Shown here piece by piece: positions 1 through 64,000 of a DNA stretch of 64,000 nt. The stretch's first letter is position 1. Each line of letters begins with the position of its first letter. The position numbers were made by a program, and so were the translations under genes. Source of the DNA: Caballeronia sp. SBC1 (GTDB lineage: Bacteria > Pseudomonadota > Gammaproteobacteria > Burkholderiales > Burkholderiaceae); contig NZ_CP049156.1 of the NCBI RefSeq assembly GCF_011493005.1, forward strand, positions 434,001-498,000, written 5' to 3'. Below the pieces are notes generated by a model. The model was not told the origin of the DNA. It searched no databases and was given only the letters and a program-made list of their open reading frames with translations.

Positions 1-402
1 ACGTACGGTGTTGGCGCGAACTACGCGATTGGTCCGGTGACAGTCGGCGGTGCATGGACGCAAAGCCGCTTCCAGTTCGCAGTGGGCGATTCCACAGCGC
101 GCTTCAACAACTATGAAGTGAATGCACGTTATGCACTGACGCCGGCATTGGCACTTGGCGCAGCGTATACGTACACCGACGTGAAGGGCTACACCACGGG
201 CGCGAACAACAACGGCCACGAGAAATTCCACCAGTTCGGTTTGCAGACCGACTACTCGTTGTCCAAGCGCACGGACATCTACGCGGAAGGCGTGGTTCAG
301 CTTGCTAAGCAGGGTGCCGAAGCACAGATTTACAGCACGGGCAACTCAGCCGCTCATGGCAACCAAGTAGTGGTTACGACGGGTATTCGTCACCGCTTCT
401 AA
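1..402 (+). CDS. Gram-negative porin, C-terminal part (cut by window edge)
   Basis: An open frame enters from the left edge and ends at a stop at 400-402. The visible 133 residues alternate short polar turns and amphipathic strands (e.g. YALTPALALGAAYTYTDV) and end in IRHRF, a terminal phenylalanine typical of outer-membrane beta-barrels read by the BAM complex. This matches the end of the trimeric general porins (OmpC-like) that are abundant in Burkholderia and mediate passive diffusion of small solutes. The start and signal peptide lie outside the window. A clear terminator follows. The barrel assignment is secure; the exact porin type is not resolvable. Confidence 0.85.
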   Translation, partial: TYGVGANYAIGPVTVGGAWTQSRFQFAVGDSTARFNNYEVNARYALTPALALGAAYTYTDVKGYTTGANNNGHEKFHQFGLQTDYSLSKRTDIYAEGVVQLAKQGAEAQIYSTGNSAAHGNQVVVTTGIRHRF

Positions 403-426
403 ATTGCTGAAAGTTTGACGTTGTAA

Positions 427-454
427 CGAAAAGGCGCCGAGAGGCGCCTTTTCG
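427..454 (+). terminator. Intrinsic terminator of the porin gene
   Basis: A 12-bp perfect stem (CGAAAAGGCGCC / GGCGCCTTTTCG) with a 4-nt loop and a T run in the 3' arm lies 25 bp after the porin stop. The A/T flanks make it potentially bidirectional. Confidence 0.8.
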
Positions 455-626
455 CATTTCCGGTCTCGTATCGGCTATCTGGATTCATGGGTAAAGGCGG
501 GGCGCGCAAAATGCACTACTATGGCGCGTCGATGAGCCTGTGCTTATTACTCTCGTCCTTCGCGGCGGTAGGCAGACGATAAGCAGACGACTCGTCCACT
601 AGTCAGTCACCCAAGGGAGAGCAAAC

Positions 627-1088
627 ATGTTCACGAGATTCAGTCTGCGTAACAGCGTGTTGGGTTTGAGCGTGGTGTTGATGTCGTCCGTTGCGTCAAT
701 GGCATCGAACTCAGCGTTCGCCGATACCGTCGCTTTGCAAGCGAACCTGCAGCCGTCGAGTGAAGTGCCGCCGCGCGTGAGCAAGGGGCACGGCGTGCTG
801 AAAGCCACCTTCGACACCACGACCAAGACGCTGCAGTGGACCATCACGTACGCCGATTTGTCGGGTCCTGCGACCATGGCCCATTTCCACGGCCCTGCGC
901 CCGTGGGACAGAACGCGAAGGTGCAGGTTGCTATCGACAAGAACGCGCTGCCTAGTCCTATCACCGGGCAGGCTACGCTTTCGGAGCAACAGGCCACTGA
1001 TCTGTTGGCCGGCCAGTACTACTTCAATATCCATACCGAGCAGAACCCGACGGGAGAGATTCGCGGGCAGGTCATGCCGGCGAACTGA
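627..1088 (+). CDS. Secreted CHRD domain protein
   Basis: 153 residues. The first 32 form a signal peptide (basic start, hydrophobic core, SAFA before DT). The rest, about residues 34-153, is a CHRD domain: it begins VALQANLQPSSEVPP and carries the family's MAHFHGPA and YFNIHTEQNPTGEIRGQV segments. CHRD domains occur in animal chordin and in many bacterial exported proteins of unknown role. A good ribosome site (AAGGGAG at 613-619) precedes the ATG by seven bases. It is monocistronic between the porin terminator and a hydrolase gene. The function in bacteria is not established, so only the family and export are claimed. Confidence 0.85.
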   Translation: MFTRFSLRNSVLGLSVVLMSSVASMASNSAFADTVALQANLQPSSEVPPRVSKGHGVLKATFDTTTKTLQWTITYADLSGPATMAHFHGPAPVGQNAKVQVAIDKNALPSPITGQATLSEQQATDLLAGQYYFNIHTEQNPTGEIRGQVMPAN

Positions 1089-1186
1089 AGTCATCCGGCA
1101 AATAGCGCGGCTCTAGTGACACACGGCATGACATACAGCTTCCCGGGCGATCGTATGATCGACGATCACCTAAAAGAGGAGCCGCG

Positions 1187-2113
1187 ATGAGTTGGCAAAG
1201 CGAGCTGGCGTGCTGGGTTTTACGGCGCTGGACGCGTCCCGAGACGGCGAAGCCGGGAATTGATGCCGCCCGCGCCCGCGCGATAACGTCAAAACGCGTA
1301 TGGTCACCGAAGGTCCCCGCTGGCTGGCGCCTCGTTGAGCGGTATGGCGAGCATGATGCGCCGTTGCGCGGCGAATGGCTAACGCCTGAGAAGCCGTCTG
1401 ATATCACGATGCTCTATCTGCACGGCGGCGGGTATTACTTCTGCTCGCCCGCTACGCATCGGGGGATCGTTTTCCCTTTTGCAAGGCGCTCAGGCGCGCG
1501 CACTTTTTCCCTCGACTACCGGCTCACGCCGGAACACCCGTTTCCGGCGGCGCTGGATGACGCGCTGGCGGCGTATCGAAGACTGGTGGCCGATGGCGTG
1601 TCGCCTGCGCGTTTGGTCATCGCTGGAGATTCAGCAGGCGGTGGACTTGCACTGGCCACGTTGCTCGCTCTACGCGACGCGGGCGACCCGCTGCCGGCCG
1701 GCGCGGTGATGTTTTCGCCATGGACGGACCTGGCGGCGACCGGCGCGTCGATCACGACCAACGAGGGCCGCGATCCCATGTTCCACGGCAGGGCGTTCGC
1801 GCCGGTGGGGAAGTTTTATGCGGGAGAAACCGACGTGCGTCATCCGTACGTGTCGCCGCTATATGGGCGGTTCGGCGGATTGCCGCCGCTATTTTTCCAG
1901 GTCGGCGATACCGAAGTGCTGTTCGACGACTCCACACGCGCAGCGGAGAAAGCCCGCGCGGCCGGCGTGCGTGTAGAACTCAACATCTGGCCGAAGATGC
2001 CGCACGTCTTCCAGATGTTCGCGCCGTTCGTGCCAGAGGCGAACCGCGCGCTGGAGCAGGCGGCGGAATTCGTGCGCCGGGTGACCGCTCCGCAGGCCGT
2101 GGAAACACCATAA
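1187..2113 (+). CDS. Alpha/beta hydrolase, hormone-sensitive-lipase type esterase
   Basis: 308 residues, normal for the bacterial HSL (family IV) esterases. Visible signatures are the oxyanion-hole motif HGGGYYF (about residue 81), the nucleophile elbow GDSAGGG (about residue 147), an acid in VGDTEVLFDD and the catalytic histidine in MPHVF near residue 275. It should hydrolyse short acyl esters in the cytoplasm, as no signal peptide is visible. The ATG follows an AAAAGAGGA ribosome site at 1172-1180. It converges with the EcsC-like gene 13 bp downstream. Substrate unknown. Confidence 0.85.
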   Translation: MSWQSELACWVLRRWTRPETAKPGIDAARARAITSKRVWSPKVPAGWRLVERYGEHDAPLRGEWLTPEKPSDITMLYLHGGGYYFCSPATHRGIVFPFARRSGARTFSLDYRLTPEHPFPAALDDALAAYRRLVADGVSPARLVIAGDSAGGGLALATLLALRDAGDPLPAGAVMFSPWTDLAATGASITTNEGRDPMFHGRAFAPVGKFYAGETDVRHPYVSPLYGRFGGLPPLFFQVGDTEVLFDDSTRAAEKARAAGVRVELNIWPKMPHVFQMFAPFVPEANRALEQAAEFVRRVTAPQAVETP

Positions 2114-2126
2114 ACAAGCTAGCGGT

Positions 2127-2969
2127 TCACTTCCCGCTCGCTATATCGATGGTCTGAAAAGCGCGCTCGACCGCCAGTTGCCCGTATTGGCGCTCCAGCC
2201 GGCGCACGGTGAAATGTCCGTGCGCCATCTGCTGAAAGTGATCGATGAAGACCGTATTGACCATGGCGCCGAGCACTGCGCCGATTGCCGGGATTGACTT
2301 GGCGGCGACTTGCTCGCTCACCTGCACCGAAAACCGCGACGCCACCGTCTGCAAGAATTTGAGCAGCGCGGTCGAACCGTGTGCGCTCAATCCCTTCGAC
2401 GCAATCTCGCTCGTCGCTTTCGATACCGACTGCGCGAGCGTCCCACGCACGATGAAATAGCCGATATCGGCGGCATCGTCGCTCGAACTCGGGCCGCCCA
2501 TGCCGAGCACCATCAAACATTGCAACTGGGTATCGATCAGATGCACGTCTTCGCCCTCGCTGCGCGCAATGTCGCAAATCGAGCGAAACATCAGCGTCGT
2601 CGTGACGGGTAATTCCACCGGCAGCGCGAACAGTCCAAACGCGCCGCCGGCCGCTCCCGTGGTCGCGACCGCCAGCTTGTGCATCAGGTTGTGCGGTTTT
2701 TCGGGCGGCAGCACAACGCCGTCGACCGTACTTTTGCTGAGCGTGCGCAATGCGAGTTGCAGGCATTTCTTGAGCGCGGCCTGCGTTGCTTCGTCGACTT
2801 TTTCCTGAGCGACGTTCGGCATTTTCGACATCAGCTTTTCGATGGGCGAGCCGACCAGACTCGCGAGTTTCATCGTGAGCGAGGGGCTTTCCAGCGCCTC
2901 TTTGGCACGGCGCAAGGTCGCGAGATCTTCCTGCGAGAGGGGCGAAGCGGCGATGGGCGTCGGTTCCAT
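2127..2969 (-). CDS. EcsC family protein
   Basis: Reads about 280 residues from the ATG at 2969; an in-frame ATG exists upstream at 3056, but the extra 29 residues look non-native and would overlap the operator of the divergent exporter. The sequence matches the EcsC family: an N-terminal helical segment, then a glycine-rich hydrophobic stretch (TGAAGGAFGLFALPVELPVTT) around residues 105-130 and the SICDIARSEGED helix. B. subtilis EcsC is encoded with the EcsAB transporter, but the biochemical role of the family is unknown. No neighbour here suggests a partner. The family assignment is good; the start is uncertain. Confidence 0.75.
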   Translation of the reverse strand: MEPTPIAASPLSQEDLATLRRAKEALESPSLTMKLASLVGSPIEKLMSKMPNVAQEKVDEATQAALKKCLQLALRTLSKSTVDGVVLPPEKPHNLMHKLAVATTGAAGGAFGLFALPVELPVTTTLMFRSICDIARSEGEDVHLIDTQLQCLMVLGMGGPSSSDDAADIGYFIVRGTLAQSVSKATSEIASKGLSAHGSTALLKFLQTVASRFSVQVSEQVAAKSIPAIGAVLGAMVNTVFIDHFQQMAHGHFTVRRLERQYGQLAVERAFQTIDIASGK

Positions 2970-3004
2970 GGCAATTTTAGAAAAGGTTAAGAAGGCGTCT
3001 GGCC

Positions 3005-3041
3005 TTGGATTAGAGCCTTTCGCCGTGCTATGATTCCCGTT
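3005..3041 (+). promoter_or_regulatory. Predicted promoter of the MFS-marR operon
   Basis: A -35 TTGGAT (3005-3010) and a -10 TATGAT (3029-3034) are separated by 18 bp, giving a start near 3041, immediately upstream of the TTGACTAGTCAA palindrome. Inferred from sequence only. The ATG at 3030 lies inside the -10, which supports the downstream ATG at 3075 as the transporter start. Confidence 0.45.
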
Positions 3042-3044
3042 CTG

Positions 3045-3056
3045 TTGACTAGTCAA
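3045..3056. promoter_or_regulatory. Perfect 12-bp palindrome, candidate MarR operator
   Basis: TTGACTAGTCAA is a perfect inverted repeat just downstream of the predicted start site. Its size and TTGA..TCAA arms resemble MarR-family operators, and a MarR gene ends the same operon, so autorepression relieved by an effector is the simplest reading. Inference. Confidence 0.5.
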
Positions 3057-3074
3057 TCATTGCGGTATCAAAAA

Positions 3075-4673
3075 ATGGCCGTCCATACTGCCGAGCATCA
3101 CTCAGCGGGGCAAGTGCTCCCGTTTCGCGAATCGCTGATGGCGATGCTGGGCGTCTGCTTCGTGACCATGCTGGTCGCGCTCGATCAAACCGTGGTCGGC
3201 ACAGCGTTGCCCACCATCGTCGCCGAACTCAGGGGTTTTGACCTCTACGCCTGGGTCGCCACGTCGTATTTGCTCACGTCCGTCATCACCGTGCCTATTT
3301 TCGGCCGGCTTGGCGACTATTACGGGCGCAAACCGTTCGTGATTGCGTCCATTGTCGTGTTTACCGTCGCATCCGCACTTTGCGGCCTCGCCAACAACAT
3401 GCTTTTCCTCGTGCTCGCGCGCGGCCTTCAGGGCATTGGCGGCGGCATGCTGGTTGGCACCGCGTTTGCCTGCATCGCCGATCTCTTTCCTGACTCCGTC
3501 GTGCGCCTTCGCTGGCAGGTGATGATGAGTTCGGCGTTTGGTATTGCAAACGCGGTCGGTCCGTCGCTTGGCGGGATTCTGACCCAATATTACGGCTGGC
3601 GCTCCGTGTTCTACGTGAATTTGCCGGTCGGTTTGCTGTCGGTGTTTTTCGTCTGGCGCTTCCTTCCGCATCTTCGGCACGTCAAGCATGAAGGCAAGAT
3701 GCGTCTGGACTGGCAAGGCGCGGGCCTGATCGCGATTGCGCTCGGTTCGCTGCAATTGTTTGTCGAAATGCTGCCGAAGCATGGGCTGTCGGCGCAGTCG
3801 CTGATGCTGCTCGTTGTTAGCGTTGCGTCCAGTTTCGCGCTTTGGAAGTGGGAACGGCGCTGCGATTACGCCATTCTTCCCATCGATATGTTCCGCAACA
3901 AGAGTCTGTCCGCGCTCTTCACGCTGGCGATTCTTGGCGGTTTCAGCATGTTTTCGCTGCTGTTTTACGCGCCTCTGCTGTTTCAGGGCGGTTTTGGCAT
4001 GTCGCCGAAAGACGCCGGCCTGATGATCACGCCGCTGGTGGTGTTCATTACGATCGGCAGTATTGTGAACGGCCGGATCGTGACACGCGTCAAGAATCCC
4101 AACGCAATGCTGTTCGTCGGTTTCGCGCTGCTCGCGCTGGCGTGTCTCGGCGTGGTGATCGCCACGCGCTCAATGCCGCGTCCGTTGTTGATGACGTTCA
4201 TGGTGCTGGGCGGAATGGGGCTGGGTTTTGTCATGCCGAACCTCACCGTGTTCGCGCAATTGACCGCGGGAAGGGAACATCTGGGGATTGCGACGGCGCT
4301 GCTGCAGTCGCTGCGCATGATTGGCGGGATGATCGGCACGGCGCTGACGGGCACGCTGATCAGCCACCTGTACGCGAGCGGCGTGCATCTTTCACTCGAT
4401 AAAGACAACGCGACTCACTGGTTCAGCGATCTGAGCGATCCGCAGATTCTCATCAACCACGACGCTCAAACCACGCTGCTTTCGCAACTCGCGGCCGCGG
4501 GTCATAACGGCGCGATGCTGCTTGAATCGGCACGCGAGTCGCTGGTTGCGGCCATTCACATTGGTCTGGCGGTTGCGGCGGTTGTAGCGGTGCTGGCCGT
4601 ATGGCAATCGCGTCGCGTACCGCCAATACGATTGAAGGGCGCGAAGATTGAACCGGCGGTCATGGCCGAATGA
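3075..4673 (+). CDS. DHA2-family (14-helix) MFS drug exporter
   Basis: 532 residues from the ATG at 3075 (547 from 3030). The sequence is almost wholly hydrophobic helices. LDQTVVGTALPTI (about residue 37) is the DHA2/EmrB-QacA motif D1 in helix 1, and GRLGDYYGRKP (about residue 76) is the MFS motif A loop. The length fits 14 transmembrane segments, so a proton-driven efflux pump in the inner membrane is expected. No EmrA-type membrane-fusion gene is adjacent. The stop overlaps the ATG of the MarR regulator by 4 bp (ATGA), indicating translational coupling. Substrate unknown. Confidence 0.88.
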   Translation: MAVHTAEHHSAGQVLPFRESLMAMLGVCFVTMLVALDQTVVGTALPTIVAELRGFDLYAWVATSYLLTSVITVPIFGRLGDYYGRKPFVIASIVVFTVASALCGLANNMLFLVLARGLQGIGGGMLVGTAFACIADLFPDSVVRLRWQVMMSSAFGIANAVGPSLGGILTQYYGWRSVFYVNLPVGLLSVFFVWRFLPHLRHVKHEGKMRLDWQGAGLIAIALGSLQLFVEMLPKHGLSAQSLMLLVVSVASSFALWKWERRCDYAILPIDMFRNKSLSALFTLAILGGFSMFSLLFYAPLLFQGGFGMSPKDAGLMITPLVVFITIGSIVNGRIVTRVKNPNAMLFVGFALLALACLGVVIATRSMPRPLLMTFMVLGGMGLGFVMPNLTVFAQLTAGREHLGIATALLQSLRMIGGMIGTALTGTLISHLYASGVHLSLDKDNATHWFSDLSDPQILINHDAQTTLLSQLAAAGHNGAMLLESARESLVAAIHIGLAVAAVVAVLAVWQSRRVPPIRLKGAKIEPAVMAE

Positions 4674-5278
4674 GCTCAATAGCAGACAGTAAGCACGCGA
4701 AGAGCCCCGCGGGTACAAACGACGCGCAAACGCGCAACACCGAAGCAATCAGCATTAAAGCAGTCGGCCCGGAACCAATCAGCATGGACGAAACGGAACG
4801 TATCGCCTTCATACAGCAGTTCGGGCGCACTTATCGTGCGTTCATGCAGGCGTTCGAAATGCAGGTCGGCCATCCCATGCCGCGCTGGCGCATCCTGCTC
4901 GCGCTGCACGATCACGCCGGTGAGTTGTCGCAGAAGCGGCTGGTGGAACGGTTGCGCGTGGACCCGGGCGCGCTCACGCGGCAGTTGAAGACGCTGGAGG
5001 CGCTGGGCTGGATTGCGCGCAGTGTTGATCAGCGTGACAACCGGGTATCGAACGTGGTCCTCACCGACGCCGGCCGTGCCGTCACCGAAGCCGGTATGCC
5101 GCGCCGCAATGAGTTCCTACACGAGACACTTTCAACGCTTCCCGACGACGCCGTCACGGCGCTCTCCGGCGCGCTGCGCGCGCTAGAGCAACGGATTCAG
5201 GAAGTTGCCGCTGGAACGGCCGAGGTGAGCGGCACGATGAGCGGCACCGACAGTGCCGCTCTTCCGGACGACGCCTAG
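4670..5278 (+). CDS. MarR family transcriptional regulator
   Basis: 202 residues. The central part, about residues 40-140, is the winged helix: RWRILLALHDHAGELSQKRLVERLRVDPGALTRQLKTLEALGWIARSVDQRDNR carries the recognition helix and the basic D-x-R-D-x-R wing typical of MarR. The N-terminal 35 residues and the C-terminal tail are low complexity. It overlaps the exporter by 4 bp, so it is almost certainly its local regulator; the TTGACTAGTCAA palindrome at the operon promoter is the likely target. Effector unknown. It converges with the deaminase gene, overlapping it by 4 bp. Confidence 0.9.
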   Translation: MSSIADSKHAKSPAGTNDAQTRNTEAISIKAVGPEPISMDETERIAFIQQFGRTYRAFMQAFEMQVGHPMPRWRILLALHDHAGELSQKRLVERLRVDPGALTRQLKTLEALGWIARSVDQRDNRVSNVVLTDAGRAVTEAGMPRRNEFLHETLSTLPDDAVTALSGALRALEQRIQEVAAGTAEVSGTMSGTDSAALPDDA

Positions 5279-6549
5279 AACGACGTTTCGATCACTTCCT
5301 TCACGCGATATTTTGTATCGAGGACCAGGATCTGGCGCCATTTGTCGAACGTCAGGCAGGGGTGCGATATGTCGAACGCGATCATGTCGCCGACCTTGAT
5401 GTCGTCGCCCGGCTTGATCCGCAGATACGCGTGCTGGTCCATCATGCCGAAGATTTCCCAGCCTTCGTCCGTTGTGATGTCGCGCGGCCACTGCGTGCCG
5501 GGACGGAAATGCCGAGCGGGTTCGGGCATGCCGGAGTCGAAGGCGGCATCGCGTTTGCCCATGCCGATAATCACGCGATCCGGCTCCGGAATCGACTGCA
5601 CGTAAGCCCACAATTGCAGCGCCGGTTTCAACCCTTCGCCCATTTTCTTCGCGATCGGGTTGCGCGCGAAAATCTCGTTCTGCGCTTTCTTGTACACACC
5701 CACGTCGTGCGTCAGATAGCAGCCCGGACGCAGGATGACCTCGATGGCATCGCTATTCGCTTTCGCGAATTCATCGGCGACCACGTCATACCACGCCGAT
5801 CCCGCGCCCGAGAGAATGGCCGGCTTGCGCTCGATCTTGCCATCGGCGACCAGTGCGCGCGTCACGTCCACCGCGTTCTGCAGGAACGCCCGTACCTTCG
5901 GTTCGTCCTGCAGCACACCCTCATACAATTCCACGCCCGTGAGCTTCACGGCATTGGGCCAGCGTGCAATGGCGGCCAGCACCGCGTCGCGCTGCGCGTC
6001 GTCGCGAATACCCGTTCGGCCGCCCGCCACGCCTAGCTCCAGCAGCACGTTCACCTGCTTGTTCACATCGCCGAAAAACGCGCCGAGCTGATCGACGTTA
6101 TCGGCAGAATCGACAAGACAATGGAACTCGAAACTGGGATCGGTGAGCAACTCCGCGATCATGCCCATGTTGCGCTTGCCGACCAATTGGTTGGCCATCA
6201 GCACGCGCTGCACACCGCCGCGATACGCCGCGCGCACTTGGTGCGCGGTGGCAAGCGTGATGCCCCACGCGCCCGCTTCCAGCTGGCGGCGGAACAATTG
6301 CGGCGCCATGGTCGTCTTGCCGTGCGGCGCGAGTTTGACGCCGTATTCGGCCACGAAGGCCTGCATCCACTTCAGGTTGTGCTCGATCCGGTCCGCGTAC
6401 AGCACGGCGGCCGGCAGGCTCACGTCCTCGTCCAGCAGATTCCAGTCAAGGCGCGCGGCGTCCACGAGATGCACGCTGACGCCCGGCACCATGCCCAGAC
6501 CCTTGCCGAAAGGGTCGATCGTCGCGCTTTGATAGTTTGTAACTTTCAT
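5275..6549 (-). CDS. PLP-dependent amino acid deaminase, D-serine dehydratase-like (DSD1 family)
   Basis: 424 residues of the fold-type III (alanine racemase-like) DSD1 family. VKLAPHGKTTMAPQ holds the PLP lysine (K78), and the C-terminal HPC at 396-398 matches the His-x-Cys zinc pair of eukaryotic-type D-serine dehydratases. The family removes the amino group from D-serine or related D-amino acids, giving a keto acid through an enamine. Divergent from an RpiR regulator that leads an operon with D-aminoacylase and RidA, it fits D-amino-acid catabolism. The exact substrate cannot be read from the sequence. Confidence 0.82.
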   Translation of the reverse strand: MKVTNYQSATIDPFGKGLGMVPGVSVHLVDAARLDWNLLDEDVSLPAAVLYADRIEHNLKWMQAFVAEYGVKLAPHGKTTMAPQLFRRQLEAGAWGITLATAHQVRAAYRGGVQRVLMANQLVGKRNMGMIAELLTDPSFEFHCLVDSADNVDQLGAFFGDVNKQVNVLLELGVAGGRTGIRDDAQRDAVLAAIARWPNAVKLTGVELYEGVLQDEPKVRAFLQNAVDVTRALVADGKIERKPAILSGAGSAWYDVVADEFAKANSDAIEVILRPGCYLTHDVGVYKKAQNEIFARNPIAKKMGEGLKPALQLWAYVQSIPEPDRVIIGMGKRDAAFDSGMPEPARHFRPGTQWPRDITTDEGWEIFGMMDQHAYLRIKPGDDIKVGDMIAFDISHPCLTFDKWRQILVLDTKYRVKEVIETSF

Positions 6550-6620
6550 GTGCTGCTACTCCATCGTTCGTTTGTATAGAGTCAGGGGCTTGTATGGATG
6601 CTATCGATTCAATATCGAGA

Positions 6621-6657
6621 TTGACTCGACAATGGTACAGAAAGTACGATGCCCGAG
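6621..6657 (+). promoter_or_regulatory. Predicted promoter of the RpiR-D-aminoacylase-RidA operon
   Basis: TTGACT (6621-6626) and TACGAT (6645-6650) with an 18-bp spacer. Two GTAC tetramers sit in the spacer/-10 region (6635-6638, 6644-6647) and a third at 6671-6674; they could be parts of a regulator site. Prediction only. Confidence 0.4.
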
Positions 6658-6697
6658 ACATTGTTATTTAGTACCACGCTTGGAAAAAAGGGTCTCA

Positions 6698-7609
6698 ATG
6701 AACGTTTCGTCCGAACCGCCCGCCTTCGATATCGTTGCCCGGATTGCCGAGCGCGCGCCCGAATTGCGCACGGCGGAACGGAAGGTCGCGGCGCTTATTC
6801 TCGACGATTTGACCGGTGCATCGCGTGCCAGCATTGGCGCGCTCGCAAAAAAAGCCGACGTCAGCATTGCGACCGTGACGCGTTTTGCGAAGGCGGTCGG
6901 TTGCCAGGACGTGCGCGAGCTTAAATTGCGGCTGGCTCAGGCGGCGGCGGTCGGCCAGCGATTCTTGCGCGGCAGTTCGTACGACGAAACAGACAAAGAC
7001 GATCCTGCTGATTCGCTCGCCGCCCGTATTTTCGACGACATCCAGACCACGCTCGCCCACAATCGCGGCGCGCTGCGAGCGGCGCCGATTGCCGCCGCCG
7101 CCGATGCGCTCGCCGATGCGCAGATGATCTACGTCTTCGGCATGGGCGGCGGGTCGACCGCTTTAGCCGATGAAATGCGCTTCCGCCTCGTCCGGTTGGG
7201 GCGGCCGGTGGCGTCATATCAGGACGGCTTATTGCAGCGGATGGTTGCCGCGACGCTTTCGCGCGAGCATGTGGTAGTGGCGTTATCGGTGACGGGGCAG
7301 ACACCCGAAATGGTCGAAAGCTGCAGGATCGCGCGGGAATATGGCGCGCGTGTGATTGCGCTGACCGCTCCCGCGTCGCCGCTGGCGCAATTGGCCAACT
7401 GGCTGATTCCGATCATCGCGAACGAAACCGATTTTATCTACAAGCCGTCGACGTCCCGCTACGCCATGTTGATGGCGCTCGATCTGCTCGTCACCGAACT
7501 TGCCGTGAAGCAGGGCGAGACGAGCCGCGAGCTTTTGCGGCGCATGAAACACGCGCTGGATGCTTATCGAGGCGGCGGTGTCGATGAGCGTCAGCCTTTG
7601 GGCGATTGA
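6698..7609 (+). CDS. RpiR family transcriptional regulator (HTH-SIS)
   Basis: 303 residues from the ATG at 6698, chosen because AAGGG (6688-6692) lies five bases upstream and because the open frame before it has no family resemblance. The N-terminal HTH (residues about 10-85) contains LTGASRASIGALAKKADVSIATVTRFAKAVGC, the RpiR recognition region. The SIS sugar/metabolite-binding fold follows (about residues 125-260: IYVFGMGGGSTALADEMRFRL, VVVALSVTGQTPEMVE). It is followed by D-aminoacylase and RidA and is divergent from the deaminase, so it probably controls both in response to a D-amino acid or N-acyl derivative. That effector is inferred. Confidence 0.88.
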   Translation: MNVSSEPPAFDIVARIAERAPELRTAERKVAALILDDLTGASRASIGALAKKADVSIATVTRFAKAVGCQDVRELKLRLAQAAAVGQRFLRGSSYDETDKDDPADSLAARIFDDIQTTLAHNRGALRAAPIAAAADALADAQMIYVFGMGGGSTALADEMRFRLVRLGRPVASYQDGLLQRMVAATLSREHVVVALSVTGQTPEMVESCRIAREYGARVIALTAPASPLAQLANWLIPIIANETDFIYKPSTSRYAMLMALDLLVTELAVKQGETSRELLRRMKHALDAYRGGGVDERQPLGD

Positions 7610-7651
7610 CCGGCTTCCGGGCAAAACGCGCGAATTTTTGGGAGATGAAGC

Positions 7652-9136
7652 ATGGCATCGGAAGGTGGTGAACACGTCGATACGCTGATCAAAGGCGCAC
7701 GGATGATCGACGGAACGGGCGCGCCCGCGTTTCAGGGCGATCTGGCCGTGAAGGATGGCCGGATTGTCGCGATCGGCGAGCTGACTGGCTGGACGGCGGA
7801 GAACGTCGTGGAGGCGGAGGGGCGGGTGCTGGCGCCGGGTTTTATCGATGTCCATACGCACGACGATACCCAGGTCATTCGATCGCCGCAGATGTTGCCG
7901 AAGATATCGCAAGGCATAACGACGGTGGTTGTTGGCAATTGCGGCATCAGCGCGTCGCCGGTGACGTTGAAGGGCGAGCCGCCTGATCCAATGAATTTGC
8001 TCGGCGCTCAGGGCGATTTTCAGTATCCAACCTTTGCGGCTTATATCGATGCCGTGAATGAGGCGCGTCCAGCGGTGAATGTGGGCGCGCTGATCGGGCA
8101 CACGGCGTTGCGCAACAATCATATGGACCGGCTGGATCGCGGGGCATCGGCTGAGGAAATCGATGGCATGCGCGCGCAGTTGGAAGAAGCGTTGTCGCAT
8201 GGCGCGCTTGGGTTGAGCAGCGGTCTTGCCTACGGTTCGGCATTCAGCGCACCGCCGGAAGAAGTGATGGCGCTGGCGGAACCGCTCGCCAACGCGGGCG
8301 CGTTGTACACCACGCACATGCGCACTGAATTCGACGCGATTCTCGACGCAATGGATGAGGCGTATCGGGTGGGAAAGCACGCGCGTATTCCTGTTGTGAT
8401 CTCGCATTTGAAGTGCGCCGGACCGTCTAACTGGGGGCGCAGCGCCGAGGTTTTGAAGTCGCTTGAAAACACGCGCGAGGGTCAGCCGGTTGGATGCGAT
8501 TGTTATCCGTACAACCGGAGTTCATCGACGCTCGATTTGAAGCAGGTCACCGGCGATATCGACATCACGATCACGTGGTCGGAACCGCATCCGGAGATGG
8601 CGGGCAAACTGATTTCCGCGATTGCCGCTGAGTGGGGCGTGACGCAGCAGGAGGCGGGCAAGCGCTTGCAGCCGGCGGGCGCGGTTTATCACAACATGTC
8701 GGAGGACGATGTGCGACGGATTCTGTCGCACCCGGCAACCATGGTCGGTTCCGATGGTTTGCCCAACGATCCGTTGCCGCATCCGCGTTTGTGGGGTGCG
8801 TTTCCGCGCGTGTTGGGGCATTACGCGCGCGATACCTCGCTGATTGCGCTCGAGGAAGCGGTGCGCAAGATGACGGGGTTATCGGCGCGGCGGTTTGGGT
8901 TGTCGGAGCGCGGCGAATTGCGCGTGGGGTATCACGCGGATCTGGTTCTTTTCGATGCCGACAAGGTCAGCGATACCGCCACGTTTGTTGAGCCGCGACA
9001 GGCGGCGGATGGGATTGATGCAGTTTGGGTGAATGGCGTGCTTTCGTATTTCGATCATGCTGTGACCGGATTGCGGGCGGGACATTTTGTGGCGCGTGGC
9101 GAGGGTTCGAAACTCGATGCGCTCGGGCAGTTTTGA
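7652..9136 (+). CDS. N-acyl-D-amino-acid deacylase (D-aminoacylase)
   Basis: 494 residues, the usual length of D-aminoacylases in the amidohydrolase superfamily. Metal-site signatures are visible: VHTHDD with H68 and H70, VVGNCGIS with the bridging cysteine C97, THMRTE and ISHLKCAG histidines, and MVGSDGLP with the catalytic aspartate. The enzyme cleaves N-acyl-D-amino acids to a free D-amino acid and a carboxylate in the cytosol. A GGGAGATGA ribosome site precedes the ATG. It sits between the RpiR gene and ridA, 19 bp from the latter, so the three are cotranscribed. Preference (neutral, acidic or basic side chain) is not determinable. Confidence 0.9.
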   Translation: MASEGGEHVDTLIKGARMIDGTGAPAFQGDLAVKDGRIVAIGELTGWTAENVVEAEGRVLAPGFIDVHTHDDTQVIRSPQMLPKISQGITTVVVGNCGISASPVTLKGEPPDPMNLLGAQGDFQYPTFAAYIDAVNEARPAVNVGALIGHTALRNNHMDRLDRGASAEEIDGMRAQLEEALSHGALGLSSGLAYGSAFSAPPEEVMALAEPLANAGALYTTHMRTEFDAILDAMDEAYRVGKHARIPVVISHLKCAGPSNWGRSAEVLKSLENTREGQPVGCDCYPYNRSSSTLDLKQVTGDIDITITWSEPHPEMAGKLISAIAAEWGVTQQEAGKRLQPAGAVYHNMSEDDVRRILSHPATMVGSDGLPNDPLPHPRLWGAFPRVLGHYARDTSLIALEEAVRKMTGLSARRFGLSERGELRVGYHADLVLFDADKVSDTATFVEPRQAADGIDAVWVNGVLSYFDHAVTGLRAGHFVARGEGSKLDALGQF

Positions 9137-9155
9137 TTAACGTTGAGGATTTGAA

Positions 9156-9542
9156 ATGAAACGATATGGCGTAGAAGGCGGGAAGGGGCAGGGCGGTGCG
9201 GTGATGCCGTTTTCGCGTGCGGTTGAAGCGGATGGATGGCTGTTTGTTTCAGGCCAGACGCCGATGGAAAACGGCGAAGTGATTGAAGGCGGGATTGTGG
9301 CCCAATCGCATAAGGCGATTCAGAATGTTTTCGCGATTTTGAAAGAAGCGGGGTATGGCGCTGAGCATGTCGTGCGCTGCGGGGTTTGGCTTGATGACCC
9401 GCGGGACTTCGCTTCGTTTAATAAGGTATTCAAAGAATACTTTGGCGAGCATCCGCCGGCACGCGCGTGCGTGGTTTCATCGATGGTGATCGATTGCAAG
9501 GTTGAAGTGGATTGCGTGGCTTATAAGAAGGCTGGCGCTTAA
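9156..9542 (+). CDS. RidA family enamine/imine deaminase
   Basis: 128 residues, full length for YjgF/YER057c/UK114 proteins: PFSRAVEADGWLFVSGQTP at the start, then the AILKEAGYGAEHVVRCGVWLDDPRDFASFNKVFKEYF block and PARACVVSSMVIDCKVEVDCVAY. RidA-type proteins hydrolyse reactive 2-aminoacrylate and related imines released by PLP dehydratases. Being the last gene of the D-aminoacylase operon, opposite a PLP deaminase, it most likely clears that product. It has an independent ribosome site (GAGGATTTGAA before the ATG). Confidence 0.88.
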   Translation: MKRYGVEGGKGQGGAVMPFSRAVEADGWLFVSGQTPMENGEVIEGGIVAQSHKAIQNVFAILKEAGYGAEHVVRCGVWLDDPRDFASFNKVFKEYFGEHPPARACVVSSMVIDCKVEVDCVAYKKAGA

Positions 9543-9553
9543 GCTTTGCGTGT

Positions 9554-9590
9554 GGTTCGCGCGGGCGATTGCCCGCGCGAACCGCTTTTA
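9554..9590. terminator. Bidirectional terminator between ridA and queF
   Basis: A perfect 13-bp stem (GGTTCGCGCGGGC / GCCCGCGCGAACC) with a GATT loop, followed by GCTTTTA on the plus strand. It separates two convergent operons; the stop codon of queF is within its tail. Confidence 0.75.
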
Positions 9591-10418
9591 CTGCCGCGCC
9601 AAGCGCGCGTTATCCGGCAGCGGCAGATTAAAGTTGGTACGGAACGGATTGATATCCAGCCCGCCGCGCCGCGTATATCGCGCATATACGGCTAGCCGTT
9701 CCGGCTTGCATTCACGCATTACATCCAGAAATATCTGTTCAACGCATTGCTCGTGAAACCCGGTATGTTCGCGGAAAGAAATGATATATCGCAGCAATCC
9801 GGCTTGATCGATCGGTGCACCGACATAACGAATCTGAACGCTGCCCCAATCCGGCTGCCCGGTCACCGGACAATTCGATTTCAGCAGATTAGAAAACAGC
9901 GTTTCATCAACCGGTGACTCGCCAAAAGACGCGCTCAATAACGAAGGATCGGGGGCGTAAATATCCGTATCCAGATCCAGCCTGTCCAGCGACAACCCTT
10001 CAAACTCTTCCATCTTCAGCTTCACGCCAAACTCATAAGGCGCGACAAGCTGCACAGAAACATTCGCACCAGCGACCGCCGAAACGTCCTTGCGAATCAC
10101 GTCACGAATCTCATCGATAGAATCAAAAGCCGTTTGCGACAAAGATCCCAGATACAGCTTGAATGACTTCGACTCGACAATATTGGGCGATTCCGCCGGC
10201 ACGATAAATGTTGCCACCGCAATCTGCGGTTTGCCTTTCTTGTTCAGCCACGAAAGCTCGTAGGCGTTCCAGATATCGGTGCCGAAGAACGGCAGCGGAC
10301 CCGTGAGCCCAAGCGCGTCGCGCCCCGACTTGCGAGGGATGGGGAAAAGCAGCGCCGGATCGTACCGTTCGGAGTACTGGACAGGCTTGCCGAGGGGAGA
10401 TTGTTCAGGTGTATGCAT
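9588..10418 (-). CDS. queF: NADPH-dependent 7-cyano-7-deazaguanine reductase (QueF)
   Basis: 276 residues from the ATG at 10418. This is the long bimodular (E. coli type) QueF, which reduces preQ0 to preQ1 in queuosine tRNA modification. Visible signatures are the QueF motif ESKSFKLYL (about residue 82) and the catalytic pair C183 and D190 in [12 protein letters not shown]. It is the third gene of a minus-strand operon: its ATG overlaps the TAA of the preceding 5'-nucleotidase by one base (TAATG), so translation is probably coupled. Upstream in-frame codons exist but encode no conserved sequence. Confidence 0.95.
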
Positions 10419-11320
10419 TATTGATTCGATATGCCACTTGGAACGTGCCCCGTCGCCGTCACGACGCGGGCCGACTCGCAATGGCCAATTTGATCGTCGA
10501 AGAAAAAATCGGGTTCGAACTTGCCCAGGAACGGGCCTTTGTTCAATCCACCGAGGAACATCGCTTCGTCGATTTCGATGTTCCAGGCCATCAATGTCCG
10601 GATCGCCCGCTCATGAGCCGGCGCCGATCGTGCCGTAACAAGCGCCGTGCGAATCCGCATCCGCGTTGTGTCATGGCTAAGTTTTTGCAGCTTGTGAAGC
10701 GCTTCCAGCAACGGTTTCAACGGCCCATTCGCCAACGCCAGATCTTTCTTGCCGACTTCATGCTCCACGAACGCGGGCAAGCCTTGCGCCTGGAAAACTT
10801 GCTCGGCTTCGTCGGAGAAAAGAACGGCGTCGCCGTCGAAAGCAATCCGGATTTCGTCAGGATACCGGCTTGCGGCAAGCGGCGCTCGCGGGACGACCGT
10901 CGCGGCAGGAAAACCGGCGGCGAGGGCGTCGCGGACATCGGCGGAATTCGCCGATAGAAACAGCGACGCCTGGAACGGTTCCAGATACCCGAACGGTGAC
11001 CGGCCGCGCGTGAATACGCCGCGCTCGATCGCCAAGCCATGTTCCTTGCACGAACTGAACGCGCGCAGACCGCTGATGGGATCGCTGCGAGACAAAATCA
11101 CGACTTCCACGCGCCGTTCGCCGTCCACATTCAACGCGAGCAACTTCTCGATCAGCGAGAACGCAATGCCGGGTTTCGCCGGCACATTCAGCCGTGAGCG
11201 TTGCAGCGCTTCGTAGTCGCGCAAATCGCCGGTCTCATAGACTTCGTTCTCTTCTTCGAAGTCAAACAGCGCCCGCGACGAAATGGCGACCACCAGCTTG
11301 TCCTTCAGCGTGAACGCCAT
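10418..11320 (-). CDS. 5'-nucleotidase of the cytosolic cN-I family
   Basis: 300 residues from the ATG at 11320. The sequence resembles the 5-nucleotidase family related to eukaryotic cytosolic nucleotidase I (AMP/IMP-type): [20 protein letters not shown] near the start, [11 protein letters not shown], then the acidic [15 protein letters not shown] and [14 protein letters not shown], typical of HAD-type metal sites. It would dephosphorylate nucleoside monophosphates in the cytosol. The ATG lies 7 bp after the ilvA stop and its own stop overlaps the queF start, so it is cotranscribed with both. The link to queuosine or isoleucine synthesis is unclear. Confidence 0.8.
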
Positions 11321-11327
11321 GCGTGCG

Positions 11328-12851
11328 TCAGGCGAGGAAGAGCTTGTAGACGGGGTTCGCGCCTTCGTCCCACCACTGATAACCCAGCGTGGCGAGGAAT
11401 TGCCCGAAGGCCGCGTTATCCGATGCCGGCACTTGAACGCCAACGAGAATCGAGCTCGTATCCGCGCCCTGGTTCCGGTAATGGAACAGGCTGATATTCC
11501 AGTTTGGCGCCATCGACGAAAGGAATTTCATCAGCGCGCCCGGGCGCTCCGGAAACTCGAAACGCAGCAGGCGTTCGTCTTGCGCGAGCGGAGAATGGCC
11601 GCCCACCATGTAGCGGATATGTTGTTTCGAGAGTTCGTCGTGGCTGAGATCGACCGTAGCAAATCCGTGTTCGATAAACGCGTTCGCCATTTGCACCGCT
11701 TCGCCGCGCGTCTTGATCTGCACGCCGACAAAGATATGCGCCGCGTTGGCATCTGCAATCCGGTAGTTGAACTCGGTCACGCTGCGTGTACCGACCAGTT
11801 CGCAAAACCGCTTGAAACTGCCGCGTTCTTCCGGAATGGTCACTGCAAATACGGCTTCGCGCGCTTCACCGACTTCGGCACGTTCCGCGACAAAACGCAT
11901 CCGGTCGAAGTTCATGTTCGCCCCGGACGTGACGGCGACCAGCGTCTGCGCTTCCAGCCCGTCGCGCTCGGCATACAGCTTTGCACCCGCAACCGCCAGC
12001 GCTCCCGACGGTTCCAATACGCTGCGCGTGTCCTGGAAAACGTCCTTGATGGCGGCGCAGAGCGCGTCGGTATCGACGGTAATGACTTCGTCGAGCAGCT
12101 CGCGGCACAACCGGAACGTTTCCTCGCCGACGAGTTTCACCGCGGTGCCGTCGGCAAAAAGCCCGACTTCGGTCAGCGTGACGCGCTCGCCTGCCTCAAT
12201 GGATTGCTTCATCGCGCACGAATCGATGGCTTGCACGCCAATTACTCGGATTTCCGGCCGCACGGCCTTCACGTAAGCCGCGACGCCTGCCGCGAGCCCG
12301 CCGCCGCCGATGGGGACGAAAATAGCGTGAATTGGCCCTTGGTGCTGGCGCAGGATTTCCATGGCAACCGTGCCTTGGCCGGCGATGACGTCCGGGTCAT
12401 CGAACGGATGCACGAACGTCAGGCCGCGCTGTTCCTGCAACTTCACGGCGTGGCCGTACGCGTCGCTATAGGATTCACCGTGCTGGACGATCTCCACGGT
12501 CGGGCCACCGAACGCGCGCATGGCGTCGATCTTGACCTGTGGCGTAGTGACGGGCACCACGATCACCGCCTTGCAGCCGAGCCGCGTGGCCGAATACGCG
12601 ACGCCCTGAGCATGATTTCCCGCCGATGCCGTAATCACCCCGCGTGCCAGCACGTCGGCGGAAAGCTGCACCATCTTGTTGTACGCGCCGCGAATCTTGA
12701 ATGAGAACACCGGCTGGTTGTCTTCGCGCTTCAAATAGACCGAGTTGCGAAGGCGTGCCGACAAATTGCGGGCGTGTTCGAGTTCGCTTTCTCGCGCAAC
12801 GTCGTAGACGCGAGCGGTCAGGACTTTCTTGAGGTAATCAGGGTGTGCCAT
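11328..12851 (-). CDS. ilvA: Threonine ammonia-lyase, biosynthetic, long form (IlvA)
   Basis: 507 residues from the ATG at 12851 (MAHPDYLKK), the length of the biosynthetic proteobacterial enzyme; an upstream frame of 35 codons has no recognisable content. The PLP lysine is K52 in VFSFKIRGAYNKM, and the phosphate-binding glycine loop is PIGGGGLAAG. The last about 180 residues hold two ACT-like regulatory domains (EERGSFKRFCELVG..., RLLRFEFPERPGALMKFL...), which in the family bind isoleucine and valine. It converts threonine to 2-oxobutanoate, the first step to isoleucine. It is the first gene of the operon with the nucleotidase and queF. Confidence 0.93.
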   Translation of the reverse strand: MAHPDYLKKVLTARVYDVARESELEHARNLSARLRNSVYLKREDNQPVFSFKIRGAYNKMVQLSADVLARGVITASAGNHAQGVAYSATRLGCKAVIVVPVTTPQVKIDAMRAFGGPTVEIVQHGESYSDAYGHAVKLQEQRGLTFVHPFDDPDVIAGQGTVAMEILRQHQGPIHAIFVPIGGGGLAAGVAAYVKAVRPEIRVIGVQAIDSCAMKQSIEAGERVTLTEVGLFADGTAVKLVGEETFRLCRELLDEVITVDTDALCAAIKDVFQDTRSVLEPSGALAVAGAKLYAERDGLEAQTLVAVTSGANMNFDRMRFVAERAEVGEAREAVFAVTIPEERGSFKRFCELVGTRSVTEFNYRIADANAAHIFVGVQIKTRGEAVQMANAFIEHGFATVDLSHDELSKQHIRYMVGGHSPLAQDERLLRFEFPERPGALMKFLSSMAPNWNISLFHYRNQGADTSSILVGVQVPASDNAAFGQFLATLGYQWWDEGANPVYKLFLA

Positions 12852-13408
12852 GCCGGGAGTCGTTCGCGCCGTCGGGGTGCGCGCCATTTTGAGAGCGAAA
12901 ACATCAATGATAGCGCCATCGGAACCCAAAACGCCGCCAATGCGTGCTGATCGCACCGCTTTGCTTGGTATTAACCGGCCGTCCGGTCGATACCAAAAAT
13001 GCCAAAAACGCTTCCAAAACGGGCGTGCATAAAGCCCTTTAATCCGCTAGCCAGCGCGAACGGCGAATATCGCGATGAGTTAGAATTCGTTTTTCGATAC
13101 AGGATCGGAAGATGCAACGGCAGTCCCGGACCGGCTTTTTGACGCATGTTCCCCGCGACCCTCTATGCGAGTGCTGCGCGCTCTGCTGCGCTATCCACGC
13201 GGCTTCGGAACGTCATGCGCGTCATCAGCGATCCTGGCGCTGATTCCGGTACCCCCGAAGGTTTTGCATCGTTCGCCAACCCCTGCCGGCGAGCACCTTC
13301 ACAAAAAAGTATCACTCGAAAATCTGCGCGTCCCCGCGCAATGCCGGCTATAGCGCTGCTCGTGATCTCATCGTCAGCACAAAGCGCCGGCTCACCGAAC
13401 TGTCGAAT
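12852..13408. other. 557-bp divergent intergenic region, ilvA / FAD oxidoreductase
   Basis: No convincing gene is present; the short open frames overlap each other and lack coding character. It must hold the promoters of both divergent units. The only clear structure is a 32-bp imperfect palindrome at 12965-12996, listed separately. Confidence 0.6.
12965..12996. repeat. 32-bp imperfect palindrome upstream of ilvA
   Basis: TTGGTATTAACCGG (12965-12978) and CCGGTCGATACCAA (12983-12996) form a 14-bp stem with two mismatches around a CCGT loop. No T run follows on either strand in the right position, so it looks more like an operator or an RNA leader structure than a terminator. It lies about 115 bp upstream of the ilvA start. 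Confidence 0.6.
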
Positions 13409-16400
13409 ATGAACGCACCCCAAGCCTTCGATCCGAACGGCGCCGCGCATGCCGTGGCCCTGGATACCGAGCCGCGCCTGCGCGAAATTCCCTATAACTA
13501 CACATCCTTTTCCGATCGCGAAATCGTCATTCGCCTGCTGGGCGAGGAAGCCTGGGCCGCCTTGGCCATCCTGCGCAGCGAACGCCGCACGGGCCGTTCG
13601 GCTCGCATGCTGTACGAAGTGCTCGGCGATATCTGGGTCGTGCGCCGCAATCCGTATCTGCAAGACGACTTGCTCGATAACCCGAAACGCCGTGCATTGC
13701 TGATCGAAGCGTTGAATCACCGCCTCGGCGATATCGAAAAGCGTCGTAAAGCGGATTTGTCGCAGCATCAGGACGACGCCGGCCGGGATCGCGCAGCGCG
13801 TGTTGAATTGTTGATCAGCGCCGCCTGCCGCGCGGTCGAAGATTTCAAGAAGGAATTCGAGCAGACCTACGACTTGCGTAAAAAGGCGTCGAAGGTGCTG
13901 GGGCGGGTGACGGAAAAGGACAACATCAAGTTCGACGGCTTGTCGCGCGTCTCCCACGTGACCGACGCAACCGACTGGCGCGTCGAATATCCGTTCGTCG
14001 TGCTGACGCCGGATACCGAGGCGGAAATCGCCGGCATGATCAAGGCGTGTTTTGAACTCGGGCTGACCGTGATTCCTCGCGGAGGCGGCACGGGTTACAC
14101 GGGCGGCGCGATTCCTTTGACGCCGTTCGCGGCCGTTATCAATACCGAAAAGCTCGAACAGCTTGGACCCGTCGAAATGACGGATCTGCCGGGCGTCGAT
14201 CACAAAGTCGCGACCATTTTCTCGGGCGCGGGTGTGGTTACGCGTCGCGTGACCGAAGCCGCCGAACAGGCCGGTTTCGTCTTCGCTGTCGATCCCACGT
14301 CGCTGGATGCATCGTGTGTCGGCGGCAATGTCGCGATGAACGCCGGCGGCAAAAAGGCCGTGCTGTGGGGCACGGCGCTCGACAATCTGGCCTGGTGGCG
14401 CATGGTCGATCCGCAGGGCAACTGGCTCGAAGTCACGCGCCTGGATCACAACTGCGGCAAGATTCACGACATCCCCGTGGCGCGTTTCCGGCTCGACTGG
14501 TTCGACGGATCGCGCGCGCCGGGTGAGAAATTGCTGCGCACGGAATCGCTCGATATTTCCGGCAGCAAGTTCCGCAAGGAAGGGCTTGGCAAGGACGTGA
14601 CGGATAAATTCCTGTCGGGTCTGCCGGGCGTGCAGAAGGAAGGTTGCGACGGGCTGATTACATCGGCGCGCTGGATCCTGCACAAAATGCCGGCGCACAC
14701 GCGCACCGTCTGCCTCGAATTCTTCGGCCAGGCGCGCGACGCGATTCCGAGCATCGTGGAAATCAAGGATTACTTGTTCGAGACATCGAAGAAGGGCGGC
14801 GCGATTCTCGCCGGTCTTGAACATCTCGACGAACGTTATCTGCGCGCCGTCGGTTACGCGACCAAAAGCAAGCGCAACGCGTTTCCAAAGATGGTGCTGA
14901 TTGGCGATATCGTCGGTAACGATCCCGATGCTGTGGCCCAGGCCACCTCCGAAGTCGTGCGCATGGCGAACGGCAAGAGCGGCGAAGGGTTTGTCGCGGT
15001 GAACGCCGAAGCGCGCAAACGCTTCTGGCTCGATCGCTCGCGCACGGCCGCTATCGCGAAGCATACGAACGCGTTCAAGATCAATGAAGACGTGGTGATC
15101 CCGCTGAACCGCATGGGCGAGTACACCGACGGGATAGAGCGGATCAACATCGAGTTGTCGATCAAGAACAAGCTGCAACTTGTTGATGCGCTCGAAACGT
15201 TCTTCAAGACGGGCAAGCTGCCCCTCGGCAAGAGCGACGACGCCAACGAAATTCCGAGCGCCGAATTGCTCGAAGACCGGGTGCAGCAAGCCCTCGATCT
15301 GTTAAAACGCGTGCGCGAACGCTGGACGTTCGTTGGCGAAAAGCTGGATCTGCCGTTGCGCGAAGCGCAGCATTATATGGTTCAGCTCGGCTACGAAGGG
15401 TTGGCCGAAAAGATGGCCGATCGTGTGGATTCCCAGCCGGGCGTCCGCGTATTCGACGTCGCGCAGGACCGCACGATCCGCATCTCCTGGAAGCAGGAGA
15501 TTCGCGCCGAATTGCGGCACATCTTCAATGGCGGCGAGTTCAAGCCCATCCTCGAAGAAGCGCAGAACATCCACAAAACGGTGCTGCGCGGCCGCGTATT
15601 CGTCGCGCTGCACATGCATGCGGGCGATGGCAACGTCCACACCAACATCCCGGTGAATTCCGACAACTACGAGATGCTGCAGGACGCGCACGTCGCGGTC
15701 GCACGCATCATGAAGCTGGCGCGGGATCTGGATGGCGTGATTTCGGGCGAACACGGCATCGGCATTACGAAGCTGGAATTCCTGACGGAAGACGAAATCG
15801 CGGAATTCCGCGACTACAAACAACGCGTTGATCCCGAAGGCCGCTTCAATGCGGGCAAGTTGCTCGCGGGCGCCGATCTGCGCAATGCCTACACGCCAAG
15901 CTTTGGCTTGATGGGCTATGAATCGCTGATCATGCAGCAGTCGGATATTGGCGCGATCGCGGACTCCATCAAGGACTGTCTGCGTTGCGGCAAGTGCAAG
16001 CCGGTTTGCGCGACTCATGTACCGCGAGCGAATCTGCTTTATAGCCCGCGCAACAAGATTCTCGCGACATCGCTGCTGGTCGAGGCGTTTCTCTATGAAG
16101 AGCAGACGCGTCGCGGGGTATCGATAAAACATTGGGACGAATTCAACGACGTCGCCGATCACTGCACCGTCTGCCACAAGTGCGTGACGCCGTGCCCGGT
16201 GAAGATCGATTTCGGCGATGTCACCATGAACATGCGCAACCTGCTGCGCAAGATGGGCAAGAAGAAGTTCAACGCGGGCAACGCGGCCGGCATGTTCTTC
16301 CTCAACGCCACGAATCCGCAGACCATCAATCTTGCCCGCACGGCGATGATGGGTGTCGGTTACAAGGCGCAGCGGCTGGGCAACGAGGTGCTGAAGAAGT

Positions 16401-17497
16401 TCGCGAAGAAGCAGACGGCGAAACCACCGGCAACGGTCGGCAAGCCGGCGGTGACGCAGCAGGTCATCCACTTCATGAACAAGAAGATGCCGGGCAACTT
16501 GCCTAAGAAGACGGCGCGGGCATTGCTGGACATCGAGGACAACAAGATTGTCCCGATTATCCGCAACCCGAAGACGACGACATCGGATACGGAAGCGGTC
16601 TTCTACTTCCCGGGCTGCGGCTCGGAGCGTTTGTTCTCGCAAGTCGGTCTCGCCACGCAGGCCATGCTGTGGGAAGCCGGCGTGCAGACCGTGTTGCCGC
16701 CGGGTTATCTGTGCTGCGGTTATCCGCAGCGTGGTGCTGGTCAATTCGATAAAGCCGAGAAGATCGTCACGGATAACCGCGTGTTGTTCCACCGTGTGGC
16801 TAATACGCTGAACTATCTGGATATCAAGACGGTGGTGGTGTCGTGCGGGACTTGCTACGACCAATTGGCCGGGTATGAATTCGAGAAGATTTTCCCGGGC
16901 TGCCGAATTATTGATATCCACGAATTCCTGCTGGAAAAGAACATCAAGCTGGAAGGCGTGACGGGGACGCGCTACATGTATCACGACCCCTGCCACTCGC
17001 CGATCAAGACAATGGACCCGATCAAGCTCGTGAATGAACTCATGGGCTCGGCCAACGATGGCTACAAAATCGAAAAAAATGATCGATGCTGTGGCGAATC
17101 GGGCACGTTGGCGGTTACGCGGCCGGACATTTCGACGCAAGTGCGTTTCCGCAAGGAAGAGGAAATCCGCAAGGGCGCGGCCAAACTGCGGGACATTCCG
17201 CTAGTGGGCGAAGCCGGAGCGAACGCTGTGAACATGGCGAACGCGTCTGCTGGAACGGCGGGTGCTGCACCGGGTTCAGTGTTAAAAGCAGGTGACGCTG
17301 AATCCACTGGCCCCGACGTCAAGATTCTCACGAGCTGCCCGTCCTGCCTGCAAGGTTTGTCGCGGTATAACGAGGACGCGAACATCGAAGCGGATTACAT
17401 CGTCGTGGAAATTGCCCGCAAGGTGCTCGGCGCGAGCTGGATGGAAGATTACGTGGCGCGCGCTAACGATGGCGGTATCGAGCGCGTGCTGGTGTAA
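13409..17497 (+). CDS. Giant FAD-linked/Fe-S oxidoreductase (DUF3683, lactate/glycolate-dehydrogenase-like)
   Basis: 1362 residues fused from several modules. An N-terminal DUF3683-type segment (about 20-170) is followed by a PCMH FAD-binding domain (about 195-340; [11 protein letters not shown] near 222), the FAD-oxidase C-terminal domain (to about 830, with [15 protein letters not shown] and GEHGIG), and two [4Fe-4S] motifs CxxCxxCxxxC ([11 protein letters not shown] about 857, [11 protein letters not shown] about 919). Two CCG domains follow (PGCGSE.., CCGYPQRG about 1101; CCGESG about 1226). The architecture equals GlcD plus GlcF in one chain, so it probably oxidises a 2-hydroxy acid such as D-lactate and passes electrons to quinone. 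Substrate uncertain. The HIT gene follows after 33 bp. Confidence 0.85.
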
Positions 17498-17530
17498 TAG
17501 CGGAACCGGGGCTTGTTTCGCTAGAGGAAA

Positions 17531-17962
17531 ATGATGGACTGTGTCTTTTGCCGTGAAGACGGCGGCGAGGTTTTGTGGTCGGACGACGCAGTGCGGGTCG
17601 TTCTCGCCGATGAGCCAGAGTGGCCGGGCTTTTGCCGGGTGATCTGGCACGCGCACGTGGCGGAGATGTCCGATCTCGACAATGCCGCCCGGCTCAAGAT
17701 AATGACGGTGGTGAACGGCGTGGAGCGTGCGATCCGTCGCGTGCTCGCGCCGGCCAAAATCAATCTGGCGAGCCTCGGCAACCAGGTTCCGCACGTTCAC
17801 TGGCACGTCATCCCGCGCCATTCCAACGATTCCCGTTTCCCGTTGCCCATCTGGGCGCCGCGCCAGCGGACGGTGTCGCTGGCGCTGCAGTCCAATCGCC
17901 GGGCTCAGGCCACGTTGCTGCGCGAAGCAGTGCGCGCCGAGATGGCGCTGGCGTTCGCCTGA
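17531..17962 (+). CDS. HIT family nucleotide-binding protein
   Basis: 143 residues. It begins MMDCVFCREDGG, the zinc-type start of HIT hydrolases, and carries the histidine triad HVHWHVIPRH near residue 95, preceded by INLASLGNQVP. HIT proteins hydrolyse or transfer nucleotidyl groups (AMP-lysine, ApnA). AGAGGAAA at 17523-17530 is the ribosome site; either of two consecutive ATGs may start. The gene heads a run continuing into DUF971 and ubiE. Confidence 0.9.
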   Translation: MMDCVFCREDGGEVLWSDDAVRVVLADEPEWPGFCRVIWHAHVAEMSDLDNAARLKIMTVVNGVERAIRRVLAPAKINLASLGNQVPHVHWHVIPRHSNDSRFPLPIWAPRQRTVSLALQSNRRAQATLLREAVRAEMALAFA

Positions 17963-17967
17963 GCCAT

Positions 17968-17998
17968 TGACCCTCTGACCCTCTGACCCTCTGACCCA
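17968..17998 (+). repeat. Short tandem repeat TGACCCTC
   Basis: Three exact 8-bp copies of TGACCCTC (17968-17991) plus a partial TGACCC, just after the HIT stop. No function evident. Confidence 0.8.
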
Positions 17999-18043
17999 GG
18001 CCGCCCCGGGCTAACTGACCACCTGATTCAATAAAGGCTCACC

Positions 18044-18454
18044 ATGAGCGGACTGACCAAACAAACGCCGATCCCGACGGGCATCGTCGTGCATTCGAAA
18101 ACGCGCGCCCTGGAGTTGCAATATGGCAACGATCAGACGTATCGCGTGCCGTTCGAGCTGTTGCGCGTATATTCGCCCTCGGCGGAGGTGCAGGGCCACG
18201 GTCCCGGGCAGGAAACGCTGCAAACGGGTAAGCGCGACGTGCTGATCATCGCAATCGAGCCGGTCGGCCACTACGCGCTGCAGCTCAATTTCTCCGATGG
18301 CCACAATACCGGTCTCTATTCCTGGGACATCCTGTACGACCTCGCGGTCCGCCAGGATGAACTCTGGGCTGACTATCTCGCAAAACTGGAAGCAGCGGGC
18401 ATTGACCGCGATACGCCAATGACGCCGAAAGCGTCCGGCGGACACTGCCACTGA
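18044..18454 (+). CDS. DUF971 protein (GBBH-like N-terminal domain)
   Basis: 136 residues covering one DUF971 domain: [35 protein letters not shown] and the closing [19 protein letters not shown] are diagnostic. The domain also occurs at the N-terminus of gamma-butyrobetaine hydroxylases and in Fe-S or ubiquinone-associated proteins. It sits directly before ubiE, a neighbourhood often seen in beta-proteobacteria. Biochemical role unknown; only the family is claimed. Confidence 0.88.
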
Positions 18455-18551
18455 CCGACTTTTACCTTGTTGCGGCAATTTGTCGCGGCAACCGGCCAAA
18501 ATTCCGCATTCGGACGCGGCCAACAACACGAACAAGATGAGGACGAACGCG

Positions 18552-19283
18552 ATGAGCAAGACCCACTTCGGTTTTGAAACGGTCGACGAACAGGAAAAAG
18601 CGAAGAAGGTGGCGGGCGTTTTTGATTCGGTCGCGAGCAATTACGACTTGATGAACGACCTGATGTCGGGCGGGCTGCATCGCGCGTGGAAGTTCTTCGC
18701 GATCGGCCAAGCGAAGGTTCGTCCAGGCTACAAAGTGCTCGATCTGGCAGGCGGGACGGGCGATCTGGCGAAAGCGTTCGCGAAACAAGCGGGCGAAAAA
18801 GGCGAGGTCTGGCACACGGATATCAATGAATCGATGCTGCGCGTCGGTCGTGATCGCCTGATTGATCGAGGTGTGATCACACCTACTCTGATCTGCGACG
18901 CGGAGAAGATTCCGTTTCCGGACAATTATTTCGATATCATTACAGTTGCCTTTGGACTTCGTAATATGACGCACAAAGATGGTGCGTTAGCCGAAATGTA
19001 TCGGGTGTTGAAGCCGGGTGGCCGAGTCCTGGTTCTGGAGTTCTCGAAGGTCTGGGAGCCCCTGAAGAAAGCGTACGATCTCTACAGTTTCAAGTTTTTA
19101 CCGTGGCTTGGCGACAAGTTCGCGAAAGATGCGGATAGCTATCGCTACCTCGCCGAGTCGATCCGGATGCATCCGGATCAGGAAACTTTAAAAATAATGA
19201 TGGAACGCGCAGGATTGGATCGAGTCGAATATTACAATTTGTCAGGTGGCGTGGTAGCTTTACACGTCGGGACCAAATTTTAA
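18552..19283 (+). CDS. ubiE: Ubiquinone/menaquinone C-methyltransferase UbiE
   Basis: 243 residues from the ATG at 18552 ([11 protein letters not shown]). The UbiE/COQ5 signatures are [25 protein letters not shown] (motif 1 region), the SAM-binding [22 protein letters not shown], and [33 protein letters not shown]. It methylates C2 of the benzoquinol ring in ubiquinone synthesis, and with ubiJ and ubiB downstream this locus is the usual ubi cluster. The open frame starts 72 bases earlier, but the added residues are not conserved. Confidence 0.95.
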
Positions 19284-19308
19284 TGTTCCACTTTTATAAG
19301 GATTCGAA

Positions 19309-20325
19309 ATGTCCGATTCGCGCTTACCCCAAACTCGGGGTTTCCTGAAGTCGTTATTCAGGAAAGCCGGGGTCGTTGCGCTGGCTGGCGTAATCATGGC
19401 CGGTGCTTTGATTGCTGAAGATGCAGAAGCACGCCGCATGGGTGGCGGCCGCAGCATGGGTCGTCAATCAACGAGCGCCGCGCAACAGAATCAGGCCACA
19501 CCACCCTCGCAGTCCATGCAGTCGGGCCAGGCAGCGAACGCACAACGTGCGGCGCCGGCAGCCGCACCTGGGGCTGCGGCTGCACAGCCGGCGCGTAACC
19601 GCTGGATGGGACCGCTCGCGGGTCTCGCAGCGGGTCTGGGCATAGCAGCGCTGCTGTCGCACTTTGGTCTTGGCGGCGCGTTCGCCGGCGCAATGGCAAA
19701 TATGATCATGATCGCGTTGATCGTTATGGCCGCTGTCATGGTGTTCCGCTTCATCATGAATCGCAGGAAAAACGCCAATACACCGGCGTATTCAGCCGCT
19801 GGCGCGGGTTCGCCGTTCGGCGGATCGGCACGTACCGGGTTCAACTCGCAGGAGCCGAGCTATGTGCCGCAGTCGGCCCCGGGTGGTTATGGTCCGTCCG
19901 CCGCTGCGCTGAGCAACGCGAACACGATCGAAGCCGCACCGCAAGTCGAGGTGCCCGCAGGCTTCGACAGCGAAGCGTTCGTGCGTAACGCGAAGGTTTA
20001 TTTCGTGCGCTTGCAGGATGCATGGGACCGCGGTAACTCCAATGACATCCGTGAATTCACCACGCCGGAAATGTTCGCCGAAGTGAAGCTGGATATAGAT
20101 GCACGCGGCACGCAGCCGAATCGTACCGACGTCGTGCAGCTCAACGCCGACATCCTGGGCGTTGAGGAGCGCGGCACGGAAAGCCTTGCCAGCGTGCGTT
20201 TCCACGGCCTGATTCGTGAATCGGAAGGCGCCGCGGCCGAGCCCTTCATCGAGATCTGGAATCTGTCGAAGCAGAAGTACGGCAACGAAGGCTGGTTGCT
20301 GGCCGGGATTCAGCAGGTCAGTTAA
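19309..20325 (+). CDS. Tim44-like domain protein, membrane anchored
   Basis: 338 residues. The N-terminus has a hydrophobic segment (VVALAGVIMAGALIAEDAEA, residues 19-42) that may be a signal or anchor. A Gly/Ala/Gln-rich linker follows, then two closely spaced hydrophobic helices around residues 103-150, and a C-terminal Tim44-like domain (about 220-338; FVRNAKVYFVRLQDAWDRGN, TPEMFAEVKLDI). In mitochondria the domain docks a chaperone at the translocase; the bacterial role is undefined. It lies 25 bp after ubiE with an AAGGA ribosome site and is followed by an intrinsic terminator. Confidence 0.85.
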   Translation: MSDSRLPQTRGFLKSLFRKAGVVALAGVIMAGALIAEDAEARRMGGGRSMGRQSTSAAQQNQATPPSQSMQSGQAANAQRAAPAAAPGAAAAQPARNRWMGPLAGLAAGLGIAALLSHFGLGGAFAGAMANMIMIALIVMAAVMVFRFIMNRRKNANTPAYSAAGAGSPFGGSARTGFNSQEPSYVPQSAPGGYGPSAAALSNANTIEAAPQVEVPAGFDSEAFVRNAKVYFVRLQDAWDRGNSNDIREFTTPEMFAEVKLDIDARGTQPNRTDVVQLNADILGVEERGTESLASVRFHGLIRESEGAAAEPFIEIWNLSKQKYGNEGWLLAGIQQVS

Positions 20326-20459
20326 TTGGGCGGATAAAACGGTCGGATTTCGGTTGAGAAACCGGTCATCCGGGCGTTGAAGGACACGCCTTATGGCTAA
20401 CGTGACGTTCGCGCTCCCAGGGCGCAAACGACAACGCCGGTTGCAAAGGTAGAATAGAA

Positions 20460-20492
20460 ACCCGCGCGAGTGACCGCTTGCGCGGGTTTTTT
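20460..20492 (+). terminator. Intrinsic terminator directly upstream of ubiJ
   Basis: An 11-bp stem (ACCCGCGCGAG / CTTGCGCGGGT, one G-T pair) with a TGACCG loop and six T's ends only 13 bases before the ubiJ ATG. It may end the ubiE-Tim44 transcript or act as an attenuator for ubiJB. Confidence 0.7.
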
Positions 20493-20505
20493 CATCTCAG
20501 AGCCG

Positions 20506-21207
20506 ATGACGCACGCAGACGAATTCGCCCACCCCGCAGCACCTTCCGCCACTCAGGCCGCAGCCAGAACCGCATCGAAAGCGTTCGCGGCCGCGGTGAA
20601 CCACGTGCTCGCGCGCGAATCCTGGGCGCGCGAGCGTCTGACGCCTTACGCCGGCAAGACCGCGCGGCTGGCACTTTCGCCGTTCTCGCTGTTGCTGATG
20701 GTCCAACCGGACGGGCTGATTGCCGCCGTCGATGAAACCGAGGCCCGCGCTTTTGACGTCACCCTTTCTGTTCCCGCCGACGCCGTTCCTGCATTCCTGC
20801 AAGGGGGCCAGGCGGCTGTGATGAAACACGTCCGCATAGAAGGCGATGCGGAGTTTGCAAACACGATCGCGAAACTGGCCGAACACCTGCGCTGGGAGCC
20901 CGAAGAAGATCTGGCCCGCGTAATTGGCGACGGTCCCGCTCACCGCATCGGCTCGACCGTACGCAAGGTGGGTGAACAAGCGCGCCGTTCGGGACTCAAT
21001 CTGCTTGAATCGGTGGCCGAATACCTGCTCGACGAACAACCTCAACTCGTGCGCCGCAGCGCCCTCGACACGTTTAATACTGAACTGTCGGTCGCCCGGG
21101 ACGCGCTCGCGCGCGTCGAAAAGCGCATCGAGCGACTCGAACAAAAAGCCGAAGCCCGAGGCGCGTCGGCGTCCGGCGCCGCGTCAACGCGCGGCACGAG
21201 CAAGTAA
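20506..21207 (+). CDS. ubiJ: Ubiquinone biosynthesis accessory factor UbiJ (SCP2 domain)
   Basis: 233 residues from the ATG at 20506; the open frame from 20470 would start within the terminator hairpin. The N-terminal half is an SCP2 lipid-binding fold (about 25-115: LSPFSLLLMVQPDGLIAAV... VMKHVRIEGDAEFANTIAKLA). The C-terminus is a charged helix of coiled-coil character (VARDALARVEKRIERLEQKAE). UbiJ carries ubiquinone intermediates for the soluble Ubi metabolon. UbiB starts 11 bp downstream. The assignment rests on fold and synteny. Confidence 0.88.
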   Translation: MTHADEFAHPAAPSATQAAARTASKAFAAAVNHVLARESWARERLTPYAGKTARLALSPFSLLLMVQPDGLIAAVDETEARAFDVTLSVPADAVPAFLQGGQAAVMKHVRIEGDAEFANTIAKLAEHLRWEPEEDLARVIGDGPAHRIGSTVRKVGEQARRSGLNLLESVAEYLLDEQPQLVRRSALDTFNTELSVARDALARVEKRIERLEQKAEARGASASGAASTRGTSK

Positions 21208-21218
21208 TGGGCTGAACC

Positions 21219-22796
21219 ATGCGTCTTCTGCGTTTCCTCAAGATTTTTTTCACGGTAGTGCGATTCGGGCTCGATGAACTGGTGCTGAGCGGCATCCAGG
21301 ACCGGCGCGTTCGTTTGCTGATGCGCCTCACCACGTTCGGCCGCAAGTTCGAGGTCGCACGCGGCGTGCGGCTGCGTCTCGCGCTCGAAAGCCTCGGGCC
21401 CATCTTCGTCAAGTTCGGGCAGGTGCTGTCAACGCGTCGCGACCTGTTGCCCGTTGACATAGCGAACGAACTCGCCAAGCTTCAGGATCAAGTGCCGCCG
21501 TTCGATTCGGACGTCGCTATCGCGATTGTGGAGAAGTCGCTGGGCGCCCCTATTGACGTTTTATTCGACGACTTCGAACGTGTGCCGGTGGCGAGCGCAT
21601 CAATCGCCCAGGTGCACTTCGCCAAGATCAAGACTGGCGCGCATGCGGGCAAAGCCGTGGCGGTGAAGGTGTTGCGGCCGAACATGCTGCCAGTGATCGA
21701 CTCGGATCTCGCGTTGCTGCGCGACATTGCGTACTGGACCGAGCGGCTGTGGGCCGATGGCAAGCGGCTGAAGCCACGCGAAGTGGTCGCCGAGTTCGAT
21801 AAATATCTCCACGACGAACTCGACCTGATGCGCGAGGCTGCGAACGGCAGCCAGTTGCGTCGCAATTTCGCGGGCCTTGATCTGCTGATGGTGCCCGAGA
21901 TGTATTGGGACTTTTCAGCGCCTACCGTGCTGGTGATGGAGCGCATGGTCGGCGTGCCGATTAGCCAGGTGGAGGTGCTGCGGGCGGCCGGCGTAGATAT
22001 CCCGAAGCTGGCGCAGGAAGGCGTCGAGATATTCTTCACGCAGGTATTCCGCGACGGCTTTTTCCACGCCGACATGCATCCCGGCAATATCCAGGTGAGC
22101 CTCGCAGAGGAGACGTTCGGACGGTATATCGCGCTGGATTTCGGGATTGTCGGCGCGTTGTCCGACTTCGATAAAAACTATCTGGCGCAAAATTTCCTGG
22201 CGTTCTTCAAGCGCGACTATCACCGGGTGGCCACGCTGCATCTGGAGTCGGGCTGGGTTCCGCCGAGCACACGCGTCGAAGAACTGGAAAGCGCTATCCG
22301 CGCCGTCTGCGAACCGTACTTCGACCGGGCGTTGAAGGATATTTCTCTGGGCCAGGTGCTGATGCGGCTCTTTTCCACCTCGCGCCGCTTCAACGTGGAG
22401 ATTCAGCCGCAACTCGTGCTGCTGCAGAAAACGATGCTGAACGTGGAGGGGCTCGGCCGGTCGCTCGATCCCGAACTCGATCTGTGGAAGACCGCCAAGC
22501 CGTATCTCGAACGCTGGATGAACGAGCAGGTCGGCTGGCGCGGCTGGTACGAAAGGTTGAAACTGGAAGCGCCGCAATGGAGCAAGACGCTGCCGCAGTT
22601 GCCGCGGCTGATCCATCAGGTGCTGGCTGACCGGCACGATCAGCCAGGCGGCGGCAACGACGATCTCATGCGCATGATCCTGATCGAGCAGAAACGCACG
22701 AATCGTTTGTTGCAGGCGTTGCTGATATTCGGGCTGGCGGTGGGCGCGGGCGCTGTGCTCGTCCAGTTCTGGCAGGTGTTGGCATCCGGAGGCTGA
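21219..22796 (+). CDS. ubiB: Ubiquinone biosynthesis kinase-like protein UbiB
   Basis: 525 residues of the ABC1/ADCK/UbiB atypical kinase family. [15 protein letters not shown] holds the KxGQ motif, [10 protein letters not shown] the Ala-rich nucleotide loop, and [15 protein letters not shown] with DFGIVG the catalytic-loop and DFG-like metal site. Two hydrophobic helices at the C-terminus ([22 protein letters not shown]) anchor it in the inner membrane. It is thought to help extract lipid intermediates by ATP hydrolysis. It follows ubiJ in one transcript and is 7 bp from the methyltransferase gene. Confidence 0.95.
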
Positions 22797-22803
22797 GGGC
22801 ATC

Positions 22804-23454
22804 ATGATCGACACTCGCAAACCCGCTGTGCCCCCCAGCTTCGACACGCGCGACCCGAATTCGCCCGAGTTCTGGAGCGAGCGCTTCGACCAGCGCTTTA
22901 CGCCCTGGGATCAGGCCGGCGTGCCTGAAGGGTTCAAGGCGTTTGCCCTCGAGCATCGGAACACCTTGCCGAACGTGCTGATCCCCGGCTGCGGCAGCGC
23001 GTACGAAGCGCTGTGGCTTGCGAGGGAAAACTGGCCGGTCAAGGCGATTGATTTCTCACCCAGCGCGGTTGCAGCGGCGCGAGAGCAACTGGGCGAACAC
23101 GCCGGCGTGGTTGAGCAAGCTGACTTCTTCACGTACAAACCGCCGTTTGAAACGAACTGGATTTACGAGCGCGCGTTCCTGTGCGCTTTGCCGCGCGACC
23201 GGTGGCAGGATTACGCCGTGCGCATGGCGGAACTGCTGCGGCCCGGCGCGCTGCTGGCCGGATTCTATTTCCTCGGCGAGACGCCCAAGGGGCCGCCGTT
23301 CGGTATGGAACGGGCCGCGCTCAATGCCTTGCTGACGCCGTATTTCGAACTGGTGGATGAGCGCGAAGTGACCGGCTCCATCGATGTTTTCGCCGGACGC
23401 GAACGCTGGCTCACTTGGCGTCGGCGTACGCCGGAAGCCAATTCTGTTGCCTGA
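22804..23454 (+). CDS. SAM-dependent methyltransferase, thiopurine S-methyltransferase type
   Basis: 216 residues. PEFWSERFDQRFTPWDQAGVP and VLIPGCGSAYEALWLA (SAM motif I, about residue 58) followed by AIDFSPSAV and FLCALPRDRWQDYAVRMAELL are hallmarks of the TPMT superfamily. Bacterial members methylate thiols or inorganic Se/Te/S compounds; the actual acceptor is unknown. The ATG is 7 bp after ubiB, so it is probably cotranscribed. Confidence 0.85.
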   Translation: MIDTRKPAVPPSFDTRDPNSPEFWSERFDQRFTPWDQAGVPEGFKAFALEHRNTLPNVLIPGCGSAYEALWLARENWPVKAIDFSPSAVAAAREQLGEHAGVVEQADFFTYKPPFETNWIYERAFLCALPRDRWQDYAVRMAELLRPGALLAGFYFLGETPKGPPFGMERAALNALLTPYFELVDEREVTGSIDVFAGRERWLTWRRRTPEANSVA

Positions 23455-23638
23455 GTCGCCGTATCGAGGGTGCCGCCTGCAGCAATCGAGACCCGGCTGA
23501 TATAGCCCGTATCTGCATCTATCGGCCAGGGCTTGCATACCCTGTGTTTCGACAAAAGAAACCTGGGCAAACCTGCCGCGCCCCCTTGAAACCTGAGCCT
23601 GCGAGCCCAAAATTAAGGGTTCGCCGATGGTTTGCGGC

Positions 23639-23651
23639 TATAATTCAAGGC
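23639..23651 (+). promoter_or_regulatory. Predicted -10 of the fmdB operon
   Basis: A consensus TATAAT at 23639-23644 in a 235-bp gap, 46 bases before the FmdB ATG. The -35 region is weak. It probably drives fmdB, DUF502 and aspS. Confidence 0.4.
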
Positions 23652-23689
23652 TTTGCAAGCGCCGAAACGTTAATCGTAGGAAGAGTGAC

Positions 23690-24109
23690 ATGCCGATCTA
23701 CGCGTACCGCTGCGAGTCCTGCGGCTTCGAAAAAGACGCGCTCCAGAAAATGAGCGATGCACCGCTCACCCAGTGCCCGCAGTGCGGGAAGGAAACATTC
23801 GTCAAGCAGGTGACGGCCGCGGGCTTTCAGTTGAAGGGCTCCGGCTGGTACGTGACCGACTTCCGCGGTGGCAATAACGGCGCCGCTGCTGCCAGGAAGG
23901 AAGAGGGCGGTAAGAAGGACGAGGGCGCCAAAGCCGAAACGAAGAGCGAAGGCGCATCGGATTCGAGTAATTCGAGTAAAGAGTCGAGCAAGGATTCGGG
24001 CAATCAGTCGTCGAAGACCGATTCGTCCACTGCAAACGCACCAGCGGCAAGCAGCACGACATCGGCTGCGGCGTCATCGAGCAAACCGGCGCCGCCCGCA
24101 TCGAATTGA
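23690..24109 (+). CDS. FmdB family zinc-ribbon protein
   Basis: 139 residues from the ATG at 23690, preceded by AGGAAGAG. The first 45 residues are the FmdB zinc ribbon: MPIYAYRCESCGFEKD and CPQCGKETFVKQVTAAGFQLKGSGWYVTDF, with two Cys pairs. The rest is a Lys/Glu then Ser/Ala/Pro-rich tail, probably disordered. FmdB domains occur in a putative regulator of Methylophilus formamidase and in many short bacterial proteins; the function is not known. It precedes DUF502 and aspS, a common beta-proteobacterial order. Confidence 0.88.
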   Translation: MPIYAYRCESCGFEKDALQKMSDAPLTQCPQCGKETFVKQVTAAGFQLKGSGWYVTDFRGGNNGAAAARKEEGGKKDEGAKAETKSEGASDSSNSSKESSKDSGNQSSKTDSSTANAPAASSTTSAAASSSKPAPPASN

Positions 24110-24308
24110 CGCTCGCCGTTTGTACAAAGCGCGAAGCCTGCAACGCAATCTTGCCCGGCCCGTGCCGCAAGCTCGCTCAGTTGCACGATCTGCTCGATCT
24201 GTCCGATCGCACGCAAGAAGATGACCGCTCGAAGCACATGAATGTGCGCCGGGCGGCGAACCAGCCAAACCGCGAAAGCCCACGCGGGGCGGCCTTCCGG
24301 CTGTGTAA

Positions 24309-24965
24309 ATGACGACCAAAAAGACTACGTTGAAATCCGTGTTCGCAACCGGCCTGCTGGTGCTGGTTCCGCTCGCCATCACGCTGTGGGTGATCGGGCT
24401 CGTGATCGGGACCATGGACCAGACGCTCCTGCTGCTGCCGGAATCCTGGCAGCCCGAGAAGCTGTTCGGCTTCCATCTGCCGGGCCTCGGCGCTGTGCTG
24501 ACGCTCGCCTTCATCTTTGTCGTGGGCTTGCTCACGCAGAACTTCATCGGCCAGAAACTGGTCGAGTGGTGGGATGTGATCGTGCGTCACATTCCCGTGG
24601 TCGGGCCGCTGTATACCAGCGTTAAACAAGTGTCGGACACGTTGCTCTCCAGCAGCGGCAACGCGTTTCGCAAGGCACTGCTGATCCGTTACCCGCATTC
24701 GGGGTCCTACACTATCGGTTTCCTGACGGGTATTCCCGGCGGCGACGTGGTCAATCACCTGACTGAAGATCATGTGAGCGTCTATGTGCCGACCACGCCG
24801 AATCCCACCTCGGGATTCTTCCTGATGGTGCCGAAAAGCGAAGTCATCGAGCTCGACATGTCTGTCGATGCTGCGTTGAAGTACATCGTATCTATGGGAG
24901 TAGTCGCGCCGTCCATGCCGCAAGCGCAGGCTGCGCCGCGCCGCCCCGTCGATCCGCCGCTGTAA
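24309..24965 (+). CDS. DUF502 inner-membrane protein
   Basis: 218 residues. Two N-terminal transmembrane helices (about 10-36 and 58-78) are followed by the family core NFIGQKLVEWWDVIVRHIPVVGPLYTSVKQVSDTL and YPHSGSYTIGFLTG. The family is widespread in bacteria and chloroplast lineages; the function is unknown. No clear ribosome site precedes the ATG. Position directly upstream of aspS is conserved in this group. Confidence 0.88.
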   Translation: MTTKKTTLKSVFATGLLVLVPLAITLWVIGLVIGTMDQTLLLLPESWQPEKLFGFHLPGLGAVLTLAFIFVVGLLTQNFIGQKLVEWWDVIVRHIPVVGPLYTSVKQVSDTLLSSSGNAFRKALLIRYPHSGSYTIGFLTGIPGGDVVNHLTEDHVSVYVPTTPNPTSGFFLMVPKSEVIELDMSVDAALKYIVSMGVVAPSMPQAQAAPRRPVDPPL

Positions 24966-25042
24966 TGCCGGCGCGCTGCGCACAACGCTTTGGGCGTGTG
25001 CGCGCGCACCGTTGATCAATGAATAACGAAAGACACAACATC

Positions 25043-26845
25043 ATGTCGATGAGATCTGAATACTGCGGTCTGGTGACCGAAGCTCTGCTGGGCCAAAACG
25101 TTTCGCTGTGCGGCTGGGTACATCGCCGGCGCGACCATGGCGGCGTTATTTTTATCGATTTGCGGGATCGCGAGGGCCTGGTGCAGGTTGTATGCGATCC
25201 GGATCGCGCTGAAATGTTCAAGGTGGCCGAAGGCGTACGCGGCGAGTTTTGCGTGCAGGTGAAGGGCTTGGTGCGCGCTCGTCCGGAAGGCACGGCGAAC
25301 GCCGGGCTGACGAGCGGCAAGATTGAAGTGCTGTGCCATGAGCTGAATGTGCTGAACGCTTCGGTGACGCCGCCGTTCCAGCTCGACGACGACAACCTCT
25401 CCGAAACCACGCGCCTTACGCATCGCGTGCTTGACCTGCGCCGTCCGCAGATGCAGCAGAACCTGCGTTTGCGTTACCGCGTGGCTATTGAAGTGCGCAA
25501 GTACCTAGACGCGCAGGGTTTTATCGATATTGAAACGCCGATGCTCACCAAGAGCACGCCGGAAGGTGCGCGCGATTACCTGGTGCCGTCACGTACGAAC
25601 CCGGGTCAGTTCTTCGCGCTGCCGCAGTCGCCGCAATTGTTCAAGCAATTGCTGATGGTCGCGAACTTTGACCGCTACTACCAGATCGTGAAATGTTTCC
25701 GCGACGAAGACTTGCGCGCGGATCGTCAGCCGGAATTCACGCAGATCGACTGTGAAACGTCGTTTTTGACGGAACAGGAGATCCGCGATCTGTTCGAAGC
25801 GATGATCCGTCACGTCTTCAAGGAAACCATCAACGTCTCGCTCGACGAGAAATTCCCGGTCATGCTGTATTCGGAAGCCATGCGCCGTTTCGGCTCGGAC
25901 AAGCCGGATCTGCGTGTGAAGCTGGAATTCACGGACCTGACGGACGCCGTTCGCGACGTCGATTTCAAGGTCTTCAGCACGCCGGCTAATTCCAAGGACG
26001 GCCGCGTGGCGGCGATCCGCGTGCCGCGTGGTGGCGAGATGTCGCGTAGCGAGATCGACGGCTACACGGAATTCGTGCGCATCTACGGCGCGAAGGGCCT
26101 GGCCTGGATCAAGGTGAATGACATCGCGAAGGGTCGCGACGGCCTGCAAAGCCCGATCGTGAAGAACCTGCACGACGCATCGATCACCGCGATCATCGAG
26201 CGCACCGGCGCGCAGAACGGCGACATCATTTTCTTCGCAGCGGATCGTTCGAAAGTCGTGAACGACAGCCTGGGCGCGTTGCGTCTGAAGATCGGTCATT
26301 CGGAATTCGGCCGTGCGAACGGATTGTTCGAAGCAGGCTGGAAGCCGCTGTGGGTGACCGACTTCCCCATGTTCGAGTTCGACGAGGAAGACAACCGCTA
26401 CGTGGCTGCGCATCACCCGTTCACGAGCCCGAAGGACGAGCATCTGGAATATCTGGAAACGGACCCGGGCCGCTGCCTCGCGAAGGCGTACGACATGGTG
26501 CTGAACGGCTGGGAAATCGGCGGCGGATCGGTGCGGATTTATCAGGAAGAAGTGCAGAGCAAGGTGTTCCGCGCGCTCAAGATCAACGCTGAAGAAGCGC
26601 GTATCAAGTTCGGGTTCCTGCTCGACGCGCTTCAGTACGGCGCGCCGCCGCATGGTGGTATTGCGTTCGGGCTCGACCGTATCGTCACGATGATGGCCGG
26701 TGCTGATTCGATCCGCGACGTGATCGCGTTCCCGAAGACGCAGCGCGCGACGGATTTGTTGACGCAAGCACCGAGCGAAGTGGACGAAAAGCAGTTGAAG
26801 GAACTGCATATTCGTTTGCGTCAGCCGGAACCGAAGCCGCAGTAA
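25043..26845 (+). CDS. aspS: Aspartyl-tRNA synthetase
   Basis: 600 residues from the ATG at 25043 (MSMRSEYCG); an ATG eight codons earlier is less likely. The N-terminal OB anticodon fold starts at [26 protein letters not shown]. Class II motifs follow: [25 protein letters not shown] (motif 1 region), [24 protein letters not shown] (motif 2), and the C-terminal [15 protein letters not shown] (motif 3), with the bacterial GAD insertion between. It charges tRNA-Asp; whether it also charges tRNA-Asn cannot be read from the window. A terminator follows. Confidence 0.97.
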
Positions 26846-26870
26846 GCGTAACGAGTAACACGGTATGAAA

Positions 26871-26899
26871 CGAAAAAGGCGCCGCAGGCGCCTTTTTCG
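26871..26899 (+). terminator. Intrinsic terminator after aspS
   Basis: A 13-bp perfect stem CGAAAAAGGCGCC / GGCGCCTTTTTCG with a GCA loop and T-rich 3' arm lies 25 bp after the aspS stop. Confidence 0.8.
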
Positions 26900-27106
26900 G
26901 TTTACGGGGCTCCTCAAAAGCGCCCTTTGCGACGATTCTTGACCTGGGGCCGCAACTATTAAATTGGCGCCGAGACGATGGACCGATAGCGCTTTCATCA
27001 CACCGCTCCCAACCCTCATTGCTCGCTCGACAGCAACCTGCCCCGTCCCCCATTTGCAACAGACGAAACGAAACCGCCGCCCGGTGCGCCTTTTTCCGTT
27101 TTTAGG

Positions 27107-27141
27107 TTACATTCTTCGGCCAGCCTCCTATAAAGGCCGCA
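27107..27141 (+). promoter_or_regulatory. Predicted promoter of nudB
   Basis: TTACAT (27107-27112) and TATAAA (27129-27134) with a 16-bp spacer in the 307-bp aspS-nudB gap. The leader would be only about 12 nt and no ribosome site is visible. The rest of the gap holds the aspS terminator and nothing else recognisable. Confidence 0.35.
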
Positions 27142-27152
27142 ACGTTCCCATC

Positions 27153-27629
27153 ATGTCCAAGCCGCCGAAAATTCCCGAGTCTGTCCTCGTTGTTATCCAT
27201 ACGCCCGAACTGGACGTGCTTGTCATTGAGCGCTATGACCGGCCGGGTTTCTGGCAGTCCGTGACGGGTTCAAAAGATCACATCGACGAACCGCTGGTCC
27301 TGACCGCGGCGCGCGAAGTCGCCGAGGAAACGGGCATCGTGGTCGGCAGCCCGGCCGTACCAGAACGATCGCTGATCGACTGGCATCATCAGATTGAATA
27401 CGACATCTATCCTGAATGGCGGCATCGCTATGCAGAAGGTGTCGTGCGCAACGTGGAGCACCAGTTCAGCCTGCTCGTCCCGCATTGCGTTCAAGTGACG
27501 CTCGCGCCGCGCGAGCACACTGCCTTCCTCTGGCTGCCGTTTCGCGAGGCGGCCGCGAAGTGTTTTTCATCGTCGAATCGTGAGGCGATCCTGCAGTTGC
27601 CCGAGCGCCTGGCGGAGCACAGCCGGTGA
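27153..27629 (+). CDS. nudB: Dihydroneopterin triphosphate diphosphatase (NudB)
   Basis: 158 residues from the ATG at 27153. The Nudix box is GSKDHIDEPLVLTAAREVAEETGI, with REVAEE intact; there is one more residue between the first Gly and Glu than in the consensus. PESVLVVIHTPELDVLVIERYDRPGFWQSVTG is characteristic of NudB. It removes pyrophosphate from dihydroneopterin triphosphate in folate synthesis. The stop overlaps the GTG start of the next gene by 4 bp. Confidence 0.9.
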   Translation: MSKPPKIPESVLVVIHTPELDVLVIERYDRPGFWQSVTGSKDHIDEPLVLTAAREVAEETGIVVGSPAVPERSLIDWHHQIEYDIYPEWRHRYAEGVVRNVEHQFSLLVPHCVQVTLAPREHTAFLWLPFREAAAKCFSSSNREAILQLPERLAEHSR

Positions 27630-28906
27630 TCAGTTTCGGCACGCCCAAACGGCGGTTCGCCCGACTCAAGCTAGCCTTGTTTGGCGGACGCCGCCCGTTA
27701 CGGCTGTGCTTTACCATCAACAACACGGTGCGGCTGTTCAAATCCGGCGTGGAATTTTTCCCGGCGCTGATTGAACGCATCGACGCCGCGCAGCACGAGG
27801 TCTCGCTTGAGACCTACATCTTTTGCGACGACGCAGCCGGCCGCGCCGTTTCTACCGCGCTGATGAACGCGGCCCGGCGCGGCGTGCACGTACGCGTGAT
27901 CACCGACGGCATTGGCACCGCGAAACTTCCGCTCTTCGATGAATGGGCGCAGGCGAACGTCGAGCATCGCGTGTACAACCCACATCTTTTCGGGCAGCTT
28001 GGGTTCTCGCGGACGCATCGAAAGCTCGTGGTCATCGACCGGCACATCGCGTTCTGCGGCGGGATCAATATTGTCGATGACTTCGAGCAGAACGGCGTCC
28101 ATCTTGACCACGCGCGCTGGGATTTCGCGCTGGAAGCGCAAGGGCCCGTGGTCAAGGACGTGCGCGAAGCCTTCGATCTCCAATGGCAGAGAATTCGCCT
28201 CGGCGTGAAGCCGCTGGCGCCGCGGCAGCAGGATCAGGAACCTACGCCGGGTGCATCGTCGAGAACGAACCGGCGCGCATTGCGAGCACGCCTGCGAGCG
28301 CGACGGGGGCTGATCCACGCTGTCGATCAACCGTGCGTGGCGTTCGTCGCCCGCGACAACCTGCTGAACCGGCGCGCAATCGAAAAGGCGTATCTCGCCG
28401 CGATTTCGCACGCGGAAAAAGAAGTGATGCTGGCGAATCCGTATTTCATGCCGGGGCGCAAGCTGCGCCGAGCACTGGCCCGCGCAGCGCAGCGTGGCGT
28501 ACGCGTCACACTGGTGATTGGAAGAAAGGAGTTTGTCGCGCTCGATTACGCCACGCCGTTCTTGTATCGCAATCTCCTGAAGTACGGCGTGCGGATCGCG
28601 GAATACGAGAAGACCATCCTGCACGGTAAAGTGGCCGTGGTGGATTCGAACTGGGCTACGGTTGGATCGTCAAATTTGGACGCATTGAGCCTGGTGTTGA
28701 ACAATGAGGCGAACATGGTGCTTGTGAACCATGAGAATGAGATCGTGAAGCTGCGCGACGCGATCCTGGCTGCTTTCCACGAAGGCCGCCCGATTACCGT
28801 CGAGCAATACGCGGCGCGCCCGGCTGGTGAGCGTTTGCTTAACTGGCTCGCCTACAACGCGTATCGCACGATGATGAAAATGCTCACCATCGGCCGCTAC
28901 GATTGA
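27626..28906 (+). CDS. clsB: Phospholipase D-type cardiolipin synthase (ClsB-like)
   Basis: 426 residues starting at a GTG that overlaps the nudB stop (GTGA). Two HKD motifs are intact: HRKLVVID (about residue 132) and HGKVAVVD (about residue 332). Each is followed by the usual GG.N / GSSN.D sequence. Such enzymes join phosphatidylglycerol or phosphatidylethanolamine to make cardiolipin at the inner membrane; no strong transmembrane helix is seen, as in ClsB. Between the motifs a stretch near residues 205-235 is unusually rich in arginine and low in conservation. Confidence 0.85.
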   Translation: MISFGTPKRRFARLKLALFGGRRPLRLCFTINNTVRLFKSGVEFFPALIERIDAAQHEVSLETYIFCDDAAGRAVSTALMNAARRGVHVRVITDGIGTAKLPLFDEWAQANVEHRVYNPHLFGQLGFSRTHRKLVVIDRHIAFCGGINIVDDFEQNGVHLDHARWDFALEAQGPVVKDVREAFDLQWQRIRLGVKPLAPRQQDQEPTPGASSRTNRRALRARLRARRGLIHAVDQPCVAFVARDNLLNRRAIEKAYLAAISHAEKEVMLANPYFMPGRKLRRALARAAQRGVRVTLVIGRKEFVALDYATPFLYRNLLKYGVRIAEYEKTILHGKVAVVDSNWATVGSSNLDALSLVLNNEANMVLVNHENEIVKLRDAILAAFHEGRPITVEQYAARPAGERLLNWLAYNAYRTMMKMLTIGRYD

Positions 28907-28934
28907 GGTGTTAAAAGCGCCCGGCGGTCAAACC

Positions 28935-28958
28935 CGGGCAGCCCCGACTGGCTGCCCG
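28935..28958. repeat. Hairpin after clsB, no T tract
   Basis: A perfect 9-bp inverted repeat CGGGCAGCC / GGCTGCCCG around CCGACT, 28 bp after the clsB stop. With no following T run it is not a classical terminator; it may stabilise the 3' end. Confidence 0.5.
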
Positions 28959-29059
28959 CCTACAAACCGGGACAAACTAAGACTCATCCTATTGATGTGG
29001 TCAAAAGTTAGACCCCGGTTTCTAATAAAAAGCTTGTTTCATGAACGGCATGCTATAAC

Positions 29060-29079
29060 AATAGTACGGCCGTTCGATT
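29060..29079. promoter_or_regulatory. Candidate operator of the TetR fatty-acid regulator
   Basis: AATAGTACGG / CCGTTCGATT is a 20-bp palindrome with 8 of 10 positions symmetric, 14 bp before the TetR ATG and adjacent to a -10-like TATAAC (29054-29059). From memory it resembles operators described for beta-proteobacterial TetR fatty-acid-degradation regulators, so autoregulation is likely. Inference. Confidence 0.55.
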
Positions 29080-29092
29080 TTATTTCGATTCA

Positions 29093-29710
29093 ATGAAAAC
29101 GGTAAAGATCATGCGAAAAGGCGAACAGACACGAGTCGCGATCCTCGATGCTGCGCTGGACCTGGCAAGCAGGGACGGACTTGAGGGTTTGACGATCGGC
29201 TTGCTGGCCGAACGGATGCAAATGAGCAAGAGCGGCGTGTTTGCGCATTTCGGCTCGCGCGAGGACCTTCAGGTGGAAGTGGTGAAGGAATACCACCGTC
29301 GCTTTGAAGACGAAGTGTTCTACCCAAGCCTGCGCGAAGCACGCGGTTTGCCGCGCTTGCGTTCAATGCTGGCGCGCTGGATGGAAAAGCGCATTGAAGA
29401 AGTGACAACGGGCTGTATTTACATCAGCGGCGCGGTGGAGTACGACGATCGCGCCGACAGTGCGGTCCGCGAGCAACTAGTACACAGCGTGACCACGTGG
29501 CGAGCGGCGCTCACGCGTGCAATCAGGCAGGCGCAAGACGAAGGGCATTTGCGGGCGGACACAGATCCGGCGTTAATGCTGTTTGAACTCTATAGCTTCA
29601 CGCTCGGCCTGCATCATGATGCGCGTTTCCTGCACTTGCCGGAGGCGGTGCAACTGACGCGGGACGCGCTGGAAAAAACGATTGTTTCGTATCAAAGCAA
29701 CGGCCATTAG
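29093..29710 (+). CDS. TetR/AcrR family regulator of the beta-oxidation cluster
   Basis: 205 residues (199 if the ATG at 29111 is used). The N-terminal HTH is TRVAILDAALDLASRDGLEGLTIGLLAERMQMSKSGVFAHFGSREDLQVEVV. The C-terminal ligand domain (TGCIYISGAVEYDDRADSAVREQL...) matches regulators found beside acyl-CoA dehydrogenase genes. It lies 86 bp before the acyl-CoA dehydrogenase and reads in the same direction, so it probably represses the fad genes until an acyl-CoA binds. The ligand is inferred from context. Confidence 0.88.
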   Translation: MKTVKIMRKGEQTRVAILDAALDLASRDGLEGLTIGLLAERMQMSKSGVFAHFGSREDLQVEVVKEYHRRFEDEVFYPSLREARGLPRLRSMLARWMEKRIEEVTTGCIYISGAVEYDDRADSAVREQLVHSVTTWRAALTRAIRQAQDEGHLRADTDPALMLFELYSFTLGLHHDARFLHLPEAVQLTRDALEKTIVSYQSNGH

Positions 29711-29796
29711 GCGTCGGGCGGATCAGCAGAGGGCTGCTGTACGGCAGATTCGGCGGCGACCAAGGCCCAAGCTTCCTGGACACTTGGAGAAGAAAA

Positions 29797-31584
29797 ATGG
29801 GACAGTACACAGCGCCGCTGCGTGACATGCAATTTGTCTTGCACGAATTGCTCAATGTGGAAGCCGAGGTCAAGAACATGCCAAAGCATGCCGACCTCGA
29901 CGCAGATACCATCAATCAGGTTCTCGAAGAGGCCGGCAAGTTTTGCGCCGAGGTGCTTTTTCCGCTGAACCAGATTGGCGACCGCGAAGGTTGCACGTAC
30001 GAAGGCGACGGTGTCGTGCGCACGCCGGCGGGGTTCAAGGAAACCTACAGGCAATACGTGGAAGCGGGCTGGCCAGCACTGGGTTGCGATCCGGAATACG
30101 GCGGCCAGGGCCTGCCGGCGTTCGTGAACAACGCGCTGTTCGAAATGCTGAATTCGGCGAACCAGGCCTGGACGATGTACCCCGGCTTGTCGCACGGCGC
30201 GTATGAATGCGTTCACGCGCATGGCGCGCCCGAATTGCAGAAAACGTACTTGCCGAAACTCGTTGATGGCACCTGGACGGGCACCATGTGCCTGACCGAA
30301 CCGCATTGCGGTACGGACCTGGGAATGCTGCGCACGAAGGCCGAACCGAATAGCGACGGTTCGTACGCCATCAGCGGCACGAAAATCTTCATTTCCAGCG
30401 GTGAACATGATCTGGCCGAGAACATCGTGCATCTGGTGTTGGCTCGTCTGCCGGGCGCACCTATTGGTACGAAGGGCATCTCGCTTTTCATCGTGCCGAA
30501 GTTCATTCCGACTGACGCGGGCGCTGCCGGTGAACGCAACGGCGTGAAGTGCGGTTCCATCGAACACAAGATGGGCATTCACGGTAACTCCACGTGCGTG
30601 ATCAATCTGGACAACGCGAAGGGCTGGCTGGTCGGTGAGCCGAACAAGGGCTTGAACGCCATGTTCGTCATGATGAACGCGGCACGTCTCGGCGTTGGCA
30701 TGCAAGGACTGGGGCTGACGGAAATTGCGTATCAGAACTCGCTCGTGTACGCGAAGGAACGCCTGCAAATGCGTTCGCTGACCGGTCCGAAAGCGCCGGA
30801 AAAAGCGGCTGATCCGATCATCGTGCATCCGGATGTTCGCCGCATGTTGCTCACGCAAAAAGCCTACGCCGAAGCGGGCCGTGCGTTCACGTACTGGGCT
30901 GCGCTGAACATCGACAAGGAGCTGTCCCACGCCGATGAATCCGCACGCAAGGACGCCGCCGATCTCGTCGCGCTGCTCACGCCGGTCATCAAGGCGTTCC
31001 TGACCGACAACGCGTTCGAAGGCACGAACATGGGCATGCAGATCTACGGCGGCCATGGTTTCATCTCCGAATGGGGCATGGAGCAATACGTGCGCGATGC
31101 CCGCATCAACATGATCTACGAAGGCACGAATTCGATTCAGGCGTTGGATCTGCTCGGCCGCAAGATTCTCGGCGACATGGGCGCGAAGCTGAAGAAGTTC
31201 GGCAAGCTCGTGACCGACTTCGTGGAAGCAGAAGGCGTGAAGCCGGAGATGCAGGAGTTCATCAACCCGCTCGCGGACATTGGTGACAAAGTACAGAAGC
31301 TGACCATGGAAATCGGCATGAAGGCGATGCAGAATCCGGACGAAGTCGGCGCCGCCGCCGTGCCTTATATGCGTACGGTCGGGCATCTGGTGTTCTCGTA
31401 TTTCTGGGCGCGCATGGCACGTATTGCGCTGGACAAGGAAGCCGAAGGCGATCCGTTCTACAAAGCGAAGCTCGCCACCGCGCGGTTCTACTTCGCCAAG
31501 CTGCTGCCTGAAACCGCATCGACTATTCGCGCCGCGCGCGCAGGATCGAAGACGCTGATGGACTACGACGAAGCCTTGTTCTAG
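29797..31584 (+). CDS. Acyl-CoA dehydrogenase, long (about 600 aa) form
   Basis: 595 residues, the length of the extended acyl-CoA dehydrogenases of Pseudomonas and Burkholderia, which have an N-terminal extension and a C-terminal four-helix domain. MCLTEPHCGTDLGMLRTKAE is the FAD/substrate-binding signature region, and QIYGGHGFISEWGMEQYVRDARINMIYEGTNSIQALDLLGRK holds the second signature and base region. It introduces the trans-2 double bond into acyl-CoA and passes electrons to ETF. GGAGAAG lies just before the ATG. First enzyme gene of the TetR-linked operon. Confidence 0.92.
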   Translation: MGQYTAPLRDMQFVLHELLNVEAEVKNMPKHADLDADTINQVLEEAGKFCAEVLFPLNQIGDREGCTYEGDGVVRTPAGFKETYRQYVEAGWPALGCDPEYGGQGLPAFVNNALFEMLNSANQAWTMYPGLSHGAYECVHAHGAPELQKTYLPKLVDGTWTGTMCLTEPHCGTDLGMLRTKAEPNSDGSYAISGTKIFISSGEHDLAENIVHLVLARLPGAPIGTKGISLFIVPKFIPTDAGAAGERNGVKCGSIEHKMGIHGNSTCVINLDNAKGWLVGEPNKGLNAMFVMMNAARLGVGMQGLGLTEIAYQNSLVYAKERLQMRSLTGPKAPEKAADPIIVHPDVRRMLLTQKAYAEAGRAFTYWAALNIDKELSHADESARKDAADLVALLTPVIKAFLTDNAFEGTNMGMQIYGGHGFISEWGMEQYVRDARINMIYEGTNSIQALDLLGRKILGDMGAKLKKFGKLVTDFVEAEGVKPEMQEFINPLADIGDKVQKLTMEIGMKAMQNPDEVGAAAVPYMRTVGHLVFSYFWARMARIALDKEAEGDPFYKAKLATARFYFAKLLPETASTIRAARAGSKTLMDYDEALF

Positions 31585-31598
31585 GCCTCTTTTGCACT

Positions 31599-31631
31599 GC
31601 GGCGCGTTATCCGGTCTGGATAACGCGCCGC
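31599..31631 (+). repeat. Perfect 14-bp inverted repeat between two fad genes
   Basis: GCGGCGCGTTATCC (31599-31612) and GGATAACGCGCCGC (31618-31631) flank a GGTCT loop. A strong stem without a T run, it sits between the dehydrogenase stop and the GTG of the next gene and could limit 3' decay or tune expression of the downstream genes. Confidence 0.75.
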
Positions 31632-31666
31632 ATCGTCTTACCGAATACCTCTCCCGGAGACACAAC

Positions 31667-34102
31667 GTGAGCAATCTGAACATACGCAAGGTGGCCGTAC
31701 TCGGTGCCGGCGTGATGGGCGCGCAGATCGCTGCGCACCTGATCAACGCCCAGGTGCCAGTCCTGCTGTTCGACCTGCCGGCTAAAGAAGGCCCGAAGAA
31801 CGGCATCGCGTTGAAAGCGATCGAGAATCTGAAGAAGCTGTCGCCCGCGCCGTTCGGCGTGAAGGACGACGCGCAATACATCCAGCCCGCGAACTACGAT
31901 GACGACATCGAGAAGCTGAAAGAGTGTGATCTCGTGATCGAAGCGATCGCCGAGCGCATGGACTGGAAGCACGACTTGTACAAGAAGGTGTCGCCGTATA
32001 TTGGTGCAAAGGCGATTTTCGCGACCAATACGTCGGGGCTGTCGATCACGGAGTTGTCGAAGGGTTTCTCCGATGAACTCAAGGCGCGTTTCTGCGGCGT
32101 GCACTTTTTCAATCCGCCGCGCTACATGCACTTGGTCGAACTGATCCCGACCGATACAACGCGGCCGGAGATTCTCGATCAACTTGAAACGTTCCTGACG
32201 AGCGTGGTTGGCAAGGGCGTCGTGCGGGCGAAGGACACGCCGAATTTCATCGCGAATCGCGTGGGCGTGTTTTCGATTCTCGCGGTAATCGCGGAAGCAG
32301 AGAAGTTCGGACTGCGTTTCGATGAAGTCGATGACCTGACCGGCGCCCGTCTGGGCCGCGCAAAATCGGCGACGTTCCGCACGGCCGATGTGGTCGGTCT
32401 GGACACCATGGCGCACGTCATCAAGACGATGCAGGACAACTTGCCGGACGATCCTTTCTTCGCGTTGTATGAAACGCCGGCCGTGCTCGCTGGTTTGGTG
32501 AAGAACGGCGCTTTGGGACAAAAGTCGGGCGCGGGGTTCTACAAGAAGGAAGGTAAAGCAATCAAGGTGCTGGACCCGAAGACGGGCACATACGTTGATG
32601 GCGGCGGCAAGGCGGATGAACTTGTCGGCCGTATCCTGAAGCGTCCGCCGGCTGAACGCCTGAAGCTGTTGCGCGAATCGCAGCATCCGCAAGCTCAGTT
32701 CCTGTGGTCCATTTTCCGCGATGTGTTCCATTACATCGGCGTGCATCTCGAGTCCGTTGCAGACAATGCCCGCGATATCGATCTCGCCATCCGCTGGGGT
32801 TTCGGCTGGAACGAAGGCCCGTTCGAAGGCTGGCAAGCGGCTGGCTGGACGCAAGTCGCGCAATGGGTGAAGGAAGATATCGAGGCAGGCAAGGCGCTGT
32901 CGAAAACGCCGTTGCCATCGTGGGTATTCGACGGTCCCGTGGCCGAGAAGGGCGGCGTGCATACCGCTGAAGGATCGTGGTCGCCTGCAGCTTCTAAATT
33001 CATTCCGCGTTCATCGCTTGATGTCTACAAGAAGCAGGTTTTCCGCGCACCGTTGATCGGTGAAGCGGGCGTCGATCCGAAAACCTACGGCAAGACGCTG
33101 TTCGAAACCGACGCCGTGCGCGCCTGGGTCGATGACCGCGCGGGCGAAGACGATGTCGTGATCGTCTCGTTCAAAAGCAAGATGAACACGATTGGACCGG
33201 CGGTGATCGAAGGTTTGACGAAAGCGATCGAACTCGCCGAAGCCGATTACAAGGGCGTCGTGATCTGGCAAACGTCCGCGTTGAAGCTCGGCAATCCGGG
33301 CGGCGCGTTCTCGGCTGGTGCGAACCTCGAAGAAGCCATGCCCGCGTTCATGATGGGCGGCGCGAAGGGTATCGAACCGTTCGTTAAGACGTTCCAGCAA
33401 GGCATGTTGCGCGTGAAGTACGCGAGCGTGCCGGTGGTGGCCGCTGTATCGGGCATCGCGCTCGGCGGCGGTTGCGAACTTGCACTGCATTCGGCTAAGC
33501 GCGTGGCGCATATCGAAAGCTATATGGGGCTGGTGGAAGTGGGCGTCGGGCTCGTGCCCGCAGGCGGTGGTTTGAAGGAAGCGGTGTTGCGTGCAGCGAC
33601 CGCTGCCAGTGCCGTGAACGCGACCAGCGATCTTTTGAAATTCCTGCAGAAATCGTTTGAAAACGCCGCGATGGCGAAGGTCTCGGCATCGGCGCTGGAA
33701 GCACGCGCGATGGGTTATCTGAAGGCATCGGACACGATCGTTTTCAACGTGCACGAATTGCTCGATATCGCGAAGAAGGAAGCGCGGGCTTTGAGCGCTG
33801 CTGGTTATCGTGCGCCGTTGCGGGCCGTGCAAATCCCCGTGGCAGGACGCTCGGCGATCTCGACGATCAAGGCGTCGCTGGTGAATATGCGCGACGGCCG
33901 CTTCATCAGTGACCACGATTTCCTGATCGCGAGCCGTATCGCGGAAGCCGTGTGCGGCGGTGACGTGGAAGCAGGCAGTCTGGTCGATGAAGAATGGCTG
34001 CTGGCGCTGGAGCGTCGTGCGTTTGTCGACTTGCTCGGCACCGCGAAGACGCAGGAACGGATCATGGGCATGTTGCAGACCGGCAAGCCGGTTCGTAACT
34101 AA
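31667..34102 (+). CDS. Fused 3-hydroxyacyl-CoA dehydrogenase / enoyl-CoA hydratase (FadN type)
   Basis: 811 residues from the GTG at 31667, chosen because CGGAGA (31655-31660) lies seven bases upstream and because an earlier ATG would read through the hairpin. The N-terminal Rossmann domain has VAVLGAGVMGAQIAAHLI, then CGVHFFNPPRYMHLVELIP and the C-terminal 3HCDH domain. The hydratase domain is at the C-terminus (about 490-700: VPVVAAVSGIALGGGCELALHS). This order, dehydrogenase first, is that of B. subtilis FadN and the reverse of FadB/FadJ. It carries out steps two and three of beta-oxidation. Confidence 0.9.
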   Translation: MSNLNIRKVAVLGAGVMGAQIAAHLINAQVPVLLFDLPAKEGPKNGIALKAIENLKKLSPAPFGVKDDAQYIQPANYDDDIEKLKECDLVIEAIAERMDWKHDLYKKVSPYIGAKAIFATNTSGLSITELSKGFSDELKARFCGVHFFNPPRYMHLVELIPTDTTRPEILDQLETFLTSVVGKGVVRAKDTPNFIANRVGVFSILAVIAEAEKFGLRFDEVDDLTGARLGRAKSATFRTADVVGLDTMAHVIKTMQDNLPDDPFFALYETPAVLAGLVKNGALGQKSGAGFYKKEGKAIKVLDPKTGTYVDGGGKADELVGRILKRPPAERLKLLRESQHPQAQFLWSIFRDVFHYIGVHLESVADNARDIDLAIRWGFGWNEGPFEGWQAAGWTQVAQWVKEDIEAGKALSKTPLPSWVFDGPVAEKGGVHTAEGSWSPAASKFIPRSSLDVYKKQVFRAPLIGEAGVDPKTYGKTLFETDAVRAWVDDRAGEDDVVIVSFKSKMNTIGPAVIEGLTKAIELAEADYKGVVIWQTSALKLGNPGGAFSAGANLEEAMPAFMMGGAKGIEPFVKTFQQGMLRVKYASVPVVAAVSGIALGGGCELALHSAKRVAHIESYMGLVEVGVGLVPAGGGLKEAVLRAATAASAVNATSDLLKFLQKSFENAAMAKVSASALEARAMGYLKASDTIVFNVHELLDIAKKEARALSAAGYRAPLRAVQIPVAGRSAISTIKASLVNMRDGRFISDHDFLIASRIAEAVCGGDVEAGSLVDEEWLLALERRAFVDLLGTAKTQERIMGMLQTGKPVRN

Positions 34103-34129
34103 CGCGCGCGCAAAATATTGGAGCTGCAA

Positions 34130-35329
34130 ATGAGCAAACAAGTGCAGGACGCATATATTGTCGCCGCGAGCCGGACGCCTATCGGCAAGGCGCCGCGTGG
34201 CATCTTCAAAAACACGCGCCCGGATGAACTGCTGGTCCACGCGATCCGCTCAGCGGTTGCGCAAGTGCCGGGGCTGGATACGAAGCTGATCGAAGACTCG
34301 ATCATCGGTTGCGCGATCCCCGAAGGCGAGCAAGGGCTGAACGTGGCGCGTATCGGCGCGCTGCTCGCCGGCCTGCCAAACTCGGTTGGCGGCGTGACAG
34401 TGAACCGGTTCTGCGCATCAGGCGTGACCGCATTGGCGATGGCTGCCGACCGGATTCGCGTGGGCGAATCGGACGTGATGATCGCGGGCGGATGTGAGTC
34501 GATGAGCATGGTGCCCATGATGGGCAACAAGCCATCGCTGTCACCGCATATCTTCGATCGTGACGAGAACGTCGGCATTGCTTACGGCATGGGCTTGACG
34601 GCCGAACGCGTGGCGGAGCGCTGGAAGATCAGCCGTGAAGCGCAGGACGCGTTCTCGGTGGAATCGCATCGACGCGCTTTGGAAGCGCAGCGCACCGGCG
34701 AGTTCAACGATGAAATCGCGGCGTTCACGCTGAACGAACGGTTCCCGGATCTGGCCACGGGCGAGATCCGCGTCAACGCACGCGAGATCAGGAACGACGA
34801 AGGCCCGCGCCAGGACACGACGATGGAAGGGCTCGCCAAGCTGCGTCCCGTTTTCGCCGCGAAGGGTTCGGTCACGGCGGGCAACAGCTCGCAGACCTCC
34901 GATGGCGCGGGCGCGTTGATCGTGGTCAGCGAGAAGATTCTGAAGCAATTCAACTTGACGCCGCTGGCGCGTTTCGTGAGCTTCGCAGTGCGTGGCGTGC
35001 CGCCGGAAATCATGGGCATCGGGCCGAAGGAAGCGATTCCCGCAGCGTTAAAAGCGGCGGGTTTGACCCAGGACGATATCGACTGGGTCGAACTGAACGA
35101 AGCGTTCGCGGCGCAATCGCTCGCGGTGATTCAGGACCTCGGACTTGATCCGTCGAAGATCAATCCGCTGGGCGGCGCGATTGCGTTGGGCCATCCGCTT
35201 GGCGCGACCGGCGCCATTCGTGCCGCGACCGTGGTTCACGGCTTGCGCCGGCGCAACCTGAAGTACGGCATGGTGACCATGTGCGTGGGAACGGGCATGG
35301 GCGCGGCGGGCATTATCGAACGGATGTGA
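34130..35329 (+). CDS. Acetyl-CoA C-acyltransferase (beta-ketothiolase, FadA type)
   Basis: 399 residues from the ATG at 34130 with GGAGC upstream. Thiolase signatures are all present: NRFCASGVTALAMAADRI with the acylated cysteine (near residue 93), GGAIALGHPLGATGA with the histidine, and CVGTGMGAAGIIE with the C-terminal catalytic cysteine. It cleaves 3-ketoacyl-CoA to acetyl-CoA in beta-oxidation and lies 27 bp after the FadN-type gene in the same operon. Confidence 0.93.
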   Translation: MSKQVQDAYIVAASRTPIGKAPRGIFKNTRPDELLVHAIRSAVAQVPGLDTKLIEDSIIGCAIPEGEQGLNVARIGALLAGLPNSVGGVTVNRFCASGVTALAMAADRIRVGESDVMIAGGCESMSMVPMMGNKPSLSPHIFDRDENVGIAYGMGLTAERVAERWKISREAQDAFSVESHRRALEAQRTGEFNDEIAAFTLNERFPDLATGEIRVNAREIRNDEGPRQDTTMEGLAKLRPVFAAKGSVTAGNSSQTSDGAGALIVVSEKILKQFNLTPLARFVSFAVRGVPPEIMGIGPKEAIPAALKAAGLTQDDIDWVELNEAFAAQSLAVIQDLGLDPSKINPLGGAIALGHPLGATGAIRAATVVHGLRRRNLKYGMVTMCVGTGMGAAGIIERM

Positions 35330-35425
35330 ACCGTAAAACCGGGGGCTTCGCTAAAGCGTAAAACGTAGAACGACGGTTCGCGCACCATCCGGTTCGCGGA
35401 CCGTTTCTTCATTCAGGAGACGAGA

Positions 35426-36190
35426 ATGGACATCATCACCGAACACGTCGACGGCGTGCTGAGCATCACCATCAACCGTCCGGCCCGCAAGAACGCCCTG
35501 ACAGCGGCGATGTATCAAGACATGGCCGACGCTTTCTTCGATGCTGAAAACGACCACGCCGTGCGCGTGGTGCTGATCCGCGCGGTGGGCGATACGTTCA
35601 GCGCGGGCAACGATATCGAGGACTTCATGAAAGCGCCGCCTGCTAGCCAGGACGCGCCCGTGTTCCAGTTCCTGCGCCGCATCAGCACCGCGCAGAAGCC
35701 AGTGGTGGCGGCGGTGGCGGGCGGGGCTGTGGGGATCGGCACGACAATGCTGTTGCATTGCGACTTGGTTTACGCAGCGTCTACAGCAAAATTCGCGTTG
35801 CCGTTCGTGCAGCTCGGGCTGTGTCCGGAGGCTGCATCGAGCTTGCTGTTGCCGCGCATTGCGGGTTATCAGCGGGCGGCGGAGAAGCTGCTGCTGGGCG
35901 AACCGTTCGACGCCGCCGAGGCTGCGAACATGGGGATCGTGAACCGGGTTTTATCGGCGGAAGAGGTGGACGACTTCGCTCTGAAACAGGCGAAAAAGCT
36001 TGCAGCGTTGCCCCCGGCATCGCTGAAGGCGACCAAGGCGTTGATGAAGGGTGGTCAGGCGACAGAAGTTAGCGCGCAGATGGCGGCAGAGGCGGGACAC
36101 TTCGCGCACATGCTGACCGCGCCCGAGGCGAAGGAAGCGTTCACGGCGTTCTTTGAGAAGCGCAAGCCGGATTTCAGCCGGTTTAATTGA
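35426..36190 (+). CDS. Enoyl-CoA hydratase/isomerase
   Basis: 254 residues of the crotonase family: SITINRPARKNALTAAMYQDM, FSAGNDIEDF (oxyanion-hole region), and PVVAAVAGGAVGIGTTMLLHCDLVYAA. AGGAGACGAG (35416-35425) gives a strong ribosome site. The gene follows the thiolase after 96 bp and likely adds hydratase or isomerase capacity to the cluster. Of the two common crotonase acids, the second (CPEAASSLLLPRI) is present; substrate range unknown. Confidence 0.9.
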   Translation: MDIITEHVDGVLSITINRPARKNALTAAMYQDMADAFFDAENDHAVRVVLIRAVGDTFSAGNDIEDFMKAPPASQDAPVFQFLRRISTAQKPVVAAVAGGAVGIGTTMLLHCDLVYAASTAKFALPFVQLGLCPEAASSLLLPRIAGYQRAAEKLLLGEPFDAAEAANMGIVNRVLSAEEVDDFALKQAKKLAALPPASLKATKALMKGGQATEVSAQMAAEAGHFAHMLTAPEAKEAFTAFFEKRKPDFSRFN

Positions 36191-36286
36191 TGACCGGCTT
36201 GGGCTCCTGAAAAACAGGGGCTCAAGTTCTGGCCCCGTGGGCGGCGGCGCGTTTCAGGCGACGTTTGAAGCACATCAAGGCTTCGC

Positions 36287-37147
36287 TCAACGCGCGGTGC
36301 CGTCCACTCGCCCGTACTCCACGAAGCCGTTCTCTCGCGCAAAACTCACCAGCCGCAACCCCGCTTTTTCCGCGATGGAAATTGCCAGCGACGTAGGCGC
36401 GGAAATGGTGACGAGCATTGGCACGCCGACCCGCGCCGACTTGCGCACGAGTTCATAGCTTGCCCGGCTCGAAAGGAATACGAAACCTTGTGTGGTGTCC
36501 ACGCGTTCCAGCACCAGATGCCCGATCAGTTTATCGAGCGCGTTATGGCGGCCCACGTCCTCGAACGCGCATTTGATCGCGCCGGTTTCGTCGCACCACG
36601 CGGCCGCATGCAATCCGCCGGTCAGCTTCGACAACTGCTGATGCGCGGGCAATTCACGCGCGGCATGAGCAACGGCGTCATTCGCAAGTCGGCTCAGGAA
36701 GCCGGTATCAGGCACGCGTTCAGGTTGCAGATCCAGCAAATCGATACTCTCGATCCCGCACACTCCGCAGCCCGTGCGCCCGGCCAGCGCCCGGCGTTTC
36801 TGCTTCAGCGCGACAAACGCCTGCTGCACCACCTGCAGATGCACTTCAGCGTGCGGCAAGGTGTCGCCGGCGGGGGTATCGTGGAAAAATACCTCGATGT
36901 CGTGGATATCGCTGCCGCGCTCCACAATGCCTTCCGTCAGCGAAAAGCCGACCGCGAACGCTTCCAGGTCGCGCGGCGTGCACATCATGACGGCGTGCGA
37001 AATGCCGTTGTACACGAGCGCGACCGGCCATTCCTGGCCGACGTCATCGGCGGCGTCGCGTGTTTCGCCCAGCCGGTGCCGCCGCACCGGGCGCTGTACG
37101 TAGCCGGGTTGATCGTCGATATCTGTCTCATTCATTGCATGACTCAC
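36287..37147 (-). CDS. fdhD: Formate dehydrogenase sulfurtransferase FdhD
   Basis: 286 residues from a GTG at 37147, or 282 from the ATG at 37135; neither has a clear ribosome site. The sulfur-transfer cysteines are in RTGCGVCGIESID (CGVC), and NGISHAVMMCTPRDLEAFAVGFSLTEGIV and FEDVGRHNALDKLIG are diagnostic of FdhD. It transfers sulfur from IscS to the molybdenum cofactor to activate formate dehydrogenases. No formate dehydrogenase gene is in the window. Divergent from a nitrate-reductase-associated gene. Confidence 0.93.
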   Translation of the reverse strand: MSHAMNETDIDDQPGYVQRPVRRHRLGETRDAADDVGQEWPVALVYNGISHAVMMCTPRDLEAFAVGFSLTEGIVERGSDIHDIEVFFHDTPAGDTLPHAEVHLQVVQQAFVALKQKRRALAGRTGCGVCGIESIDLLDLQPERVPDTGFLSRLANDAVAHAARELPAHQQLSKLTGGLHAAAWCDETGAIKCAFEDVGRHNALDKLIGHLVLERVDTTQGFVFLSSRASYELVRKSARVGVPMLVTISAPTSLAISIAEKAGLRLVSFARENGFVEYGRVDGTAR

Positions 37148-37340
37148 TTGCTGATTGCTTTCGATGTCGCGTTTTAGCCGCGTTTTTGCCGCTTCCGACC
37201 AGTATTTTCGAGATAAATTCGGGCATAACGCTTGCTGCTTTATGGGGCAGCAGACACACTACAAGCCGTTCAAGGCCCTACGATAACCTACCGCGGCCTC
37301 ACCCGCTTTCCTTGTCCATCACGCCTACGAGGCACCTGCC

Positions 37341-37817
37341 ATGGCACTTTACGACGCTCCGCGCCTGTTCGGATTCGAACTGGAGTCGACGGAGAATCTG
37401 AGCTTCATTCCGCTCGTCGTGCGCTTTAACCTGGACCGCTTTGGCCAGCGCATTTCGCTCGACCAGTGGCGAAGACTGCCGCACAGCGACCGCGAGTTGC
37501 TCGCGCGCTTTCCTATTGAAGACGACGCCGAGATCGAATCCAATTTCGACCAGGCGATTGCCGAGATGCTTAGAACGCACGCCGACGCGGCGCCGGAGAC
37601 ATTCGAACCGGATCGCGATCCGATCTGGGCGCATACGGACGTGGTGCCTGAAACCGTGATTCGCCAGAGTAGTTTGTGCGGAGTCAGTTCGCCGAGTCTT
37701 GGGCGATGGTCGGAGCTTTCGCGGTTCCAGCGCTATGCGTTGGCGAAGTTATCGCGCAAGGCCGATGTCAACCACGACTTCGTTCCTGCGATGCGGGAAT
37801 TTGGCCTGGCTGATTGA
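37341..37817 (+). CDS. Nitrate reductase associated protein (NarM-like)
   Basis: 158 residues matching the nitrate reductase-associated family first known from cyanobacterial NarM: LFGFELESTENLSFIPLVVRFNLDRFGQRISLDQW and LSRFQRYALAKLSRK...NHDFVPAMREFGL. NarM is needed for active cyanobacterial nitrate reductase; the proteobacterial role is not established. The neighbouring fdhD is also molybdoenzyme related, which supports the context. The ATG follows GAGG by about 9 bases. Confidence 0.8.
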   Translation: MALYDAPRLFGFELESTENLSFIPLVVRFNLDRFGQRISLDQWRRLPHSDRELLARFPIEDDAEIESNFDQAIAEMLRTHADAAPETFEPDRDPIWAHTDVVPETVIRQSSLCGVSSPSLGRWSELSRFQRYALAKLSRKADVNHDFVPAMREFGLAD

Positions 37818-37874
37818 GATTTTTTCGCGCCTGTGGACATTGGCCGCCGGATATTGAGAGGCGATGGTTGAAGT

Positions 37875-37979
37875 TTGCTTGCAAAAATCTGGCGCGAGCG
37901 AATCCACTTCAAGCAGAAGCTGCTGGAACTCGCGATCGGAATCAATCCCGAGAGGGAAACCGCGGTGCGCCTGCTGTAA
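37875..37979 (+). pseudogene. Possible 35-codon coding remnant
   Basis: Within the 419-bp gap before the GGDEF-EAL gene, a short frame reads LLAKIWRERIHFKQKLLE followed by LAIGINPERETAVRLL and a TAA. The third codon positions are mostly G/C like the neighbours, but only a TTG could start it and no ribosome site is present. It may be a small unknown gene, the tail of a decayed one, or chance. The rest of the gap shows nothing recognisable. Confidence 0.25.
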
Positions 37980-38236
37980 CCCAAACCTGAACACCCTGCC
38001 GCGAGCGAGCCTACGCTGACGGCGCGCTCCGCAGCAGACCGTCCATGGCGGCCCATCTGCCGTCTGGCCGTTTGCCGCGCTTGCCCGCCCAACCACCTAC
38101 CCTTAAAAGGCGTCTTTTAAGCGCCCACCCTAAATTCCCCCGCACGCCTGCCGATAACTAGCTATCGATGCACGGAAATCGATACGAAGACGCGCCCAGT
38201 CTTCCCAGCCCCGCGTCCCGGACGGCGATCGAACCC

Positions 38237-41200
38237 ATGAACTCATTTTTTTCCCGCCGTCTGCTGGTGAACCTGGCCGTCGTTCTGATCGCCATGGGGG
38301 CGAACGCATTCGTCGCGTACCAGCAAATTGACCGCCAAAGCGATGCCGACGCGCGCACGCGGCGCTCGCTCAGCCTGATGCGCGACCTCGACGCGTACCG
38401 TAGCGCTCTCGGCGAAATCCTCCCGGAAATCAGCTGGTACGAAGCAAGCGGCGTACTCAAGCCGGCCGACGTTCGCGAGGCGCGTGAAGCGCATATCAAC
38501 GCGCTGGAAAGCGGCCTGCGCGCCCAGTTCGATTACGAACCCGACATGAAAGGCGCGTTCCACCTGCTCGGCGAAAGCGCGCGAATCGCGAAACGCGATG
38601 CTCAATCCGCGTTCGAACGCGCCGGCATAGACACGCCTGGCGCGCCCCGCGACTGGGCTCGGCAGGCGGTTCGCCGGCTCGCCGAGGACCAGCAATCACT
38701 CGATATCGAACTGGCAGTGCTGCGCGCCAGGGAAGCCGATTCGCTCGCGATGGCGCTCAACGAATCCGCGCTGGCGTCGCGTCGCGCGGTCATCCTGCTG
38801 ATCCTCACCATGCTCGCCGGCGGCGGCGCGCTGATCTACACCTTCGCGCGCCACGAGAAATCGGCGCGTGACAAGTTGCGCATCGCCCGGGCAATGCAGC
38901 GCAGCAACGAGCGTTTCCGCGATCTGTTCGACGCGCATCCGGTACCCATGTGGATTGTCGATGCCGCGACGTATCGCTTCGTAGCGGTGAACCCGGCGGC
39001 GCTTGCGCATTACGGCTACAACGAGCTCGAATTCCTGTCGATGAGCATGCGCGACCTGCACGCCGCCGCCGACTTCGACCACTTCGCCACACTTCTCGCG
39101 CGCCCTGCGGGCAGCCATACGCGCAGTCATCCGGATAGTCAGCCGGATAGTCAGCCGCGCCAGACGGGCGCACAACGGCCGGCGGGCGTCTGGCGCCACA
39201 AGCGTCGCGACGGTGCGCAGGTGAGCGCTGACATCTCGTCGCACGCGCTGACCTATTCGGGGCAGCCGGGCATTTTCATGCTGGCTAACGATGTCACCGA
39301 CCGCATCAATGCGGAGACCGAGGCACGGCGTTCGAAGCAGATGCTGGAATCGCTTATCGACAATATTCCGCAGCGGATCTTCTGGAAGGACCGCGAATCG
39401 CGTTATCTGGGCTGCAATTCCGCCTTTGCCCGCGATGCCGGTCTCGCCAGTACAGAACAGGTGGTCGGCATGACCGATGCCGAGCTGCCCTGGTGGCGCT
39501 CGGCCGTGCAACTTCGTGCGGACGACCTCCAGGTCATCGCAACCGGCCAGCCGCTGATGAACCAGGAATGCGACGTTCAGCGCGATGGTGAAGTGCGTGC
39601 GTCGATCACCAGCAAGATGCCGCTGCTCGACGGGGCGGGGCGCATTATCGGCGTGCTGGGTTCGTACGACGATACGACCGAGCGCAAGCGCGCCGAACTC
39701 GCGCTGCGCTTGCAAAGCCGGGCGCTGGATGCCTGCGTGAACGCCGTATTGATCACCGCCACGAGCGCCACGGGCAACGTGATCGAATACGCGAATCCGG
39801 CGTTCAAACGCATTACCGGCTACGACCCGGCCGATATCGTGGGGCGCGATTGCCGTTTCCTCCAGCGCGACGATCTCGACCAGGAAGGACTCCAGGCAAT
39901 CCGCACGGGTCTGGCCGCGAACCGCGAAGCGAGCGCGGTGCTGCGCAATTATCGTAAAGATGGCGTGCTGTTCTGGAATCAGCTATTCATTGCGCCCGTA
40001 CCCGATGCACAAGGGCGCACGACGCATCATATTGGCGTGATCAACGACGTCACTGAAGTAGTCCGCTATCAGGAGCAGCTCGAATATCAGGCGAACTACG
40101 ACACGCTTACACGGCTGCCCAACCGCAATCTGCTGCGTAACCGGCTGCAACACGCGATTGATCGGGCACGCCAGGAGGACACCACGCTGGCCGTGGTTTT
40201 CGTCGATCTCGATGGCTTCAAGAACGTCAACGACAGCCTCGGCCATAGCGTAGGCGACCGGTTGCTCGCGGTGGTCGCCGAGCGGCTGGCGCGGTGCGGC
40301 CGCGCCGGCGATACGGTCGCGCGCCACGGCGGCGACGAGTTCGTGATCGTGCTTCCGGACATGGCTGGCGAAAGCGCGCTGATTGCCTGGATGGAGCGCG
40401 TGCGGAGCGCCATTTCGGACCCGGTATGGCTCGATGGCACGGAAATGTACGTGGGCTGCAGCATGGGCGCGAGCCTGTTCCCGCAAGACGGCGACGACGG
40501 CGAAACCGTGCTCAAGAAAGCCGATATCGCGATGTATCGGGCGAAGGACATGGGACGCAACACGTACCAGTTCTATCAGCCGGACATGAATGCGAGCGTG
40601 GGGGCGCGGATGGACGTCGAGCGGCGTTTGCGGCGTGCTCTGCGTGACGATGAATTCCTGCTGCACTACCAGCCGCAAGTGGAGCTGACGACGGGCGAGA
40701 TTGTCGGCATGGAGGCGCTCGTGCGGTGGATGGACCCGGAATTCGGGCTGGTTTCGCCGAACGCGTTTATTCCAGTGGCCGAAGAATGTGGCCTGATCGG
40801 GCCACTGTCCGAGTGGGTCCTGCGCGAGGCATGCAGGCAAAACAAGGCATGGCAGGATGAGGGATTGCCGCCGGCGCGGATGTCGGTGAATCTGTCGGCG
40901 CGGCAATTCCAGCAGCGCGATATCCGCGTACTGGTGACGACCGTGCTGGCGGAAACGGGGCTTGCGCCGCATTACCTCGAAATCGAGCTTACCGAGAGCG
41001 CGATCATGCGCAACGGGGAAGACACCGTCACCACGTTGTCGGAGCTGGCCGCGCTCGGCATCAGCATCGCCATTGACGACTTCGGGACCGGGTATTCAAG
41101 CCTCAGTTATCTGAAGCGCTTTCCGGTGGACCGGTTGAAGATCGACCGCTCGTTCGTGGCGGATATCGGCACATCGGGAGGCAATGAAACGATTACTTCA

Positions 41201-41464
41201 GCGATCATCGCGCTCGCTCACTCGCTCGAGTTGCAGGTGATCGCGGAGGGCGTGGAGACGGCGGTGCAACTGGACTTCCTCATCGCCCGCAATTGCGACG
41301 AGATGCAGGGATTTTTCTTCTCGCCGCCGCTGCCTGCCAGCGAGATTCCCGCGTTGTTGCTCAACAGCCGGACCAGCCGGCGGCTCGGTGTGCGCGAGAG
41401 CGCTTCTGATCAGTCCAGCGCCGGCAATGCGCGCGGACGACGGTCGCTGTCAGTGGCAACGTAG
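38237..41464 (+). CDS. Membrane PAS-PAS-LOV-like-GGDEF-EAL cyclic-di-GMP protein
   Basis: 1075 residues from the ATG at 38237. Two transmembrane helices (about 10-27 and 183-204) bound a periplasmic loop. Three PAS domains follow; the third has the LOV-like GRDCRFLQ with cysteine 539 and NYRKDGVLFWN, but the usual glutamine is isoleucine 602 (GVINDVTE). GGDEF is intact at 698-702 with an RAGD inhibitory site at 689-692. EAL is intact at 826-828, with ELTES, DDFGTGYSS, LKID, EGVE and QGFFFS. Both synthesis and hydrolysis of c-di-GMP are possible. A 12-bp direct repeat (39131-39154) encodes a short DSQP repeat. The 3' end overlaps the convergent thioesterase by 55 bp. Confidence 0.9.
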   Translation: MNSFFSRRLLVNLAVVLIAMGANAFVAYQQIDRQSDADARTRRSLSLMRDLDAYRSALGEILPEISWYEASGVLKPADVREAREAHINALESGLRAQFDYEPDMKGAFHLLGESARIAKRDAQSAFERAGIDTPGAPRDWARQAVRRLAEDQQSLDIELAVLRAREADSLAMALNESALASRRAVILLILTMLAGGGALIYTFARHEKSARDKLRIARAMQRSNERFRDLFDAHPVPMWIVDAATYRFVAVNPAALAHYGYNELEFLSMSMRDLHAAADFDHFATLLARPAGSHTRSHPDSQPDSQPRQTGAQRPAGVWRHKRRDGAQVSADISSHALTYSGQPGIFMLANDVTDRINAETEARRSKQMLESLIDNIPQRIFWKDRESRYLGCNSAFARDAGLASTEQVVGMTDAELPWWRSAVQLRADDLQVIATGQPLMNQECDVQRDGEVRASITSKMPLLDGAGRIIGVLGSYDDTTERKRAELALRLQSRALDACVNAVLITATSATGNVIEYANPAFKRITGYDPADIVGRDCRFLQRDDLDQEGLQAIRTGLAANREASAVLRNYRKDGVLFWNQLFIAPVPDAQGRTTHHIGVINDVTEVVRYQEQLEYQANYDTLTRLPNRNLLRNRLQHAIDRARQEDTTLAVVFVDLDGFKNVNDSLGHSVGDRLLAVVAERLARCGRAGDTVARHGGDEFVIVLPDMAGESALIAWMERVRSAISDPVWLDGTEMYVGCSMGASLFPQDGDDGETVLKKADIAMYRAKDMGRNTYQFYQPDMNASVGARMDVERRLRRALRDDEFLLHYQPQVELTTGEIVGMEALVRWMDPEFGLVSPNAFIPVAEECGLIGPLSEWVLREACRQNKAWQDEGLPPARMSVNLSARQFQQRDIRVLVTTVLAETGLAPHYLEIELTESAIMRNGEDTVTTLSELAALGISIAIDDFGTGYSSLSYLKRFPVDRLKIDRSFVADIGTSGGNETITSAIIALAHSLELQVIAEGVETAVQLDFLIARNCDEMQGFFFSPPLPASEIPALLLNSRTSRRLGVRESASDQSSAGNARGRRSLSVAT

Positions 41465-41805
41465 GTCAACGTGGCTTCCGTCACCTTCACCACGTCTTCC
41501 GCCAGGCTCATGCGCTGCGCATAGACCTCGACCGATACGGTCACCGACGTGTTGCCCGTCTTCACGATATCCGTATAAAAGCTCAGCAAATCGCCGACAA
41601 ACACCGGCTGCTTGAACACGAACGAATTCACGGAGATGGTTGCCACGCGCCCGTTCGCGCGCCGGCTGGCCGGGATCGATCCGGCGATGTCCACTTGCGC
41701 CATGATCCAGCCGCCGAAGACGTCGCCGTGGACGTTGGCATCGGACGGTTGCGGCACCACGCGCAGCGCGACCGGTTTGTTCGGGAGTTGCAGGGATTGG
41801 GTCAC
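41410..41805 (-). CDS. Acyl-CoA thioesterase, hotdog fold (YciA-like)
   Basis: 131 residues from a GTG at 41805; an ATG 25 codons upstream would add non-conserved residues. The hotdog signature is PSDANVHGDVFGGWIMAQVDIAGSIPA with the Asn/Asp/Gly positions of YciA-type thioesterases, followed by RVATISVNSFVFKQPVFVGDLLSFYTDIVKTG. It hydrolyses acyl-CoA thioesters in the cytosol. The last 18 codons overlap the end of the GGDEF-EAL gene on the other strand. Confidence 0.85.
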   Translation of the reverse strand: MTQSLQLPNKPVALRVVPQPSDANVHGDVFGGWIMAQVDIAGSIPASRRANGRVATISVNSFVFKQPVFVGDLLSFYTDIVKTGNTSVTVSVEVYAQRMSLAEDVVKVTEATLTYVATDSDRRPRALPALD

Positions 41806-42090
41806 GGGCGGATTTCCATGAAAGAGTGACGGGATGCCGGCGGTCAGCGCGCCGTGGCACCTTCTGCGACAATGCAGCATTAAACGATGTTGCTTTGCGC
41901 TCGACCGATTTTCAGCCGTTTAGCGTGCTTTTAGGGCGTTTGGCGGAGGCTTGATGAATCGCTTCCCGCGCCGGGAAACATCGAATTGTACGGGAAAGCC
42001 CGCATTTTGAGACGGGCGCCCGTCCCGCGATACCTCGCTCGTCCGGCGCCGTTTCACTTTGCGGCGCGGACCTCTGCAGACCTTGAATCC

Positions 42091-43986
42091 ATGCGCCGCA
42101 ACTCTCCTTCCGAACCGGCTCCCGTCGCGAAAGGCCCGCGTAACGACTGGCAGACCATTCTCTCGCTGCTGCCGTACCTGGCCACGTACAAATGGCGCGT
42201 CGGGTTTGCGCTGACCTGCCTGATCGGCGCGAAGGTCGCGAATCTGGGCGTGCCGATCGTGATGAAAAAGGTCATCGACAGCCTCAGTTCCATCCAGCAT
42301 CTGACCGCGCTCGGACGGGCGCAGGATTCCGCGGCAATCATCCTGGTGAGCGGCGTGGGATTGCTGGTCGTGGCGTATGCGGTCGTGCGCCTGTCTACGT
42401 CGCTATTCACCGAACTGCGTGAAATGCTGTTCGCGAAGGTCACTGAAAGCGCCGTGCGGCAACTCGCGCTGAAAGTGTTCCGGCATTTGCATTCGCTGTC
42501 GCTGCGGTTTCATCTCGACCGGCAGACCGGCGGCATGTCGCGGGACATTGAACGCGGCACGCGCGGCATTCAGCAACTCGTTTCATATTCGCTCTACAGC
42601 ATCCTGCCGACGCTCGTGGAAGTCGGCCTCGTGCTCGGATTTTTCGTTGCCAAATACGAAGCGTATTACGCGATTGTCACGTTGATCGCGCTGGTGACGT
42701 ACATCGTGTTCACGATCAAGCTCACCGAGTGGCGAACGCACTTCCGGCGCACGATGAACGAGCTGGATTCGAAGGCGAATTCGCGGGCCATCGATTCCTT
42801 GTTGAACTACGAGACCGTGAAGTATTTCGGCAACGAAGAGTGGGAAGCGCAGCGTTACGATGAAAACCTGCGGCGCTATCGTACGGCGGCCATTCGCTCG
42901 CAGCGGTCGTTGTCAGTGCTTAACTTCGGTCAGCAATTCATCATTGGCACGGGGCTCGTGTTCATTCTCTGGCGCGCGACGCAGGGCGTTATTGCTGGGC
43001 ATCTGACGCTCGGCGATCTCGTGCTGATCAACACGTTCATGCTGCAGTTGTATATCCCGCTGAATTTCCTGGGCGTGGTGTATCGCGAGCTCAAGCAGAG
43101 TCTCACCGATATGGACCGCATGTTCACCTTGCTCGGCGCCGGGCGTGAAGTGCCGGATGTGCCGAACGCGCCGCCGCTGGCCGTGAAGGGTGCGGAGGTG
43201 CGGTTCGAGAACGTGAACTTCTCGTACGAACGCGCTCGGCCGATCCTGCATGGCGTTGATTTCACGATTCCGGCCGGGACCACGACGGCGGTGGTCGGTC
43301 ATAGTGGTTCGGGCAAATCGACGCTTGGCCGTTTGCTGTTCCGTTTCTATGATCTCGACCGTGAACAAGGCGGGCAGATTCTGCTGGACGGCCAGGATAT
43401 CCGCGATGTCGCGCAGGATTCGCTGCGCGCGGCCATTGGCATCGTGCCGCAGGATACGGTGCTCTTCAACGATTCGATCTACTACAACATTGCATATGGC
43501 CGGCCTTCGGCTTCACGCGATGAAGTGATCGCGGCGGCGCGGGCAGCGCACATTCATGAGTTCATCGAAAGTTTGCCGGCGGGGTATGAGACGCCGGTGG
43601 GCGAGCGTGGGTTGAAGTTGTCGGGAGGGGAGAAGCAGCGGGTGGCAATTGCGCGGACTTTGCTCAAGAACCCGCCGCTTCTCATCTTCGATGAAGCCAC
43701 GTCCGCGCTCGATTCGAAATCGGAACGCGCGATTCAGCACGAGCTGGACATGATCGCGCAGGAACGTACAACGTTGATTATTGCGCACCGGTTATCGACG
43801 GTGGTTCACGCGCAGCAGATTATCGTGATGGATCACGGGCGGATTGTGGAGCGCGGCACGCATGCCGAACTGGTCCGCGCCGGAGGGCTGTTTGCGCAGA
43901 TGTGGGCGCTGCAACAGCAGAAGGCAGCGGAGCCGGAAGAGGGGGCGGGTGATGCGGTGGAGGTGGGCGAGTCGGCACGGGTTTGA
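42091..43986 (+). CDS. ABC exporter, permease-ATPase fusion of the Atm1/HMT type
   Basis: 631 residues from the first ATG of the frame, at 42091. Six helices fill about residues 30-330 (LATYKWRVGFALTCLIGAKVANLGVPIVMKKVIDSL is typical of Atm1-like half transporters; DRQTGGMSRDIERGTRGIQQL is the coupling region). The ATPase has Walker A GHSGSGKST, signature LSGGEKQR, Walker B LLIFDEATSALD and the H-loop IAHRLST. Relatives export glutathione or persulfide conjugates and confer metal resistance. A homodimer is expected. Export substrate not readable. A perfect GACGGGCGCCCGTC palindrome lies upstream at 42011-42024. Confidence 0.88.
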   Translation: MRRNSPSEPAPVAKGPRNDWQTILSLLPYLATYKWRVGFALTCLIGAKVANLGVPIVMKKVIDSLSSIQHLTALGRAQDSAAIILVSGVGLLVVAYAVVRLSTSLFTELREMLFAKVTESAVRQLALKVFRHLHSLSLRFHLDRQTGGMSRDIERGTRGIQQLVSYSLYSILPTLVEVGLVLGFFVAKYEAYYAIVTLIALVTYIVFTIKLTEWRTHFRRTMNELDSKANSRAIDSLLNYETVKYFGNEEWEAQRYDENLRRYRTAAIRSQRSLSVLNFGQQFIIGTGLVFILWRATQGVIAGHLTLGDLVLINTFMLQLYIPLNFLGVVYRELKQSLTDMDRMFTLLGAGREVPDVPNAPPLAVKGAEVRFENVNFSYERARPILHGVDFTIPAGTTTAVVGHSGSGKSTLGRLLFRFYDLDREQGGQILLDGQDIRDVAQDSLRAAIGIVPQDTVLFNDSIYYNIAYGRPSASRDEVIAAARAAHIHEFIESLPAGYETPVGERGLKLSGGEKQRVAIARTLLKNPPLLIFDEATSALDSKSERAIQHELDMIAQERTTLIIAHRLSTVVHAQQIIVMDHGRIVERGTHAELVRAGGLFAQMWALQQQKAAEPEEGAGDAVEVGESARV

Positions 43987-44102
43987 AACGCTTTAGCAAC
44001 CGGAAGGCGAATGGCGTCCGCGTATCTGACTGAAAGCGCACTGCGCCCGCAAGACTCGAGCAACATGCAGCGCCTGATCCTATCCTTGCGGGCAAATGTT
44101 GA

Positions 44103-45497
44103 TCACGCGTTTTTAGGCCCGAGCCACGTCCACACCACTTGCGCTTCTCGTTCCCTGTCACCCAGTCCAAGGCTGGGAATGCGGTCGTCCGCCTCGACCG
44201 AATGGGCATACTGGGTAGTATGAAGAAGGTGGGTCATGTATTCGGATAGGCCGTACGAGGGGATGGTCGCCAACCATAAGCCGCTTCGCGGACAACGCTC
44301 TTCGGAGCGCGCCGTCATCTGTGCATCGGGGTAGGCCTCCCAGCGCCATAGAACAGCTGGGCCGAGCGTAGTTCGACCGTTCCGGGTTTGGTTTTCCACC
44401 TGTCGAGCGGGGTACTTGTCTCCCTTTAATAAGCGCTGCGGGAAGTCGTCGCGCTCACCTTTTTCGCCAAACGCGCGGTAGTAGCCTGATTCGGCCACGG
44501 TATCGCCTATGCCGTGAATCTGATCAAACAGTTTCGCACGTCGGTACACTTCAAACTCGCCGAGTTCCTTTTGATTGGCTGGATAATCAGCGGGAATGTC
44601 GACGATGGAACGCTCAGCAGAAAATTCTACGCGGCCTTTCAACCCCGACGGAGCAAGTACATCACGAATAGCCAAATTTCCGCCGACGGTGTAACGTCCG
44701 CTCTTAAACCTGTCGTCAGGATAGACAAGAAACTTGGCGTAGCGAGCCTGGCCTGGTCCGACGCGCACCACATCATCGGGATAGTCCGCGCGGTTAATCA
44801 TCGCATCGCCTCCAAACCAAGGAATGAAGAGGGTCTCATTTGGATTTTTAGAACTTTCGTACGAAGCTTGATCGCCGCTGACAGCTACGTAGGAATTAGC
44901 TGCAATCGGATTATAGTGCCCCTCCCATGTGGCAGGGCTTTTGAAAGCGATCTCCACACGGCCGGAGTTCACGAACTTCAGCGTGACTAATAATTTCCCG
45001 TTCTGCGGCTTAACATCGAAGGACGCATCTAATTTTGCGACTTTCTCACCATTGTCAAAAAACGATTTGACGATCTCCTCCGAAGGCGTAATGAATTGCC
45101 CTGCCTCTGCGCCAAGACCCGCTAAATCTAAAGTTGCAGCGACCTCGCGGCCATCGTCACACGTCACGCTTGAACTCAAGAATGCGTTGTTACCCGGTTT
45201 AATCTGTGGAACTCGCGTAAGCGAGCAAACGCTGTTCCTCAACCCGTCAAACTTGGCCTGATTGCTGGCATCAACTGTGCCTTCAAAAATTCCAAAGCCG
45301 CGCATGTCGCCACCTCCGGTCTTCCCCCGCATGACAAGCAAGAATTTGTCATCACGGACGCCAAAATTCGTTTCAGCGTTGCTCATGTTGTAGCCGTTAA
45401 AACTGAAGCCCATTGCTTTGTCGCCAGCCATCGTCGCCTCCATATGCAGGGATGTGAAGCATCCAAGCATGCAAATCATTGTCTTAAGAAATTTCAT
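44103..45497 (-). CDS. Exported protein paired with the VgrG effector (possible immunity protein)
   Basis: 464 residues with an N-terminal signal sequence (MKFLKTMICMLGCFTSLHMEA; the MLGC could be a non-canonical lipobox). I do not recognise a named domain. The C-terminus has a CPRSGLW segment and a closing VVWTWLG, a pattern I associate with proteins encoded beside T6SS effectors, but this is only a resemblance. It starts 17 bp downstream of the vgrG stop on the same strand, so it is cotranscribed. Export to the periplasm and position suggest it neutralises the zincin-like domain of VgrG. Base composition is AT-richer than the flanks, suggesting transfer. Confidence 0.6.
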   Translation of the reverse strand: MKFLKTMICMLGCFTSLHMEATMAGDKAMGFSFNGYNMSNAETNFGVRDDKFLLVMRGKTGGGDMRGFGIFEGTVDASNQAKFDGLRNSVCSLTRVPQIKPGNNAFLSSSVTCDDGREVAATLDLAGLGAEAGQFITPSEEIVKSFFDNGEKVAKLDASFDVKPQNGKLLVTLKFVNSGRVEIAFKSPATWEGHYNPIAANSYVAVSGDQASYESSKNPNETLFIPWFGGDAMINRADYPDDVVRVGPGQARYAKFLVYPDDRFKSGRYTVGGNLAIRDVLAPSGLKGRVEFSAERSIVDIPADYPANQKELGEFEVYRRAKLFDQIHGIGDTVAESGYYRAFGEKGERDDFPQRLLKGDKYPARQVENQTRNGRTTLGPAVLWRWEAYPDAQMTARSEERCPRSGLWLATIPSYGLSEYMTHLLHTTQYAHSVEADDRIPSLGLGDREREAQVVWTWLGPKNA

Positions 45498-45514
45498 TTC
45501 CTGATCCGTCTAAT

Positions 45515-48500
45515 TTAGATCACTTTCCATTCGCGACCGGTCTCGTTTTGGAACCAGTCGCGAATGCGATAGAGGTAGTACGGCGGGGTCTTGGATACCT
45601 TTTGATAAACACCCACACCCATCACGTTTTCGTTGGTCGTGCCTTGCCACGTATCTTTGTTCGAATTGTTCTGAGCAAGCGCTAGCTTGATACTCTGATT
45701 CGTTTCGACGTTGATGTACTGTTTATGAACAGCCCCGCCTTGATCGTAGTACTCGTCCGGGAAACTAAACAGGTGGCCCGTCTCGTGTGCTTGAACATGT
45801 TCATCCTTAATGTTTACGTATTTGCCATCCATCGGCGCGACGTTTTCTTCCCCCCAATTCCCCGAATCCGCTCGTTCAGCTTGAGCAAAGAGATTGACCG
45901 TCGCGTGATAGGACGCTTGTCGGTCGGTACCAAATTCGACGCGAAACAGGACCGGTATCTGGCACGAACACCCACTGCCCAGAGGGCATTTCGCAATCGT
46001 GAGCTTGTAAGCATTTTGATTCAGCACGGCTTCGATCTTCTGCTTCATCATCGCGAGGTTCGCGACTTCGCTCGCAGGACGATCCTCAATAATACGATTC
46101 GTGATTCCAGGATCCTTGTGATCGGCAAAAGTCTCGTAGGGCACACATGTTGGCGTGCCGTCCGCGTTGCTCAATAATTCACCGCTATAGGGGTTACGCA
46201 ATCGCACGCGTTTAGGAACAGTCAACACGCGCACCGTTGCGGTAATCGTGCCGCTCTTGGCATCGAACTCAAGACCGAATGTTCCTTTTCCGCCAGCGTA
46301 CTTGAGGAAACGTTGCGCGCCGGTCGTCGGGTCCAGCATCGGCGTGCCATCCTGATACACGGCCCAATAGTCCGTGCTTTCCATGTCCCACGTGACCTCA
46401 GCAGCCTTGATGTTCTTCAGCTTGTAGATACACGTATGACCATCGGCGGGCGGAGCAGAAGCGGCAGGTGGAGCGCTGGCCGTGCCTTGTGCCGATTGCT
46501 CGCCCGTCGCGGGAGGGGGTGGTGACATCGCAGCGAAAGAACCTGTGCCGCCTTTCGCCGGGTCCGTCAGTTCAACCATTGCCAGCGCCGAACAACTCAG
46601 TTCTATCGGATGCGTGGCGAGCGGCATCAAGCCTGTCGGTACGGTCAGCGGTAGCTCGTTCTTCACATCGCTGGCATGAAACAGACACTTGCCATCCGTA
46701 TAGACGAAGAAGCCATCTTTGTTCAGAACGAGCTGCGAGCCTCCCGCGTTCCACGTAATCGTGTTCTTGGCAAGAATCTTGATGGCGTCCTGACTGAGCA
46801 GCTGAACCAGATGCGGGGAAATAAGTTCGACGATGTTGTCCCGAGCAATAATCGAAATCTTCCCCGACGCCGCAATCAGCCGGATTGCACCGCGCAGCGC
46901 GAACAACGAGATGATATCGAGCACGCTCGCATACAATGACTTGCCCGCCGCAATGCCCACATGCCGACCAGTCGTGACCGCGAAGTCCACATTGCTCGCG
47001 ATATGGGTACTCTGGGCCGCTGTCATTCCGACACCCGCGGCGCTGGCAACAACAATATCCGGCTTTTTCAGTTCCGGAAATTCGTTTTCGTCGGCGCTGG
47101 CGTCGCCCTGTATGGCGTCGGTTTGGTCCTTGATCGCTTTGGTAACTTCGCTTTGATCCGCGCCTGTCTGCTGCGCTTCATTCTTTTGCGCGGCTTGCGT
47201 GAGTTCTTCGTGAAGTTCACCCGCTCGCGTGAGCCTGCCGACTGCCTCATCCGCGTTCTTCGCATGCCCGGGCGCGCCGGACTGCCCATCGGTCGAAATC
47301 AGCAACCCCTTCAACGCGCGAAGCACGCCCCACAAGTCGGTACGCAAATCGAAGCCTTTGCCTCGCGCGTCCTGCCGCCCCTTCGTGCCAAGGATTCGCC
47401 GGATATTGCCAAGGCTGAGTTGCGACGTACCGTAGTCGCTGGACACCTGCGTCTGAATCTGGCCTTGCGTGTCATCAAGAGCCACGTGGCCCGAACTCGT
47501 GCCATGCAACTCGCGGCTTCGCATGCCGGAGACCGCGTGATTGTCGGGTAGCCTCCACGGTGGTTCGTGCGTCGCATTGACCACGCTACTCGTTACGATA
47601 GGCTGATCAGGATCGTGGTTATAGTGATCGACTGTCACCTCATCGTTGATGCGCGGAACATAAGCGGTGCCTCTGTTCGCTCCTTGCCACGGCGCGGCGA
47701 CTCGGAGCCAGATGCCCGAATTCTGATCGTTTTTTCCCTGCCGATCCCATTCGAATTGCACCTTCACGCGCCGCTGCGCGTCGGTCCAAATTTCCTGATT
47801 GGCCGGCCCGACTACAATTCCCTTTTCCTGGCCTATGCGCGGCTTCTTGACGCTCAGCGCAAGACGAAACGGTTCATTTGCAGGCTGGACCTCGAATTCC
47901 GCTTCGCAACGGTATGACTGGCCCGTGCCGGATTGGTCACTCACGTCTTCAATATCGAGCGAGCATGACACCACGAGATATTCGCGGTTTGCTGACTGCT
48001 GCGGATAGCCCGTCAGGGTGAACGTGTGTCCAACGGTCAAACCTCGCAGATTACCTTTGCCATGCGCGCGCAATCCGATGCAGCGCTTGCTTTCCATGAG
48101 CACGCGCGCGAGATGCCGCGCCTCGCTTGTGGCTTCGTTGGGCGTGCCGGATAGCCCCGATCCATCTGCTAACGGCTGGCTATAGTCGCCCCATGCGTAA
48201 TGTTCCTGATCCGCGTGAGCGGTGTCGCGCGGGTCTTGATCCTTGACGGTAAGATCGGCGAGCGGGCGCATGTAGTCGTAGTCAACCAGCGCCACGCGAC
48301 CTGTCGTCAGCCGGCTTGTTACCGACAGTTCGTGGATATGCTCTTCATCAATTCGCTTACTTGACGGCCCGCAATAGTGGATCGTTTCGTAGGCTGGCCC
48401 GTGTCGTTTGTGGCCCGCCAGCGCGTCACACAGCACCAAGCGTTGTGCGCCATCGCTGTATTCGAACCACCACCAGATGCCCCATTCTTCCCATACACGT

Positions 48501-49108
48501 TGAAGAAACGTCCAGTCAGATTCCCAAGCTTGCCGCTGAATGTCTCGTGCCGGATAGGCTCGTCCGGAAATAGGACCATACAGCCGCTTCTCCACCGGAA
48601 AGGTGTATTTGCTTAACACCTCATCTGTGAGCTCTATAACGTTCAAGCCCTGAAAAATCCGGCAGTCCTGATTAAGCGTCGCCTGGTATGACCAAGGACG
48701 CAATTCCAATTGATAGAGAACAGACCGGCCATCTTCGCCGATGACTCGCGCCATACTGACAAGGCCCGTGATTTCGCGAATGCCTGCGCCGACGTTTCCC
48801 ATGCCTGCGTTACCCGCAAGACCGGGAATAAATTCGCCTTTGCCTTCCAGTTCAATTGACACGGTGACTTCGGTGCCAATGACCTTGTCAAGGTCGATGT
48901 TTGCGGCAACATTGGCACTGATCGCCAGCGCATCATTGGTCCTGAGCGTGAGCACATAGCGATAGTCGTCTAATCTGCCAAGCGTCTCGCCACCCTTTAA
49001 CCTGACCGGTACGAGTATGGGCAAGCCGTCCATGCCGTAGGATGGGAGCGCTGCACCCGAGACGCTAAGTGTGCGTGCCTGGGATGACTTGAATATGGAC
49101 GAACCCAT
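45515..49108 (-). CDS. vgrG: Evolved VgrG (T6SS spike) with C-terminal zincin-like domain
   Basis: 1197 residues. Residues about 1-520 are the gp27/gp5-like VgrG core (LSVSGAALPSYGMDGLPILVPVRLKGGE; VKVQFEWDRQGKNDQNSGIWLRVA). A DUF2345-type region follows to about 830. After a Pro/Ala linker comes an extra domain of about 330 residues with HETGHLFSFPDEY (H1108, E1109, H1112, D1118) and a Met-turn-like NVMG (M1163), as in metzincin-type zinc proteases. The spike would be fired into a target cell with this toxin attached. The ATG lies one base after the PAAR stop. P. aeruginosa VgrG2b is a known analogue with a C-terminal metallopeptidase. Protease activity is inferred. Confidence 0.88.
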   Translation of the reverse strand: MGSSIFKSSQARTLSVSGAALPSYGMDGLPILVPVRLKGGETLGRLDDYRYVLTLRTNDALAISANVAANIDLDKVIGTEVTVSIELEGKGEFIPGLAGNAGMGNVGAGIREITGLVSMARVIGEDGRSVLYQLELRPWSYQATLNQDCRIFQGLNVIELTDEVLSKYTFPVEKRLYGPISGRAYPARDIQRQAWESDWTFLQRVWEEWGIWWWFEYSDGAQRLVLCDALAGHKRHGPAYETIHYCGPSSKRIDEEHIHELSVTSRLTTGRVALVDYDYMRPLADLTVKDQDPRDTAHADQEHYAWGDYSQPLADGSGLSGTPNEATSEARHLARVLMESKRCIGLRAHGKGNLRGLTVGHTFTLTGYPQQSANREYLVVSCSLDIEDVSDQSGTGQSYRCEAEFEVQPANEPFRLALSVKKPRIGQEKGIVVGPANQEIWTDAQRRVKVQFEWDRQGKNDQNSGIWLRVAAPWQGANRGTAYVPRINDEVTVDHYNHDPDQPIVTSSVVNATHEPPWRLPDNHAVSGMRSRELHGTSSGHVALDDTQGQIQTQVSSDYGTSQLSLGNIRRILGTKGRQDARGKGFDLRTDLWGVLRALKGLLISTDGQSGAPGHAKNADEAVGRLTRAGELHEELTQAAQKNEAQQTGADQSEVTKAIKDQTDAIQGDASADENEFPELKKPDIVVASAAGVGMTAAQSTHIASNVDFAVTTGRHVGIAAGKSLYASVLDIISLFALRGAIRLIAASGKISIIARDNIVELISPHLVQLLSQDAIKILAKNTITWNAGGSQLVLNKDGFFVYTDGKCLFHASDVKNELPLTVPTGLMPLATHPIELSCSALAMVELTDPAKGGTGSFAAMSPPPPATGEQSAQGTASAPPAASAPPADGHTCIYKLKNIKAAEVTWDMESTDYWAVYQDGTPMLDPTTGAQRFLKYAGGKGTFGLEFDAKSGTITATVRVLTVPKRVRLRNPYSGELLSNADGTPTCVPYETFADHKDPGITNRIIEDRPASEVANLAMMKQKIEAVLNQNAYKLTIAKCPLGSGCSCQIPVLFRVEFGTDRQASYHATVNLFAQAERADSGNWGEENVAPMDGKYVNIKDEHVQAHETGHLFSFPDEYYDQGGAVHKQYINVETNQSIKLALAQNNSNKDTWQGTTNENVMGVGVYQKVSKTPPYYLYRIRDWFQNETGREWKVI

Positions 49109-49109
49109 T

Positions 49110-49364
49110 TCAGACGCGCCTCATCAGAACCGCGCCGCAGGCCGTCTTGTCGCCCAGATAGGCGACCCGTTTACCTTTGTGGGTCATGCTACCCGTAGCG
49201 ATGATCGGATATGTTCCCCCGCATTTTGGACATTCGACCAGATGCCCGTCCAAGGCAACGGGAATACCAAGTTGCGTGTAATCGCTCGCACCCTCGGTGA
49301 CCGTACCGCCGTGGTCCGTTGTATCGCCCTCGCGTGCCACGTCCCGACCACTGATATCTCTCAT
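49110..49364 (-). CDS. PAAR domain spike-tip protein
   Basis: 84 residues making one PAAR domain: VAREGDTTDHGGTVTEG, HLVECPKCGGTYPIIATGS and HKGKRVAYLGDKTACGAVL, with the His/Cys residues that bind the tip zinc. PAAR proteins sharpen the VgrG trimer of the type VI secretion system. AAGGGAAAA just upstream is a good ribosome site. It is the first gene of the PAAR-vgrG-partner operon. No T6SS core genes are in the window, so the set depends on an apparatus elsewhere. Confidence 0.88.
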   Translation of the reverse strand: MRDISGRDVAREGDTTDHGGTVTEGASDYTQLGIPVALDGHLVECPKCGGTYPIIATGSMTHKGKRVAYLGDKTACGAVLMRRV

Positions 49365-49500
49365 TTGTTATTTTCCCTTGGCTATCGTTTCAGAAAGTGA
49401 AACGACCAATGGTCACAAAGAGCACTGTGGATTCGCTATACGATTAATCTGAAATGAGAGTGGCGCAGGGGCAAACCCTTAAGCGATCCGAGTACAACAA

Positions 49501-49536
49501 AAAAAGCGTCGATCCCTGAGGGCATCGACGCTTTTT
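49501..49536 (-). terminator. Terminator of the NarK-like transporter gene
   Basis: A 13-bp stem AAAAAGCGTCGAT / ATCGACGCTTTTT with a ten-base centre. On the minus strand it is followed by a T run and lies 18 bp after the transporter stop. Confidence 0.8.
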
Positions 49537-49554
49537 GCTTTAAGCCCCGCTGGG

Positions 49555-50946
49555 CTATTCCGTAGCGTGAACCATCGCCGTTGCGCTGCCATGCCCAACC
49601 GCTACAACTCCCGGCGCGGCCCAGCGCAGCCACTGCGTGCGCAGCGCCAGCAGGAAGCCGAAAGCAAACACGGCCAGCACGCCGAACGTCGCGAAACCCA
49701 TCTGATAACTTCCCGTACTTTCCTTAGTCATCCCCATGATCACCGGCAGATAAAACCCGCCAATCCCGCCCGCCGCGCCAACAATCCCCGACAACAGCCC
49801 GGTCTTGCCGTTCCACCGTTGCGGCACGAGCTGGAATGTCGAACCGTTGCCAAGCCCGAAGCACAAATACAAGCAAACCAGCAACGCGATACCGCCTTCC
49901 ACCGGCGGCATCCAGATAGCAAACGCGAAGTCGGCGATAGCAATCACCGCCAGCAGCACGAGCAACGCGCGCACGCCGGTCACGCGATCGGCGAGATAGC
50001 CGCCAAAGGGCCGCACGATCGCGCCGAGGAACGCCAGCATCGCCATGAAAAGACCCGCTTCGATCTTCGGCATCTGATAAAGATTGGTCAGCAGCAACGT
50101 CACATACGACGACATCCCGACAAACCCGCCGAACGTAATGCTGTAGATCAGCATCACGACCCACGTATCGCGCTCACCGAGCACCGCGCGGTAATGTTTC
50201 GGCAGCACGGCAATCGCGAGCAGCGCGCCGAGCACCGGCAGCAGCAAGACGCCCGTACGCCCGCTGCCGAATACGCCGCCATGTACCGCGAGCACCATCA
50301 CGATCAACCCAGCGAGCGTGATCGCGAAACTCGTCATTGCGCGCGATGTGCTGCCGCTCTTCTGACCGCCATCGGACGCCCACATGAACAGCGCAATCGC
50401 CGTGATCGCGAGCAAGGGCAATGCAGCCGCGGTGGCGAGTTTCCAGCCGAAGGCATCGGCGAGATGGGGAAACAGGAAACCGTCCAGCACCGCGCCAATA
50501 TTGCCCGCCGCAGCCAGCCCGAGCACAAGACCCTGCACCTTCGGCGGATAGTTGCTGCCGGCCATCGGCAACGCAACGGCGAAGCTTGCGCCGCCCATGC
50601 CGAGGAATACGCCAAGCACCAACAACAGCGAATACGACGGCGTGCCGGACAAGAGCGGCAGGACAATGGTCGGGATGGATGAGAGCACCACGCCCATCAA
50701 GGCAACGCGGCGGCCATCGGTAGATTGATACAAGTTGCCGAGTGTCACGCGCAGGATCGCGGCTGCAAGAACGGGCACCGCGACGAGGAAACCCTGCTGT
50801 GCGGCGGTCATCGTGATGTCCTTGCTGATGAACGGCGCAAGCGGCCCGTACAGCACCCATACGGTGAAACCAGTATCGAAGTACAGGAAGCAGGCAACCA
50901 GCGAACGCCAGTTGCCGCTCTTTAAAGAGGTGAGCAGGTTCTTCAT
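49555..50946 (-). CDS. MFS transporter, nitrate/nitrite (NarK/NNP-like)
   Basis: 463 residues from the ATG at 50946, with GAGGA upstream on the minus strand. About 12 helices. The N-terminal SGNWRSLVACFLYFDTGFTVWVLYGPLAPFI and the two glycine-rich segments LAAAGNIGAVLDGF (about residue 145) and VGAAGGIGGFYLP (about residue 405) correspond to the nitrate signature motifs of the NNP family. Nitrate import and/or nitrite export is therefore likely, although no nitrate reductase gene is in the window. A LysR gene is divergent. Confidence 0.82.
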   Translation of the reverse strand: MKNLLTSLKSGNWRSLVACFLYFDTGFTVWVLYGPLAPFISKDITMTAAQQGFLVAVPVLAAAILRVTLGNLYQSTDGRRVALMGVVLSSIPTIVLPLLSGTPSYSLLLVLGVFLGMGGASFAVALPMAGSNYPPKVQGLVLGLAAAGNIGAVLDGFLFPHLADAFGWKLATAAALPLLAITAIALFMWASDGGQKSGSTSRAMTSFAITLAGLIVMVLAVHGGVFGSGRTGVLLLPVLGALLAIAVLPKHYRAVLGERDTWVVMLIYSITFGGFVGMSSYVTLLLTNLYQMPKIEAGLFMAMLAFLGAIVRPFGGYLADRVTGVRALLVLLAVIAIADFAFAIWMPPVEGGIALLVCLYLCFGLGNGSTFQLVPQRWNGKTGLLSGIVGAAGGIGGFYLPVIMGMTKESTGSYQMGFATFGVLAVFAFGFLLALRTQWLRWAAPGVVAVGHGSATAMVHATE

Positions 50947-51344
50947 TGGATCCTCGATGGGGGCGGCTGTGGCGAGGCATCGATGAACGGGTCTCAACCC
51001 GGGTCGACGCTCGGCCGACAGCAAATTGCAAGTATCATGCCAATGAAATCCATCTTTTTAGCCAGCACCGGCAGACCGAATATCGATGGGGCTTTGCGCC
51101 GGACGAAGCTCGGTAAGCGCTGGCGTTTCGCTCGATCGAACGCGGTCCCGTACGCACTGCTATCGCTGCAACGCAGCACCGCGCGTGTGCGAGCGGCGTG
51201 AGAATGGTGCGAAAGGCTGTGCTAAGCGGCGTGCGGTTTTAAACCACGCATCCGAGCGAAGCGCTCCACATGAAGCCGCTGCAACCACAACGGTAAAATG
51301 CAGGAGCGTTCACGGCGCATCCCCAACCAGGCCGAAGGCACCGT
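50947..51344. other. 398-bp divergent intergenic region, narK-like / lysR
   Basis: No gene is supported; the short frames lack coding character. It should contain both divergent promoters. A -10-like TAAAAT lies at 51294-51299, and GAAGG at 51332-51336 is the likely ribosome site of the LysR gene. No clear LysR box was found. Confidence 0.5.
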
Positions 51345-52313
51345 ATGGAACTGAAATGGCTCGAAGATTTCGTCTCGCTTGCGGAGACGCGCAGTTTCAG
51401 CCGCTCGGCTGAACTGAGGCACATTACACAGCCAGCTTTCTCGCGCCGCATCCAGGCGCTCGAAGCGTGGCTGGGCACGGATCTTATCGACCGCTCCGTC
51501 TACCCGACCCGCCTCACCCAAGCGGGCCAAGTTTTCTACGAGCAGGCGCTCGCGATGCTTTCGCAGTTCCACGAAGCGCGCACGCTATTGCGCGGACAAA
51601 CTGGCGTGCCCGATGCGACCATCGACTTCGCGGTTCCGCACACGCTCTCGCTGACCTATTTCCCGCGCTGGCTACACCATATAGAAGCGCGGCTTGGGCG
51701 CATCAACACGCGTTTGCGCGCGCTGAACGTGCATGACGCCGTGTTGTCGCTGGTGGAAGGCGGCTGCGACCTGGTGATGGGTTATCACCATCCGAGCCAT
51801 CCAATGGCGCTTGATCCCGCCCGCTACGACATGCTGACGCTCGGTACCGAACCCATCAGCCCGTTCTCATCGGTGAACAAGGGCGGCCGCGCGCGCTACA
51901 CGTTGCCCGCTACCGCCGACGCCCCCGCGCCATATCTCTCGTACACGCCCAACGCTTATCTCGGCCGGATGACGGAGGTGATCATCGCGACCTCACCGGC
52001 ACGTCTTTATCTCGACAAGGTCTACGAAACCGACATGGCCGAAGGTCTCAAGGCGATGGCGCTGGCCGGTCATGGCGTCGCTTTCCTGCCGCACAGCGCA
52101 GTGGCCAAGGAAGTCGATGAAGGCAGTTTGATCCGGCTCGACCGGGGAACCCGTGGAACACCGGCGGGTCAGTTCACGCTCACGATGGAAATCCGTTTGT
52201 ACCGCGACAAAATGGCATCGAAGGGAGACGACCCGCGGCAGGCATTAATGCGTAATCTTTGGGAAGCAGTAGGCGAAGAGGTATCGAGGCCAGCGGAAAC
52301 CCCTGCCACATGA
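51345..52313 (+). CDS. LysR family transcriptional regulator
   Basis: 322 residues. The N-terminal HTH is LEDFVSLAETRSFSRSAELRHITQPAFSRRIQALEAWLGTDLIDRS (residues 6-51). The C-terminal effector domain has the HTLSLTYFPRWL and GCDLVMGYHHPSHP features seen in HypT-like LysR proteins; HypT in E. coli senses hypochlorite. Divergent from the NarK-like gene and upstream of glutamate dehydrogenase, it could control either. Effector unknown. Confidence 0.88.
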   Translation: MELKWLEDFVSLAETRSFSRSAELRHITQPAFSRRIQALEAWLGTDLIDRSVYPTRLTQAGQVFYEQALAMLSQFHEARTLLRGQTGVPDATIDFAVPHTLSLTYFPRWLHHIEARLGRINTRLRALNVHDAVLSLVEGGCDLVMGYHHPSHPMALDPARYDMLTLGTEPISPFSSVNKGGRARYTLPATADAPAPYLSYTPNAYLGRMTEVIIATSPARLYLDKVYETDMAEGLKAMALAGHGVAFLPHSAVAKEVDEGSLIRLDRGTRGTPAGQFTLTMEIRLYRDKMASKGDDPRQALMRNLWEAVGEEVSRPAETPAT

Positions 52314-52422
52314 GCCTCACAGGCGTTATGCAAGATAAACATAACGCAATGATGAAACGGCATTGGATTTCAATATCCGAATTTTCGACAATGAAGCCAT
52401 TCCACACAACGCTGGGGTTTCG

Positions 52423-53745
52423 ATGTCATCGCCGCAACAAGACCGCACCGCTTCTGCTGTTCCCGCTGTTCAGCACGTCATTCCCTCCTATCTCGATTCC
52501 ACGCATCTCGGCCCCTGGGGTAACTATCTCCAGCAGGTCGATCGCGTCGCGCCGTATCTCGGCTCGCTGTCGCGTTGGGTTGAAACACTCAAGCGCCCGA
52601 AGCGCATCCTGATCGTCGATTGCCCTATCGAACTCGATAACGGCACGGTCATGCACTTCGAAGGCTATCGGGTCCAGCACAACATGTCGCGTGGTCCAGG
52701 CAAGGGCGGTGTGCGCTATCACCAGGACGTTACGCTTTCCGAAGTGATGGCGCTGTCGGCGTGGATGTCGGTGAAGAATGCGGCGGTGAACGTGCCGTAC
52801 GGCGGTGCAAAAGGCGGTATTCGTGTCGATCCGCGCACGTTATCGCGTGGTGAACTCGAACGGCTGACGCGTCGCTATACGAGTGAAATCGGCATCATCA
52901 TTGGACCGAATCAGGACATCCCCGCGCCCGACGTCAACACGAACGAGCAGATCATGGCGTGGATGATGGACACGTACTCCATGAACCAGGGCCAAACGGC
53001 TACCGGCGTTGTGACCGGCAAGCCGATCTCGCTCGGTGGTTCGCTCGGACGCAAGGAAGCAACCGGCCGTGGCGTGTTTGTCGTGGGGTCGGAAGCGGCA
53101 CGCCGGATTGGTTTCGATATCGAAGGCGCACGCATCGCCGTGCAGGGTTTTGGTAACGTCGGCGGGATCGCTGCACGACTGTTCCAGGAAGCCGGCGCGC
53201 GAGTGGTGGCGGTGCAGGATCACACCGGTTCGCTGTACAAATCGTCGGGTATCGATGCAGTCGCGTTGCTCGAACACGTTGCCAAGCACGGCGGCGTGGG
53301 CGGCTTCGAAGGCGCGGACCCGGTCAGCAAGGACGAGTTCTGGACCATTGAAAGCGACATCCTGATTCCGGCCGCACTCGAAGGGCAGATCACGGAAGAA
53401 AACGCGCCGAAGATCAAGACGAAGATCGTGGTGGAAGGCGCAAACGGCCCGACCACCACGGCGGCCGACGACATTCTCCACGACAAGGGCATTCTCGTGA
53501 TCCCCGACGTGGTAGCGAATGCGGGCGGTGTGACAGTGTCGTACTTCGAATGGGTGCAGGACTTCTCGAGCTTCTTCTGGACTGAAGACGAGATCAACCA
53601 GCGACTCGAACGCGTGATGCGCGAAGCGTTCGCAGCCGTGTGGCAAGTGGCGAGCGAGCATTCGGTTTCGGTGCGCACGGCGGCGTTTATTGTCGCGTGT
53701 ACTCGAATTCTGCAAGCACGCGAAATGCGTGGCCTGTATCCTTGA
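52423..53745 (+). CDS. gdhA: Glutamate dehydrogenase (Glu/Leu/Phe/Val family)
   Basis: 440 residues from the ATG at 52423. [18 protein letters not shown] and [13 protein letters not shown] hold the substrate and catalytic lysines; [23 protein letters not shown] is the catalytic aspartate region. The Rossmann glycines are [15 protein letters not shown]. It interconverts glutamate and 2-oxoglutarate plus ammonia. Lying just before gltIJKL, it probably works with glutamate uptake. Coenzyme choice cannot be called firmly from the motif. Confidence 0.9.
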
Positions 53746-53812
53746 TTTCAGGCATTAGAAACGTTTGCGAGCGCACTGCTGCATGAAGCGGCGCTAACGC
53801 CAAAAGCATCAA

Positions 53813-53852
53813 GACGCCCGGCGGCGTCCTTCGGGACGTCGACGGGCGTTTC
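53813..53852 (+). terminator. Terminator-like hairpin after gdhA
   Basis: A long interrupted stem closed by a TTCG tetraloop: GACGCCCG..CGTCC TTCG GGACG..CGGGCGT, followed by TTTCG. The T tract is short. Confidence 0.55.
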
Positions 53853-53991
53853 GCGTGAAAAACACAAGAAAATTAGGGCAGAACCAACGTCAATTGAAAG
53901 CGCTGAAACCCCGCTCAGCCGACCATTAGAGCGGGTGTCTCAAAAATAACAACTGTGGACAACATTCATTCTTTCAAATTTATTACCCTGC

Positions 53992-54005
53992 TAAAATTGC
54001 GCCGT
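53992..54005 (+). promoter_or_regulatory. Predicted -10 of the gltIJKL operon
   Basis: TAAAAT at 53992-53997 in an AT-rich stretch, with AAGGAG at 54014-54019 as the ribosome site of gltI. The -35 is poorly conserved, which hints at activator control. Confidence 0.4.
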
Positions 54006-54027
54006 TTTCGCCAAGGAGATCAAAATT

Positions 54028-54921
54028 ATGAAGCTTAAAAAAGCTGCGCTGCTGCTTGCTGCACTGGGACTTTTCGCATCGGGCGCGCAAGCGCAAAACA
54101 ACGATACGCTCAAGAAAATCAAGGATTCAGGGAACATCTACCTGGGTTTCCGCGAGTCGTCGATTCCGTTCTCGTACTACGACGACAAGCAACAGGTCAT
54201 TGGCTATTCGTATGAGTTTGCTTTGAAGGTGGTCGACGCCGTCAAGGAAAAGCTCAACATGCCGAACCTGAAGATTCAACAGAAGTCGGTTACGTCGCAA
54301 AACCGCCTGCTGCTCGTGACGGGTAACCAGATCGACCTCGAGTGCGGTTCGACCACGAACAACCTGGAGCGTCAGCAACAAGTCGCGTTCTCCAACACCA
54401 TCTTCGTGATCAGCACGCGCCTGATGACCAAGAAGGATTCGGGGATCAAGGACTTCGCCGACCTGAAGGGCAAGACTGTTGTGACAACCGCTGGAACCAC
54501 GTCCGAGCGCCTGCTTCGCAAGATGAACCAGGAAAAGAACATGGGCATGAACATCATCAGCGCGAAGGATCACGGCGACTCGTTTTTGACGTTGTCGACG
54601 GGACGCGCCGTTGCGTTCATGATGGACGACGCATTGCTGGCCGGCGAACGTGCGAAGTCGAGCAATCCGCAGGATTTCGTGATTGTCGGTACGCCGCAAT
54701 CGCGTGAAGCTTATGGCTGCATGCTGCGCAAGAACGATCCTGAGTTCAAGAAGGTGGTCGATGACGCCATCGCCAAGGTCGAAACCTCCGGCGAAGGCGA
54801 CAAGATCTACAAGAAGTGGTTTGAAAGTCCGATTCCGCCGAAGGGTCTGAATCTGGCCTTCCCGGAAAGCGATGACATGAAGGCGCTTTTCAAGAACCCG
54901 AACGACAAGGCAATCGATTAA
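54028..54921 (+). CDS. gltI: Glutamate/aspartate ABC transporter, periplasmic binding protein GltI
   Basis: 297 residues with a clear signal peptide (KKAALLLAALGLFASGAQA, cut before QNND). The mature part is a family 3 solute-binding protein: GNIYLGFRESSIPFSYYDDKQQVIGYSYEFALKVV and LECGSTTNNLERQQQVAFSNTIFV match GltI. It captures L-glutamate/L-aspartate in the periplasm for GltJKL, whose genes follow. The spacing to gltJ (69 bp) is longer than between the other genes. Confidence 0.93.
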   Translation: MKLKKAALLLAALGLFASGAQAQNNDTLKKIKDSGNIYLGFRESSIPFSYYDDKQQVIGYSYEFALKVVDAVKEKLNMPNLKIQQKSVTSQNRLLLVTGNQIDLECGSTTNNLERQQQVAFSNTIFVISTRLMTKKDSGIKDFADLKGKTVVTTAGTTSERLLRKMNQEKNMGMNIISAKDHGDSFLTLSTGRAVAFMMDDALLAGERAKSSNPQDFVIVGTPQSREAYGCMLRKNDPEFKKVVDDAIAKVETSGEGDKIYKKWFESPIPPKGLNLAFPESDDMKALFKNPNDKAID

Positions 54922-54990
54922 TTTCGATTCTGCTTGATTGATGGAAACGGAAGGAGCACTGCTTCTTCCGTTTTCTTTTGGAGGGAGTCC

Positions 54991-55731
54991 ATGTCCTACC
55001 ACTGGAATTGGGGCGTTTTCCTAAGCCCCGTATCAACCGGCGAGCCGACAACCTATCTCGGCTGGCTCATTTCCGGTTTCTGGGTGACCGTTACCGTGTC
55101 GCTCGCGTCATGGGTCGTAGCGCTCGTGGTCGGCTCGTTGTTCGGCATTCTGCGCACCGTGCCGAACCGCAAGCTGGCCGCTATTGGCACCGGTTATGTC
55201 GCCATCTTTCGTAATATCCCGCTGCTCGTGCAGTTTTTCATCTGGTATCTCGTGATACCGGAATTGCTGCCCGTTTCCATCGGCAACTGGTTCAAGCAGT
55301 TGCCCCCGAACGTGCAGTTCTATTCGTCTTCCATCATCTGCCTCGGGTTGTTCACCGGAGCACGCGTGTGCGAGCAAGTGCGCTCGGGCATCAACGCCTT
55401 GCCGCGCGGACAGCGCGCCGCCGGTCTCGCGATGGGCTTCACCGAATGGCAGACGTATCGATACATCCTGATGCCCGTCGCCTACCGGATCATCGTGCCG
55501 CCGCTGACGTCGGAGTTTTTGAACGTGTTCAAGAACTCCGCGGTGGCATCGACTATCGGCTTGCTTGAATTGTCGGCACAGGCGCGACAGCTTGTGGATT
55601 ACACCGCGCAGTCGTATGAGTCGTTCATCGCCGTGACGCTTGCCTACATGCTGATCAATCTGGTCGTCATGCAACTGATGCGCTGGGTCGAAGCCAAAAC
55701 CCGGTTGCCCGGCTACATTGGAGGCAAGTGA
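54991..55731 (+). CDS. gltJ: Glutamate/aspartate ABC permease GltJ
   Basis: 246 residues from the ATG at 54991, with GGAGGGAG (54979-54986) upstream. It starts [13 protein letters not shown] as in GltJ. About five helices; the EAA loop lies at [34 protein letters not shown]. It forms the membrane channel with GltK. The stop overlaps the gltK ATG by one base (TGATG). Confidence 0.93.
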
Positions 55732-56408
55732 TGCATCATTTCAATTGGAGCAGTGTGCTGAGTTCGCTGCCCACGCTGTGGACCGGCGCCATTATCACCT
55801 TCAAGATCACGGTGCTTGCGCTTGTGTTCGGGATTCTCTGGGGCACCGTGCTCGCGTTGTTTCGCTTGTCGGGCATCAAGCCGCTTGAATGGTTCGCGAA
55901 GGGGTATGTGACGCTGTTCCGTTCCATCCCGCTCGTGATGGTGTTGCTGTGGTTCTTTTTGATCGTGCCGCAATTCCTGCAAAATGTGCTGGGGTTATCG
56001 CCGGAAATCGATATCCGGCTTGCTTCCGCCATGGTCGCGTTCTCGCTGTTCGAGGCCGCGTATTATTCGGAAATCATCCGTGCCGGCATTCAGGCGGTGT
56101 CGCGCGGGCAGGTGAACGCGGCGTTCGCGCTCGGCATGACGTACACGCAGTCCATGAGGCTGATTGTGCTGCCGCAGGCGTTTCGCGCGATGGTGCCGCT
56201 GCTGCTCACGCAGGCTATCGTATTGTTCCAGGATACGTCGCTGGTGTATGTGATCAGCCTCGCGGACTTTTTCCGCACGGCAACGAATGTGGGTGATCGC
56301 GACGGTACGACCGTCGAAATGGTGTTGTTCGCCGGCGCCTGTTATTTCGTGGTGTGCCTGGCCGCATCCGGTCTCGTCAAAAGTCTTCAGAAAAAGGTCG
56401 CTCGATGA
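55731..56408 (+). CDS. gltK: Glutamate/aspartate ABC permease GltK
   Basis: 225 residues from the ATG at 55731, preceded by GGAGGCAAG. Helices include [24 protein letters not shown]; the EAA loop is [33 protein letters not shown]. Second half of the heteromeric permease. The stop overlaps the gltL start (ATGA). Confidence 0.93.
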
Positions 56409-57130
56409 TCTCACTCAAGAATGTTTCGAAATGGTATGGCCCGTTTCAAGTGCTCACCGATTGCACGACGGAAGTCAAAAAAGGCGAAGTAGTGGTGGTG
56501 TGCGGTCCTTCGGGCTCGGGCAAGTCGACGCTGATTAAAACCGTGAACGGACTCGAGCCGTTCCAGAAGGGCGAGATCACGATCAACGGGCAGTCGATTG
56601 GCGACAAGAAAACCAACCTGTCGAAGCTGCGCTCGAAGGTCGGCATGGTGTTTCAGCACTTCGAACTGTTCCCGCATCTGACGATCGTGCAGAACCTGAC
56701 GCTGGCTCAGATCAAGGTGCTGGGACGCTCGAAGGACGAAGCAACGGTCAAGGGATTGAAGCTGCTGGAGCGCGTGGGCTTAAGCACGCACGCTGACAAG
56801 TTCCCCGGCCAGCTTTCCGGCGGGCAGCAGCAGCGGGTGGCGATTGCACGGGCGTTATCGATGGATCCGATCGCCATGCTCTTCGATGAACCCACGTCCG
56901 CGCTGGACCCGGAAATGATCAACGAAGTGCTCGACGTCATGGTCGAACTCGCGCAGGAAGGCATGACCATGATGTGCGTGACGCACGAAATGGGCTTTGC
57001 GAAGAAGGTCGCGCATCGCGTGATCTTCATGGACAAGGGCTTCATTGTGGAAGACGACAAGAAGGAAGCGTTCTTCGAGAATCCGAGGTCCGATCGGGCC
57101 AAGGATTTCCTGGCGAAGATTCTGCATTGA
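56405..57130 (+). CDS. gltL: Glutamate/aspartate ABC ATPase GltL
   Basis: 241 residues from the ATG at 56405 that overlaps gltK by 4 bp. Walker [11 protein letters not shown]-loop [12 protein letters not shown], signature LSGGQQQR, Walker [15 protein letters not shown] and the switch histidine in CVTHEMGFA are all intact. It drives GltJK-mediated uptake. The operon ends at the palindromic terminator downstream. Confidence 0.95.
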
Positions 57131-57203
57131 TTGCGGATACAGGCTGCTTTGGCTAACGCCGATCAGCCTGGTGCGTTGTTTCAGTTCAAGAAGCATGCGA
57201 CGT

Positions 57204-57243
57204 AAAAATGGCGGTTCCAGCTTAAGCTGGAACCGCCATTTTT
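57204..57243. terminator. 40-bp perfect palindrome, bidirectional terminator after gltL
   Basis: AAAAATGGCGGTTCCAGCTT followed by its exact reverse complement. A runs and T runs at both ends let it terminate gltL on the plus strand and the YegP-like remnant on the minus strand. Confidence 0.85.
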
Positions 57244-57260
57244 GTCTTTGTGGGCCAACG

Positions 57261-57478
57261 CTACAGGCTGGTCGAAGCTGCTTTGGTGTTGTCTTGTGTC
57301 ACTGCATCGGGCGCATTTTTCTTCAGCGATTCAATCCCGGCATCCCTGGCCGTCGCGCTGCTATAAGCCTCGCTCACGCCAATAATCTCGTGATTGCCGG
57401 CCTTCAGATTGAAATAAGGCGCGCCGCTTGTATCCGTCTTGCGCTCGTAGCGTTCGTCAATCAGCGCATTCGCCTTGA
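57261..57478 (-). pseudogene. YegP-like (DUF1508) gene, 3' half, cut by IS element
   Basis: On the minus strand this reads LIDERYERKTDTSGAPYF, then NLKAGNHEIIGVSEAYSS and ATARDAGIESLKKNAPD, ending at the stop 57261-57263. It is the second DUF1508 repeat of a YegP-type protein. It has no start of its own; the 5' half lies on the other side of the IS at 58913-59057. Removing the IS and one 9-bp duplication gives one continuous frame of 117 codons. Confidence 0.9.
57470..57478. repeat. Target site duplication, left copy
   Basis: TCGCCTTGA, identical to 58913-58921, flanks the IS element. Nine bases is within the usual 8-9 bp for the IS256 family. Confidence 0.85.
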
Positions 57479-57505
57479 GAGATAAGCTCGATTCTGGTGT
57501 ACGGG
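57479..57505. repeat. IS left terminal inverted repeat
   Basis: Starts GAGATAAGCTC and ends TGGTGTACGGG; pairs imperfectly with 58886-58912. Confidence 0.8.
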
Positions 57506-57599
57506 GGAAGTTGGGGCGCGGGAGATTGAAGGCGGTGGAGGTTTTAGCTGAGAATCTGATTGTCGAAGTCGGAAACTAGCAAACAACAAACCATCCACC

Positions 57600-58865
57600 A
57601 TGAGCAAGTTTAAAGAAAAAGAAGTCGTTGGACTATCGGGAGTCGGTTTGGGGCTGGACGAATTGGTTCGGCACGGAGCTCGGCAGGTGATTCAGCAGGC
57701 AATCGAAGCGGAGTTGTCGTCGCTGCTGGAGCGGTTCGAGAACGTCAAGACACTGCACGGGCAGCGCGCCGTGGTGCGCAACGGTTATTTGCCGGAGCGC
57801 GAAGTGTTGACAGCCGCCGGACCGGTCGTGGTTAAGGTCCCCAAGGTTCGAGATCGTTCAGGATCAGGCGTGAAGTTCAATTCATCGATTGTGCCGCCCT
57901 ATGTGAGGAAGTCCCCGCGCGTGAGTGCAGCGCTGCCCTGGCTGTATTTGAAGGGCATCTCGACGGGCGACATGAGCGAGGCGCTGAGCGTGCTGCTGGG
58001 TGAGGACGCCAAAGGCTTGTCGGCGAACGTGGTGAGCCGCCTGAAGGCGCAATGGGCCGAAGAGCATGCCAACTGGAGCCGGCGCGAGCTATCGAAGTCA
58101 CGATATGTCTATTGGTGGGTCGACGGCATTCATACCGGTCTGCGCAGCGAGAATTCAGACGGCCAGTGCCTCTTGGTAATCATTGGCGTGACGCCTGAGG
58201 GCAAGAAGGAACGTGTGGCGATCGGCGACGGGTATCGGGAGTCGAAAGCCTCATGGCAAGAGCTCCTGCTGGATCTGAAGGCGCGTGGCTTGCAGGCGGG
58301 GCCATTACTAGCAGTCGGCGACGGCGCGATGGGCTTCTGGGCCGCGTTGGAGGAAGTGTTTCCAACGACGCGCGCTCAGCGCTGCTGGTTTCACAAGATG
58401 GGCAACGTGCTCAATGCACTTCCGAAGGCTCAACAGGGCCGCGCCAAGGCGGATCTGCAGTCAATCTGGATGGCAGCAACACGGGCCGACGCGTACGTCG
58501 CGTTCGACCGGTTCGTGACGATCCACGCGGCCAAGTATCCGAAGGCGACGGACACGCTGAAGAAGGATCGCGAAAGCTTGCTCGCGTTCTACGACTTTCC
58601 GGCTGAGCACTGGCAGCATTTGCGAACGACCAATGCGATTGAGTCGACGTTTGCCACGGTACGTCACCGTACTTCGCGTACGCGCAATTGCGTATCGCGA
58701 CCCACCTTCCTCGGTCTTGCATTCAAGCTGATCGAGGAAGCCGAGAAAACCTGGCGCCGCATCAACGGCCCCGAACAGATCAAGCTGTTGTTGGAGGGCT
58801 TTGCCTTCAAAGACGGTGAACCGGTGCAAGACGATCGACCGGATCAGCAGAAACTCGCCGCTTGA
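57600..58865 (+). CDS. IS256 family transposase
   Basis: 421 residues, full length for the Mutator-like IS256 transposases. The DDE residues lie in VYWWVDGIHT, LLAVGDGAMGFW and TTNAIESTFATVRHR; the RCWFHKMGNVLNALP segment is the family's conserved C/D-x2-H region. No frameshift is seen, so the enzyme may be active. There is no strong ribosome site before the ATG, as is common in IS elements. Confidence 0.95.
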   Translation: MSKFKEKEVVGLSGVGLGLDELVRHGARQVIQQAIEAELSSLLERFENVKTLHGQRAVVRNGYLPEREVLTAAGPVVVKVPKVRDRSGSGVKFNSSIVPPYVRKSPRVSAALPWLYLKGISTGDMSEALSVLLGEDAKGLSANVVSRLKAQWAEEHANWSRRELSKSRYVYWWVDGIHTGLRSENSDGQCLLVIIGVTPEGKKERVAIGDGYRESKASWQELLLDLKARGLQAGPLLAVGDGAMGFWAALEEVFPTTRAQRCWFHKMGNVLNALPKAQQGRAKADLQSIWMAATRADAYVAFDRFVTIHAAKYPKATDTLKKDRESLLAFYDFPAEHWQHLRTTNAIESTFATVRHRTSRTRNCVSRPTFLGLAFKLIEEAEKTWRRINGPEQIKLLLEGFAFKDGEPVQDDRPDQQKLAA

Positions 58866-58885
58866 AATCGCCGCTTATCAAACTG

Positions 58886-58912
58886 CCCGTACACCACTCT
58901 TGACCATATCTC
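58886..58912. repeat. IS right terminal inverted repeat
   Basis: Its reverse complement begins GAGATATGGTC and ends TGGTGTACGGG, mirroring the left end. Confidence 0.8.
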
Positions 58913-58921
58913 TCGCCTTGA
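58913..58921. repeat. Target site duplication, right copy
   Basis: TCGCCTTGA, identical to 57470-57478. Confidence 0.85.
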
Positions 58922-59057
58922 CGGACGCAATGCCATGTTCAGCCGACGCTCGCGTCACATACGTCTCGCTCTTGAGGATTGGTTCGCCGTTGGCTGCCCG
59001 CAGGTTGAAATAGAACTGGCCGTTACGGGCACGGTCGATGACGAATTTTCCTGACAT
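58913..59057 (-). pseudogene. YegP-like (DUF1508) gene, 5' half, cut by IS element
   Basis: Starts at the ATG at 59057 with AGGAGC upstream and reads MSGKFVIDRARNGQFYFNL and RAANGEPILKSETYVTRAS, then AEHGIASVKA, the first DUF1508 repeat. The frame then runs into the IS and would end after about ten foreign residues (DMVKSGVRAV). A one-repeat truncated protein could still be made. YegP proteins are small and of unknown role. Confidence 0.9.
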
Positions 59058-59138
59058 TGCATAAGCTCCTGGGTAGTGGAACAAGCGTGAGTTCAGGTGA
59101 TTCTTCGGCAGCGAAACTACTCCTCAACTATTCCTGAT

Positions 59139-60041
59139 TTACTCTATACCGAGTTCCGTCTCCACATCCGCGGTCGTTTTGATAGTCTCGACGCGCAGCA
59201 CCGATTCAACGCAAACCTTGCACAACGGTTCGCGCGCTTTTTCCGCGACGTCTGCCGGCACCGGAACGTTGACCGTCCTAAGCAATGCGCCGTGCTGGAA
59301 TAACGCCAGGTCGCCCGGTTCGAAACGCGTCCAGATTTCGTCGTCAGTGAGCGGCGAGGTGGCGATCACCGCAACGCGATCTTCCGGCGTGGTGTACTTC
59401 GCGAAATCGATCGACATGTCGGCGTCGATCAAATGCGCCGTGGAGAACGGCCAACTGCGCACGAGGTAATACAGATGCGTGGAGCAATGCGTGAACAGCG
59501 CCTGGCCGTTCGACATCAGGAAATTGAATACGCCAAATTGCGTGATCTCACGCGTCAGCTTTTCCAGCGCCGCGAACAGTTCGTCCAGCGGCGGCTGGCA
59601 GCCCGGGAATTCGCGTCGCAGACCTTGAAGTAAAGCGCAGAACGCCAGCTCGCTGTCGGTCGTACCGACCGGCTGATATTGCCCGTTCAGACAGGGTTTG
59701 AAATCTTTGAGGTCGCCGTTGTGCGCGAAGATCCAATGCCGTCCCCATAACTCGCGCATGAACGGATGGCAATTCTCAAGCAGGATATGACCTTGCGTGG
59801 CCTTGCGAATATGCGCGATCGTGTTTTTCGACTTGATCGGATAACGCTTTACCATTTCGGCGAGCGGTGAACTGGCCGACGACTGGTGATCGATGAAAAG
59901 ACGGCAGGCCTTGTCTTCAAAGAACGCAATGCCCCAGCCGTCCGCGTGATGGTCGGTAACGCCGCCACGCGCCGCGAAACCGGTGAACGAGAAAGTCACG
60001 TCCGTTGGTTCCGCGCAGTTCATTCCGAGAAGTTGGCACAT
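59139..60041 (-). CDS. Class II glutamine amidotransferase (YafJ-like)
   Basis: 300 residues. MCQLLGMN puts the catalytic cysteine at position 2, exposed after Met removal. HHADGWGIAFFED, IAHIRKATQG, WIFAHNGDL and TTDSELAF are the N-terminal nucleophile glutaminase signatures. Such stand-alone GATase II proteins (YafJ) release ammonia from glutamine or act as amidases; the acceptor is unknown. It is monocistronic, ending 81 bp before the YegP-like start. Confidence 0.88.
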   Translation of the reverse strand: MCQLLGMNCAEPTDVTFSFTGFAARGGVTDHHADGWGIAFFEDKACRLFIDHQSSASSPLAEMVKRYPIKSKNTIAHIRKATQGHILLENCHPFMRELWGRHWIFAHNGDLKDFKPCLNGQYQPVGTTDSELAFCALLQGLRREFPGCQPPLDELFAALEKLTREITQFGVFNFLMSNGQALFTHCSTHLYYLVRSWPFSTAHLIDADMSIDFAKYTTPEDRVAVIATSPLTDDEIWTRFEPGDLALFQHGALLRTVNVPVPADVAEKAREPLCKVCVESVLRVETIKTTADVETELGIE

Positions 60042-60417
60042 TGCTGAGGCTGCAGACTGGGTGAATGGAGCTAACCGTTACAATACGGGTAGCCAAAGCA
60101 TAGCACCGACGAAACCGCCAAAAAATCGCAGCTTTCGACCGCAGGTGGCATCGTTGTGGAATTTCCACGGTATGGGCCGGCTCGCGGGAGAAAAACTGAC
60201 CGAATGGGTTGGAAGCTTGCGTTGGTAACTTGATTAAGTACGCGGTGCCGACGCTTGATTCATAGATCCGTCCAGCCGATATTTAAAGGGAAGTTGCGCC
60301 GCTTGCAGGTGCTTCGATCTCGCCTATGTTTCCCGTGCGTGCTTATGCTTTTTGGTTTCGCGGCCGCCACTGTCCCTGCGCTTTCGTTATCCGATTATTT
60401 TCATCGCCATCACGCCA
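60042..60417. other. 376-bp divergent intergenic region, amidotransferase / pyrC
   Basis: No gene is supported; one open frame here is antisense to the amidotransferase start. A predicted pyrC promoter is listed separately. Nothing else recognisable. Confidence 0.5.
60303..60337 (+). promoter_or_regulatory. Predicted promoter of pyrC
   Basis: TTGCAG (60303-60308) and TATGTT (60325-60330) with a 16-bp spacer, leaving a leader of about 80 nt before the pyrC ATG. Confidence 0.4.
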
Positions 60418-61500
60418 ATGTCCGCTTCCACGCCTGCCTCCGCCTCGTCCGCCTCTTCCATTGACTCCGTTACGCTTGCGCGTCCCGACGATTGGCATTT
60501 GCACGTGCGCGACGGCGCCGTGCTTGCCGCTGTCCTGCCGCATACGGCACGGCAGTTCGGCCGCGCGATCATCATGCCGAACTTGCGGCCGCCCGTGACG
60601 ACGACCGAGATGGCGGCGGCGTACCGCGAGCGGATTCTGGCCGCGTTACCCAAGGACGGCCCGGGCGCGCGTTTTGAGCCGCTGATGACGCTTTATCTCA
60701 CCGACAACACCCCGCCCGACGAAATTCGTCGTGCCCGCGAAAGCGGTTTTGTCCACGGAGTAAAGCTTTATCCGGCAGGGGCGACGACCAATTCGGACGC
60801 CGGTGTCACGAGCATCGCGAAGTGCGCGAAGACGCTGGAGGCGATGCAAAAGCACGACCTGCCGCTGCTCGTGCATGGCGAAGTAACGGACCCGGCCATC
60901 GATATGTTCGACCGCGAGAAGGTGTTTATAGATCGTGTGATGACGCCGTTGCGCCGCGATTTTCCCGCGTTGAAGGTCGTGTTCGAGCACATCACGACGA
61001 AGGACGCCGCCGATTACGTCCGCGATGCCGACGGCCCGACCGGCGCCACACTGACCGCGCATCATTTGCTGTACAACCGCAATGCGCTGTTTGTCGGCGG
61101 AATCCGGCCGCATTACTACTGCTTGCCGGTGCTCAAGCGCGAGACGCATCGCGTGGCGCTGCTCGCGGCGGCTACGTCGGGCAATCCGCGCTTTTTCCTC
61201 GGTACGGACAGCGCGCCGCACGCGAAAGGGCTGAAGGAGCACGCATGCGGTTGCGCGGGGTGTTACACGGCGCTGCACGCGCTGGAGCTCTACACGCAAG
61301 CCTTCGATCAGGCTGGCGCGCTCGACCGGCTCGAGGGTTTCGCGAGTTTTTACGGCGCGGACTTTTACGGTTTGCCGCGCTCGACAGAGAGCGTGACGCT
61401 GCGTCGGGAACCCTGGACGCTGCCAGCGGAATTCATGGCTGGCGATGATGAAATCGTGCCGCTGGGCGGCGGTGAATCGATTGGCTGGCGGATGGAGTGA
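60418..61500 (+). CDS. pyrC: Dihydroorotase PyrC
   Basis: 360 residues from the ATG at 60418. ARPDDWHLHVRDG holds the two metal histidines, VKLYPAGATTNSDAGV the carboxylated lysine, LLVHGEVTD and FEHITTKDAA further histidine ligands, and GTDSAPHAKGLK the catalytic aspartate. This is the class II (E. coli-like) dihydroorotase of pyrimidine synthesis. A Ser/Ala-rich stretch of about 15 residues precedes the domain. The DUF3025 gene follows after 64 bp. Confidence 0.95.
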   Translation: MSASTPASASSASSIDSVTLARPDDWHLHVRDGAVLAAVLPHTARQFGRAIIMPNLRPPVTTTEMAAAYRERILAALPKDGPGARFEPLMTLYLTDNTPPDEIRRARESGFVHGVKLYPAGATTNSDAGVTSIAKCAKTLEAMQKHDLPLLVHGEVTDPAIDMFDREKVFIDRVMTPLRRDFPALKVVFEHITTKDAADYVRDADGPTGATLTAHHLLYNRNALFVGGIRPHYYCLPVLKRETHRVALLAAATSGNPRFFLGTDSAPHAKGLKEHACGCAGCYTALHALELYTQAFDQAGALDRLEGFASFYGADFYGLPRSTESVTLRREPWTLPAEFMAGDDEIVPLGGGESIGWRME

Positions 61501-61564
61501 CGGGTTGTCGGGGCACGCTTGGGAAGGTCCGAGCGGAAACCCCCGCGCCTCTTTAGCTACTTGT

Positions 61565-62524
61565 ATGTCCGACCGGGAAAATGCATCGAAGCCTGAAAAC
61601 GCGGAAACGGCGCCGCTTTTGCCAGCGGATACCCGCGCGGCGCGGTGCTTTATGGATATCGACTGGTCTCGTCCGTGGCTGGCGCCACTTGCCGAGCGCG
61701 GCGAGCGCTGGCGCCAGGCCGCGCTCAATAGCTACTCCGCCTATCTTTCCACGCTTAACGCCGACGCACACACCGACGCACACACCGACGCACACACCGA
61801 CGCACACACCGACGCACACACCGACGCACACACCGACCCGCGCGTAACCGGACGAGGCAAGCCGCTGTCGTTCATCGCGCAGGACGAGTTGCCGGCGGGG
61901 GCGTCGTATGAAGGGCATATCGCCGAAACCGGATGCGTGCCTACGCGTCACAACTTGCATGATTTCTTCAACGGCTCGATGTGGTTCCAGTACCCGCGCA
62001 TCAAGGCAACGCTGAATGCGCGGCAGGCTGCGGAAATCGATGCGCTCGGCATCGGTCCCACACGTGGCGCGGCGCGCGACGCCCTGACGCTCTTCGATGA
62101 AAACGCGATCCTCTTTGCCTGTGCAGACGCGTCGCTCGCCGCTGCACTTCGAGCCTTCGACTGGCGCAAGTTGTTCGTCGAACAACGCGCAGCCTGGGGC
62201 CTTCGATGCGAAGCGCGCATCTTCGGCCACGCGCTGCTGGAAAAACTCGTCGCCCCGTACAAGGCGTGTACGGGGCACGTTTGGATAGCGGAAGTCGAGC
62301 CTGCCTACTTCTCCGCCACCGATGCCGGGCGCCGGGCGATCCTGGACCACGCGGTGTCTGAACAACTAAAAAACGAAGCCATTTCCAGCCGATATTTCAC
62401 GCCACTGCCGGTGCTGGGCGTACCGGGCTGGTGGCCTGAAAACGAAGTCCCTTCTTTCTACGATGACCCTCAGGTCTTTCGATCCGGCCGCCGGTCGCGG
62501 ACCTGGCCGGTGCAATCAGCCTGA
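61565..62524 (+). CDS. DUF3025 domain protein with a DAHT repeat tract
   Basis: 319 residues from the ATG at 61565; an upstream frame overlaps pyrC and is not conserved. MDIDWSRPWLAPLAERGERW and the central LHDFFNGSMWFQYPRIKATLNARQAAEI with TLFDENAILFAC are DUF3025 features. Residues about 67-90 are six exact repeats of DAHT, absent from a typical family member as far as I can judge. Function unknown. Base use otherwise matches neighbours. It ends 41 bp before rnpB. Confidence 0.85.
   Translation: MSDRENASKPENAETAPLLPADTRAARCFMDIDWSRPWLAPLAERGERWRQAALNSYSAYLSTLNADAHTDAHTDAHTDAHTDAHTDAHTDPRVTGRGKPLSFIAQDELPAGASYEGHIAETGCVPTRHNLHDFFNGSMWFQYPRIKATLNARQAAEIDALGIGPTRGAARDALTLFDENAILFACADASLAAALRAFDWRKLFVEQRAAWGLRCEARIFGHALLEKLVAPYKACTGHVWIAEVEPAYFSATDAGRRAILDHAVSEQLKNEAISSRYFTPLPVLGVPGWWPENEVPSFYDDPQVFRSGRRSRTWPVQSA
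61763..61834 (+). repeat. In-frame 12-bp minisatellite, six copies
   Basis: GACGCACACACC repeated six times exactly, coding for DAHT. Copy number can change by slippage without a frameshift. Confidence 0.95.
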
Positions 62525-62550
62525 CGGCGGGGCTGCCGCACCCCTCATGC

Positions 62551-62556
62551 TAGAAT
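62551..62556 (+). promoter_or_regulatory. Predicted -10 of rnpB
   Basis: TAGAAT ends ten bases before the first paired base of the RNA, the right place for its promoter. The -35 is not clear. Confidence 0.5.
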
Positions 62557-62565
62557 CATGGCCGC

Positions 62566-62985
<420 letters not shown>

Positions 62986-62994
62986 TTCAAAAAG

Positions 62995-63028
62995 AAAGCC
63001 GGCGTCAGTGATGACGCCGGCTTTTTTT
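62995..63028 (+). terminator. Intrinsic terminator of rnpB
   Basis: Stem GCCGGCGTCA / TGACGCCGGC with a GTGA loop, A's before and seven T's after. It also faces the convergent OsmC gene. Confidence 0.9.
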
Positions 63029-63055
63029 CGTCGTTTCTTCTTCGATGCGCGGAAT

Positions 63056-63478
63056 TCAGCTCGCGACGATATCGAAGGAATGCGTCAATTCGGCCGTCTT
63101 CGCCAGCATGATCGACGCCGAGCAGTATTTGTCGTGTGAGAGGGTGATTGCGCGTTCAACCGTCGCGGGATTCAGGTTCTTGCCTGTCACCGTGAAATGG
63201 AAGTGGATCTTCGTAAACACCTTCGGCTCTTCACTCGCGCGCTCGGCCTTGAGCGTGACCGAGCAACCCGCCACTTCCTGACGACTTTTCTTCAGGATCA
63301 TCACGACGTCGTACGCGGTGCAGCCGCCCGTGCCGAGCAAGACCATTTCCATTGGTCGCGGCGAGAGATTGCGGCCGCCGCCTTCCGGTGCGCCGTCCAT
63401 TGTGACCAGATGACCGCTGCCCGTTTCCGCGGCAAACGCCATTCCGTCCTGTCCCATCCAGCTAACTTTGCATTCCAT
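63056..63478 (-). CDS. OsmC family protein (YhfA-like)
   Basis: 140 residues. The two redox cysteines typical of OsmC/Ohr are in GTGGCTAYDVV and DKYCSASIML. MECKVSWMGQDGMAFAAETGSGH and PRPMEMVLLGTGGC resemble the YhfA branch. OsmC/Ohr proteins reduce organic hydroperoxides; YhfA-type members are less well characterised. GGAG lies eight bases upstream. A 16-bp palindrome sits 18 bases before the start. Confidence 0.88.
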   Translation of the reverse strand: MECKVSWMGQDGMAFAAETGSGHLVTMDGAPEGGGRNLSPRPMEMVLLGTGGCTAYDVVMILKKSRQEVAGCSVTLKAERASEEPKVFTKIHFHFTVTGKNLNPATVERAITLSHDKYCSASIMLAKTAELTHSFDIVAS

Positions 63479-63496
63479 GAGAAAACTCCGGTGCCA

Positions 63497-63512
63497 TAAG
63501 ACACTTGTCTAA
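63497..63512. promoter_or_regulatory. Candidate operator upstream of the OsmC gene
   Basis: TAAGACA-CT-TGTCTAA, six of seven positions symmetric. It lies just downstream of a minus-strand -10-like TACAAT (63521-63526), a repressor position. Possible MarR-type site; the regulator is unknown. Confidence 0.4.
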
Positions 63513-63735
63513 TCGTGTCGATTGTAGCGTTTTAGCTGATTGTAGGAATCGCAGTAGTGCGTTCGTTTGTCTTTTCCGTGAAGCGTTGTTGCGTCGCAAT
63601 ACGTAAGACAAATTCGCGATTTCCCTACTATGAATAAGGGGTTTCTCCTGCAAGTTGTGCCTGAGAAGCTTTTAAATTTCAGGTAAGTAATTGATTGTAA
63701 ATACTAAATAATTCGATCGTCCGTGACGTTAACAT

Positions 63736-63768
63736 TTTGCATTATGAAATTACATCCCATAATGCAAA
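63736..63768. promoter_or_regulatory. 33-bp dyad upstream of the sRNA promoter
   Basis: TTTGCATTATG (63736-63746) and CATAATGCAAA (63758-63768) are a perfect 11-bp inverted repeat with an 11-bp spacer, so arm centres are 22 bp or about two helical turns apart. It ends five bases before the -35, where an activator would bind. Confidence 0.6.
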
Positions 63769-63773
63769 TTTAC

Positions 63774-63809
63774 TTGCTTTGCACAAAAGCCCTTCATATA
63801 CTTGCTCCT
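63774..63809 (+). promoter_or_regulatory. Predicted promoter of the small RNA
   Basis: TTGCTT (63774-63779) and TATACT (63797-63802) with a 17-bp spacer, giving a start near 63809. Confidence 0.55.
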
Positions 63810-63867
63810 GTCTCCTCCACCTCCTCCTAGGTGGATTCAGCCCGAGCCCAAGGCTCGGGCTTTTTTT
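63809..63867 (+). ncRNA. Predicted small RNA with CCUCCU anti-SD loop
   Basis: A compact transcript of about 59 nt. Hairpin 1 is TCCACCT (63816-63822) / AGGTGGA (63829-63835) with the loop CCTCCT, complementary to Shine-Dalgarno sequences; the 5' arm extends a run of CTCC units. Hairpin 2 is the terminator AGCCCGAGCC / GGCTCGGGCT plus T run. C-rich-loop sRNAs of this kind (e.g. the CcsR group in alpha-proteobacteria) base-pair with ribosome-binding regions. I cannot assign it to a named family. Confidence 0.55.
63839..63867 (+). terminator. Intrinsic terminator of the small RNA
   Basis: Stem AGCCCGAGCC / GGCTCGGGCT, CAA loop, T7 tract. Confidence 0.9.
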
Positions 63868-64000
63868 CGTCTGCTTTAGCGTCGATTTTGGTCATGACGG
63901 CCCGGTTGTTCGCTCGTCGTTCGGTCGCAAAATCTCCCCACAATGCGATCGTTCAGCACTGAATCGGGGTGAATTTGCTTGTCGAACAGGCAAGTTTTGA

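Follow-up and report, generated by a model that had tools for sequence, protein, structure and literature searches.

An NcS27-type RF02278 small RNA of Caballeronia and its conserved promoter elements

A short intergenic region between a divergent OsmC-like gene and rplM-rpsI (names from translations) appears to encode a small RNA; this raises the questions of which RNA it is, what it acts on and what controls it. The window, i.e. the whole stretch of 64,000 nucleotides that was analysed, contains the following features at this locus.

63056..63478, minus strand: OsmC-like gene (name from translation), divergent neighbour and synteny anchor, from translation and homologous loci
63735..63772, no strand: conserved palindromic block upstream of the -35, a probable (predicted) regulator site, from conservation
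63771..63787, plus strand: TACTTGCTTTGCACAAA, degenerate PhaR/PhbF-like palindrome TGC-N3-GCA overlapping the -35, with 3/17 mismatches to YTKNTGCRNYGCANMAR
63774..63779, plus strand: -35 TTGCTT, read from the sequence and conserved in orthologues
63797..63802, plus strand: -10 TATACT (TATAAT in many relatives), from conservation across orthologous promoters
63809..63868, plus strand: RF02278 sRNA of NcS27 type, about 60 nt, from a 70.2-bit match and synteny
63809..63818, plus strand: 5' tail UGUCUCCUCC, complementary to ribosome sites; its last three letters open stem 1
63816..63835, plus strand: hairpin 1, with a 7-bp stem TCCACCT/AGGTGGA (63816-63822 with 63829-63835) and loop CCUCCU (63823-63828)
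63839..63867, plus strand: intrinsic terminator, with a 10-bp stem (63839-63861), a 3-nt loop and a T tract to 63867, from terminator scan and fold

Other elements are found nearby on the plus strand. Bacterial RNase P RNA, class A (RF00010, 284 bits) lies at 62566-62983 and is followed by a bidirectional terminator-like hairpin (62991-63028). A frame at 61445-62524 holds six tandem DAHT repeats, possibly a variable-number repeat in a coding gene.

The original prediction described a promoter with a 17-bp spacer, a 7-bp hairpin with a CCTCCT loop and a terminator in under 100 bp. All of these are present where it placed them, and the unit, counted from the -35 up to where the Rfam match ends, spans 95 bp. 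The promoter has 8/12 consensus letters; transcription is predicted to start at about 63809, which is the same base as position 1 of the RF02278 model. A simple promoter scan did not list the TTGCTT/TATACT promoter and listed one inside the upstream palindrome instead; such scans prefer the palindrome candidate also for loci L038-L043. This candidate was rejected. TTGCTT/TATACT is favoured due to its conservation among orthologues, and the conserved -10 is the one first proposed. The stretch 63809-63868 has a predicted fold of -30.7 kcal/mol (shuffles: mean -15.1, sd 2.6; z -6.07; 0/200 equally good) with two hairpins, the second being the intrinsic terminator, as expected of RF02278. The statement that no open frame is present needs qualification: a mechanical 87-aa TTG frame (63737-64000) crosses the unit, but coding is unlikely since homologue lengths differ by non-multiples of three. 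As an observation, the unit of promoter, hairpin and terminator making a 60-nt RNA is confirmed as real; the interpretation first given to it is partly supported.

The RNA is ordinary in that it is another member of an already named family, RF02278 (Betaproteobacteria toxic sRNA, or double-hairpin RNA). The match at 63809-63868 is above the gathering cut-off of 50 bits (E 4e-12 in a 64-kb scan) and covers model positions 1-64 of 64. The original prediction could not assign the unit to a named family; this was wrong, as RF02278 and the double-hairpin RNAs ncS03, ncS05, ncS27 and ncS62 have been described (PMC4603805, PMC5688073). The family owes its name to toxicity in E. coli, and the RNA has been seen by Northern blot in Burkholderia cenocepacia (PMC4603805); the four homologues of strain J2315 are those named double-hairpin RNAs (PMC5688073).

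The 8.85-Mb genome contains three RF02278 copies above the cut-off: the window copy (L003), L001 and L002. There are also six weaker matches (22.8 to 35.2 bits), a level to be read against sub-cut-off matches in 11/14 control genomes at the same E limit. Within the genus, RF02278 is matched in 58/58 genomes at E 1e-4, and above the cut-off in 57/58, so that the RNA is conserved in related genomes. Across the order, 214/399 sampled genomes match at E 1e-4 and 144/399 are above the cut-off, compared to 0/14 controls. The promoter and sRNA stretch of one genus genome (L053) is identical to that of Caballeronia arvi (L079). Another genus genome, G020, has 13 matches at E 1e-4 compared to 1 to 9 in the other 57; its assembly is reported with 5% contamination. 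About 2 kb from the L001 copy there is a sub-cut-off RF02278-like unit (L005:1492-1558, minus strand, 35 bits) with the tail UGUCUCCUCC and a UUCG loop. A phage origin was considered and rejected: 63480-64000 has no match in 50,697 phage records.

Covariation is 0.217 compared to 0.114 in shuffles; this is mostly terminator signal, and the terminator helix shows double changes in 6/10 pairs. Stem 1 is 94.9% paired. Four of its pairs are invariant, one is C-G in 17 rows and U-A in 5, and the innermost is unpaired in 10. A folding check was passed by 68/91 unique strings; the 23 misses comprise 13 second starts within the same RNA, the strings of L002, L005 and L063, and seven strings from records of Herbaspirillum, Glaciimonas and Undibacterium.

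Judged by synteny, the window sRNA is an orthologue of B. cenocepacia NcS27, the J2315 neighbours being taken from papers. The assignment is explained by the shared place between an OsmC-like gene and a ribosomal protein gene (BCAL3349 and BCAL3348 in J2315; rplM here). In J2315, ncS27 (complement 3666557..3666648) adjoins BCAL3349, which has been re-annotated as 3666965..3667387, i.e. 423 nt (PMC4603805); the OsmC frame in the window is also 423 nt. BCAL3348 is a ribosomal protein gene (PMC5688073). OsmC loci were taken from named records as the best 80 of 591 confirmed stretches. A strong sRNA match (E 2.6e-9 or better) lies upstream of OsmC in 51 of these 80, and a weak one is found at L146 (4e-4). 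All loci titled Burkholderia, Paraburkholderia, Caballeronia, Trinickia, Pandoraea, Cupriavidus or Ralstonia are sRNA-positive; within the same best 80 of 591, Massilia, Janthinobacterium and Duganella loci have no sRNA beside OsmC. The search model consists of 35 rows picked by the string TCTCCTCC. Training rows came from 25 of the 51 positive loci and not from the other 26, some of which are identical to training rows.

The NcS27 primary transcript is 92 nt long and carries a removable leader; in the window, the -10 stands 6 bp from the core and such a leader is not found. Leader presence varies between relatives. The distance from -10 to core is 34-47 nt in 23/25 named loci (L068-L092) and 6 nt in two (L079, L085). 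Of 30 further genus loci, 25 have a distance of 5-6 nt and three one of 37 nt; two were unscored by the script and by eye are with leader (L047) and without (L060). In the B. cepacia-complex-like locus L077, the spacing is 37 nt and the core 61 nt, which gives 37-6+61 = 92 nt, the published ncS27 length.

In an OsmC+rplM tree, leaderless loci fall into two groups, each beside leader-bearing loci. The group of this genome has a support of 0.96, and the nodes that connect it with leader-bearing relatives have 0.91 and 1.0; for the other group the values are only 0.58 and 0.72. Two leader losses would be the simplest reading, the second being weakly supported. Absence of the NcS27 leader (about 31 nt) from the window lineage seems to be new within a limited search. 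With no leader, the mature 5' end should also be the transcription start. An apparently repeated loss in which the start lands at the core provides a natural comparison for the purpose of processing.

The loop CCUCCU had been proposed as the active element. Pairing with ribosome sites stands, but the loop does not appear to be the best conserved complementary element; by the letters kept, this is the unpaired 5' end UGUCUCCUCC, i.e. Site 1 in the terms used for S17. The tail TCTCCTCC is kept in 51/51 strong orthologous matches and CCTCC in the stem-loop in 48/51, counts that are biased as the matches and the model were partly selected by the tail string. Likewise, T3 to A11 are invariant in the 35 diverse rows, which had been picked by TCTCCTCC. 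The paralogue L002, an Rfam match (72 bits) found with no tail-based selection, has an intact tail and a UCUACU loop. Tail and loop of the window RNA are both CU-rich, unpaired and complementary to ribosome sites, as in other RF02278 RNAs.

Published work on relatives indicates what such an RNA does. In J2315, ncS27 is increased 9.7-fold in biofilm, 3.9-fold in starvation and 4.3-fold in glucose medium, where ncS03 and ncS05 are increased 8.0- and 6.9-fold; its overexpression attenuates growth, and 55-80% of predicted pairings fall around gene starts (PMC5688073). NcS27 affects growth with phenylalanine, tyrosine, glycerol and galactose, and its overexpression slows growth on glycerol (review PMC10987360). 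Glycerol kinase is a predicted target of double-hairpin RNAs (PMC5688073). In Bordetella, repression of BP2158 by S17S depends on pairing through Site 1, as confirmed by restoring mutations; repression by the long form is weaker (PMC11722255). S17S is not clearly toxic in E. coli BL21 (PMC11722255); consequently, toxicity cannot be assumed for the window RNA.

The genes glpK and hmgA were scored as targets since NcS27 affects growth on their substrates. The glpK start region pairs with sRNA positions 1-30 at -25.3 kcal/mol, beyond 46/46 window starts (best -23.4) and 300/300 random places (best -23.8). Positions 1-12 form 11 pairs with one mismatch against the 12 nt directly before the glpK AUG, GUGGAGAAGACA. 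A longer region gives -25.8 kcal/mol, although the further pairs require hairpin 1 to open; cofolding with the full sRNA gains 10.2 kcal/mol. The hmgA start region has no site (-8.0), and no TIGR01267 match was found for phhA. One good duplex is weak proof, since many starts will pair with any sequence that resembles the 16S anti-SD.

Very probably, the locus encodes an NcS27-type RF02278 member that pairs with ribosome binding sites of mRNAs. A sigma-70 promoter would start transcription at about 63809 and the intrinsic terminator would end it, giving an RNA of about 60 nt. The 5' end UGUCUCCUCC and the loop CCUCCU would pair with ribosome sites of mRNAs whose products take up or use carbon compounds and so reduce translation; glpK is the best target candidate in the genome, and Hfq is probably involved. 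This lineage would make directly the short form that relatives reach by leader removal. This reading is carried by the family match, the synteny, the predicted fold, the conserved promoter, the missing leader and the complementarity to glpK; expression, growth attenuation and repression by Site 1 pairing come from papers on relatives (PMC4603805, PMC5688073, PMC11722255). By analogy with these, the RNA would be expressed in this strain and may have comparable targets. The proposal of a sRNA of about 60 nt, starting at 63809 and complementary to ribosome sites, appears right in kind, and pairing as its likely mechanism is in line with S17 Site 1.

Two other readings of the unit have been weighed against mRNA pairing. 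The unit could be a cis-acting leader or attenuator of the rplM-rpsI operon, with no trans-acting sRNA: it precedes rplM, shares its strand and has a terminator at its end, and OsmC with the sRNA forms part of an order that is conserved in the 51/80 loci described above. However, a separate promoter match, TTGACT-18-TATAAT (11/12), lies between the end of the sRNA (L003 1560) and the start of rplM (about L003 1839), at L003 1689-1718. The two further copies above cut-off lie elsewhere in the genome, and J2315 ncS27 has been mapped as a transcript of its own (PMC5688073). Control of rplM-rpsI in cis is thus highly improbable.

Alternatively, the RNA may mainly titrate a protein or the ribosome, as a CsrA sponge or by binding 30S, instead of pairing with mRNAs. 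The sequence CACCUCCU of the RNA is identical to the anti-SD end of 16S rRNA, and this reading would also suit a family named for toxicity in E. coli (PMC4603805). Compensatory site-directed mutations in S17 and BP2158 restore repression and so argue for mRNA pairing (PMC11722255). An anti-SD-like RNA would bind mRNAs rather than the 16S end. CsrA/RsmA-titrating sRNAs carry repeated GGA in hairpin loops; the window RNA has one GGA, in the 3' arm of the stem, and none in the loop. The suggestion that it titrates a binding protein finds no support in the sequence, and titration in general is very unlikely.

The locus is of more interest for its control region than for the RNA. The cause of double-hairpin RNA accumulation is called unknown in PMC5688073, and that paper mentions a motif shared upstream by three J2315 homologues (Fig. 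S3), which may be the same as the elements described here or another. The palindromic block contains a perfect 11-bp inverted repeat (63736-63746 and 63758-63768; 0.00 expected in shuffles); its left edge is the start of the interval originally reported, where the repeat was not mentioned. Conservation in the 23 orthologous promoters from outside the genus is mostly 0.6-2 bits per column between -39 and -2 before the -35, a central spacer excepted, compared to 0-0.4 bits in the flanking columns -66 to -41. At up to 3 mismatches, the block consensus occurs at 33 places in 31/58 genus genomes, the backward control at none, and this genome has one place. The consensus is absent at the sRNA in 28/58 genus genomes at this threshold. 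As 30 of the 33 places are at this sRNA, the block appears to serve a regulator that has few further sites of this kind. The conserved 38-bp block upstream of NcS27-type promoters seems to be new within a limited search. L001-type paralogues (L001, L009-L037) share another upstream element, ATAGGGGTTT, found within 110 nt upstream in 30/30 promoters; it was not seen before L002 or L003.

A second element overlaps the -35 and resembles the operator of PhaR. The PhaR consensus is taken from work on R. eutropha and Herbaspirillum rather than on the window organism. In Herbaspirillum, footprinting places PhbF on TG[N]TGC[N]3GCAA; the protein represses phaP1 as well as its own promoter and also attaches to PHB granules (PMC3206438). 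For PhaR of R. eutropha, which nascent granules sequester, the palindrome YTKNTGCRNYGCANMAR has been used with up to 3 mismatches (PMC12849132). Binding and repression with relief by PHB have been demonstrated for phasin and phbF promoters only (PMC3206438, PMC12849132). The genome contains a phaR gene (TIGR01848, 154.3 bits, cut-off 109.45).

Tentatively, the double-hairpin sRNAs of many Burkholderiales may be a PhaR-controlled non-coding arm of the PHB circuit, with glpK-type targets and with the leader shed in parts of the genus. PhaR would sit on the -35 of their promoters at a candidate operator. PHB granules, once formed, would titrate PhaR and release the sRNAs together with phasins; the released sRNAs may then block the ribosome sites of genes for carbon uptake, e.g. 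glpK, and so couple carbon import to carbon storage. Because the leader is shed in parts of the genus, release would yield the active short form at once. A PhaR operator, if true, would explain sRNA accumulation in lineages carrying TGC-N3-GCA, and would fit the higher sRNA levels in glucose medium and growth arrest.

There is an even chance that the TTGC-N3-GCACAA element only extends the -35 of these promoters and does not act as a PhaR operator. It overlaps the -35, and the window site, with its 3/17 mismatches (one in paralogue L002), would be unremarkable alone: one strand of the 64 kb has 94 placements at this level, which corresponds to an expectation of 0.16 per 110 nt. In addition, 0/33 genus orthologues have the 17-mer with at most 2 mismatches, and PhaR autoregulation was rejected, as no site occurs within 300-400 nt before the matched domain of phaR. 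The pattern TTGCNNNGCACMA is mildly enriched genome-wide (68 occurrences compared to 44 for the backward control). On the other hand, the GCA half lies outside the -35 hexamer yet is conserved, and the 17 letters of the window site are the same in 14/14 loci L038-L051. Within 110 nt before the core, TGC-N3-GCA is found in 81/124 unique promoters, compared to 0, 4 and 1 for three control palindromes; L003 and L038 are one promoter, and promoters within one genus are not independent. By group, it is present in 31/33 genus orthologues, 9/12 of the Paraburkholderia group, 5/5 Pandoraea, 8/10 of the Oxalobacteraceae group, 3/5 of the Roseateles group, 15/29 L001-type paralogues and 8/17 others (3 of those 20 loci are without core). 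The values for Burkholderia s.s.-like promoters (0/4) and the Cupriavidus/Ralstonia group (2/9) favour an extended -35. Background is 0.12-0.19 per 110 nt (0.022 in the Roseateles group; the 17 others are without flank).

The 17-mer occurs with at most 1 mismatch in 35/129 promoters (8/12 Paraburkholderia-group orthologues) and with at most 2 in 58/129, compared to 0/129 at 2 and 4/129 at 3 for the reversed motif; in the four Burkholderia s.s.-like promoters and in L224 the hits are located in the leader hairpin, and certain other hits are away from the -35. Identical words also point to an operator: three TTGCNNNGCACMA occurrences stand just before two of the six phasin genes and two at RF02278 copies (the window copy and L002). 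Phasin upstream regions have the 17-mer with at most 2 mismatches in 4/6 cases and with 3 in 2/6. One phasin promoter has, by eye, a site before the -35 and a site after the -10, as described for phaP1 (PMC12849132). No connection between RF02278 and PHB or PhaR was found in a limited search of the open literature, and the words PHB, PhaR, phasin and polyhydroxy are absent from PMC5688073. The resemblance of TGC-N3-GCA in promoters of this family to the PhaR operator thus seems to be new within that search. The PhaR reading is open to test.

Among known systems, the closest are NcS27, ncS03, ncS05 and ncS62 of B. cenocepacia J2315, which belong to the same family and have two hairpins and CU-rich unpaired sequences. 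NcS27 shares its OsmC-like neighbour with the window sRNA, but is a processed RNA of 92 nt, whereas the window RNA has no leader; its Burkholderia s.s.-like promoters also lack TGC-N3-GCA (4/4), unlike those of the window lineage. Herbaspirillum seropedicae has four RF02278 members with bit scores, Hsnc059/063/086/107, for which the passages of PMC7011215 report no functional test. NfeR1/alpha-r14 likewise silences mRNAs at the start region through anti-SD motifs in unpaired regions. It is a different, Hfq-independent RNA of alphaproteobacteria with three hairpins each carrying CCUCCUCCC (PMC10746234); the window RNA has one anti-SD hairpin, with loop CCUCCU, plus the terminator.

In S17/S17S of Bordetella pertussis, the 5' part is close to RF02278 RNAs, with a 2-nt mismatch with bdhR1, and repression acts through it; S17 differs in being cut by RNase E from a 190-nt precursor and in its Bvg-linked expression, and is likened here by description rather than by letters (PMC11722255). 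For control, MmgR of Sinorhizobium meliloti provides a precedent of a sRNA repressed by a PHB-linked regulator, AniA(PhaR) (PMC8401924). MmgR belongs to the unrelated RNA family alpha-r8 and is also NtrC-regulated (PMC8401924); in the window lineage, the corresponding PhaR link would depend on the palindrome at the -35.
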